Assembly (NCBI GenBank): GCA_947458265.1
Contig: CANGYF010000008.1
Location: 1-36,992, forward strand
DNA from: Betaproteobacteria bacterium
GTDB taxonomy: Bacteria > Pseudomonadota > Gammaproteobacteria > Burkholderiales > CAIKXV01
Direction of reading: 5' to 3'
DNA length: 36,992 nt
The notes below the pieces were generated by a model. It ran no database searches. It saw nothing but the letters and a program-made list of their open reading frames with translations, and had not been told where the DNA came from. A program made the position numbers and the translations under genes. Each line of letters starts with the position of its first letter. Within the stretch, counting starts at the first letter, position 1. Below are positions 1 through 36,992 of the stretch, piece by piece.

Positions 1-100
1 GGTCAAATCTCTACGGTTGGGCGGCGAAGATGCGCGCGCCTGCCCAAATTTTTCCGCGTGCAAATTGAAACAGGGGGGGATCCCCCGGATGAGGACATTC

Positions 101-562
101 ATGGCCGGTCGTAAGCCGCTGCCGACCAAGGTCAAGCAGATCAAAGGAACGCTCCAGAAGTGCCGCACGAACCTGCGGGAACCCAAGCCGCAAGGAGACC
201 TGGTCGATCCGCCGGATTACATGCCCGAGGGAGCCAAGGCCGCCTGGCGCTACGCGCTGGAATGCGCGCCGCCCCATCTGCTCAAGCGGTTGGACATGTC
301 GGTGCTGGAGATCTGGGCCTGCGCCGCGGATCTCTACCGCAAGGCTCAGGCAGGGATTGCCAAGACTGGGTTGTTGGTCAAAGCCCCCAACACCGGCGTG
401 CCGATGCAGTCACCTTACCTGGCTATCGCCAACAAGCAGGCTCAGATCATGACCAAGGCGGCTACAGAGATGGGCTTTACGCCTGCCTCGCGTTCCAGAG
501 TTGCATTGCCGATTGAGTCAGCCGAAGACGCCTTTGATCCGTGGGCGGACATTGCCGGTTGA
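101..562 (+). CDS. Phage terminase small subunit (P27 family)
   Basis: Small DNA-recognition subunit of the packaging motor; it binds phage DNA and hands it to the large subunit in the next gene. The 153-residue product begins MAGRKPLPTKVKQIKGT, the basic N-terminus typical of P27/Terminase_4 proteins, followed by a helical body with conserved Trp and Pro residues. The frame is open to the left edge, but ATG at 101 is chosen because it gives the family's usual start and has GAGGA at 91-95 upstream; an ATG at 89 is possible. The stop overlaps the start of the large subunit (TGATG), so the two are translationally coupled. Family assignment is by sequence recognition and gene order. Bases 1-100 hold no recognisable gene. 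Confidence 0.88.
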   Translation: MAGRKPLPTKVKQIKGTLQKCRTNLREPKPQGDLVDPPDYMPEGAKAAWRYALECAPPHLLKRLDMSVLEIWACAADLYRKAQAGIAKTGLLVKAPNTGVPMQSPYLAIANKQAQIMTKAATEMGFTPASRSRVALPIESAEDAFDPWADIAG

Positions 563-2274
563 TGGATGCATCGAACTACGCGGCGATCGCTAAGCGGTAC
601 GCCGAGCAGGTAGTGGCTGGGGAAATCCTTGCCTGCCGATGGGTCCAGCGAGCCTGCCAAAGACAACTGGATGACCTCGCCAAGTTCAAAGGAAAGGCCA
701 GCCCGTACAACTTCAATCCGAAGCTCGCAGACAAGGACGGCCGCAGTTTTTTCCCGGCAGACAACCTCTGCGCGTTCATCGAGCGACTGCCCCATGTAAA
801 GGGGCCGCTGGCTGGCGAGCCGATTGAACTAGAGCCTTGGCAGGCCTTCATCCTGACGACGGTCTTCGGATGGGTCAAACCCAACGGCACACGACGGTTT
901 CGGCGTTCGTACATTGAGGTGCCGCGGGGTAACGCCAAGTCGACCTTGTCGTCGGCCGTGGCTCTGTACATGTTGGCTGCCGACCGTGAGGGAGGTGCCG
1001 AGGTGTATTCCCTTGCGACGACCCGCGATCAGGCGAGGATCGTCTTTGGCGACGCGCAGACTATGGCCAGGCGCAGTCCAGGATTTCGGCGGCGTTTTGC
1101 CGTCGAAGTCGGTGCGCACAACATGCACGTGCTCGCATCGGGCTCAAAGTTTGAGGCGCTCTCGGCCGAGGGTTCGACCCTCGACGGCCTGAACATCCAC
1201 TTCGGATGCGTGGATGAACTCCACGCCCACAAGACGCGCACCGTGTACGACGTGGTCGAGACCGGTACGGGCAAGCGGGATAACTCGCTGCTTTGGGTGA
1301 TCACCACAGCTGGGAGCAATCGCGCTGGCATTTGCTACGAGGTCCGGACCTTCGTGACCAAATTGCTAGATGGCGTGTTCGAAGATGACACCCAGTTCGG
1401 CATCGTCTACGGATTGGATGATGGGGATGACTGGACATCCGAGACAGCGCTGATCAAGGCCAATCCCAACTGGGGCATTTCGGTAAAGCCGGAAGTGCTG
1501 CTGCCTTTACAGGCCAAGGCAATGCAATTGCCCAGTGCGGTCAACAACTTTAAGACCAAGCACCTCAATGAGTGGGTCAATGCAGACACCGCCTGGATGG
1601 ACATGCGGGCTTGGGATTCTTGTGGTGACTCAACCCTCGACATAGAGGCCTTCAATGGTCAGGCTTGCTGGATCGGACTGGATCTGGCCAGCAAGACAGA
1701 CATCGCCGCATTGGTCCTGGTCTTTCCGCACCCTGAGATCGCAGACGCTTTCGCCGTCTTTGGCAAGTACTACCTGCCTGAGGACACGGTCAGCGCCGCA
1801 GGGAACAGTCAGTACGAAGGCTGGATGCGCACCGGTCGTCTGACCGTGACGCCAGGCAATGTGATCGATTTCGGCTGGATCGAGGCAGATCTCCTGGAGA
1901 TGGCTTCGTGCTTTGAGGTGCAGGCGGTGGCATTCGATCCCTTTCAGGCGACCCAACTGTCAACCCGGATGCTGTCCGAGGGGCTGCCAATGATCGAAGT
2001 GCGTCCGACGGTGCTGAATTTCAGTGAGCCGATGAAGACGCTCGAAGCCCTGGTGCTGCAGAAAAAGCTCACCCATGACGGTGATCCGGTGCTGACCTGG
2101 ATGGCCAGTAACGTGGTGGCACACCTGGACATCAAAGACAACATTTACCCACGCAAGGAGCGAGCAGAGAACAAGATCGACGGCATCGTGGCACTGATCA
2201 TGGCGATCTCTCGGGCGATCAAGCCCGGGGAGAACGTGGTGCTGGGATCCGACTACGAGTTGATGCTGCTCTGA
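562..2274 (+). CDS. Phage terminase large subunit
   Basis: ATPase and nuclease of the packaging motor, acting at the portal to pump and cut concatemeric DNA. The 570-residue protein has an N-terminal ATPase domain with a Walker A-like PRGNAKST at residues 121-128 and a Walker B-like CVDEL at 216-220 (D218, E219). The C-terminal RNase H-like nuclease shows likely metal ligands D374 (in GLDLAS), D459 (in AFDPFQ) and D540 (in NKIDGI). Length and motifs fit the Terminase_1 group that accompanies HK97-type portals. ATG at 562 overlaps the TerS stop; an upstream in-frame GTG at 541 is less likely. Confidence 0.95.
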   Translation: MDASNYAAIAKRYAEQVVAGEILACRWVQRACQRQLDDLAKFKGKASPYNFNPKLADKDGRSFFPADNLCAFIERLPHVKGPLAGEPIELEPWQAFILTTVFGWVKPNGTRRFRRSYIEVPRGNAKSTLSSAVALYMLAADREGGAEVYSLATTRDQARIVFGDAQTMARRSPGFRRRFAVEVGAHNMHVLASGSKFEALSAEGSTLDGLNIHFGCVDELHAHKTRTVYDVVETGTGKRDNSLLWVITTAGSNRAGICYEVRTFVTKLLDGVFEDDTQFGIVYGLDDGDDWTSETALIKANPNWGISVKPEVLLPLQAKAMQLPSAVNNFKTKHLNEWVNADTAWMDMRAWDSCGDSTLDIEAFNGQACWIGLDLASKTDIAALVLVFPHPEIADAFAVFGKYYLPEDTVSAAGNSQYEGWMRTGRLTVTPGNVIDFGWIEADLLEMASCFEVQAVAFDPFQATQLSTRMLSEGLPMIEVRPTVLNFSEPMKTLEALVLQKKLTHDGDPVLTWMASNVVAHLDIKDNIYPRKERAENKIDGIVALIMAISRAIKPGENVVLGSDYELMLL

Positions 2275-2278
2275 ATCG

Positions 2279-3778
2279 ATGGGACTGCTGAGCTTCTTTG
2301 ACCGATTTCGGGCATCCACAGACGATCGTTCGCCATGGGGAGACTTCTGGTTCGAGCCGATATCCACCCGCTCGGCAAGCGGACTTCAGGTGTCGCCCGA
2401 CGCAGCGCTGCGGCTGTCCGCGGTCTACGCCTGCGTGCGCATTCTCTCGGAGACGATGGCATCGCTGCCCCTGGTGCTCTACCGTAATCGCGCCGATGGC
2501 AGCAAGGACCGGGTGACCGACCACTGGCTCTACCCGTTGCTGTTCCGCCGGCCGAACCGGTTTCAGAACCCGTTCGAGTGGCGGGAGATGCTGCAGGGCC
2601 ATTTGGCGCTCAGGGGCAACGCCTACAACCAGATCGTCACCAACCCGCGCGGGGAGATCATCGAACTCATCCCCATTCACCCCGATCGGATCCGGATCGA
2701 ACTGCTGCGCTCGGGCGAGTTCCGCTACCGGGTGACCGATCGGTTCGGCGAGGAGTCCATCCTTGCACGCGGCGACGTCTGGCACCTGCGCGGCCTGTCC
2801 TCGGACGGACTGCTGGGTATGAGCCCGATCGATCTGGCCCGCGAGAGCCTGGGGATGGCACTGGCCGCGCAGGACTACGGGGCGCGCTTCTTTGCCAACG
2901 ATGCCAAACCCACAGGCGGGTGGATCGAGTTTCCGGGGTCGTTCAAGGATCCGGAAGCCAAGAAAGTCTTTCGCGAGTCCTACCAAGCGGCGCAGTCAGG
3001 CGCCAACCGGGGCAAGGTGCTGGTGCTGGAGAACGGCATGAAGTTTCACGAGGTGGGCGTGACCAACAAGGACGCCCAGTTCCTGGAGCTGCGCAAGTTT
3101 CAGATCACGGACATCGCACGGCTCTTTCGGGTGCCCCCGCACATGATTGCCGACCTGGACCGAGCTACCTTTTCGAACATCGAGCAGCAGTCGCTCGAGT
3201 TCGTGATGCACACCATGACGCCATGGGCTGAGCGCTGGGAGGCGTCGATCGAGTCAGAGCTCCTGCTCGATGGTGACGACCTGGAGATCGAGTTCGACTT
3301 TTCCAATCTGATGCGCGGGGATGCGGCTAGCCGCTCGGCCTACTACCAAAGCGGTATCCAGAACGGCTGGCTTACGCGCAACGAGGCTCGCATTGCCGAG
3401 AACCTGAACCCGATCGACGGGCTCGACGAGCCTCTGCGCCCCTTGAACATGGTCGAAGAAAGCGACGCGGAGGACCTGACTGCTGACGCCGAGGCCCAGG
3501 AAGCTCCGGCCCAGGAGGCCAGCGAGCCGCCTGACGACGAAACGGCCGCGCGGCTGCAAGCTTTGATTACCTCCACCGCCGAACGCTGGGCCCGGCGCAT
3601 CAGTCGGGCTGGTCGCATCGAGGAGAAGGATGTGGACCTGATCGCCGAGGCGTTTGCCGTACCGCCAGAGCGGGTCGCAGCCTGGGCCGCTGGCAGCAAG
3701 GACGCGGAACTGACCGAAGTCGGTCTGTGCCAATCACTCACGCAATTGGGAATGAACACCGAGGGAATGAATCCATGA
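2279..3778 (+). CDS. Phage portal protein (HK97 type)
   Basis: Forms the dodecameric ring at the capsid vertex through which DNA enters and leaves. The 499-residue product has the HK97-family pattern: an N-terminal ETMASLPLVLYR segment, a central LRGNAYNQIV segment and a C-terminal stem/crown region with PPHMIADLDRATFSNIEQQ. The last 120 residues are rich in Asp, Glu and Ala and then predicted helical, a variable crown extension. The start lies 4 bases after the TerL stop. The stop overlaps the protease start (ATGA). No strong ribosome-binding site is seen, which fits coupling to TerL. Confidence 0.94.
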   Translation: MGLLSFFDRFRASTDDRSPWGDFWFEPISTRSASGLQVSPDAALRLSAVYACVRILSETMASLPLVLYRNRADGSKDRVTDHWLYPLLFRRPNRFQNPFEWREMLQGHLALRGNAYNQIVTNPRGEIIELIPIHPDRIRIELLRSGEFRYRVTDRFGEESILARGDVWHLRGLSSDGLLGMSPIDLARESLGMALAAQDYGARFFANDAKPTGGWIEFPGSFKDPEAKKVFRESYQAAQSGANRGKVLVLENGMKFHEVGVTNKDAQFLELRKFQITDIARLFRVPPHMIADLDRATFSNIEQQSLEFVMHTMTPWAERWEASIESELLLDGDDLEIEFDFSNLMRGDAASRSAYYQSGIQNGWLTRNEARIAENLNPIDGLDEPLRPLNMVEESDAEDLTADAEAQEAPAQEASEPPDDETAARLQALITSTAERWARRISRAGRIEEKDVDLIAEAFAVPPERVAAWAAGSKDAELTEVGLCQSLTQLGMNTEGMNP

Positions 3779-4701
3779 ACCACCAACTGCTGGTCGCCGA
3801 GTTTCTGGCGACCCCGTGGGCACTGATGCCCGAAAGACTCCATGCGCTCGCCTCGGTCGTGATGCGCTGGTCGGCCGGCATTGCCGCCGACACGGACAAC
3901 ATGGTCCGCATCCAGGCCGACCGGGTGATCCGCGAGACCCGGCGACAGGCCTCGGCCTCGCAGTCCTCGGGCGGGATCGCCGTCCTGCCGCTCTACGGCA
4001 TCGTGACCCAACGCGGAAACATGGTCGATGACGTGTCAGGCCCCGGCACTACCAGCACCCAGCAGTTCTCTTCAGCGCTGCGTCAGTTGCTTGCCGATGA
4101 CACGGTGGGCCAAATCCTGATCGATATCGACAGCCCCGGTGGCTCGGTCTACGGCGTGGCCGAACTGGCCGACGAGATCCAGAGCGCCCGGGCGCAGAAG
4201 CCCGTCGTGGCAGTGGCCAATTCTCTAGCGGCATCCGCTGCCTATTGGATCGGATGTTCGGCCTCCGAGTTCTACGTCACACCCGGTGGCGAGGTCGGCT
4301 CGATCGGTGTCTGGCAAGCCCACCAGGACTACAGCCGCGCCCTCGAGGACGCTGGCGTCAAGACCACACTCATTTCGGCCGGCAAATACAAGGTCGAGGG
4401 CAACCCCTACGTGCCGCTGGACCCAGAAGCTCAGGCCTTCATGCAGTCCCGGGTCGATGACTACTACGCGGCCTTCACCAAGGCTGTAGCCCGGGGTCGC
4501 GGCGTGCCCATCTCGCAGGTGCGCGATGGCATGGGTCAGGGTCGGGTGCTGGGCGCGGACCCAGCGCTGGCGCAAAACATGGTCGACGGCGTTGCGACGT
4601 TCGATGAAGTCATCAAGAAGATGCGCCGCGCGTCCAAGCAACCTGCACCGTCTGGTGCATCCCGATTGAAGCAGGCGCGCGACGCACTCGCGCTCCTTTA
4701 A
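3775..4701 (+). CDS. Head maturation protease (S49/SppA-like)
   Basis: Serine protease that cleaves the capsid scaffold region during prohead maturation. The 308-residue protein carries the ClpP/crotonase-fold signature DSPGGSVYGV, a putative nucleophile S154 in LAASAAYW and a putative general-base lysine K206 in AGKYKVEG. The Ser-Lys arrangement places it in peptidase family S49 rather than the classic HK97 gp4 (U35/S78) group. The ATG at 3775 is preceded by GAGGG and overlaps the portal stop. Its position between portal and major capsid supports the role. The catalytic residues are assigned by motif, not by alignment. Confidence 0.92.
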   Translation: MNHQLLVAEFLATPWALMPERLHALASVVMRWSAGIAADTDNMVRIQADRVIRETRRQASASQSSGGIAVLPLYGIVTQRGNMVDDVSGPGTTSTQQFSSALRQLLADDTVGQILIDIDSPGGSVYGVAELADEIQSARAQKPVVAVANSLAASAAYWIGCSASEFYVTPGGEVGSIGVWQAHQDYSRALEDAGVKTTLISAGKYKVEGNPYVPLDPEAQAFMQSRVDDYYAAFTKAVARGRGVPISQVRDGMGQGRVLGADPALAQNMVDGVATFDEVIKKMRRASKQPAPSGASRLKQARDALALL

Positions 4702-4743
4702 CTGCAACCCGGCGCGGCTCCATCGATCCGCACCATTCTTAAA

Positions 4744-4818
4744 GCGACCCGAAGGTCGTCATCCGTTTTGTTTCATCCCAGCCGCCACACCGAAGGGTGC
4801 CGGGCGGCATTTTTATTT
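4744..4818 (+). terminator. Two hairpins before the capsid gene, the second terminator-like
   Basis: The 130-base gap between protease and capsid holds two stem-loops. The first is CGACC-CGAA-GGTCG at 4745-4758. The second pairs GCCGCC (4781-4786) with GGCGGC (4803-4808) and encloses an inner CACC-GAAG-GGTG stem; it is followed by ATTTTTATTT. It looks like a rho-independent terminator, perhaps a partial one that sets capsid mRNA levels or marks an RNA processing point. No separate promoter for the capsid gene was identified. Confidence 0.6.
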
Positions 4819-4831
4819 CTGGAGAACCCAA

Positions 4832-6148
4832 ATGAGTAAGCAACTCCGTGAACTGCAGGCCCGCAAAGCTGGCCTTATCAAGGAAGCCCGTGCCTTGACC
4901 GATCGCGCTGCGGCCGAAAACCGCGACATGAACGACGAGGAAAGCACCGCGTTTGACGCGATCAAGGCTCGGATTGATGCGGCCTCTTGTGCCATTGATC
5001 GTGAATCATCTCTGATTGCTGAGGAGGCGCAAATGGCGATGACCATTGATGCACCTGCTGGCAGCTACATCACTGTCACCGATAACCGTGAGGCTGATCC
5101 GAAACACGGATTCAAGAGCGTGGGGGAATTCATGCAAGCCGTCTTCCAGGCAGAAAAGCCTGGCAAGTCGGTTGATGATCGACTTTTGATTGGCGGAGGC
5201 CGTGGCGCTGCAGCCCCCAGCACCTACGGTAACGAAGGGTCTGGTCAGGACGGTGGCTTCCTGGTGCCGCCGGAGTTCTCGCAGCAGATTTTCCGTCTGT
5301 CCTTGGGCGAGGACTCCCTGCTGCCGCTGACCGACAACGTGGAGATCAGTGGCAATAGCATGGCCTTTCCCAAGGACGAAACCACGCCATGGGGGACCAA
5401 TGGCATCCGCGCCTATTGGCAAGGCGAGGCGGCTTCGGCAGTCGCCACCAAGCCCGTTCTGGGTCTGTCGACCTTGCGGCTCAAAAAGCTCATGGCTCTG
5501 GTGCCCACAACCGACGAGTTGCTGGATGACGCCAACGCTCTCACGAGCTACCTGCCCGAAAAGGTAGCTGACTCGATTCGCTGGAAGACCAACGAGTCCA
5601 TCCTCTTTGGTGCGGGCAACGGAGTGCCGATTGGAGCCTTGACCGCAGGGGCTACGATCACCGTGGCTAAGGAAAGTGGCCAGGCGACGCAGACGCTGCT
5701 GCCGCAGAACCTGGCCAAGATGATCTCGCGCCTGCCCACCGGTAGCTTTGCCAAGTCGGTTTGGATCATCAACAACGATGTCCTGCCTGCACTGTTCACC
5801 CTGACGTTGGGCAACTACCCGATCTATCTGCCCAACGGTTTGTCGGTTGGAGGCATTCAGGTCTCGCCCTACGGTTCCTTGCTGGGGCGTCCGGTGTTTG
5901 TTTCCCAGCACGCCAACTCGTTCTCGGGTCAAGGCGATGTGCTTCTGGTGGACCTGTCTTACTACCAGACGATCACCAAGGCGGGTGGCCTGCAGACGGC
6001 AACGTCGATGCACCTCTACTTCGACGCCGATCTGACTGCCTTCCGGACCACCTTCCGTATGGATGGCCAATCCAAGGTTTCCGCACCGATCGCGCCTGCC
6101 AAGGGCAGCGCCTCGATGTCCCCGTTCATTCAACTGGGCGCGCGCTGA
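4832..6148 (+). CDS. Major capsid protein (HK97 fold)
   Basis: Main shell protein of the phage head. The 438-residue product starts with a charged, heptad-rich helix (about residues 1-65), the delta/scaffold domain expected to be removed by the upstream protease. A Gly/Ala/Ser-rich linker with GGRGAAAPSTYGNEG follows and probably contains or lies near the cleavage site. The HK97-fold body begins at GGFLVPPEF, with the usual ALVPTTDELLDD and late beta-rich segments. Start chosen for CTGGAG at 4819-4824 upstream. Length fits the Phage_capsid family. Confidence 0.95.
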   Translation: MSKQLRELQARKAGLIKEARALTDRAAAENRDMNDEESTAFDAIKARIDAASCAIDRESSLIAEEAQMAMTIDAPAGSYITVTDNREADPKHGFKSVGEFMQAVFQAEKPGKSVDDRLLIGGGRGAAAPSTYGNEGSGQDGGFLVPPEFSQQIFRLSLGEDSLLPLTDNVEISGNSMAFPKDETTPWGTNGIRAYWQGEAASAVATKPVLGLSTLRLKKLMALVPTTDELLDDANALTSYLPEKVADSIRWKTNESILFGAGNGVPIGALTAGATITVAKESGQATQTLLPQNLAKMISRLPTGSFAKSVWIINNDVLPALFTLTLGNYPIYLPNGLSVGGIQVSPYGSLLGRPVFVSQHANSFSGQGDVLLVDLSYYQTITKAGGLQTATSMHLYFDADLTAFRTTFRMDGQSKVSAPIAPAKGSASMSPFIQLGAR

Positions 6149-6175
6149 TCGCCCAAACTCTTAAGGAGAACTCTC

Positions 6176-6622
6176 ATGTTTCCCAATGCAAAGGGCAGTG
6201 AACTGCTCGCCATCCTGGCAACTTTGGACCCCTCAAGCCAGGCCGCTGGCGCCACCACCACGGGTTGGATTTCGGTTGCCAACCACCACGGTTTTCTGGC
6301 CATCATCCAGACCGGCGTGCTCGGCACAGGTGCCACGGTCGACGCCAAGCTCCAGCAGGCCCAGGACTCAACGGGCACGGGTGCCAAGGACATCTCCGGC
6401 AAGGCGATCACCCAGATCGTCAAGGCCACCGGGGATAACAAACAGGCGCTCATCAACGTCAAGCCTGAGGACCTGGATACGGTCAATGGCTTCGGTTTTG
6501 TTCGCCTGTCTGTAACGGTCGGCGTAGCCGCAAGCCAGACTGCGGCGCAGGTCTTGGGCGTCAACCCGCGCGAGATGCCTGCAAGTATTGCCAACCAGGC
6601 TGCTGTCGTCCAGGTCGTCTGA
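6176..6622 (+). CDS. Putative small head protein (decoration or structural)
   Basis: A 148-residue protein of unrecognised family directly after the capsid gene, where head decoration or stabilising proteins are often encoded. It is rich in Ala, Gly, Thr and Val and has a mixed alpha/beta composition, no cysteine, no membrane segment and no signal peptide. A strong AAGGAGAA ribosome-binding site precedes ATG 6176, suggesting high expression as for a structural protein. The stop overlaps the next start (TGATG). The decoration role is inferred from position and composition only. Confidence 0.6.
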   Translation: MFPNAKGSELLAILATLDPSSQAAGATTTGWISVANHHGFLAIIQTGVLGTGATVDAKLQQAQDSTGTGAKDISGKAITQIVKATGDNKQALINVKPEDLDTVNGFGFVRLSVTVGVAASQTAAQVLGVNPREMPASIANQAAVVQVV

Positions 6623-7245
6623 TGCCACTTCAACTCGTCACACCACCCGCCGAGGAGCCGGTTTCGCTCATCGAGGCCAAGCTCCATCTACGGGTGGATT
6701 TTGACGAGGACGACACGTTGATCGCGTCGCTCATCGCGGCCGCTCGACAAGGTGCCGAGACCTTGACTGGCAGACAACTCATCACCGCACGCTGGAAGCA
6801 AGTGCTCGACTGCTTCCCGGGTCCGTCGTTGATGGGGGTTCCAGCCGGACAGGCGTTCTCGCTGCCTGGTCACGCCATTCTTTTACCGAAAGCACCCGTG
6901 CAGTCGGTGGTCTCTATCGATTACCTTGACATGGGGGCAACGAGCCAGACCATGCCCGCTTCAAGCTACACCGTCGATAACGCATGCGAGCCCGCGCGGA
7001 TCACGCCTGTGTTCGGTCAGATCTGGCCAATTTGCCTACCGCAGATCGGTGCAGTCTCGGTGACATTCGATGCCGGATACGGCACGGCGGCTCAGGTTCC
7101 AGAGGGTATCAAGAGCTGGATCAAGCTGCGTGTGGGAAGCCTCTACGCGCACCGCGAGGAGGTCGCGCTGCTCAATCGCGGCTCAATCGAGTCGTTGCCC
7201 TTTGTGGACGGTCTGCTTGATCCCTTCAGGATGACCTTGGCATGA
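6622..7245 (+). CDS. Head-tail connector protein (phiE125 gp8-like)
   Basis: Adaptor that docks under the portal ring. The 207-residue protein has the family's N-terminal pattern (PPAEEPVSLIEAKLHLRVD, then DDTLIASLIAAARQGAETLTGRQL) seen in phiE125 gp8 and HK97 gp6-like connectors, and ends with a helical IKSWIKLRVGSLYAHREE segment. It is coupled to both neighbours by 1- and 4-base overlaps. The call rests on family resemblance and position as first of four joining genes. Confidence 0.85.
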   Translation: MPLQLVTPPAEEPVSLIEAKLHLRVDFDEDDTLIASLIAAARQGAETLTGRQLITARWKQVLDCFPGPSLMGVPAGQAFSLPGHAILLPKAPVQSVVSIDYLDMGATSQTMPASSYTVDNACEPARITPVFGQIWPICLPQIGAVSVTFDAGYGTAAQVPEGIKSWIKLRVGSLYAHREEVALLNRGSIESLPFVDGLLDPFRMTLA

Positions 7246-7592
7246 CTGGGCTGCGCGCCGGGCAGCTGGCGCGGCGTCTGCGCTTGCAGAGCCGATCGGC
7301 ATCCCAGGACAGTTTTGGCGGGCAGAACCTCGCCTGGGTCGATGTGGCAACCGTCTGGGCGGAGATCCGCCCGATCACAGGCCGTGAGTTGGAAAACGCA
7401 CGTCGAATTGCCAGCGAGGTGTCACACCAGATCCTGGTGCGCTACCAGCCGCTGCTGGCCGATTCGAAAGTGGTAGCCGGCTATCGCGCGCTCTACAAGG
7501 GGCGCATCTTCAACATCCACGCAAGCATGAACGAGGACGAGCGCAATACCGTTCTCACCTTGCTGGCATCCGAGGGCATGGATGATGGCTAA
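7242..7592 (+). CDS. Head-tail adaptor / head closure protein
   Basis: A 116-residue member of the Phage_H_T_join group (SPP1 gp16-like), which seals the connector after packaging. The sequence shows the family's opening (GQLARRLRLQSRS), a central VWAEIRPITGRELENA and a later beta-rich ALYKGRIFNIHASMN. It overlaps the connector gene by ATGA and the next gene by 11 bases. Size and order fit well. Confidence 0.85.
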   Translation: MTGLRAGQLARRLRLQSRSASQDSFGGQNLAWVDVATVWAEIRPITGRELENARRIASEVSHQILVRYQPLLADSKVVAGYRALYKGRIFNIHASMNEDERNTVLTLLASEGMDDG

Positions 7593-8070
7593 CACTTCAG
7601 AAATACGTATCGAGGGGCTCGAAGAACTCGCCCGTGCCCTCAAGGAGTTGCCCAAGCGCGTTGCCCGCAATGGGCTTCGTGCATCGGTCTATGCAGGAGC
7701 CAAGGTGATTCGCGATGAAGCTCGTCTGAAGGCACCGGTGGCCACCCAAGTCTTTGGCCCCAACCAACAGCCCCCTGGCACGCTCAAGCGCGCCATCATC
7801 ATGAAGCAGATTTCAGAAAAGTCCGATGCGCAAAAGCAGGTCTTTTACGTGGCGGTTCGGCGCGGTAAGCAATACCGCAATCAGGGCAAGAAGGGCACCC
7901 TTTCGCAGGACGCCTACTACGCGCACTTCGTTGAGTTTGGCACCGTGAAGATGTCCGCGCGCCCCTTCATGCGCCCGGCCTTTGAGGGCAAGAAGGGCGA
8001 CGCAGTCGAAGCCATCCGTACACGCCTGGCCGAGCGGGTCGAAGCTGCCGCGCAGGATCTGAGCAAGTGA
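7582..8070 (+). CDS. Tail completion protein (HK97 gp10-like)
   Basis: A 162-residue protein of the HK97 gp10 family, which caps the tail tube and joins it to the head. It begins with the diagnostic IEGLEELARALKELPKRV, followed by an Ala/Arg helix with DEARLKAPV, and carries the later HFVEFGTVKMSARPFMRPAF segment common to the family. Two adjacent ATGs (7582, 7585) could start it. It overlaps the genes before and after, as expected for a packed late operon. Confidence 0.88.
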   Translation: MMANTSEIRIEGLEELARALKELPKRVARNGLRASVYAGAKVIRDEARLKAPVATQVFGPNQQPPGTLKRAIIMKQISEKSDAQKQVFYVAVRRGKQYRNQGKKGTLSQDAYYAHFVEFGTVKMSARPFMRPAFEGKKGDAVEAIRTRLAERVEAAAQDLSK

Positions 8071-8408
8071 TCCAGGAGCAGTTGTTCACGGCCCTCTCGA
8101 CAGTGGCCGGGGGACGGGTATTTCCGAACGTGGCGCCCAACAACGTCACCAGGCCCTACGTGGTCTACGCCCGTGTAGCGAGCACTCCAGAAAACACACT
8201 TGCTGACGGGGCGCCAGTGGAGAACACGCGCTTTCAGATCGATTGCTTCGATGCGACCTATGCCGCCGCTGTGGCGCTGGCCGAGGCAGTCAAGACCGCC
8301 ATGAAGGCTTCCAGCCTGACCAATTTGCTCCTTCTGGAGCAAGACCAGTTCGAGCCCGATGCGCTCTTGCACCGGGTGATTCTCGATTTTTCAGTTTGGC
8401 ACTACTGA
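8067..8408 (+). CDS. Tail terminator-like protein (DUF3168)
   Basis: A 113-residue protein resembling DUF3168 / lambda gpU-type tail terminators, which stop tail tube growth and join it to the head. It shows the usual IQEQLFTALSTVAGGRVFPNVAP opening, a central RPYVVYARV strand and an LAEAVKTAM helix. The start is GTG at 8067, overlapping the previous stop as GTGA. Assignment is by short motif resemblance and gene position. Confidence 0.78.
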   Translation: MIQEQLFTALSTVAGGRVFPNVAPNNVTRPYVVYARVASTPENTLADGAPVENTRFQIDCFDATYAAAVALAEAVKTAMKASSLTNLLLLEQDQFEPDALLHRVILDFSVWHY

Positions 8409-8434
8409 TTCGATTTTTTTGACAGGAGAACCCT

Positions 8435-9082
8435 ATGCCCAGCACCGCCATCTCAGCCCAAGGCACCACCTTCAGCATCGGATCAACCACCGGGTCCGCA
8501 CTCACCATCTCAGCGGTCACGCTCACCAACCCTTGCCGTGTCACGCTTTCGGCCGTCACGGGTCTGAGCAAAGGAGATGTGATCACGATTGCCGGGGTGG
8601 TGGGTACGACCCAACTGAACGGCAACAGCTATGTGATTCAGTACATCGAGACTGCGACCAAGATCGTGACACTGGCCAACGTCGATGCCACTGGCTTTGC
8701 AGCCTACACCAGCGGTGGCACTGCCACGCCTGTTCAGTGGACCAAGGTCGGCAACGTGCGCAGCTACAACGGCTTTGACGGCTCCGCTTCGGAGATTGAC
8801 CGCACCAACTTCGACTCGACCGCCAAAGAGTTCATCTTGGGTCTGGTCGATCCAGGGCATTTCGGTGTCGAGGTGGACCAAGACAACTCCGACGCCGGCC
8901 AGATCGCGCTCATGACCGCCATGGCAACGGGGCTGATCAGGAACTTCAAGCTGCAACTGCCCAACGGCAATACCGCCACCTTCACCGCCTATGTGAAGAA
9001 GTTCAGCAGCCAAGGCGCCGTCGACCAGGCTATCCGCCGCTCGGCTGATCTGCGCATCTCTGGCGCTGTGACCTGGGCTTGA
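8435..9082 (+). CDS. Major tail tube protein with inserted FCCH-like domain
   Basis: Tail tube subunit, placed between the terminator-like gene and the tail-assembly chaperones, with a good AGGAG ribosome-binding site. Of 215 residues, the tube fold appears to be residues 1-26 plus about 100-215 (from VQWTKVGNVRSYNGF onward). Residues 27-99 look like an insertion with the pattern seen in E1-FCCH-like domains of phage proteins: a positive-going VTGLSKGDVITIAGV, then LNGNSYVI, then a closing AAYTSGGTA. Such a domain probably decorates the outside of the tube. Tube identity is inferred from order and size; the inserted-domain name is from pattern recognition. Confidence 0.82.
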   Translation: MPSTAISAQGTTFSIGSTTGSALTISAVTLTNPCRVTLSAVTGLSKGDVITIAGVVGTTQLNGNSYVIQYIETATKIVTLANVDATGFAAYTSGGTATPVQWTKVGNVRSYNGFDGSASEIDRTNFDSTAKEFILGLVDPGHFGVEVDQDNSDAGQIALMTAMATGLIRNFKLQLPNGNTATFTAYVKKFSSQGAVDQAIRRSADLRISGAVTWA

Positions 9083-9111
9083 TAGCCAGAAACATTTCAA
9101 GGAGCACATTG

Positions 9112-9555
9112 ATGACATTACTTACCAAGTCGGCCATCCTCGCGGCCAACGATCTCAAAACCCAGGATGTGGAGGTTCCCGAATGGGGAGGGGCCGTGCG
9201 GGTGCGTGCCTTCACCGGCCGTGAGCGCGATGCCTTCGAGGCCAGTATGGTCAGAGGCGATGGCAAAGACCGCAAGGTGGATTTGACCAATATGCGCGCC
9301 CGCCTGGTTGCTCTGTCCGTGGTGGATGAGGCTGGACAGCGCGTGTTTACGGACGACGAAGTCGACCTCTTGGGCGCTAAGTCCGGCGCTGCCCTGGACC
9401 GCGTGTTTGCGGCGGCACAGGAACTCAACGGTCTGTCGGGAGCCGACGTTGAGGCCCTCACAAAAAACTCCAGCGCCGCCCCGAGCGGCGGCTCTACTTC
9501 CGACTTGCCCTTGCCCTCGGATACGTCCACCCAGACCATCTCCTTGCCGAACTGA
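9112..9555 (+). CDS. Tail assembly chaperone (gpG-like)
   Basis: A 147-residue protein between tail tube and tape measure, the position of lambda G. It probably coats the tape measure during tail assembly and is absent from the virion. It contains the typical VPEWGGAVRVRAFTGRERDAFEA opening. ATG 9112 is chosen because AAGGAG lies at 9099-9104; the frame is open further upstream to 9079 without a better start. Near its end the mRNA has a slippery heptamer at which a fraction of ribosomes should shift to make the longer GT form. Confidence 0.85.
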   Translation: MTLLTKSAILAANDLKTQDVEVPEWGGAVRVRAFTGRERDAFEASMVRGDGKDRKVDLTNMRARLVALSVVDEAGQRVFTDDEVDLLGAKSGAALDRVFAAAQELNGLSGADVEALTKNSSAAPSGGSTSDLPLPSDTSTQTISLPN

Positions 9556-9824
9556 CGAGCCGCCAGATCGCTGAATGGCTTGCCTTCGTGAGCCTGGAAG
9601 GGTTGCCCGATGTGCGCTTTGACTTCGCGTTTGGCCAAGTCTGCGCCCTGATTGCCAACATCAACCGGCGTGACGACAGTCGGACCTGGAGTCCTGAGGA
9701 TTTCTTTCCGATGCTGCGTGCCCCAGAGCTTGAACAGGAGCCAGTGTCCAACCCTCCCCCGGATCCTGAACAGCACAGCCGCCTGATTTCTGCCCTTCTT
9801 AGTCGCGCCACTCCCAAACCATAA
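9112..9824 (+). CDS. Tail assembly chaperone GT form, made by -1 frameshift
   Basis: Frameshifted product: frame 0 is read from 9112 to 9468 (119 codons), then the -1 frame from 9468 to the stop at 9822-9824 (118 residues), about 237 residues in all. The -1 frame is open through the whole junction and reads LAELTSRQIAEWLAFVSLEG just downstream, a pattern typical of the T part of lambda G-T systems. The T segment ends in a Pro-rich, acidic tail. The T part may also start independently at GTG 9588, but no ribosome-binding site supports that. Its job is to bridge tape measure and tube protein. Confidence 0.8.
9462..9492 (+). promoter_or_regulatory. Programmed -1 ribosomal frameshift site
   Basis: The heptamer A AAA AAC lies at 9462-9468 in the right phase relative to frame 0 (ACA AAA AAC). 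Five bases later a GC-only hairpin can form: CGCCGC (9474-9479) with GCGGCG (9485-9490), loop CCCGA; an alternative register pairs 9475-9480 with 9487-9492. Slippery heptamer plus downstream stem is the standard layout of tail-chaperone frameshift signals. Confidence 0.85.
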
Positions 9825-9837
9825 CTCCATCCCGCAC

Positions 9838-12336
9838 ATGGCCAACCTTGCCAGCCTCGTGGTCAGCCTTGAGGCCAACATTGCCCGCTTCGAATCGGAC
9901 CTGACCAAGGCCGAGCAGGTCACGCGCCGGGCCATGGACACCATTGCCAACGTGTCCGAGTCGGCCATGAAGGCCGTCAAGGGCGCGCTCGCAGGGATGG
10001 TGGCTGCCTACACCTTCGATGCCTTTGCCGATGGCATCAAGGGCGCGATCGAGTCGGCCGCGGAACTCGACCAGATGGCCAAAAAGACTGGCGCATCGGT
10101 CGAGGCACTGTCGGGCCTCAAATCGGCGGCAAAACTCTCCGGCACCAGTTTGGAGGAAGTTGGCGGCGGCCTGCAAAAGCTCTCCAAGGCCATGTATGAG
10201 GCCGCGGGTGGCAGTCAAAAGCAGGTCGACTTGTTCAAGACGCTGGGTATCACGACCACTGACGCCTCGGGCAAGTTGCGCGACTCGGGCGAGGTGATGC
10301 TTGATCTGGCCAAGAAACTCGATTCCATGGATTCAAGCACGCAGGCTGTGGCCACAGCCCAACTGCTGCTGGGTAAACGCGGCGCAGAGTTGCTGCCTTT
10401 CATGCAGGACCTGGCCGATATCGGAGAACTCAATGCCCGGGTCACGAGCCAGATGGCGGCCGAAGCTGACGCTTACGAGAAAAATCTGATCCGTCTTGAG
10501 GGCCGCAAGAAGTCTCTCTACACCACCATTGCCGCAGGGGTGCTGCCTGCGATGGTGGATTTCACCGACGCGCTCCTCAACGCGGGCAGCATGACCCAGC
10601 GGCTCAACGAGCAGGCCAAGCAAATGCAACAGGACAACGTTATCGAGTCCTGGGCACGGAACGCGGCGCGATTTGTGGCCGCTTTGGTGGATGTCTTCGA
10701 TGCGGTGATCCGGGTGATTCGTATCGTCGGCAACGCGATCGCAGCGGTGGCGGCCGACATCGTCTCCATGGCCGAGTTCACGAGCGGTCTGGGTCAGGAG
10801 ATGCTGAGCGAACGCTCGCTCGACCCGGTCCGTCGCCGCTTTGCCAAACTCACCGCCGACATGCGCTCGCATGCCGAGTCTTTTAACGAGGACATGGCGC
10901 GGATCTGGAATGCGCCGCTTTTTCTCACCAAGCTCGAGGAGCAGTTCGCGCAGCGCGATGCTGGCCTCAAAAAGCTCGAACCCCCCAAGGCCCGGCAGAC
11001 CTTCGAAATCCCTGACCAGCGCGAGGGCAAGACCAGCCCGTTTGAATCCTACCTAAATTCCCTCAATGTCGACCTCATCCGAGACAAGTTGGGCAAGTAC
11101 GAGGGACTGATCGAAAAGGGCCGACTGCTGGCCGAGAAAGAAGGTCGGCTCGGCGACATGGCCAAGGTCACGAGCGTCGTCTCACAGATCCAGACGGTCG
11201 ATGAAAGCAAGCGCATTGACGCCTTTGTGCGCGGCTTGGATCAGGTCAATGATCAGTATCGATTTCAGATCTCGCTCATTGGTATGAACGCCAAGGAGCA
11301 GGAGATCGCCAACGCCACTCGGCGCAGCACCCTTGCGGTGGAGCAACAGATTTGGGATGCCGAAAAAAGCGGCTCCAAGCTCTCGATCGAGGCTCAGCAG
11401 CAACTTCGCTCGGAGGCTGAGCGGTCCAACCAGGTCATGGTGCAGGCCATCAATGCGCGCTGGGCCGCACAGCAAAAGTTCGACGATGACAAGCGTGTTC
11501 TTGCCTTTGCCCACAGTATGGACCTGGTCAACGATCAGTACCAGTTTCAGACCACATTGATTGGCCGAACCGCTCGCGAGCAGGAGATCGCCACCGTTGC
11601 CCGCAAGAACTTCTTGGCTGTAGAGCAGCAGATCTGGGAGTTTGAGCAGTCGGGCATGAAGATGTCTGTGGAAACCCAGCAGCGCCTGCGCGACGAAGCC
11701 GTTCGTTCCACCGCAGTCATGGTTCGCGCCATCAACGAACGCTATGAAGCCGAGCGTTCGTGGGAGACCGGGGCCAAGAAGGCGATCAATGGCTACTTGG
11801 ACTCGGTGACGAATGCGGCTGCGCAATCCGAGCGGCTCTTCTCCAATGCGTTCAAGAGCATGGAAGACGCTCTGGTGGGCTTCGTTCGCACCGGCAAGCT
11901 CGACTTCCGAAGCCTTGCGGATTCCATCATCGCCGACCTGATCCGGATCCAGATCCAGAACAGCATCATGAAGCCCCTGGCGCAAGTCACCAGCGGCATG
12001 TCTTTCTCAGGCTTGTTCTCCGGCGCTGGCACCTTCTTCTCGAATCTGTTTCGCGCCAGCGGCGGACCGGTCAGTGCGGGGCAGCCTTATGTGGTTGGTG
12101 AGCAGGGCCCCGAGTGGTTCGTGCCCAATGCGGCTGGCACTGTCCTTCCTAATGGCTCCCAGCCCGCCGCAGCAAGCGCCTCGGCAGGCAACCAGGGGCC
12201 GATCAATATCAACTTCTCCGTCAATGCCATGGATGCACGCAGCTTCCAGACGGCCATGGTGCAGAACAAGGCGGTGGTGGTTGGGATCGTCAATCAGGCG
12301 CTCAATATGCGCGGCCGCTACGGGATTACGGGGTAA
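9838..12336 (+). CDS. Tail tape measure protein
   Basis: Longest head-proximal tail gene (832 residues); its length sets tail length and it is ejected ahead of the DNA. It starts MANLASLVVSLEANIARFESDL, has long Ala/Glu/Lys-rich helical stretches throughout, and ends with the common FRASGGPVSAGQPYVVGEQG-type C-terminus near residues 740-770. Two tandem 94-residue units lie at residues 459-552 and 553-646. By lambda-type scaling, 832 residues would give a tail of roughly a hundred nanometres or slightly more. No clear ribosome-binding site precedes ATG 9838, so translation may be coupled to the GT stop 13 bases upstream. Confidence 0.93.
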   Translation: MANLASLVVSLEANIARFESDLTKAEQVTRRAMDTIANVSESAMKAVKGALAGMVAAYTFDAFADGIKGAIESAAELDQMAKKTGASVEALSGLKSAAKLSGTSLEEVGGGLQKLSKAMYEAAGGSQKQVDLFKTLGITTTDASGKLRDSGEVMLDLAKKLDSMDSSTQAVATAQLLLGKRGAELLPFMQDLADIGELNARVTSQMAAEADAYEKNLIRLEGRKKSLYTTIAAGVLPAMVDFTDALLNAGSMTQRLNEQAKQMQQDNVIESWARNAARFVAALVDVFDAVIRVIRIVGNAIAAVAADIVSMAEFTSGLGQEMLSERSLDPVRRRFAKLTADMRSHAESFNEDMARIWNAPLFLTKLEEQFAQRDAGLKKLEPPKARQTFEIPDQREGKTSPFESYLNSLNVDLIRDKLGKYEGLIEKGRLLAEKEGRLGDMAKVTSVVSQIQTVDESKRIDAFVRGLDQVNDQYRFQISLIGMNAKEQEIANATRRSTLAVEQQIWDAEKSGSKLSIEAQQQLRSEAERSNQVMVQAINARWAAQQKFDDDKRVLAFAHSMDLVNDQYQFQTTLIGRTAREQEIATVARKNFLAVEQQIWEFEQSGMKMSVETQQRLRDEAVRSTAVMVRAINERYEAERSWETGAKKAINGYLDSVTNAAAQSERLFSNAFKSMEDALVGFVRTGKLDFRSLADSIIADLIRIQIQNSIMKPLAQVTSGMSFSGLFSGAGTFFSNLFRASGGPVSAGQPYVVGEQGPEWFVPNAAGTVLPNGSQPAAASASAGNQGPININFSVNAMDARSFQTAMVQNKAVVVGIVNQALNMRGRYGITG
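11212..11775 (+). repeat. Tandem 94-residue duplication inside the tape measure
   Basis: Unit 1 (11212-11493) and unit 2 (11494-11775) encode aligned segments with shared VNDQYxFQ, EQEIA, LAVEQQIW and QxLRxEA blocks and the same 94-residue period. The DNA has diverged, so this is an old internal duplication. It lies in a predicted helical part, where adding a unit would lengthen the tail. Confidence 0.75.
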
Positions 12337-12342
12337 GGCGTC

Positions 12343-12942
12343 ATGAGTGGCACCTTTCCTCAAACGCCTGCGCCCAGCGCGGTCAAGATCCAGTCGTATC
12401 AGCCCACGCGCGTCTCGGTTGCCCACAATCTTCGCCGCAGCACCCGCACCAATGGTGCGCAGCGCTGGGTCATTACGGCCGACTGGGTAGGCTTGACCCG
12501 TGCGCAATTTGCGCCCATTCAAGCCTTTGTCGTGGCGCAGCGTGGCCAGTGGGACACCTTCACGGCTGTATTGCCCGTGCACCGCACTCCACAGGGCGCA
12601 GCTAGTGGCTCACCACAGATCAATGGTGCCAACCAGCAAGGCAGAAGTCTCACCACGCGCGGCTGGACTGCCGGGCTTTCCGGCGCGCTCAAGGCGGGTG
12701 ACTTCATCGGGATTGCCGGACAAACCAAGGTCTACATGGTCACGGCCGATGTGAGTGCCGATGCCTTTGGACTGGCCACGGTGCCCATTGAGCCTGGTCT
12801 GCTGGCAGTGCCTGCTGATGGGGCTGTGATGACCTTGCGAAACGTCCCATTCACCGTGGCTTTGGGCGCCGACACGATGGAGTCGGTGGTGGCGCCCGGA
12901 GCGATCTACAACTTCAGCCTCCAAATGGTCGAGGCGTTTTGA
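12343..12942 (+). CDS. Minor tail protein (distal tail, gpM-position)
   Basis: A 199-residue protein directly after the tape measure, where siphophages encode the first tail-tip ring. It has an N-terminal beta-rich part (VKIQSYQPTRVSVAHNLRR) and an embedded segment around residues 90-165 with LKAGDFIGIAGQTKVYMVT, a pattern often seen in distal tail proteins, then a final strand region. No cysteines or membrane segments. It is followed by a GAGGAG ribosome-binding site for the next gene that overlaps its stop. Function is inferred from position and resemblance. Confidence 0.7.
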   Translation: MSGTFPQTPAPSAVKIQSYQPTRVSVAHNLRRSTRTNGAQRWVITADWVGLTRAQFAPIQAFVVAQRGQWDTFTAVLPVHRTPQGAASGSPQINGANQQGRSLTTRGWTAGLSGALKAGDFIGIAGQTKVYMVTADVSADAFGLATVPIEPGLLAVPADGAVMTLRNVPFTVALGADTMESVVAPGAIYNFSLQMVEAF

Positions 12943-12954
12943 GGAGCGACATCG

Positions 12955-13518
12955 ATGGATCGTGGTGCAAGTGCGGCCTTCATCGCTGAAATCCTCAAGT
13001 CCAGCAATCAGCCCGTCTACTTGGTCGAAGCCTGGTTCGACGATGGGACGATTTGCTTAACTGACGCCTGGATCAATGTGCTGTGGGGCACGAACACCTA
13101 CACAGCCAATGGGCACTTCATGGGGTTTTCGGGTCTGTCAGAGACGAGCGACATGAGTATCCCCAATGTCACAGTGCAAGTCTCGGCGGTGGATCAGACC
13201 TGGATCTCGATCGCGCTGTCCAAACCCTACATCGATCGGCGTATTGCCATCTACAAGGCCTTTCTCGACTACCGGTTAGCGATCATCAGCAACCCCTTGC
13301 TGGTGTTCGATGGTCGGATCGATTCGATGGAGATCTCGGATGACCCCAACAACGGCATCTGCACGATTGCCGTGTCGGCCAGTTCGCAGTGGGTGGATTT
13401 CCAGCGCACGCCAGGCAGGCACACCAACGACCCGGAAGAGCAAATCTGGTTTCCGGGCGACCGGGGTTTTCAGTTCGTCACCAACATCAACCGCGAGATC
13501 AAGTGGGGATCGCTTTGA
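12955..13518 (+). CDS. Minor tail protein (gpL-position, DUF2163-like)
   Basis: A 187-residue protein that loosely resembles the N-terminal half of DUF2163 / lambda L-type tail-tip proteins: VYLVEAWFDDGTICLTD, a MGFSGLSETSDMSIPNVTV segment, and IYKAFLDYRL followed by LVFDGRIDSMEI. These proteins form the hub that links the distal ring to the central J-like protein. Two cysteines are present (in TICLTD and GICTIAV), too few and too dispersed to assign an iron-sulphur site such as that in lambda L. A good GAGGAG ribosome-binding site precedes it. Confidence 0.68.
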   Translation: MDRGASAAFIAEILKSSNQPVYLVEAWFDDGTICLTDAWINVLWGTNTYTANGHFMGFSGLSETSDMSIPNVTVQVSAVDQTWISIALSKPYIDRRIAIYKAFLDYRLAIISNPLLVFDGRIDSMEISDDPNNGICTIAVSASSQWVDFQRTPGRHTNDPEEQIWFPGDRGFQFVTNINREIKWGSL

Positions 13519-13529
13519 CGGGAGGAGTC

Positions 13530-14009
13530 ATGGCTGGTCGATCCCTCTATAGCTATGCCCGTATTCCTATTGGGACAGCCATCGAGGAACTTGAGCGCCT
13601 GGCTGAGCGTGAATACGAGGAGGTCGGCCAGAAGGACCTCGCGCGTTTGAACATCGACTGGACGCGCTATTGCGAGCTCGATACAGCCGGGAAACTGGCT
13701 ACCTTTGTGGCAAAGCGCGAGGGAATCATCGTGGGCTACGCCGTATTCATCGTGCAGACCCACATCCACTACCAGGACGCACTGGTTGCAGCCAATAGTG
13801 CCGTCTATGCCGCGCCAGAGGTGCGCGCCGGACGTGTTGTGCTCAAGCTCCTTCGGTATGCCGAGTTGGGTCTGCAAGCGCAGGGCGTGCAAAAAATCTA
13901 CTACCACGTCAAACGCAGCAAAGACTTCGGCCGTTTGCTGGACCATCTGGGCTATGGGGACGTGGAGCGCCTGTATGCCAAGGTGATCCGCCGAGTGGAG
14001 GCCCGGTAA
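13530..14009 (+). CDS. GNAT-like acetyltransferase domain protein in the tail-tip module
   Basis: A 159-residue protein with GNAT fold pattern: KLATFVAKREGIIVGYAVFI (strands 3-4), a VYAAPEVRAGRVVLKLLRYAE segment matching the acetyl-CoA-binding loop and helix (R/Q-x-x-G-x-G/A is degenerate here as EVRAGRV), and a late SKDFGRLLDHLGYGDVERLY. It takes the place where lambda has the NlpC/P60 protein K. GGGAGGAG precedes ATG 13530. The stop overlaps the J-like start (TAATG). It may acetylate a phage or host component, or may have become a structural protein with a GNAT fold; the sequence does not decide. Confidence 0.72.
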   Translation: MAGRSLYSYARIPIGTAIEELERLAEREYEEVGQKDLARLNIDWTRYCELDTAGKLATFVAKREGIIVGYAVFIVQTHIHYQDALVAANSAVYAAPEVRAGRVVLKLLRYAELGLQAQGVQKIYYHVKRSKDFGRLLDHLGYGDVERLYAKVIRRVEAR

Positions 14010-16978
14010 TGGCAGGCATCATCATCGGTGCCATCGTCGGGTCGGCGGTCTCAGAGGTTGTGGGAGTTGCCGTGGCCGACGCCGTGCTGGGCACGGTGAT
14101 CGAATCAGGAATCACGGCCGCTGCGGCAGACGTTCTGGGCGCATCCATCGCGACCGCTAACTTCATCGGCGGTGCAACCGGCCTGGTTGCAGGCGGTGTT
14201 GCCAATCTCGCGGTTCAGTCCCTGGTCGGCTCGAACTCACCGTCGCGCGCGCAGTCAGCTGTTTCCTCAGCGCAAGCTCAGGGCATACTGATCAACTCGC
14301 AGAGCAACGTTGATCCGATCCCTGTGCTCTACGGTCGCCGCAGGGTTGGTGGCACGCGCGTCTTTATCGAGGTTTCTGGCGCCAGTAACGAGTACCTGCA
14401 CGTGGTGATTGTGCTCAGCGAAGGCCCGGTGACCGCCATCGAAAACGTGTACCTGGACGATGTCCTGTCCACAAATGCCAAGTTCGCTGGGCTTGTGACG
14501 ATCAACAAGCATCTGGGTACGCCCGGCGAAGTCGCTGACGCCGCTCTGAGCTCAGAGGTACCCAAGTGGACCAGCGACTGCAAGCTTGCCAATTGCGCCT
14601 ACTTGTACGTCAAGCTCAAGTACGACCGCAATGCTTTTTCTGGCCTGCCCACGATCACAGCCGACGTTCGTGGCAGGACTTTGTACGACCCACGAGACGG
14701 CCAGACCCGGTATTCGAATAACCCGGCGCTCGTCATTCGCGACTATCTGACCAACAGCCTTTATGGGCGTGGCATTGCAGCCAGCGCTATCGACGACACG
14801 AGTATTTCGGCTGCCGCAAACGCTTGTGACACTCGGATCACGGCTCCTAGCTTTTCGGACATATTCGCAGTCGATGTGGCAACCGAGGCGCTGAGCTTTT
14901 CTCAACCCATCCCGATCGACACCGGTGACGGTATCCGGGTCAGCAGCACCGCGAGCTTGCCTGCGCCCCTGGTGGCTGGCACCACTTACTACGCCATAAA
15001 GGTCACTGACACCACCTACCAACTGGCCACCACGATCGCGAACGCTTTTGCTGGCGCTGCGATCGACTTGACCTCTGCGGGGTCCGGTCAGCACACGTTA
15101 ACCCAGGTGAATTACGCGGCCTACGCCAGCGACGGAACGGTGGATACGAACCAGACCGCCTATGACAACGTGCGGGCGCTGCTCACCGCATGCCGGGGCA
15201 TGCTCGTCTTTAGCGGCGGCAAGTACCGGCTTGTGCTGGATGTGGCCACCACCGCTTCGAGCTTTGGGTTCACCGAGGGCAACATTACCGGCTCCTGGGT
15301 CATCAGCCAGGGCGGCAAGCGCGCCAAGTACAACCGCGTTACTGCAGGGTTCTACAACCCAGCCAAGAAGTGGCAACCCGACCTGGCGATGGTGGAGTCC
15401 ACAGCGCTGCGCGCAACTGATAACGGTCTGATTCTGGAAGCCAAGATTGATTTGCCTTTCACAGCCAACAGCTACCGGGCGCAAAACATCGGGCAGTTAA
15501 CGCTCAATCAGAGCCGGTATGGCTTGATCGTGAAATTTTCTGCTTTCCAGGAAGGCTTGCGCTGCGAGGTAGGCGATGTCGTCCCCATCACGCACTCCAC
15601 CCCGGGATGGAACGCGAAGCTCTTTCGGATCATGCAAATCGAGATCAAGGACAACGATGAGGTCTACGTTGTAGCTCGTGAGTACAGCGAAAGCGTTTAC
15701 ACACAAGCGGTGCTGACCCCCGCAGGTGTGGTCGCGCAGTCCAACCTGCCAGATCCCTTTAACGTACCGGCCTTGGCGGGACCAACGCTCACCTCGGGCA
15801 CTACAGAGTTGCTTCGACTGGCCGACGGCTCGGTGATCTCACGCATCCGGGTTGCGTGGACCGCACCCACCGAGGTCTACGCTCAAAGGGGTCAGGTTGA
15901 GGTGCAATCCAAGGCCACGACCGATTTGGGTTGGTCGCCAGTGGATATCGTGGCAGCTGAGTTGGGCGTGGCCTGGGTGTCGCCGGTGCAGGATGGGTTC
16001 AGCTATAACGTGCGTATCCGTGCCATCAATTCCATCGGCGTGCGTGGCCCTTGGAGCCAGGGGACAGTGCAAGTGGTGGGTAAAACTGCACCACCCTCCG
16101 ATGTTCCATGGCTACGCTTGGACGGGGAGCGACTGACCTGGGGCCCGGTCAGCGATATCGATCTGGCTGGTTACCGGGTGCGCTGGCAGCCAGGGGGCAG
16201 TCGATCCTGGTCGGATGCGCTGGAGTTGCATACCGGCCTGCTGGCGGTTTCGCCTTGGGATTTGGTGACCATTCCGTACGGGGTGGGCCAGATCATGATC
16301 AAGGCGGTCGACACCACGGGCAATGAGAGTCTCAATGTTGCAGCGATCGCCTGCAACCTGGGGGACGCGCCAATCGAGAACGTATTTGCCAGCTACACGC
16401 TTAACAACACGCCGGTAGTTGCGCCGGACTCCTCGCGCATGTGGAGTAATGACGCTGCGCAGTTGTGGACCAACAGCAGCGCTGTGTTTCTTGTGCCGCA
16501 GTATCAGGCCATCAGCTGGTCTGGCAGCGTGACCTTCACCGAGAGCGGCAATCTCACGATCGCGGCCTCGGTCAGTGGCTACGCGTGGAAGATCTTGTGG
16601 AAAAAATACGCGGATGTGGCCTATGTGCCATTTCCCGGTCGTGCGTGGGCCGACGCTGGCACGACATACCAGTTCCGCATCGATGTCGATCAGAGCAACC
16701 AGCAGGGCCTTATTGGCTCCGTGGTGGCGCAGATCGATGTGCCGGATAAGACGATACGCCTGCCTGATGTGCTCATTGCCTCGGGTGGAACGCGCCTGTC
16801 GATCGGAACTGGCTGGCGCAGTGTCGTGATCGTGAATCTCACATTGCATTCAGACGGTGGCTCGGCCACCACGGCCCGCGTAGTCGACAAATCAACCTCA
16901 GGTCCACTGATCCAGTGCTTCAACGCCAGCGGCGTTGCAACGGCGGGGACGGTGGACGCCTACGTTCAAGGATTTTGA
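14009..16978 (+). CDS. Central tail tip protein (gpJ-like host specificity protein)
   Basis: The 989-residue protein forms the tail tip. Residues 1-75 are a Gly/Ala/Val-rich hydrophobic stretch like lambda gpI-type hydrophobic regions. A tail-hub body follows (NVDPIPVLYGRRRVGGTRVF, then NNPALVIRDYLTNSLYGRGI), interrupted at about residues 286-366 by an extra domain. The hub resumes with NQTAYDNVRALLTACRGML and EAKIDLPFTANSYRAQNIG. From about residue 600 come FN3-like repeats (RIRVAWTAPTEVYAQRGQVE, NVRIRAINSIGVRGPWSQG) and then a beta-rich C-terminus. Host contact is expected at the C-terminal part together with the fibre proteins encoded downstream. Confidence 0.88.
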   Translation: MAGIIIGAIVGSAVSEVVGVAVADAVLGTVIESGITAAAADVLGASIATANFIGGATGLVAGGVANLAVQSLVGSNSPSRAQSAVSSAQAQGILINSQSNVDPIPVLYGRRRVGGTRVFIEVSGASNEYLHVVIVLSEGPVTAIENVYLDDVLSTNAKFAGLVTINKHLGTPGEVADAALSSEVPKWTSDCKLANCAYLYVKLKYDRNAFSGLPTITADVRGRTLYDPRDGQTRYSNNPALVIRDYLTNSLYGRGIAASAIDDTSISAAANACDTRITAPSFSDIFAVDVATEALSFSQPIPIDTGDGIRVSSTASLPAPLVAGTTYYAIKVTDTTYQLATTIANAFAGAAIDLTSAGSGQHTLTQVNYAAYASDGTVDTNQTAYDNVRALLTACRGMLVFSGGKYRLVLDVATTASSFGFTEGNITGSWVISQGGKRAKYNRVTAGFYNPAKKWQPDLAMVESTALRATDNGLILEAKIDLPFTANSYRAQNIGQLTLNQSRYGLIVKFSAFQEGLRCEVGDVVPITHSTPGWNAKLFRIMQIEIKDNDEVYVVAREYSESVYTQAVLTPAGVVAQSNLPDPFNVPALAGPTLTSGTTELLRLADGSVISRIRVAWTAPTEVYAQRGQVEVQSKATTDLGWSPVDIVAAELGVAWVSPVQDGFSYNVRIRAINSIGVRGPWSQGTVQVVGKTAPPSDVPWLRLDGERLTWGPVSDIDLAGYRVRWQPGGSRSWSDALELHTGLLAVSPWDLVTIPYGVGQIMIKAVDTTGNESLNVAAIACNLGDAPIENVFASYTLNNTPVVAPDSSRMWSNDAAQLWTNSSAVFLVPQYQAISWSGSVTFTESGNLTIAASVSGYAWKILWKKYADVAYVPFPGRAWADAGTTYQFRIDVDQSNQQGLIGSVVAQIDVPDKTIRLPDVLIASGGTRLSIGTGWRSVVIVNLTLHSDGGSATTARVVDKSTSGPLIQCFNASGVATAGTVDAYVQGF
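14864..15106 (+). other. Inserted domain inside the J-like protein
   Basis: Codons 286-366 encode a beta-rich unit running from FAVDVATEALSF through GDGIRVSSTASLPAPL, TYYAIKV and LTSAGSGQHTL. It interrupts the otherwise continuous hub fold between NACDTRITAPSFSD and NYAAYASDG. The same type of unit is found inserted in various phage structural proteins; it is distinct from the insertion in the tail tube protein. Confidence 0.6.
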
Positions 16979-16979
16979 G

Positions 16980-17318
16980 ATGACCGTGCAAACAACGCCC
17001 CCGTTCAAGCGGGGCGATACCTTCGCTTTGTCTGGCGTTTACCGCATCAACGGTGTAGCCACGCCACTGAGTTCGCAAACTATTCGCTCCCAGTTGCGCA
17101 CAAGTGTTGGTGCTTTGGTCGCCAATCTGAGCGCAACGCTTGACTCCGATCAGACGGTCAACCCTGGGCGGTTTTATCTCTCGCTTGTTGATCCGGCGCT
17201 CTCGGCATCCTTTCCTGCGCCAGCCAATTTGTACTGCGATGTTGAGGTGCATGACGGCGGGATGGTGCGATCGACCGAAACCTTCATCGTGCCGGTCGTG
17301 CCCGATGTGAGTCAGTAA
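16980..17318 (+). CDS. Small tail-associated protein, family not recognised
   Basis: A 112-residue beta-rich protein between the J-like gene and the fibre genes. It opens QTTPPFKRGDTFALSGVYRI, with alternating strands and a single cysteine (LYCDVEV), and looks like a compact Ig-like or baseplate-adaptor fold. Start at ATG 16980, one base after the J stop, with AAGGA at 16969-16973. It probably links the tail tip to fibres, but no family was identified. Confidence 0.6.
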   Translation: MTVQTTPPFKRGDTFALSGVYRINGVATPLSSQTIRSQLRTSVGALVANLSATLDSDQTVNPGRFYLSLVDPALSASFPAPANLYCDVEVHDGGMVRSTETFIVPVVPDVSQ

Positions 17319-17332
17319 ATGGGGGCTGATCC

Positions 17333-17521
17333 ATGACGACCACGATGACCCCTACCACCGAAGTCAGCCTGAGCTTAGAGCCGCAGTGGGCCAGCACCTC
17401 GGTCGAAGTCACGCTCACTGTTCCCGGGCCACAAGGTCCGAAGGGTGACCAGGGGGCGGTCGGTCCGCCCGGCCCTTTGCCTGATGTCACTGCCTTGGCC
17501 CTAGACGCGGGCTACTTCTAA
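17333..17521 (+). CDS. Short collagen-like tail protein
   Basis: A 62-residue protein with an N-terminal beta-type segment and a central collagen-like Gly-X-Y run, GPQGPKGDQGAVGPPGP (residues 32-48), followed by a short end LPDVTALALDAGYF. Such short collagen-like modules appear in phage fibres as trimerising stems. Start ATG 17333 has GGGGGCT upstream. A 2-oxoglutarate oxygenase encoded 3.3 kb downstream makes prolyl or lysyl hydroxylation of this segment one possibility, which is inference only. Confidence 0.62.
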   Translation: MTTTMTPTTEVSLSLEPQWASTSVEVTLTVPGPQGPKGDQGAVGPPGPLPDVTALALDAGYF

Positions 17522-17540
17522 ATTTCAACGGAGGAAACTC

Positions 17541-18986
17541 ATGCCTAACCTAATTCAAATCAAACGATCGGCCACTACCGCCACACCGCCATCCTTGGCA
17601 GTGGGGGAACTGGCCTGGTCCGAAGTCAGCAAGACGCTGTTCATCGGAGAGTCCGGAAGTGTTGTCACAGCCGCCGCAGGCTCAGGCGTCTTTGCCAAGA
17701 AGGCTGACAGTTTCGCGGTCAGTGGAGATGCAACGGGAACGGGAACTCTGTCGGGCGGTTTGGTGCTGGCATTGGCTGCCAGTGGCGTCACCGCAGGCAG
17801 TTATTCCAATGTCAATGTGGATGCCAAAGGCCGCGTGACAGGCGGCTCAAATCCAGGCTACCTCACTGCGAACCAGAACATCGCGGTCTCTGGTGATGCC
17901 ACGGGCACAGGAACGACATCAATTGCGCTGACCTTGGGCAGCACTGGTGTCACGGCGGGAACCTACAACAACGGTAGCACCGCAATCACACCGCTGACGG
18001 TAGATGCCAAGGGCCGAATCACGGGCACAGGTGCAGCGGTCACCTTGACACCAGCTTGGTCGAGCGTCACTGGAAAACCCACTACCTTGTCCGGCTACGG
18101 CATCACTGATGCGCTGGCGCTGACTGGTGGAACGCTGACTGGTGCATTGACGCTGAGCGCTGACCCCACCAATGCGTTGCATGCAGCAACAAAGCAGTAT
18201 GTGGATAACGCCATCACCGGCCTTGATTTCAAAGCCTCGGTTCGCGCCACCACGACGGCCAATATCACCTTGTCTGGTATTCAGACGATCGATGGCGTGA
18301 CGTTGGTCGCTGGAGACCGGGTGCTGGTCAAGGATCAAACCGCAGGAGCGCAAAACGGTCTGTATGTCGCGGCGGCGGGCGCGTGGGCTCGATCGGCAGA
18401 CGCGGACAACACACCAGGCAGCGAATTGACTTCAGGCCTATATGTCTTTGTTGAAGAAGGCACCACATACGCAGATTCTGGGTGGGTATTGGCGACCAAC
18501 GGAGCCATCACCCTTGGCACTACAGCGCTGTCTTTCCAGCAGTTCAATGGGTTAGGCCAACTCACCGCCGGTACCGGATTGACCAAGACGGGTAGCACCC
18601 TTTCGCTTACAACCACTGGCGTCACTGCAGGGACCTATACAAGCCTGACGGTTGACACCACGGCCCGTGTGACCGCGGCAAGCAATCCTGGCTATATCAC
18701 GGGAAATCAGAACATTGCCATCTCAGGTGATGTGTCAGGTTCGGGCACGACTTCCATTGCGCTGACCTTGGCTGCCAGCGGCGTGAGCGCCGGCACCTAT
18801 AACAACAGCGCTACCGCGGTGTCCCCCTTCACGGTCGATGCCAAGGGGCGAGTGACTGCCATTGGCACCGCTGTGACTTTGACGCCCGCGTGGACCAGCA
18901 TCACAGGCAAGCCGACCACTTTGTCCGGCTTTGGGATTACCGATGCCTTGTCAACGAGCGCCACGATTGACGGAGGCTCTTTCTAA
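17541..18986 (+). CDS. Tail fibre protein
   Basis: A 481-residue, Thr/Gly/Ser/Ala-rich fibre with almost no charged stretches and no cysteine. Residues 1-45 (LIQIKRSATTATPPSLAVGELAW) match an N-terminal module shared with the next gene. Two 76-residue repeats (residues 117-192 and 395-470) flank a central part that includes the fibre-typical NALHAATKQYVDNAI and an IQTIDGVTLVAGDRVLVKDQ domain. Strong GGAGG ribosome-binding site upstream. Likely trimeric and surface exposed; host-range determinant together with the J-like protein. Confidence 0.85.
   Translation: MPNLIQIKRSATTATPPSLAVGELAWSEVSKTLFIGESGSVVTAAAGSGVFAKKADSFAVSGDATGTGTLSGGLVLALAASGVTAGSYSNVNVDAKGRVTGGSNPGYLTANQNIAVSGDATGTGTTSIALTLGSTGVTAGTYNNGSTAITPLTVDAKGRITGTGAAVTLTPAWSSVTGKPTTLSGYGITDALALTGGTLTGALTLSADPTNALHAATKQYVDNAITGLDFKASVRATTTANITLSGIQTIDGVTLVAGDRVLVKDQTAGAQNGLYVAAAGAWARSADADNTPGSELTSGLYVFVEEGTTYADSGWVLATNGAITLGTTALSFQQFNGLGQLTAGTGLTKTGSTLSLTTTGVTAGTYTSLTVDTTARVTAASNPGYITGNQNIAISGDVSGSGTTSIALTLAASGVSAGTYNNSATAVSPFTVDAKGRVTAIGTAVTLTPAWTSITGKPTTLSGFGITDALSTSATIDGGSF
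17889..18950 (+). repeat. Two 76-residue repeats in the tail fibre
   Basis: Unit 1 at 17889-18116 and unit 2 at 18723-18950 are each 228 bases and encode aligned segments sharing GTTSIALTL, AGTYNN, TVDAKGR, VTLTPAW, TGKPTTLSG and GITDAL. A shorter, more diverged copy of the first half precedes unit 1 (from about 17720). The repeats suggest a beta-solenoid or triple-beta shaft. Confidence 0.75.
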
Positions 18987-18988
18987 CC

Positions 18989-19183
18989 ATGGCCAACACC
19001 ATCCTGCACAAGCGCAGCAGCACGGCCGCGGCCGTGCCGACGGCTGCGCAAGTCACGCTGGGTGAGTTGGTGCTCAACGTGGCGGACGGAAAGATTTACC
19101 TCAAACGCTCAGATGGGGTGGTCGTGACCTTTGTTCCGGGTTACGTGCCGGGCCAGGGCGATTCAGCGCCCATGTGGAAGTAA
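18989..19183 (+). CDS. Short fibre-N-terminal-domain protein
   Basis: A 64-residue protein consisting of little more than the fibre N-terminal module: HKRSSTAAAVPTAAQVTLGE, LNVADGKIYLKRSDGVVV. It parallels residues 1-45 of the preceding fibre, so it is probably a duplicated attachment or capping domain, or a fibre that lost its shaft. ATG 18989 comes 2 bases after the fibre stop; GGAGG at 18972 is a somewhat distant ribosome-binding site. Confidence 0.65.
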   Translation: MANTILHKRSSTAAAVPTAAQVTLGELVLNVADGKIYLKRSDGVVVTFVPGYVPGQGDSAPMWK

Positions 19184-19209
19184 TTATGTGGAAATAGACG
19201 GAGAAGTTC

Positions 19210-19821
19210 ATGCCAGCGATACCTTCAAAAGCCAGCTTTACTGGCTCAACCGTGACCCAAGGGCAGTTTAAGACTGCCCTTGATTCTTTAAATGACTACC
19301 TCACGGGTCTTTTGGGCTCGGACGGGACAGCCGCGACAGCGCGCACGGCGCTGGGTGTGATTAACGCCTCGGCGCCTACCTACGCGCAAGTCATCGCTGC
19401 GCTGGGCTACACGCCACCGCAACCTGGCGGCACTGGAGCGTCTGGCACCTGGCCCATCAGTGTGAGTGGGAACGCGGCCACCGCCAGTCAACTCAATTCC
19501 ACAGCCGGTCCTGGCACCTACAACTGGTCGGGTCAGGGTGGGCAACCCAGCTGGCTTTGGGGTGGTAACGATGGAACCAATTTTTATGTCTACAACCCAG
19601 CGAACTTCTCGGTGAACTATGCAAACAGCGCCGGCGCTGTGCCGTGGACCGGAGTGAGCGGTAGGCCCACCACAGTTGCTTCGTTTCAGTACAACGGAAC
19701 CGTTGGCGACGGCGCCGCCGGGGCCGCAACGCCCAACGCCTTAGTACAGATCGCTTCGGATAACACGGTTCGCATCTATCGAAATACCAACTGCAATTGC
19801 AACTGCGATTGCTGCTGCTGA
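19210..19821 (+). CDS. Tail fibre-type protein with hexacysteine C-terminus
   Basis: A 203-residue protein resembling fibre ends: KASFTGSTVTQGQFKTALDS start, then the YAQVIAALGYTPPQPGGTG motif common in phage fibres, then an aromatic/Asn-rich region (LWGGNDGTNFYVYNPANFSV). It ends ...NTNCNCNCDCCC, with Cys at 195, 197, 199, 201, 202 and 203, the only cysteines in the protein. The start ATG 19210 has GGAGAAG upstream. The next three genes are tightly packed and include two candidate modifying enzymes, so this tail is the best candidate substrate. Metal binding or disulphide cross-linking of a trimer tip are alternatives. Confidence 0.82.
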   Translation: MPAIPSKASFTGSTVTQGQFKTALDSLNDYLTGLLGSDGTAATARTALGVINASAPTYAQVIAALGYTPPQPGGTGASGTWPISVSGNAATASQLNSTAGPGTYNWSGQGGQPSWLWGGNDGTNFYVYNPANFSVNYANSAGAVPWTGVSGRPTTVASFQYNGTVGDGAAGAATPNALVQIASDNTVRIYRNTNCNCNCDCCC

Positions 19822-19832
19822 GGACCCATCTC

Positions 19833-20624
19833 ATGAAAATCATCGCAGTGCGCAACGCACAAATTCATCCTCAGTTCCATCCCACTGTTCGTATTGGCTA
19901 TAACCCCGACACCAGTGAATTTAGCGTGTCCTTGTACCTCCCCGAACCTATCGTTGATGAGGCGCCTGCTGCCGAGCACAGCTTGCAACTGATTGGGTCA
20001 GCCTCAGTCAACCTCAGTGACCTACGCAGGCGATATGACTGGTGCGACCACCAGACCTACTTTTTGGCAGTTCATGCTGGAAATTTTCTGCCCCTCTTCG
20101 CGCTCTACCCTGAGACGCTGCCGAACCGGGAAACCGCTGTCGATTACGCCCAGCGTCTAAAGCGAAATTTGCTGGTAGGCATCAACGTGCCCTTTGGAGC
20201 GGCCACAAATGATGAGTTATTCATCACGGTCAACTTGAACGCTGATGCGACAGACGACAACATTGAGGTTGACGAGCATTGCACGCTGACCTGGAGTGAT
20301 GCGGCGAGCAGCGGCGCAGTTCGGACCATGAATTTCCCATTCATTCAGGTCCAAGCGCCCACCAGCATTCCCGCAGACGGCAAAGCTACGGTTCAATTGC
20401 GCATCGAGGACGTTGCAGGCCAGTTGCTTGATCGAGATGCTGTGGTCTACCTCGAAGCGGTGGGCGGGATTGTGCCGTTTACCAGGGTGCGCGCACAAGG
20501 CGGTCGTGCAACGGTTCCAGTGTCTGCAGCCGGGATGTCTGTTGGCGATGAGATTCGGGTCAAGTTTGGCTGGAAGTACTTTCCTGGCGCTGAAGAGGCG
20601 CGTATCGCGGTGGTGGCGGCGTGA
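19833..20624 (+). CDS. 263-residue protein of unrecognised family, Ig-like C-terminus
   Basis: No family was recognised. The N-terminal two thirds is a mixed alpha/beta soluble region (IAVRNAQIHPQFHPTVRIGY, YAQRLKRNLLVGINVPFGAA). Residues about 175-263 read as an invasin/Big-type Ig domain: QAPTSIPADGKATVQLRIED followed by GGRATVPVSAAGMSVGDEI. No signal peptide or membrane segment; cysteines occur in YDWCDHQ and DEHCTL. ATG 19833 with GAGGA at 19820-19824, 11 bases after the fibre stop; its own stop overlaps the oxygenase start. It may be a tail component, or a chaperone or recognition partner for the modifying enzymes; nothing in the sequence decides. Confidence 0.7.
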   Translation: MKIIAVRNAQIHPQFHPTVRIGYNPDTSEFSVSLYLPEPIVDEAPAAEHSLQLIGSASVNLSDLRRRYDWCDHQTYFLAVHAGNFLPLFALYPETLPNRETAVDYAQRLKRNLLVGINVPFGAATNDELFITVNLNADATDDNIEVDEHCTLTWSDAASSGAVRTMNFPFIQVQAPTSIPADGKATVQLRIEDVAGQLLDRDAVVYLEAVGGIVPFTRVRAQGGRATVPVSAAGMSVGDEIRVKFGWKYFPGAEEARIAVVAA

Positions 20625-21178
20625 TGCAGTGGCTGTTTGCATCCCCGGTGCTGCGCACTCCCTTGGGTCTGGATGACCTGAGGCGCCAGGAACTCAAGGA
20701 CAAGACGCTTTCTATCTACGGCCAGTTCAACCCCAATAGAAAGCCATGGAGCCGCTCAAGCCGGGAGTCGCTCGAAGGTTTAGACCCTGCCTTTGCAGAT
20801 CTGTTTTGCCGGATTAAAGACACCGCGAGCCAGGCCTTTGGCGTCGAGGTCATCTCTATTACCGGCAGGGAGGTCGTTCAGTTCAAGGGCGATTTCATCC
20901 CGCCCCATGTGGAATCGTCGCACCTGTCGGCCATTTACTGGGTCGATGGTGATGCCCATCCAGACCACACGCAAGGCGAGCATGATGGAGCGCTGGTTCT
21001 GCAAAGCCCGATCGGTCCCTTTGGAAGCAAGGCACTGCCTGGCGAAATGCGCGTCTGCATGGTCGATCCGTGCCCCGATCTGCTACTGGTCTTCCCGAGT
21101 CATCTGCTGCACTTCGGTCATGTCTATCTGGGGGACCGCCCAAGTGTTGAAATTCATATGGAGATGGAGGTGATCTGA
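20624..21178 (+). CDS. 2-oxoglutarate/Fe(II) oxygenase-like protein
   Basis: A 184-residue protein with the double-stranded beta-helix pattern of small 2OG-Fe(II) oxygenases (closest in feel to 2OG-FeII_Oxy_5). Candidate iron ligands are H95 and E97 (PPHVESSHLSAIYWV) and H163 (LLVFPSHLLHFGH); R172 (GDRPSV) would bind the 2-oxoglutarate carboxylate. The H-x-E in place of H-x-D, and a nearby H160 and H166, leave the exact ligand set open. Expected reaction is hydroxylation of a peptide side chain (Asn, Asp, Pro or similar). It starts at ATG 20624 (or GTG 20621), overlapping the previous stop, and its own stop overlaps the radical SAM start. Confidence 0.75.
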   Translation: MQWLFASPVLRTPLGLDDLRRQELKDKTLSIYGQFNPNRKPWSRSSRESLEGLDPAFADLFCRIKDTASQAFGVEVISITGREVVQFKGDFIPPHVESSHLSAIYWVDGDAHPDHTQGEHDGALVLQSPIGPFGSKALPGEMRVCMVDPCPDLLLVFPSHLLHFGHVYLGDRPSVEIHMEMEVI

Positions 21179-22545
21179 TGGCCCAGTTCAGGATCAAACT
21201 GATTGCTCCTGATGACTCCGAAAGGGAGTTGCTCTACGACAACCAGACAAGTCGACTGACCTGGGTCGGCGATGCAGGCGAGCAACCTGTGCTTGAGGTC
21301 ACGCCCAAGCAGTTTTCCGAGGCGCAAGTCGTCAGTGCAAACAACCCTGGTCGCAAGGGACTGATCAAGACCCTGAAAATCAGCCTGGGCTTGTCCTGCA
21401 ATTACGCCTGCAACTACTGCAGCCAGCGGTTTGTCCCGCATGCCGACAGCACCAACCCCTCAGATGTGGATGATTTCCTGCAACTGGTGCAGGGCAGCCT
21501 GAGCAAGGCTCCGGAGCGCATTGAGTTTTGGGGCGGTGAGCCACTCGTTTACATCAAGACCTTAAAGCCCTTGGCCGAGCATCTGCGCGTGCTTTACCCG
21601 GATGCCGAGTTTCTGATGATCACCAACGGCTCACTACTCACCCTTGAGATCAATGAGTGGTTGGAGCAGATGGGCTTTGCGATTGGCTTATCGCACGATG
21701 GACCTGGCTATCGCGCTCGCGGAGCTGACCCGCTCGATGACCCACATCAGCGTCAAATGATCCTTGATCTCTACACCCGCTTGCATCCCAAAGGCCGGAT
21801 CAGCATCAACGCCATGATCAGCAAGCAAAATTCCAGCCGTGCCGCGGTACAGCTTTGGCTGCAAGAGCGCTTTGGAGCCGATGTTCAGATCGGTGAAGGT
21901 GCCTTTATTGATCCCTACGACGAGGGCGGTCTGGCTGCCACTTACAAGACTGCCCGCGAGCATTCAGCGTTCAGAACGCAGGGATTCGGTGAGCTTCGAG
22001 CCGGACTGACAGGCCGCTTTGAAATCACCCACCAAAAGATTCAAGACTTCATCGACTCTATTCGCTTTGCACGCCCTGCCTCGGCACTGGGTCAGAAGTG
22101 CGGCATGGACCGTAGCGCCAACCTTGCGGTCGATCTCAAAGGCAATGTCATCACTTGTCAGAACGTGAGTGCGGCGGCCACGGCTCCGAATGGACAGCCG
22201 CATCTGATTGGCCAACTCTCAGACCTATCCGCCGTGCGCATGAAAAGCGCCACGCACTGGAGCCAGCGCCAAGGCTGCTCTTCCTGTCCAGTGCTGCAAA
22301 TTTGCAAGGGCTCGTGCATGTTCCTAGAAGGACCGCTTTGGGAAGCCGGGTGCGACGCTGCTTACTCGGACAACGTGGTGTTTTTTGCCGCGGCCATTGA
22401 GTTCCTCACCGGTTGCATGCCGGTCTTTATCGACGGCGATTTGCCGCCAGATCGGAAAGACATTTTTGGCCTTGCTCGTTCTAAAGCCGTGTCACCAGGC
22501 CCAAGGAAGGTCATTCCGATCGCGCTAGATCAGCGCCCAGCTTAA
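21178..22545 (+). CDS. Radical SAM/SPASM enzyme, putative peptide-modifying
   Basis: A 455-residue enzyme. Residues 1-68 form a small beta-rich N-terminal region. The radical SAM core follows with the 4Fe-4S motif C74-x3-C78-x2-C81 (LSCNYACNYCSQ) and a SAM-binding GGEP at 119-122. The C-terminal SPASM region has C308, C327, C367, C370, C376, C380 and C392, plus C413, matching the seven-cysteine spacing that holds two auxiliary clusters in peptide maturases such as AlbA and anSME. Known SPASM enzymes form thioether or carbon-carbon links in peptides or oxidise Cys/Ser. Last gene before a terminator; coupled (TGATG) to the oxygenase gene. Substrate is inferred from context. Confidence 0.9.
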   Translation: MAQFRIKLIAPDDSERELLYDNQTSRLTWVGDAGEQPVLEVTPKQFSEAQVVSANNPGRKGLIKTLKISLGLSCNYACNYCSQRFVPHADSTNPSDVDDFLQLVQGSLSKAPERIEFWGGEPLVYIKTLKPLAEHLRVLYPDAEFLMITNGSLLTLEINEWLEQMGFAIGLSHDGPGYRARGADPLDDPHQRQMILDLYTRLHPKGRISINAMISKQNSSRAAVQLWLQERFGADVQIGEGAFIDPYDEGGLAATYKTAREHSAFRTQGFGELRAGLTGRFEITHQKIQDFIDSIRFARPASALGQKCGMDRSANLAVDLKGNVITCQNVSAAATAPNGQPHLIGQLSDLSAVRMKSATHWSQRQGCSSCPVLQICKGSCMFLEGPLWEAGCDAAYSDNVVFFAAAIEFLTGCMPVFIDGDLPPDRKDIFGLARSKAVSPGPRKVIPIALDQRPA

Positions 22546-22563
22546 GCCAACCCTTCACCAACT

Positions 22564-22595
22564 GCCCGCCTGGTTCGCGCCAGGGCGGGCTTTTT
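22564..22595 (+). terminator. Rho-independent terminator after the tail/modification genes
   Basis: GCCCGCCTGG (22564-22573) pairs with CCAGGGCGGGC (22580-22590) with one bulged G, loop TTCGCG, followed by TTTTT. It separates the tail and modification operon from the lysis genes. Confidence 0.8.
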
Positions 22596-22611
22596 GCATT
22601 TTGGAGACCAC

Positions 22612-22911
22612 ATGACCGATTCAGACGAAGCCGTACTCGTAGAGAACATGTTGCTACTGCGCAAGGAAGATTTTGATGAACTGCTCAACAGCGCTGCTCA
22701 ACGCGGTGCTGAACGTTGCCTAGCCCAGTTGGGCCTTGAAAACGGGAGTGCCGCTAGGGATATACGGGAGCTTCGCGACCTTCTTGACGCGTGGCGCGAT
22801 GCCCGTAGGACAGCGTGGCAAACGACTATCAAGGTAGCCACGACGGGCATCCTGGCAGCGTTACTGGTCGGTGCAGCCATCAAACTCAAGATGATGGGAG
22901 GCACCCAGTGA
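22612..22911 (+). CDS. Small membrane protein of the lysis cassette (DUF6127-like)
   Basis: A 99-residue protein with an acidic N-terminal helix (MLLLRKEDFDELLNSAAQRG), the segment REL RDLLDAWRDARRTAWQT and one C-terminal transmembrane helix (TGILAALLVGAAIKL). The pattern matches DUF6127 proteins encoded just before phage holins. ATG 22612 has TTGGAGA upstream. Its stop overlaps the GTG start of the next gene. It may be a holin partner or antiholin; the role is inferred from location. Confidence 0.72.
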   Translation: MTDSDEAVLVENMLLLRKEDFDELLNSAAQRGAERCLAQLGLENGSAARDIRELRDLLDAWRDARRTAWQTTIKVATTGILAALLVGAAIKLKMMGGTQ

Positions 22912-23384
22912 TCGAGACATTGCTCGGCGGCCTTCTGGGTGGCGCATTTCGCCTTGCGCCAGAGATTCTGAAGTGGCTTGATCGCCAAGGGGAGCGTGGT
23001 CATGAGTTGGCCATGCAGGACAAGGCGCTGGAGTTCGAAAAGGTTCGCGGTGCGCAACGCATGGCCGAGATCGGGGCTGCAGCGGAAAGTGCATGGAACA
23101 CCGGCGCCATTGAAGCCCTGAAAGAGGCTGTGGCGGCCCAGGGGCGTCCTTCTGGTGTGGGATGGGCGGACGCCCTTTCCGCGAGCGTTCGCCCTGTCAT
23201 TACCTACTGGTTCATGGGGCTCTACTGCGCAGCAAAGACGGCCGCATTCATCGGTGCCTTAACCGCGGGCGTCAGTTGGGGCGAAGCCATCTTGAATGCG
23301 TGGACCCAAGCAGATCAGGCGCTATGGGCTGGTGTTTTGAACTTCTGGTTCCTGGGGCGTGTCTTTGATCGAGTGCGATCATGA
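22908..23384 (+). CDS. Holin-like protein (3TM type)
   Basis: A 158-residue protein starting at GTG 22908, overlapping the upstream stop. It has an amphipathic N-terminal region (LLGGLLGGAFRLAPEILKWL), a charged helical middle, and two clear hydrophobic segments near the C-terminus (VITYWFMGLYCAAKTAAFIG and ALWAGVLNFWFLGRV), as in the 3TM holin-like proteins of phages and gene transfer agents. It sits directly before the endolysin, with ATGA overlap. Expected to form the membrane hole that lets the endolysin out. A longer frame from 22815 would overlap the previous gene by about 100 bases and is unlikely. Confidence 0.75.
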   Translation: MIETLLGGLLGGAFRLAPEILKWLDRQGERGHELAMQDKALEFEKVRGAQRMAEIGAAAESAWNTGAIEALKEAVAAQGRPSGVGWADALSASVRPVITYWFMGLYCAAKTAAFIGALTAGVSWGEAILNAWTQADQALWAGVLNFWFLGRVFDRVRS

Positions 23385-23842
23385 ACCCTGTTCCGCAGGC
23401 GGCGATCGATCTCGCCAAGCGGTTCGAAGGCTTTTGCAGGGTGCCGAAAAGTGACCCTGGCCGGGCATATCCATACGTTTGCCCAGCCGGGTTCTGGACG
23501 ATCGGGTACGGGCACCTGTGCGACCAAGCCCATCCCCCGATTACTCTGGTCCAGGGTGAGGCTTATCTGGAGGCTGACATGCAGTTGGCCCTGCGAGCAA
23601 CGCTTCGATTCTGTCCCGTTTTAGCGACCGAGCCTGAAACACGGCTCGGGGCAATCGTCGACTTTACGTTCAATCTGGGAGCAGGCCGGCTTCAGACTTC
23701 AACTCTCCGACGGCGAGTCAATCAGAGGGACTGGGCTGGGGCGGCTTCCGAGCTGAGGCGCTGGGTGTACGGTGGGGGCAGAGTACTGCCGGGGCTTGTG
23801 GCGCGGCGAGAGGCAGAGGCTTACATGCTCAGCAGCTCCTGA
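23381..23842 (+). CDS. Endolysin (GH24 lysozyme)
   Basis: Muramidase that cuts the glycan backbone of peptidoglycan at lysis. 153 residues with the GH24 opening AAIDLAKRFEGF (E16 catalytic), a GFWTIGYGH motif (T40) and a C-terminal FNLGAGRLQTSTLRR segment. The second catalytic position appears as C34 rather than Asp, giving a Glu/Cys/Thr set like that of P1 Lyz. A roughly 9-residue insertion (KSDPGRAYP) separates E16 and C34 compared with T4 lysozyme. No signal or SAR segment, so export relies on the holin. Confidence 0.9.
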   Translation: MNPVPQAAIDLAKRFEGFCRVPKSDPGRAYPYVCPAGFWTIGYGHLCDQAHPPITLVQGEAYLEADMQLALRATLRFCPVLATEPETRLGAIVDFTFNLGAGRLQTSTLRRRVNQRDWAGAASELRRWVYGGGRVLPGLVARREAEAYMLSSS

Positions 23843-24024
23843 CTGAGCGAGTTCGAAAAACTCAACAAGAACATAGACTTACGCCGATTTCGAAACTCTC
23901 TCGTCGCCGTACTTTTCTGAAAAAGTCAGGAGCTTTTGCGGGAGCCCTGCATCCACGCGGGTTTTGAGCGGTGGGGATTCGAACTTATAAAGAGGCCGAA
24001 CATCCGCTGGCAATCTAAATCACC
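23843..24024. other. Phage/bacterial junction region without a gene
   Basis: No coding sequence and no spanin gene is visible here. The region holds a short inverted repeat GAGTT-CGAAA-AACTC near 23851-23865 and, on the minus strand, a T-arm-like GTTCGAATCCCCA (23972-23984). The latter could be a tRNA-derived attachment remnant, but the stem pairing is poor. Confidence 0.4.
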
Positions 24025-25470
24025 CTAAGGCAATGCGGTGGCCAACAGTCGGATGCCTTTATCGATGTCTGCGACCTTGAGACTCGCGTAGCCGAGAACG
24101 AAGCCGGCACAGCGCTCTTTGCGAAACCTCACTCCCTCAGCATAGAGCGGAGTAACAGGCCAAATGCCGACCCCTCGTTCCTTAGCTGTGTCGACAAATT
24201 GTTGTTCGGCGCTTCTTGGAATACCTTTGAACCAAACAACAACATGCAGCCCCGAGTCCGTCCCTTCGACGCGTACACGGGCGCCCAGATGTCGCGAAAT
24301 CGCCTCCACGATCGCGCTCCTTCGGCGTTCGTTTTCCCGCTTGAGTTTTCGCAGATGGCGTTCGTAGGCTCCGCTGCGAATGAGTTCAGCCAGTACTGAC
24401 TGCTCCAGAACGGGGGCATGCCGATCGGCCAGCTGTTTGGCCTGACGAAACGGTGTGACAAGCGCGGGGGGCAGCACCAGATAGCCCATTCGCAACTGCG
24501 GTGAAAGCGCTTTGGAGAAGGTTCCGATGTAGATCACACGACCGCTGTTATCCAGTGCCTGTAAGGGATCGACCGGTCGTAGTCCGTAGCGGAATTCGCT
24601 GTCATAGTCGTCCTCGATGATCCAACTCGAACGGCGCTGTGCCCAAGACAGTAGCGCGTGGCGGCGACTAATCGACATCACCGATCCCAAGGGAAACTGA
24701 TGCGATGGCGTCACGTAGGCCAGGCTACAACGAGTCTCAGGAAGGGCGGAAGTGACCATCCCCTGCTCGTCTACCGGCGTTGAGACGATCTTGGCGCCTG
24801 CTGCTTCAAAGGTGCGGCGGGCCATCAGGTAACACGGCTCCTCCATCACCACAGCGTTTCCTGGATCAATCAGAAGCTTGGCACAGAGTTCTAGCGCCTG
24901 TTGTGTCCCCTGCACAATCAATACCTGATCGGCCGTGCATTGCAGGCCGCGCGCTCTCATCAGGTAGCCCTGGATTTCCTTTCTTAATAGTTCCTCCCCT
25001 TCCCGGGCTCGGTAGTACAGATGCTGTTGATGGCGAGTCAGCATTCGGCTGTAAAGCCTGCGCCATGTGAGCGTTGGGAAATCTTCGTCAGCAATCGCTC
25101 CGTAAAGAAAATTGATGTGGCGCGGATCTGCCATCGGGGGCTGTGGCAGAGACAGTTGATTTAGCCGTTGTCCGTAGCCCGAAAGCCCAGCGGCTTGTCG
25201 GGCATGTTTGCTGTCGGATGGTTTTTGCTCAATCCGAGCCGACTTAAGTCCGCTCGAAACGCGTGCGCGCGTTCCTGCAGCTGTCTCGATATAACCCTCA
25301 GCGGCGAGTTGTTCATAGATCACCACCACGGTGCTGCGGGAAACGCCAAGGTCAGCCGCAAGCGTCCGCGTGGATGGAAGCTTTTCTCCGGCCATCATGG
25401 CGCCCGAACCGATGCGGGAGCGAATCAGTTCGTAGATCCGGTGAGTATTCGATTCTTGAGCGGCTTTCAA
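24025..25470 (-). CDS. MocR/PdxR-type transcriptional regulator
   Basis: A 481-residue GntR-family regulator with an aminotransferase-like effector domain that binds PLP. Residues 1-75 are the winged helix-turn-helix (LPSTRTLAADLGVSRSTVVV, QLAAEGYIETAAGTRARVSS). The fold-type-I domain includes VIEDDYDSEFRYG-type residues (IIEDDYDSEFRYG, 284-296) and the PLP lysine K320 in GTFSKALSPQLRMGY. No ATG is available at the N-terminus, so the start is TTG at 25470. It is transcribed away from two flavin/PNPOx-like genes; MocR regulators commonly control divergent neighbours involved in vitamin B6 or amine metabolism. Lower GC than the DNA right of 28.6 kb. Confidence 0.92.
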   Translation of the reverse strand: MKAAQESNTHRIYELIRSRIGSGAMMAGEKLPSTRTLAADLGVSRSTVVVIYEQLAAEGYIETAAGTRARVSSGLKSARIEQKPSDSKHARQAAGLSGYGQRLNQLSLPQPPMADPRHINFLYGAIADEDFPTLTWRRLYSRMLTRHQQHLYYRAREGEELLRKEIQGYLMRARGLQCTADQVLIVQGTQQALELCAKLLIDPGNAVVMEEPCYLMARRTFEAAGAKIVSTPVDEQGMVTSALPETRCSLAYVTPSHQFPLGSVMSISRRHALLSWAQRRSSWIIEDDYDSEFRYGLRPVDPLQALDNSGRVIYIGTFSKALSPQLRMGYLVLPPALVTPFRQAKQLADRHAPVLEQSVLAELIRSGAYERHLRKLKRENERRRSAIVEAISRHLGARVRVEGTDSGLHVVVWFKGIPRSAEQQFVDTAKERGVGIWPVTPLYAEGVRFRKERCAGFVLGYASLKVADIDKGIRLLATALP

Positions 25471-25545
25471 CTGGTATGGTGATTATGTGTTTAACTGGAT
25501 CTTCTAATAAAACCAGTTTGATTGCAAGATGGCCCCCTCTATAGC
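25469..25545. promoter_or_regulatory. Operator-like repeats and promoter between divergent genes
   Basis: Two direct repeats, AACTGGT (25469-25475) and AACTGGA (25493-25499), are followed by the inverted copy ACCAGTT (25512-25518). Direct repeats plus an inverted one are typical of MocR operators. A + strand promoter candidate is TTGATT (25518-25523), 16 bases, TATAGC (25540-25545), so the inverted copy abuts the -35 box. The first direct repeat touches the TTG start of the regulator, which would allow autorepression. Confidence 0.55.
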
Positions 25546-25564
25546 CACCTTCTAGGATCAGCCT

Positions 25565-26194
25565 ATGTACATCCCAGCCCATTTCGCGATTGAGCGGCCC
25601 GAGCAGATGCACGCCATTATTGAGCAACACCCACTTGGCGCCCTGGTCACGTCAGGCACCGATGGGCTGGATGCCAATCACATTCCTTTTGAGTTTGATC
25701 CGAACCAAGGCCCGTTCGGCGCACTCACGGCCCATGTCGCTCGCGCTAATCCGGTGTGGCAGCAGTGCAAGGACGGCGCAGAGGTGCTGGTGATCTTTCG
25801 CGGCAACGAGAGCTACATCTCACCCAATTGGTACCCCAGTAAGCACGAGACACACCGGCAGGTACCCACCTGGAACTATGAAGTGGTCCATGTGCATGGC
25901 CGTCTGTCAGTGATGGACGAGGAGCGCTTCGTGCGAGGCGTCGTGGCACGCCTCACACGTACCCATGAGTCCAGCGAACCCAAACCGTGGAAGATGGGTG
26001 ATTCCGCACCCGAGTACATCGACGGCATGCTCAAAGCGATCGTGGGCATCGAAGTTGCCATCACCCGAATGGAGGGCAAAGCTAAGCTCAGCCAGAACCG
26101 CGAGGCGCGCGACCGCCTGAACGCCGCAGACACGCTGCTGGCCAAGGGCGCCGAGGGCTTGGGCAAGGCAATGCGCGAAGCAGGCAAGGAGTGA
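25565..26194 (+). CDS. PaiB-like FMN-binding protein
   Basis: A 209-residue flavin split-barrel protein of the FMN_bind_2 group, historically called negative transcriptional regulators after Bacillus PaiB. It begins MYIPAHFAIERPEQMHAII and contains the diagnostic IFRGNESYISPNWYPSK, HRQVPTWNYEVVHVHG and a late GMLKAIVGIEVAITRMEGKA. Length is typical. ATG 25565 follows a weak AGGA site. The stop lies 2 bases before the next gene's ATG, so the two form an operon that diverges from the MocR-type regulator. Confidence 0.9.
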   Translation: MYIPAHFAIERPEQMHAIIEQHPLGALVTSGTDGLDANHIPFEFDPNQGPFGALTAHVARANPVWQQCKDGAEVLVIFRGNESYISPNWYPSKHETHRQVPTWNYEVVHVHGRLSVMDEERFVRGVVARLTRTHESSEPKPWKMGDSAPEYIDGMLKAIVGIEVAITRMEGKAKLSQNREARDRLNAADTLLAKGAEGLGKAMREAGKE

Positions 26195-26196
26195 CG

Positions 26197-26925
26197 ATGA
26201 AACCCGACCCACAAGCAGGCGCCGGCTATCCAGTGTCTGGCCGCAATCAGGTCAAGCGGCGCCATGACCGCGGCTTTTACGATCACGCCACGGTGCATGC
26301 GCTGCTGGACGCGGCCATGCTGTGCCATGTGTCGTATGTGATCGACGGCCAGCCCTTTTGTACGCCAACCTTCTTTTGGCGTGAGGGCAGCCGCCTGTAT
26401 TGGCACGGCAGCAGCGCCAGCCGGATGTTGCGCAACCTGGCCCAAGGCGAGCCAGCCTGCCTGACGGTCACGCACCTCGACTCGCTGGTGCTGGCGCGGT
26501 CCGGGTTCAATCACTCGGCCGATTACCGATCGGTCATGGCCTTCGGAAAAGCCAAATTGGTTGAGGACCCGCAGGAAAAAGAGCGCGCGTTGGTGATGAT
26601 GGTTGATCGGCTGTATCCGCAGCGTACCGCTGGGCTGCGATCAGCCAGCGCACAGGAGATCAAAGCGACCTCGGTGATTGCCATGGACATTGAGCAGGCG
26701 TCGGCCAAGATCCGCGCACGCGGTGTGGTGGACGATGATGAGGACTATGACTTGCCCATCTATGCCGAGCGCATCCCCGTTGCCATGGTGCTGGGCGAGC
26801 CCGAACCTTGCCCGCGGTTGAAGTCAGGCGTTCAGCGCCCGGCGACGCTGGCTGGATATGCGCCCAATCGGCCACTGCAAGATGCCCTGAAAGAGGCGTA
26901 TGTAAAGAGCTACTTAAAGCCATGA
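26197..26925 (+). CDS. Pyridoxamine 5'-phosphate oxidase family protein
   Basis: A 242-residue flavin split-barrel protein of the Pyridox_ox_2 type. It shows HDRGFYDHATVHALLDAA, the substrate-side YVIDGQPFCTPTFFWREG, RLYWHGSSASRMLRNLAQG and a C-terminal region with EDYDLPIYAERIPVAM. ATG 26197 is chosen because AAGGAG lies 6 bases upstream; GTG 26191 has no spacing. Such proteins are flavin-dependent oxidases or reductases with unknown substrates and are not the biosynthetic PdxH. Together with the PaiB-like gene and the PLP-sensing regulator, a role in B6, polyamine or amine stress is possible. Confidence 0.88.
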   Translation: MKPDPQAGAGYPVSGRNQVKRRHDRGFYDHATVHALLDAAMLCHVSYVIDGQPFCTPTFFWREGSRLYWHGSSASRMLRNLAQGEPACLTVTHLDSLVLARSGFNHSADYRSVMAFGKAKLVEDPQEKERALVMMVDRLYPQRTAGLRSASAQEIKATSVIAMDIEQASAKIRARGVVDDDEDYDLPIYAERIPVAMVLGEPEPCPRLKSGVQRPATLAGYAPNRPLQDALKEAYVKSYLKP

Positions 26926-27147
26926 GGTCCGCGCACCATTTAGAGTGGGACCGAACTCTGGAGCTTGATGGTTCGAATCCCCATCCCCACCAAAAACCGA
27001 TGCTTTTTGACCTGAGCAAGTTATTTATACAATCCCTTCTGGCCCGCCATGAAGATTTCTTCGAGATCTTCAGCTCTTCCACTCCCTTAACGCCCTGATC
27101 TGATTGCTTTTTCAATCAGGCCGCACGGCGGAAACGAAGGGTGTGCA
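26926..27147. other. Gap with tRNA-3'-end-like sequence and a hairpin
   Basis: No gene. At 26966-26992 the sequence GATGGTTCGAATCCCCATCC CCACCA looks like a tRNA T-arm and CCA end, but the stem pairs only in a shifted form (GATGG with CCATC, 9-base loop) and no matching 5' part precedes it. This is a candidate attachment-site remnant. A perfect hairpin CTGATTG-CTTTTT-CAATCAG lies at 27100-27119, between the convergent ends of the PNPOx-like and decarboxylase genes, without a U tract. Confidence 0.4.
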
Positions 27148-28299
27148 TCACGGATTCACGGCTTTCATCGCATCAGTGATGACCGACGCATTGGCGTTCG
27201 GATTGGCGATCACATTCCGGAACCATCTTTCGCCGCGCAGTGTGACTGTGGATGCCATGCCCTGGGGCAGTGACCGATGCCAACCATCGAACAGGTGGGC
27301 GTCCTTCGGCCGCCAGTTGACGACGCCCGTAACTGGCCTGGCAAGCAATTCCAGCCGATCATCATGGTCGACATGATTGGCAATGGCCTCAGCTACGTAT
27401 ATGCAATGCTCAATACGGGCTGCGAGACCCTCTCTGCCCCAGGCCATCAGGGTTGCAAGCAAGGGCGTCGCCATCGCGCCGTGGGAGCCGAGTACTCCGA
27501 TGTTCGGCACCGCCAGGTAGGCTCCGCCAAAACTCGTCGCTTCATGCGCCTTGTCGACATCCTTGAAGAAGACCAGCGCGGATTCCTTGGGTTGAAACAG
27601 CCATTTATGGGCAGAGACAGCTACGGAGTCAGCCTTTTCGAGGCCATCGAGGCGGTCACTCATTCGGGTCAACCGCATGGGGCCTGCCCAAGCTGCATCG
27701 ACATGAGTCCATGCTGCAAGGCCGCAGAGCGCCAGAGGATCAACGGCACCCGTGCTGGTCGTGCCAGCAGTCAACACCATAGCTGAACGGGACAAGTCGG
27801 ACGGCAATGCGTCTTCGACCATCGCTCCCATGCGGTCCGTCGGTATCTGGCGCAGCTTCAAGCCGAGGATATGGGCCGCTTTGGCAATCGACAGATGGGC
27901 CATATCTGAAGCAACGACTTCAGTAACGCCAACGCAATCGCGCGCGGCCCAAAGCGCAGTCAGGTTTGCCAGCGTGGATCCCGGTGTCATGTGTCCACCG
28001 GTCATTCCGAAACAGGGCGCCAGCCAACTGACCACTCGCTGTTCAAGTTGCCTTGCCACCGGGCCGGTTGCCGGATGAAGCAGATTCTGGTTCAGCCGAG
28101 CGTTCCATTGCGTCGTGGCCCAGGTGATCCACGGCGTAGGGGGATCCATATGCGCGGCAGCCAGTTCCGAGCCCAGGTACGCTGCCGAATTGAAGACATG
28201 GGGAGCAAGCCATTCGATCGCTTGATTCGAAGTCACGCCGGTTTCCGGCAACGTCTTGGGTAACGCTTGGGGGTGGACTGCCGTCGGCCCCTCGCACAT
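27148..28299 (-). CDS. PLP-dependent decarboxylase family protein, 5' end uncertain
   Basis: A 383-residue group II (glutamate/aromatic amino acid) decarboxylase-like enzyme. PLP-site features are THVDAAWAG (D201) and SVAVSAHKWLFQ (H231, K232 forming the Schiff base), with GGHMTPGSTLANLTAL upstream. It is shorter than the usual 450-500 residues. ATG 28299 lacks a ribosome-binding site, and the frame stays open upstream with plausible coding text (DPDFQPDLDSLTRAISL) but no start codon, so the 5' end may have been lost in a rearrangement. Substrate not predictable. Confidence 0.8.
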   Translation of the reverse strand: MCEGPTAVHPQALPKTLPETGVTSNQAIEWLAPHVFNSAAYLGSELAAAHMDPPTPWITWATTQWNARLNQNLLHPATGPVARQLEQRVVSWLAPCFGMTGGHMTPGSTLANLTALWAARDCVGVTEVVASDMAHLSIAKAAHILGLKLRQIPTDRMGAMVEDALPSDLSRSAMVLTAGTTSTGAVDPLALCGLAAWTHVDAAWAGPMRLTRMSDRLDGLEKADSVAVSAHKWLFQPKESALVFFKDVDKAHEATSFGGAYLAVPNIGVLGSHGAMATPLLATLMAWGREGLAARIEHCIYVAEAIANHVDHDDRLELLARPVTGVVNWRPKDAHLFDGWHRSLPQGMASTVTLRGERWFRNVIANPNANASVITDAMKAVNP

Positions 28300-28649
28300 C
28301 AGCGAAATGGCCCGAGTCAGTGAATCCAGGTCGGGTTGAAAGTCGGGATCCAGAATGCACCTCGCCCGAAAATCCCGATTGTAGATTGTCGTTCTGATTC
28401 GGCCTTCTGGTTCGATGGGTTCGAACTCCGGCCCTCGCCCAAGGCACGCGGGGCTTCTTGCCGTGGGCTCCTGGCTGACCTTTCGGCAACGACCGGCCGG
28501 GGCGACTGCATGACGACAGCACCGTCACGCCCGTCGCCGCTTGCGCGCACCACCGGCGACCGCTAGAGTGAGAATGCTTCAGAATTTTTGCTAAAAACTT
28601 GCGCGCCGCACAATGGCGCCGGTCCATTCACAACAGGAGGAGAACCACC
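28300..28649. other. Intergenic stretch and 5' region of the TRAP operon
   Basis: This 350-base stretch has no confident gene. Its left part (28300-28370) continues the decarboxylase frame on the minus strand without a start codon. At 28415-28441 there is another T-loop-like GGGTTCGAACTCC. GC content rises from here rightward, so a recombination boundary may lie here. A promoter for dctP should be near 28560-28610, where an A/T-rich GAATTTTTGCTAAAAAC occurs, but no convincing -35/-10 pair was found. Confidence 0.4.
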
Positions 28650-29807
28650 GTGGGAGAACACGCAGTCCCGACGAAGTCCATTCCGCGCCGGCGCAAGTTC
28701 CTTGCAGGTGCTGCCCTGGGTACAGGCGTTGCCGCCGGGTTTCCCATGGTCGCGCGAGCGCAGCAGCCGATCACCCTGCGCTGGCAGAGCACGTGGCCGG
28801 CGAAGGACATCTTCCATGAGTACGCGCTCGACTACGCGAAGAAGGTCAACGAGATGTCGGGCGGCAGGCTCAGGATCGATGTGCTGCCGGCAGGTGCCGT
28901 GGTCAGGGCGTTCGATCTGATCGACGCGGTCGCCAAGGGCACCCTGGACGGTGGTCACGGGGTTTCTGCGTACTGGTACGGCAAGAACAGTGCCTTTTCC
29001 CTGTTCGGTACCGGGCCCGCGGTCGGCATGGATGCCAACAACTTCCTCGCCTGGATGGCATACGGCGGCGGCCAGGCGCTGTACGACGAGCTGGTGCACA
29101 ACGTGCTCAACCTCGACGTGGTCGGTTTCGTATACGGCCCGATGCCCACCCAGCCGCTGGGCTGGTTCAAGAAGCCGGTGCAGAACGCCGCCCAGCTCAA
29201 GGGGCTGAAGTACCGCACCGTCGGCCTGTCCATCGACGTGTTCAAGGCGATGGGCGCTTCGGTGAATGCGCTGCCCGGCGGCGAGATCGTGCCGGCGATG
29301 GATCGCGGCCTGCTCGACGCAGCCGAGTTCAACAACGCCAGCTCCGATCGGCTGCTCGGCTTCCCGGACGTGTCCAAGACCTGCATGCTGCAGAGCTACC
29401 ACCAGCCGGCCGAGGCTTTCGAGATCCTGTTCAACCGCAAGCGGTACGACGCACTGCCTGCAGACATGAAGTCGATCCTGAAGATCGCGGCAGAAGCGGC
29501 CAGCGCAGACATGTCGTGGAAGGCAATCCACCGCTATTCTCAGGACTACATCGAGATGCGCGAGAAGCAGGGCGTGCGCTTCTTCAAGACGCCGGATGAC
29601 ATCCTGCGGGCGCAGATGCGGGCCTGGTCGACGGTCGTCGACGAGAAGCGCAAAGAGAATCCCTTCTTCGCGAAGGTGCTCGACTCGCAGATGGCCTGGG
29701 CGCGCCGCACGGTGACCTGGTCGATGGACACGCTGGTGGATCCGCGCATCGCGTACAACCACTGGTTCGGCCAGAAACCCGCACCCGCAGCGCCAGCCAA
29801 GAAGTAA
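28650..29807 (+). CDS. dctP: TRAP transporter substrate-binding protein (DctP type)
   Basis: Periplasmic solute receptor of a TRAP transporter, 385 residues. The start is GTG 28650 with a strong AGGAGGAGA at 28635-28643. A twin-arginine signal is visible: R13-R14-R15-K-F-L, a hydrophobic stretch and a likely cut after residue 37 (ARA-QQ), so it is probably exported folded by Tat. The mature part begins ITLRWQSTWPAKDIFHEYA and includes LKGLKYRTVGLSIDVFKAMG and the end of helix PGGEIVPAMDRGLLDAAEF, typical of DctP-like receptors for organic or keto acids. A strong hairpin follows before the membrane subunit genes. Ligand not predictable. Confidence 0.92.
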   Translation: MGEHAVPTKSIPRRRKFLAGAALGTGVAAGFPMVARAQQPITLRWQSTWPAKDIFHEYALDYAKKVNEMSGGRLRIDVLPAGAVVRAFDLIDAVAKGTLDGGHGVSAYWYGKNSAFSLFGTGPAVGMDANNFLAWMAYGGGQALYDELVHNVLNLDVVGFVYGPMPTQPLGWFKKPVQNAAQLKGLKYRTVGLSIDVFKAMGASVNALPGGEIVPAMDRGLLDAAEFNNASSDRLLGFPDVSKTCMLQSYHQPAEAFEILFNRKRYDALPADMKSILKIAAEAASADMSWKAIHRYSQDYIEMREKQGVRFFKTPDDILRAQMRAWSTVVDEKRKENPFFAKVLDSQMAWARRTVTWSMDTLVDPRIAYNHWFGQKPAPAAPAKK

Positions 29808-29842
29808 ACGCACGCCGCTCGGCATAGACGTTGCTCTCGACG

Positions 29843-29878
29843 ATCACCCTCCGCCGTAGCGGAGGGTGATTTCTTTTT
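29843..29878 (+). terminator. Strong hairpin between dctP and dctQ
   Basis: ATCACCCTCCGC (29843-29854) pairs perfectly with GCGGAGGGTGAT (29859-29870), loop CGTA, then TTCTTTTT. It has full rho-independent terminator form inside what should be one operon, so it probably lets only part of transcription continue into dctQM, giving more receptor than membrane protein. Confidence 0.85.
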
Positions 29879-29891
29879 GGAAGGATGCACC

Positions 29892-30494
29892 ATGCAGGGG
29901 TGGCTGCTGGCGGTCGACCGGATCAGCGCGTTCTTCGGCAAGGCCTTCGCCTGGCTGATCGTCGGCTTGACGCTGCTGATCAGCGTCGAGGTGTTCTGTC
30001 GCTATGTCCTCAACTCGCCGAACGACTGGGTCTGGGACACGACGTACATCATGTACGGCACCCTGTTCATGATGGCGGGCGCCTACACCCTCTCCCGCAA
30101 CGGACATGTCCGTGGTGACGTGCTGTACGGATTCTTTCCGGTCCGCGTGCAGGCCGGCCTCGACCTGCTGCTCTACTTCCTGTTCTTCTTCCCGGGCGTG
30201 GTGGCGCTGGTCTGGGCCGGAACCACCTTTGCGGAAGCCAGCTGGGCCATCCGCGAGCATTCGTCGGTTACCGCCTCCGGCCCCCCGGTCTACCACTTCA
30301 AGACCTTTATCCCGGTCGCGGGCGCGTTGCTCCTGTTGCAGGGCATCGCCGAAGTGGTGCGCTGCGTGATCACGCTGCGCGAAGGCGCCTGGCCAGCGCG
30401 CCTGCACGACGTCGAGGAAGTCGACGTGGACAAACTCAAGAAGATGGTCGGCGTGGATGTTCCCGTCGCGCCGGCGCAGGAGGGCGCGCGATGA
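29892..30494 (+). CDS. dctQ: TRAP transporter small membrane subunit (DctQ type)
   Basis: A 200-residue inner membrane protein with about four transmembrane helices (FAWLIVGLTLLISVEVFCRY, then TYIMYGTLFMMAGAYTL, then LLLYFLFFFPGVVALVWAG, then FIPVAGALLLLQGIAEVV). VEVFCRYVLNSPNDWVWD is characteristic of DctQ. ATG 29892 follows GGAAGGA; an in-frame ATG at 29877 is inside the terminator T-tract and less likely. The stop overlaps dctM by ATGA. It pairs with the large subunit to form the sodium-driven transporter. Confidence 0.9.
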   Translation: MQGWLLAVDRISAFFGKAFAWLIVGLTLLISVEVFCRYVLNSPNDWVWDTTYIMYGTLFMMAGAYTLSRNGHVRGDVLYGFFPVRVQAGLDLLLYFLFFFPGVVALVWAGTTFAEASWAIREHSSVTASGPPVYHFKTFIPVAGALLLLQGIAEVVRCVITLREGAWPARLHDVEEVDVDKLKKMVGVDVPVAPAQEGAR

Positions 30495-32488
30495 CAGGGA
30501 TGAAATTCGGCTTGTCGTTGATGGGCATCATCGTGATGGTCTGCGTGGTGCTGTTTCCTTCGCCGGGCGACATGACGAACGGGCACCTCGGCCTGCTGAT
30601 GCTCGCGCTGATCGTCGTGGCCATCATGCTCGGTTTTCCCACGGCGTTCACGCTGATGGGCATGGGCATGTTCTTCGGCTGGCTGGCCTTCGATTTCGAT
30701 ACCGCCAAGGTACTCGACCTCATGGTGCAGCGGACCTACTGGGTGATGACGAACGATGTACTCATCGCCATCCCGCTGTTCGTGTTCATGGGGTACGTCG
30801 TCGAGCGGGCCAACATCATCGACATGCTGTTCCGCAGCCTGCACCTGTCCCTGTCGCGACTGCCCGCATCGCTGGCCGTGGCGACGCTCATCACCTGCGC
30901 CGTCTTCGCGACGGCGACCGGGATCGTGGGTGCCGTCGTCACGTTGATGGGGCTGCTGGCCTTTCCGGCGATGCTGCGCCACGGCTATGACGTGCGCCTG
31001 GCCGCAGGGGCGATCACGGCCGGCGGCTGTCTCGGCATCCTGATCCCGCCTTCCATCATGCTGATCGTCTACGGCGCAACCGCGGGCGTATCGGTGGTCA
31101 AGCTCTACGCGGGCGCCTTCCTGCCCGGATTGATGCTGGCCACCCTCTACATCGGATACGTGATGCTCGTGGGATGGTGGAAGCCTCACCTTGCACCACG
31201 CCTGTCGGAGGAAGAACAGCGTATCCCGCCCCCACCCTGGGCCGAGGCTGCGATGTCGACCTATGGCCGCGGCGTCCTGGGTTCGATCTGGGCGGCGTTG
31301 CTCGCACCGCGTCGCTTCCTGGCGGCCAGGACGGCGGCAGGCGTGGCTCCGGAGCGCCGGGAGGTCGCGGTGAAGGCGCTGGTCAGCGCGGCACCGGCTC
31401 TCGCGGTGCTGGGTATGGTGGTGGTGATCCTGGCCTACTACGACGCGAGATCGCGTATCGATGCGCCGCTGGATGGGGCAGCGCCGATTGAAATGGGCAT
31501 CTCGTCCAGCGCGGGTGCCGATACCCAGCTCTCCGTCACCGGCCTGGCCGAGCCGCCGCCGAGCGAAACGCCTGAGCCTTCCGCGACCGGGCTTTCCGAA
31601 CCGCCCCCCGCAGCCTCGACGGAGCAACTTCAGCCGCTGGGCAGCGTGGCGGAACCGGCGGCGCCCCAGGAGAGCCCGCTGTCGGCGCAAGCGCCCCCGC
31701 CGGATGCCGTGGCCGCCGACAGGCCCCAGGGGTTCGACTGGGGCCGGCTACTGATCGGGTTCACCGTGGTCCTTGGCGGGGTGTCGGCATGGTTCTACTG
31801 GCGCACCGATTACAAGCGCATCCATGTGCTGCAAATGCTGCTGAAATCATTCTTCCCGCTGACGATGCTGATCCTGATGGTGCTCGGGTCGATCGTGTTC
31901 GGCCTGGCGACACCCACCGAAGCCGCGGCGATCGGTTCGCTCGGCGGCGTCGTGCTCGCCCTGCTGTACCGGCAACTCACCTGGCCGAGGCTGAAGGAGT
32001 CGGTGTTCCTGACGGCGCGCACGACGGCCATGGTCTGCTGGCTGTTCGTCGGCTCCAGCATATTCTCGGCCTCCTTCGCGCTGCTCGGCGGCCAGGCCCT
32101 CATCGAGGGGTGGGTGCTGTCGATGGACCTGTCGCCCCTCCAGTTCATGCTGCTCGCCCAGGCCATCATCTTCCTGCTGGGCTGGCCGCTGGAGTGGACC
32201 GAGATCATCGTGATCTTCATGCCGATCTTCATTCCACTGCTGAGCCATTTCAACATCGACCCGCTGTTCTTCGGGCTGCTGGTGGCGCTGAACCTGCAGA
32301 CTGCGTTCCTGTCCCCACCTGTTGCGATGGCAGCCTTCTACCTGAAGGGTGTGTCACCACCGCACGTGACGCTGAACCAGATCTTCGCCGGAATGATGCC
32401 GTTCATGGTGATCCAGATCATCGCCCTGGCCCTGCTCTACACGTTCCCGCAGATCGGCCTGTGGCTGCCTAACGAGCTGTACAAGTAG
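30491..32488 (+). CDS. dctM: TRAP transporter large membrane subunit (DctM), with long insertion
   Basis: A 665-residue permease; typical DctM proteins are about 430 residues. The two conserved halves are present (residues about 1-228 with AGAITAGGCLGILIPPSIML, and about 444-665 with ATPTEAAAIGSLGGVVLAL and the end LLYTFPQIGLWLP). Between them is an insertion of about 215 residues with two extra hydrophobic helices (around 293-316 and 418-437). These flank a Pro/Ala/Glu/Ser-rich linker (337-416) that repeats TGLAEPPP / TGLSEPPP. The insert probably sits outside the transport core. Overlaps dctQ. Confidence 0.9.
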   Translation: MTGMKFGLSLMGIIVMVCVVLFPSPGDMTNGHLGLLMLALIVVAIMLGFPTAFTLMGMGMFFGWLAFDFDTAKVLDLMVQRTYWVMTNDVLIAIPLFVFMGYVVERANIIDMLFRSLHLSLSRLPASLAVATLITCAVFATATGIVGAVVTLMGLLAFPAMLRHGYDVRLAAGAITAGGCLGILIPPSIMLIVYGATAGVSVVKLYAGAFLPGLMLATLYIGYVMLVGWWKPHLAPRLSEEEQRIPPPPWAEAAMSTYGRGVLGSIWAALLAPRRFLAARTAAGVAPERREVAVKALVSAAPALAVLGMVVVILAYYDARSRIDAPLDGAAPIEMGISSSAGADTQLSVTGLAEPPPSETPEPSATGLSEPPPAASTEQLQPLGSVAEPAAPQESPLSAQAPPPDAVAADRPQGFDWGRLLIGFTVVLGGVSAWFYWRTDYKRIHVLQMLLKSFFPLTMLILMVLGSIVFGLATPTEAAAIGSLGGVVLALLYRQLTWPRLKESVFLTARTTAMVCWLFVGSSIFSASFALLGGQALIEGWVLSMDLSPLQFMLLAQAIIFLLGWPLEWTEIIVIFMPIFIPLLSHFNIDPLFFGLLVALNLQTAFLSPPVAMAAFYLKGVSPPHVTLNQIFAGMMPFMVIQIIALALLYTFPQIGLWLPNELYK

Positions 32489-32527
32489 CGCGGGAGGAAC
32501 CCCGCGCGCCGGCGACGCTGCTCAGCA

Positions 32528-33892
32528 TTACGGCGCGTCGTCGGTGGCAGCGTCGGCGTCGGCGCCGGCCTGCAGGCTTTCGACGAGCCATCGGGCCGTG
32601 CGCAGCAGGCGTGCATCGTCGCCGCGCTTGCCGACGAGCTGCACGCCCATCGGCAGGCCATCCTCGGAGCTCATCAGCGGCAGGCTCAGGGCCGGCATGC
32701 CGCACAGGGTCCAAAGGGTACAGAACGCGGGGTCACCCGTGTCGGCGAGGTTCGCCGGCGCGGGCCCTGCGGCAGCGGGCGTGACGATCGCGTCGTAGCG
32801 ATCGAAGAGGTCGTCGAAAACCTCGTGCAGTATCGCGCTGCGGTCGCGCGCCTGGATGTAATCGACCGCAGTGACGCCCTGCCCACGCTCGATCTGTGCG
32901 CGCAGGGCAGCGGACAACCGGTCGCGCCCCAGCTCGTATTCGAGGGCGAAGCTGGCGGCGATGTCTGCTTCCATGATCGTCCTGTGCCATTGCCAGGCTT
33001 GGCGCATCGGCTCGCCGAGTTCCTGCACGCCGACGCAGGGTCCCAGCGTCTCGACCAGTTCCTCGAAGGCCAGCGTCGTCCCGGCCTCGGCCCGCTCCCA
33101 CATCGGCGTACGCACGAAGGCCAGCCTCGGCCTCAACGGGGGCGACTGATCGAGGATGGCGCGAAACGCGGGCGGCGCGACCGGATGGGTCGCCGGGTCG
33201 CCGGCGTCGAACCCGGCGAGGGCCTCCATGCACAACGCGATGTCTTCGAGGTGGCGGGCAAAGACACTGACGGTGTCGAGCGCGGGCGAGCGCTTCAGAA
33301 TGCCGGTACGCGGCACCAGTCCGAAGCTGGGCTTGAAACCGTAGACACCGCAGAACGCAGCCGCCCGGATCGCCGATCCGTCGGTCTGCGTTCCGATCGC
33401 GAGCGGCACCATGCCGGCAGCCACGGCAGCGGCCGAGCCGCTCGAGGAGCCGCCGGGCGTACGCGTGAGGTCATGCGGGTTGCGCGTCTTGCCAGGCGCG
33501 AGGCAAGCGAGTTCGGTGGTGACCGTCTTGCCCGCGATGAGCGCGCCGCTGCGACGAAGCATCGACACGACTGCTGCGTCGCCATCGGAACGCCGTCCGG
33601 CATGCAGGACCGTACCGTTCTCCGTGGGCAGGTCGACAGTGTCGATGATGTCCTTGATGCCGACGGGCACGCCGTGCAGCGGGCCCAGGCTGCGTCCGCT
33701 GCGCCGTTCATCATCGGCGCGTCGCGCCTGGTCGAGTGCGTGGTCACGATCGATGAACGCCCAGGCGCCGACGTCGTCCTCGCGCGATTCGATCTGGCCG
33801 AGACAGGCGTTCATCAGATCCTCCGCGCCCAGCTCACCGTCCCGGATCGCCTTCGCTGCGTCGGTCGCACGCATCCATTGCAGGCCGTCCAT
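32528..33892 (-). CDS. Amidase (amidase signature family)
   Basis: A 454-residue amidase with the Ser-cisSer-Lys machinery: K80 in PVGIKDIIDT, the Ser-rich GGSSSGS at 147-153 (cis-Ser) and the nucleophile S173 in TQTDGSAIRAAAF. The nucleophile motif has D in place of the usual G. ATG 33892 gives the usual MRATDAAKAIRDGEL opening; the frame is open 41 codons further upstream but that extension is Arg/Pro-rich and unlike the family. Convergent to the TRAP operon and divergent from an MFS gene, so its substrate may be an amide taken up by one of the transporters. Substrate not assignable. Confidence 0.9.
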   Translation of the reverse strand: MDGLQWMRATDAAKAIRDGELGAEDLMNACLGQIESREDDVGAWAFIDRDHALDQARRADDERRSGRSLGPLHGVPVGIKDIIDTVDLPTENGTVLHAGRRSDGDAAVVSMLRRSGALIAGKTVTTELACLAPGKTRNPHDLTRTPGGSSSGSAAAVAAGMVPLAIGTQTDGSAIRAAAFCGVYGFKPSFGLVPRTGILKRSPALDTVSVFARHLEDIALCMEALAGFDAGDPATHPVAPPAFRAILDQSPPLRPRLAFVRTPMWERAEAGTTLAFEELVETLGPCVGVQELGEPMRQAWQWHRTIMEADIAASFALEYELGRDRLSAALRAQIERGQGVTAVDYIQARDRSAILHEVFDDLFDRYDAIVTPAAAGPAPANLADTGDPAFCTLWTLCGMPALSLPLMSSEDGLPMGVQLVGKRGDDARLLRTARWLVESLQAGADADAATDDAP

Positions 33893-34195
33893 CGTCTTCG
33901 CTTCCCCATCAGTTGGAATTACGTCAATCAGGGCTATACCAGAAAAACCGGGGTTGCCTGAGGATCGAGGCTGCCGACGACGCGGCCCGGCGCGAGAGGA
34001 CAGTTCCGGCTGCATCTCGACGATCTACAATCCAGCCAGCAGCCAGCGCCACGGTGGCCACTGCAGGCGGTGGCAGGCAGACAGGTCCAGCATGTGACGG
34101 TGGCATCGGAGCCATCCCTTGGTATCGGAAGAAGGCGGACAAGCTCAGTTGAACGATCGCCGTCGAACCGTCGCTTCGGTGACCAGGGCCTGCGC
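33893..34195. other. Divergent intergenic region, amidase / MFS
   Basis: About 300 bases between divergent genes with no convincing gene. It must hold the promoters for both. On the + strand TACAAT lies at 34026-34031, but the -35 match upstream is weak. No operator-like repeats were identified. Confidence 0.4.
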
Positions 34196-35485
34196 GTGGT
34201 GCCCTTGAGCCCCGCCACGCCTGCTGACCAGCGTTCGCTGGCGCGGCTGGTCGCGCTGGTCTGCGCCGCCCAGGTGCTGGTGCAGATCGGTGCATTCTTC
34301 TGGCCGGCGCTGCTGCCCGGCATGATGCAGCGCTGGTCGCTCACCAACAGCGAAGCCGGCTGGATCACCGCATCGTTCTACGGTGCCTACATGCTGTCGG
34401 TACCGGTGCTGGTGACCCTGACCGACCGCGTCGATCCGAAACGCGTATACCTGTTCGGCGTCGGCTGCACCGTCGTCGGCCACCTGCTGTTCGGCCTGCT
34501 GGCCGACGGCTTCTGGTCAGCCCTCGCGCTGCGCGCGCTGACCGGCATGGGATGGGCCGGCACCTACATGACCGGCCTGAAGCTGCTCGCCGACCGGGTC
34601 GACCGCCGCCTGATGTCGCGGGCGGTGACCGGCCATGCCGCGTCGATCGGCATCTCGGGTGCAGCGTCGTTCGCCTGCGCCGACCTGCTCGATGGCCTGT
34701 TCGGCTGGCGCCTGGCGTTCATGATCGTGGCGGGCACCGCGGCGCTCGCGTGGCTGCTGGTGGCGTGGAGAGTGCCCGCCCGGCAACGGCCGGCGGTCGT
34801 AAGCAAGCCCGCCGACGGCGGGTCGCTGTACGACTTCAGGCCGGTGTTCGCAAACCGGTCGGCGATGGCCTATGCGCTCGCCTACTGCGTGCACACCCTC
34901 GAGATGAACGCGATCCGCGGCTGGGGCGTGGCGTTCCTCGGCTACGTGGCGCTCGCCAGTGGCGGCGCCGCGGCAGCCCTCGCTCCGACGACGGTACTCA
35001 CGCTGCTGGCGCTGTCGGGCACGCTCGCGAGCATTGCCGGCAACGAGGCATCGATCCGGTTGGGACGGCGCCGGCTGGTGACGCTGGCGATGGCCGGCTC
35101 GGCCCTGTTGGCCGGCAGCATCGGCTGGCTCGGCACCGGCAGCTACACGGTCGCGATCATCCTGGTGTTCGTGTGGGGCATGGTGGCGTGGCTGGATTCC
35201 TCCTCGCTCACCGCAGGTACGGCAGGCACCGCGGATCCCGAGCGGCGCGGCGCCACGCTCGCGGTGCATTCCATGCTCGGCTATGCAGGCGGCTTCGTCG
35301 GGCCGCTGATGGTCGGTTTCCTGCTGGACCTGTCCGGTGGCATGTCGACCGCCGGCTGGGGCACCGCCTTCGCGGCGATCGGCGTACTGATGCTGGCGGG
35401 GCTGGTGGCGTTCCGACGCCTGCGTCCGAGCGAACTGGAGGGCGAAGCCGATCACGCAGCCAGGCGTACAGCGCAGTCCAGGTGA
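34196..35485 (+). CDS. Major facilitator superfamily transporter
   Basis: About 429 residues with twelve hydrophobic segments and the MFS loop motif between helices 2 and 3 (LTDRVDPKRVYLFG). Both halves show the Gly/Ala-rich packing helices (TGMGWAGTYMTGLKL; GYAGGFVGPLMVGFLL). The frame is open 42 codons further upstream, but that part is Arg/Ser-rich and without a membrane segment, so GTG 34196 or 34199 is preferred; the start remains uncertain. Substrate unknown. Confidence 0.82.
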   Translation: MVPLSPATPADQRSLARLVALVCAAQVLVQIGAFFWPALLPGMMQRWSLTNSEAGWITASFYGAYMLSVPVLVTLTDRVDPKRVYLFGVGCTVVGHLLFGLLADGFWSALALRALTGMGWAGTYMTGLKLLADRVDRRLMSRAVTGHAASIGISGAASFACADLLDGLFGWRLAFMIVAGTAALAWLLVAWRVPARQRPAVVSKPADGGSLYDFRPVFANRSAMAYALAYCVHTLEMNAIRGWGVAFLGYVALASGGAAAALAPTTVLTLLALSGTLASIAGNEASIRLGRRRLVTLAMAGSALLAGSIGWLGTGSYTVAIILVFVWGMVAWLDSSSLTAGTAGTADPERRGATLAVHSMLGYAGGFVGPLMVGFLLDLSGGMSTAGWGTAFAAIGVLMLAGLVAFRRLRPSELEGEADHAARRTAQSR

Positions 35486-35504
35486 CCGGCCCGCCTCGCC
35501 GCGC

Positions 35505-36443
35505 TCAGTCCGGCGGCCGTACCACCGGTTCAAAAGCGCGCGGCTGGTAACCGAAATCCCGTGTCGCTGCGTCGTGCGGAAACACCATGTCTTCGGCCAT
35601 CCGGCGTGCCATCTCGATGTTGAAGTCGCGGTAGCGCGGCAGGCGCGACAGGCACCACAGGGCGAAGCCGACCGCCGCTACCGGCACCGGCACCAGCCTC
35701 GGCGGCCGGCCGATCGCCAGGAAGATCCGCTCGACCATCGCGCGATAGGACAGCACCTCGCCGCCGGAGAGATCGTAGGCGCGGCCTTCGGCAGCGGGCG
35801 CGGCCAGCGCCGACACGCAGGCGGCCGCGAGGTCGTCGGCATGCACCGGCTGACGCAGCCCGGCACCGCCGCCGACCAGGGGAAACAGCCCGAAGCGGCG
35901 GATCGCCGTGGCGATCACCATCACGTTGCGATCGAGGCCTGCACCGTAGATCAGGGTCGGGCGGACCAGGGTCCAACCGATGCCGGCCGAGGCGCAGCTG
36001 CGCGCAAGACCGGCCTCGCCCGCCTCGAGGTCCGCAACGATGCGCTGCTCGCGCGGATGGGCGGAGCGAGCCTTGGTGAAGCGGCTGGTCGATCCGAATG
36101 CCACGATGCGCCGCAACGATACCGGCGCATCGGCCAGCAGCGGCGGCACGAGCCGCAGCGGCCCCAGGTGTATCCAGGCCTCGCAGTCGCCGCTCCAGCC
36201 GCCGGCGGACGGCCGCTCGAGGTCTGCCTGCACCCAGCTGGCACTGCCCCGCCCGTGCCAGCCGCGGCCGAACGAGGCGAGCGCCTGCGCCTCGGGCCGC
36301 CGCGACACCGCGACCACGCGGATGCCCGCAGCGGCGAGCCTCGGCAACAGGAAAAAGCCGACCTGACTCGCCGCGCCGGTCACCACGACCGAGGCCGGCA
36401 GCCCGTTCACGCCCGCGCCGCCCACCGATACGGGGGCGCTCAT
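35505..36443 (-). CDS. NAD(P)-dependent epimerase/SDR-like protein
   Basis: A 312-residue extended SDR-type protein. The N-terminal Rossmann motif is VVVTGAASQVGFFLLPRL, followed by VVAVSRRP, GSTSRFTK and TLVRPTLIYGAGLDRN. The active-site Tyr-x-x-x-Lys is not clearly present, which is common for atypical NAD-epimerase or NmrA-like members. ATG 36443 is preferred over the longer Arg-rich frame to 36584, which would overlap the channel gene. Function unknown; possibly a nucleotide-sugar or sensor-type reductase. Confidence 0.78.
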   Translation of the reverse strand: MSAPVSVGGAGVNGLPASVVVTGAASQVGFFLLPRLAAAGIRVVAVSRRPEAQALASFGRGWHGRGSASWVQADLERPSAGGWSGDCEAWIHLGPLRLVPPLLADAPVSLRRIVAFGSTSRFTKARSAHPREQRIVADLEAGEAGLARSCASAGIGWTLVRPTLIYGAGLDRNVMVIATAIRRFGLFPLVGGGAGLRQPVHADDLAAACVSALAAPAAEGRAYDLSGGEVLSYRAMVERIFLAIGRPPRLVPVPVAAVGFALWCLSRLPRYRDFNIEMARRMAEDMVFPHDAATRDFGYQPRAFEPVVRPPD

Positions 36444-36480
36444 GGTGCGGCGCCTCGCGGGCCGGAGGGGTCGACGGCAA

Positions 36481-36992
36481 TCACGGCTTGCGCGCGGACA
36501 GCGCCGCCTCGACACGCGCCAGCGCCTCGCGCGCGGCACGCAACTCTTGCAGCAGGGCGGCATCGCCGTCCGGCGCTCCGGCACGTATGTCGTCGGCCGC
36601 CTGGGTGGCCTTGCTCTCCTCCAGGCTGTTGATCACGACCGCGACGAACAGGTTGATCATCACGAAGGTGCCGACGATCACGAACGAGATGAAGAAGAGC
36701 CAGGCCCAGGGGCTCGTCTCCATCGCCGCGTACATCACCTCCGCCCAGCCCTCGAGCGTCGCGACCTGGAACAGCGTGAGCAGTGCGGCGCCCAACGTGC
36801 CCCAGCGCTCGGGATCGGCGTCGCTGAACAGGTGGAACCCGGCCACTGCATAGATGTAGAACAGCAGCGCGACCAGCATCAGCACATGGCCCATCCCGGG
36901 CAGCGCATTCACCAGCGTGGCCACGACCAGGCGAAGCTTGGGCACCGCGGACACCAGCCGCAGCACCCGCAGCAGCCGCACCATCCGCGCGA
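36481..36992 (-). CDS. Bacterial voltage-gated ion channel, C-terminal part (cut by window edge)
   Basis: The last about 170 residues of a NaChBac/ion_trans-type channel. Visible are the end of the voltage sensor S4 (VRLLRVLRLVSAV), the S4-S5 linker and S5 (MLVALLFYIYAVAGFHLF), the pore with selectivity filter TLEGWAEVM, S6 (LFFISFVIVGTFVMINLFVAVVI) and a C-terminal coiled coil (LLQELRAAREALARVEAAL) that would tetramerise. S1-S4 lie beyond the right edge. The filter TLEGW differs from the sodium-selective TLESW, so ion selectivity is uncertain. Confidence 0.9.
   Translation of the reverse strand, partial: ARMVRLLRVLRLVSAVPKLRLVVATLVNALPGMGHVLMLVALLFYIYAVAGFHLFSDADPERWGTLGAALLTLFQVATLEGWAEVMYAAMETSPWAWLFFISFVIVGTFVMINLFVAVVINSLEESKATQAADDIRAGAPDGDAALLQELRAAREALARVEAALSARKP

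Follow-up and report, generated by a model that had tools for sequence, protein, structure and literature searches.

A cysteine-tailed phage fibre and the radical SAM/SPASM enzyme behind it as a candidate substrate and maturase

Introduction

To our knowledge, the tips with which phages contact their receptors are usually regarded as plain polypeptide without modification. The window—the whole stretch of 36,992 nucleotides of betaproteobacterial DNA analysed here—raises the question of whether a tailed phage can chemically finish such a tip itself. A fibre ending in cysteines is encoded there in the same operon as a radical SAM/SPASM enzyme, and the original prediction held that the phage matures its own receptor-binding tip. 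This interpretation is supported by the gene order, the cysteine motif, the co-occurrence of motif and enzyme, and the enzyme family.

Layout of the cassette

The cassette consists of four plus-strand ORFs: the tail fibre of 203 aa (19210–19821), a protein of 263 aa (19833–20624), a 2OG-Fe(II) oxygenase-like protein of 184 aa (20624–21178; counted from ATG, with a GTG one codon upstream), and the radical SAM/SPASM protein of 455 aa (21178–22545). As predicted, their ends overlap or nearly touch: a gap of 11 nt separates the fibre ORF from the 263-aa ORF, and each of the two later junctions is a TGATG overlap. Among the genes searched, those for terminase, portal, head protease, major head protein, head–tail adaptor, tape measure, distal tail and J-type tail protein lie upstream and an endolysin gene lies downstream; by this gene content, the cassette is part of a tailed-phage late operon, in agreement with the predicted prophage tail context. 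A terminator had been placed at 22564–22595, and a hairpin with a T-run at 22572–22591 on the plus strand is a plausible end of the cassette. However, it carries no statistical support, since the scan of 17000–24000 yielded seven such sites vs 6.7 in shuffles. A promoter scan of the same stretch found none.

The fibre and its cysteine tail

Part of the fibre matches annotated tail fibres of Ochrobactrum phage OC and Sinorhizobium phage PBC5. It features exactly the six C-terminal cysteines that had been noticed, at positions 195, 197, 199, 201, 202 and 203—all within the last nine residues, and the only cysteines of the protein. The motif, NCNCNCDCCC, is encoded at 19789–19818 (plus strand). 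The same kind of tail occurs in 53 distinct tips, which carry 3 to 12 cysteines each; in 72 tails, the 329 residues between cysteines are mostly Asn (192), followed by Asp (48) and Ala (46). The motif forms the fibre C-terminus, and the 53 tips share no conserved leader-like stretch ahead of it. Because no preceding residue is strongly kept across them (best column 16/53), the motif is the element common to the tips, and a conserved recognition sequence ahead of it was rejected. Convergence of unrelated fibre families is not claimed, since single linkage by shared stretches places 99 of the 116 motif proteins in one group.

In some phages (JWF and others), a Hint domain follows directly after the motif; the fibre of the window has no Hint domain and ends at the motif. 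A nif11-type leader with a Hint start in the protein of locus L382 was seen by eye only and was set aside, as NCBIfam and Pfam gave nothing.

Co-occurrence of motif and enzyme

The association was followed in both directions. Among the 178 enzyme loci with enough upstream sequence, 155 feature a same-strand upstream ORF that ends, by a fixed rule, in the motif or in the motif plus a Hint start, and inspection adds seven more (L017, L018, L063 with a variant, L106, L316, L336 and L354). A looser form of the Hint pattern matched L016, L026, L090 and L094 spuriously; the stricter form gives the same total, 103/122. The reverse search used a single codon choice and returned at least 120 matches. 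Among the matches listed, the enzyme is present in 19 of the 21 records whose motif is terminal or joined to Hint, and in none of the 90 control stretches in which this DNA does not encode the motif. Lastly, for fibres sharing modules with that of the window and having 3 kb downstream, the enzyme follows in 16/16 with the motif vs 0/36 without it. Many records and close relatives are shared between the three tests, so that they are not fully independent. Both the fixed rule and the fibre-matched comparison show the arrangement expected of RiPP systems, a candidate ribosomal substrate beside a maturase. Gene order and strand are conserved across diverged lineages, and the association extends to enzymes just 38–45% identical to that of the window. 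In 48 enzyme clusters at 65% identity, the motif occurs in at least one member of 33, is absent in eight, and one cluster is of YcaO type; six are not judgeable.

The original prediction asked whether radical SAM genes always neighbour a fibre of this kind; the link is strong in both directions and against controls, but it is not universal. After inspection, 16 of the 178 loci lack the motif (L046, L100, L115, L138, L141, L143, L146, L147, L148, L150, L152, L154, L155, L162, L163 and L301). Here, L115, L148, L154 and L162 match part of the enzyme only, L155 is broken, and L138, L143, L147 and L163 are of YcaO type; two of the 16 belong to Bacteriovorax, with no phage genes recognised by eye, and L046, L100, L141, L146 and L301 are not fully explained. 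In an order-wide search of 399 genomes, one of five other enzyme carriers shows the motif and four show none. Enzyme homologues with no motif beside them exist as well. Conversely, a 1065-aa protein in L171 ends in NCNCDC and such an enzyme is absent from its 63.7-kb record, and L228 carries the motif with such an enzyme absent from its 7.7-kb fragment.

The radical SAM/SPASM enzyme

The enzyme (21178–22545) matches PF04055 above cut-off, phrog_1802 at 5e-60 and the SPASM domain TIGR04085 at 32.9 vs a cut-off of 27. The CX3CX2C triad of the radical SAM core is formed by C74, C78 and C81 and is present in 38 of 39 representatives; the seven downstream cysteines (308, 327, 367, 370, 376, 380 and 392) are each conserved in 38 or 39 of the 39. 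With this cluster motif and the C-terminal SPASM cysteines, the protein belongs to the radical SAM/SPASM enzymes, and the predicted count of seven SPASM cysteines holds. Its top NCBIfam match is PapB (3.5e-15), spanning the radical SAM and SPASM parts. The SPASM domain is the only NCBIfam model that reaches its cut-off among the matches listed, and the chemistry is therefore not readable from homology. Viral stretches encoding relatives (tblastn, 1e-3) numbered 430 in one set and at least 578 in another, possibly overlapping, set; the analysis covered the best 80 per set. One non-phage branch of relatives adjoins YcaO/nitroreductase RiPP genes.

The predicted structure of the enzyme (pLDDT 90.8) is closest to peptide-modifying maturases. 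Among solved structures, the nearest folds are those of peptide-modifying radical SAM enzymes, at 12–18% identity and TM scores of 0.43–0.57 on the query; the best of them, 5wgg (presumably CteB), carries thioether formation in its title, at a moderate TM of about 0.57. The chances that a thioether is the main product are judged to be about even. The strongest competing explanation, a tenable one though clearly behind, is that the enzyme modifies the tail by other chemistry: epimerisation, oxidation of Cys to formylglycine, or carbon–carbon links. The epimerase EpeE, anSME and TigE (which we take to be the cyclopropylglycine-forming enzyme) stand among the fold matches beside 5wgg, and profile matches spread over many maturases, with the PapB, geopeptide, nif11 and QHNDH maturase profiles matching 36/36 scanned enzymes at 1e-5. 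The title of the top fold match and the PapB match speak against it, and the density of cysteines would favour sulphur-linked chemistry.

The oxygenase-like and 263-aa proteins

The 184-aa protein (20624–21178) had been called 2OG-Fe(II) oxygenase-like. PHROG backs this better (phrog_81, 2e-12) than Pfam, where the assignment is weak, with PF13759 at E=0.001 below cut-off. As to the His-X-Asp/Glu...His iron triad of such oxygenases, H96 and H164 are invariant in 41/41 sequences; position 98 is His in 22, Glu in 15 (including that of the window), Asp in three and Ala in one. A relative is found near 109 of the 155 motif loci and none near the other 46. Whether this protein acts on the same cysteine tail is evenly balanced. 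It is unlikely that it instead hydroxylates prolines of collagen-like fibre stalks: an ORF at 17333–17521 bears a collagen-like segment (PF01391, 0.016, below cut-off) and collagen stalks occur in part of the motif fibres (L024, L367), but the oxygenase lies near 26/40 motif loci with collagen vs 83/115 without it (Fisher p 0.42; loci not independent). With the association absent, a tie of the oxygenase to such stalks was rejected.

The 263-aa protein (19833–20624) gave no family match in the Pfam, NCBIfam and PHROG searches, and neither it nor the 2OG-like protein gave a match at E 1 in a sequence search of solved structures. Its model is confident (mean pLDDT 94.9), with seven unnamed or uncharacterised viral proteins as best structure matches and solved structures matching only in part. 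Big_1 and Invasin_D3 were each found in one of 36 family members, and the C-terminal part is probably Ig-like; the protein is possibly a chaperone or tail component. Relatives lie near 125/155 motif loci. Of the four-gene co-occurrence that was to be checked, the motif and the radical SAM gene hold together, but the oxygenase and the 263-aa protein are frequent rather than obligatory, and the core pair is therefore motif plus radical SAM enzyme.

A proposed path to a finished tip

The C-terminal peptide of the fibre, alternating Asn/Asp with Cys, would serve as substrate for the radical SAM/SPASM enzyme of the same operon. That the enzyme acts on the cysteine tail is very probable, and the full explanation—covalent maturation of the fibre C-terminus—is only somewhat less so. 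The enzyme would cleave SAM and take hydrogen from residues adjoining the cysteines, and the tail would be covalently modified before or during fibre assembly, most likely by thioether links from Cys to neighbouring Asn, Asp or Ala. The oxygenase may contribute an optional oxidation, and the 263-aa protein may assist or join the tip. Through this covalent modification and the accessory steps, the end of the mature fibre that contacts the host would become a rigid tip, chemically finished. Some phages would first make the tail fused to a Hint domain, and cleavage just after the motif may leave the motif C-terminal. We infer the modification itself, its chemistry, the Hint cleavage and the role at the host surface.

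Quite improbable is a further explanation, in which the alternating cysteines give the fibre trimer a metal or iron–sulphur tip and the enzyme serves to build the metal site or another step. Such a tip would be a cysteine counterpart of the HxH iron sites that known phage tail tips carry. With the alternation, the cysteines would point to the same side of a strand, and a fibre tip would bring three chains together; 3 to 12 cysteines per tip suit loose metal binding. However, the enzyme tracks the motif, its closest solved folds modify peptides, one branch of its relatives sits in a YcaO locus, and we know of no metal tip that needs a dedicated radical SAM enzyme. That the genes are unrelated cargo (morons), set behind fibres by chance and acting on the host or nucleotides, can practically be dismissed: PHROG classes phrog_81 with morons and auxiliary genes, and 46 of the 155 motif loci have no oxygenase relative nearby, but the fibre-matched contrast, the empty DNA controls among the matches listed, and the kept order and strand argue against it.

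In its widest form, the covalent maturation of the fibre tip would mean that the virions of tailed phages present, covalently built in, a ribosomal natural product. This would be an Asn–Cys peptide with several cross-links and some hydroxylation, made by RiPP-type enzymes at the tip of every fibre chain; either the stop codon or self-cleavage by Hint would expose it, and it would bind or breach the host surface. This reading could as well be wrong as right. Such a tail with the enzyme just downstream is found in many phages of environmental bacteria, and the enzyme tracking the cysteine tail suggests that viruses chemically finish the tips that touch their hosts. If true, receptor-contact tips completed by enzymes would make up a widespread class; a fibre produced in the absence of its partner enzyme would stay unfinished, and predicting host range from sequence only would overlook the chemistry. 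The pairing also gives a large radical SAM family a candidate substrate and an enzyme to test.

Comparison with known systems

In line with the original prediction, no description of a radical SAM-finished cysteine fibre tip was found among the titles and abstract openings listed by a literature search that reached some subscription journals but no preprints. In the accessible sections of the respective papers, a Hint domain in a terminase intein (PMC3556154) and a radical SAM protein in a Campylobacter phage (PMC3322345) are reported, and these sections describe no fibre-tip system. Pelagimyophages add radical SAM gene cassettes to a variable host-recognition region holding tail fibres; they are likened here by description, and the accessible sections draw no link to fibre modification or a cysteine tail (PMC7029224).

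QhpD, which acts on the quinohemoprotein amine dehydrogenase gamma subunit, is described as forming several Cys-to-Asp/Glu thioether links in a whole ribosomal protein rather than a short peptide (PMC8172795, in part). It is likewise a radical SAM enzyme, and TIGR03906 matches 36/36 enzymes. However, the enzyme of the window misses the equivalog score (52 vs 453 bits), its neighbours are phage genes and not qhp, and the proposed substrate is a phage fibre that ends in an Asn–Cys tail. PapB of the freyrasin-type ranthipeptides is alike as the best NCBIfam match and in its Cys/Asp motifs of tolerant spacing, Cys-Xn-Asp with n of 0–6 being accepted (PMC9413430, in part). Here as well, the equivalog score is missed (56 vs 340 bits), no leader peptide is recognised, and the tail in the window bears no Cys-X3-Asp beyond what a short alternating run gives. 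5wgg, ChlB, anSME, TigE, SuiB and SkfB are the closest solved folds, but differ by their low identity of 12–18% and other substrates.

There is also a likeness in gene order to Achromobacter phages JWF and 2-1, which feature a motif fibre, an unknown protein and then an enzyme 47% identical to that of the window. They differ by the Hint domain after the motif (PF05203, 3e-12), and neither an oxygenase nor a P0002-like protein was found in the examined stretch. In JWF, the two genes are annotated separately, as a Hint-family protein and an anaerobic sulfatase-maturating enzyme.

Organization of the cassette

The prophage genes follow the order terminase, portal, head protease, major head protein, head–tail adaptor, tape measure, distal tail protein, and J-type tail protein; then come small fibre genes, the four-gene cassette, a small protein without known function, and, further on, an endolysin. 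This order bears out the placement of the cassette in a phage tail operon by the original prediction. All four genes lie on the forward strand and encode a 203-residue fibre (19210–19821), a 263-residue protein (19833–20624), a 2OG-Fe(II) oxygenase-like protein of 184 residues (20624–21178), and a radical SAM/SPASM enzyme of 455 residues (21178–22545). Their ends overlap or nearly touch, as had been described: 11 nt separate the fibre gene from the next, and the second and third junctions are TGATG overlaps. The six predicted C-terminal cysteines are the only cysteines of the fibre and all lie in its final nine residues, within an alternating Asn/Asp-Cys run (the motif) that is the proposed substrate of the enzyme. 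The cluster triad and the seven SPASM cysteines claimed for the enzyme are conserved in 38 or 39 of 39 representatives. The full-length enzyme gene is present in a single copy in the source genome; the second genomic match covers residues 63–159 alone (5.5e-5). Upstream of the fibre genes, a small ORF (17333–17521) carries a collagen-like stretch, with a weak Pfam collagen match below the cut-off.

Pairing of enzyme and motif

The forward test starts from the enzyme. Its first set comprised 162 loci—the best 80 of 430 virus-contig relatives, the best 80 of 84 genome-contig relatives, and two Achromobacter loci—and a second set of 79 loci was fetched by a more distant query. The rule called for a closed ORF, 60 residues or longer, that lies on the strand of the enzyme and ends no further than 4 kb upstream of it. 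Its final 14 residues had to include a C-x-C-(x)-C run and its final 30 two or more [ND]C; alternatively, the run could be followed by the start of an intein-like Hint domain. Such an ORF was found at 103 of the 122 first-set loci whose upstream sequence exceeds 3.3 kb, which are best-match relatives, and at 52/56 second-set loci; pooled, these are 155 of 178, one enzyme stretch being common to both sets (L142 and L353). Off-place or opposite-strand matches occurred at 3/122 and 3/56 loci. Those of the first set are two spurious Hint matches and L017, with its motif further upstream; those of the second are opposite-strand ORFs at the motif's own place.

The matched test starts from 83 loci (80 virus loci and 3 phage records) whose fibres share modules with the window fibre. 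Where the fibre ORF was closed and at least 3 kb followed downstream, the enzyme was present with 16/16 motif fibres versus 0/36 motif-less fibres, although the 16, mostly closely related and with many records shared with the forward set, are not independent events. The other 31 loci were left unjudged because of a short downstream stretch (22 motif-less and 4 motif loci) or an open ORF (5), and none of these short or open stretches shows the enzyme. Two loci, L400 and L401, give a weaker enzyme match (9.4e-21), perhaps reflecting a partial frame.

The reverse test ignores the enzyme: a fixed-codon DNA pattern for NCNC[ND]C found at least 120 stretches in virus contigs, several in records shared with the forward set. 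Among the 120 matches listed, the motif ends an ORF in 18 (at most 14 residues following) and precedes a Hint start in 3; 19 of these 21 have the enzyme, 16 within the fetched stretch and three (L202, L219, and L261) in the full record. No enzyme match was found in the 63.7-kb record of L171 or the 7.7-kb fragment of L228. Among the same matches, the enzyme occurs in 0/90 fetched control stretches, where no ORF of 60 residues or more reads the DNA as the motif (0/58 with 3 kb downstream), and in 2/9 fetched stretches with an internal reading, plus L191 in its full record.

Loci without the motif

Inspection of the 23 loci failing the forward rule finds the motif in seven: further upstream (L017), in longer cassettes with the fibre outside the first fetched stretch (L018 and L354), before overlooked Hint starts (L316 and L336), before a longer tail (L106), or as a looser run (L063). 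The longer cassette of L354 includes a fatty acid desaturase-like gene (PF00487), six genes of L018 have no Pfam match, and L228 also has a longer cassette after the fibre. Sixteen of the 178 loci remain motif-less; whether the radical SAM gene always neighbours a Cys-ended fibre had been posed as a check, and the pairing holds widely, not universally. In L155, the enzyme is split over several frames and the fibre ends in a degraded motif; L115, L148, L154, and L162 have a partial enzyme match only; L150 and L152 are from Bacteriovorax, with no phage genes recognisable by eye; and L046, L100, L141, L146, and L301 lack a full explanation. In the remaining four (L143:3301–7209, L138, L147, and L163), a YcaO-nitroreductase ORF—a Pfam match in L143, homologous ORFs in the others—adjoins the enzyme relative, with a conserved small ORF of ~70 residues between the two in L143, L147, and L163. 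These mostly Variovorax loci look like an azole and radical SAM peptide cluster.

Two variants of the motif protein were also seen. In L106, L108, L064, and L203, motif proteins of ~100–160 residues, whose fibre nature is not obvious, lie directly upstream of the enzyme; in L083:4011–5090, three small fibre-like proteins in tandem each end in the same Cys motif.

A search of 399 genomes from the host's order finds the enzyme at 1e-60 in 6, the window's own included. The motif is present in one of the other five (L379, probably the same record as L103, since both contigs are 41,527 long) and was not seen in L380, L381, L382, and L383; the enzyme family is therefore not confined to fibre loci. 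In L383 (genome G121), a relative of the 263-residue protein lies upstream of several consecutive radical SAM-like ORFs. In L382, a 313-residue protein directly upstream of the enzyme relative (2342–3280, minus strand) matched no family model; by eye it resembles a core set between a leader with terminal Gly repeats and a Hint-like start. In a midpoint-rooted FastTree tree of enzymes clustered at 65% identity, with the motif labels of five members set by inspection, 33 of 48 clusters include one or more motif-bearing members, 8 include none, 1 is YcaO-type, and 6 were left unjudged. L383 alone accounts, with its ORFs, for five of the 8; under this rooting, the remaining three and the YcaO cluster fall within lineages that carry the motif.

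The 263-residue protein and the oxygenase

Co-occurrence of the four genes had been proposed as a check; both accessory genes are frequent, neither being constant: within 3 kb of the enzyme, relatives of the 263-residue protein occur at 125/155 motif and 3/23 non-motif loci, and those of the oxygenase at 109/155 and 4/23. Both usually, not always, lie upstream of the enzyme, and the oxygenase gene is doubled in some cassettes. The seven viral proteins that best match the confident model of the 263-residue protein (mean pLDDT 94.9) are unnamed or uncharacterised (TM 0.62–0.77 on the query); solved structures match the model partially (TM at most 0.31 among the matches listed), several of them presumably Ig-like. 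In the oxygenase, two histidines are invariant in 41/41 sequences, and two places after the first stands an acidic residue or histidine in 40/41.

Proposed chemistry and role of the tip

The closest solved folds to the enzyme model (pLDDT 90.8) are 5wgg/5why, ChlB, anSME, TigE, SuiB, and SkfB, at 12–18% identity; 5wgg/5why, which we take to be CteB, is titled thioether formation. By sequence profile, the enzyme lies near PapB, QhpD-type, and geopeptide maturases, with every score below the cut-off. In the 72 distinct tails of the first forward set, 329 residues stand between cysteines, among them 192 Asn, 48 Asp, and 46 Ala. QhpD makes thioether links within a whole protein (PMC8172795), and PapB tolerates Cys-Xn-Asp for any n between 0 and 6 (PMC9413430). 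Fold matches, profile neighbours, these precedents, and the Asn/Asp/Ala spacing together favour thioether links, which the enzyme would form between Cys and neighbouring residues; the main rival is another radical chemistry.

At 1e-5, enzyme relatives in the phage collection are limited to Achromobacter phages JWF (two records) and 2-1, at ~47% identity. Their fibre lies two genes upstream of the enzyme and carries the alternating run with a Hint-type sequence immediately after it (PF05203 in JWF, residues 308–344, 3e-12); the depositors of JWF annotated a "Hint-family protein" and an "anaerobic sulfatase-maturating enzyme" as separate entries. The presence and place of the Hint domain suggest cleavage just after the motif, which is C-terminal as encoded or would become so by Hint cleavage. 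Since fibre C-termini usually contact the host, the likeliest role is in adsorption, for which the tip would be finished, rigid, or reactive; it may also help to lock the trimer.

Comparison with known systems

Among the papers listed by the literature searches, preprints aside, none describes phage fibres modified by a radical SAM enzyme, in keeping with the earlier remark that no described phage system of this kind was known. The nearest published remark found, in a passage on pelagimyophages, places radical SAM cassettes in the tail-fibre region (PMC7029224). The components come from known families; a RiPP-type maturase paired with the tail of a virion fibre is, as far as seen, a new kind of system.
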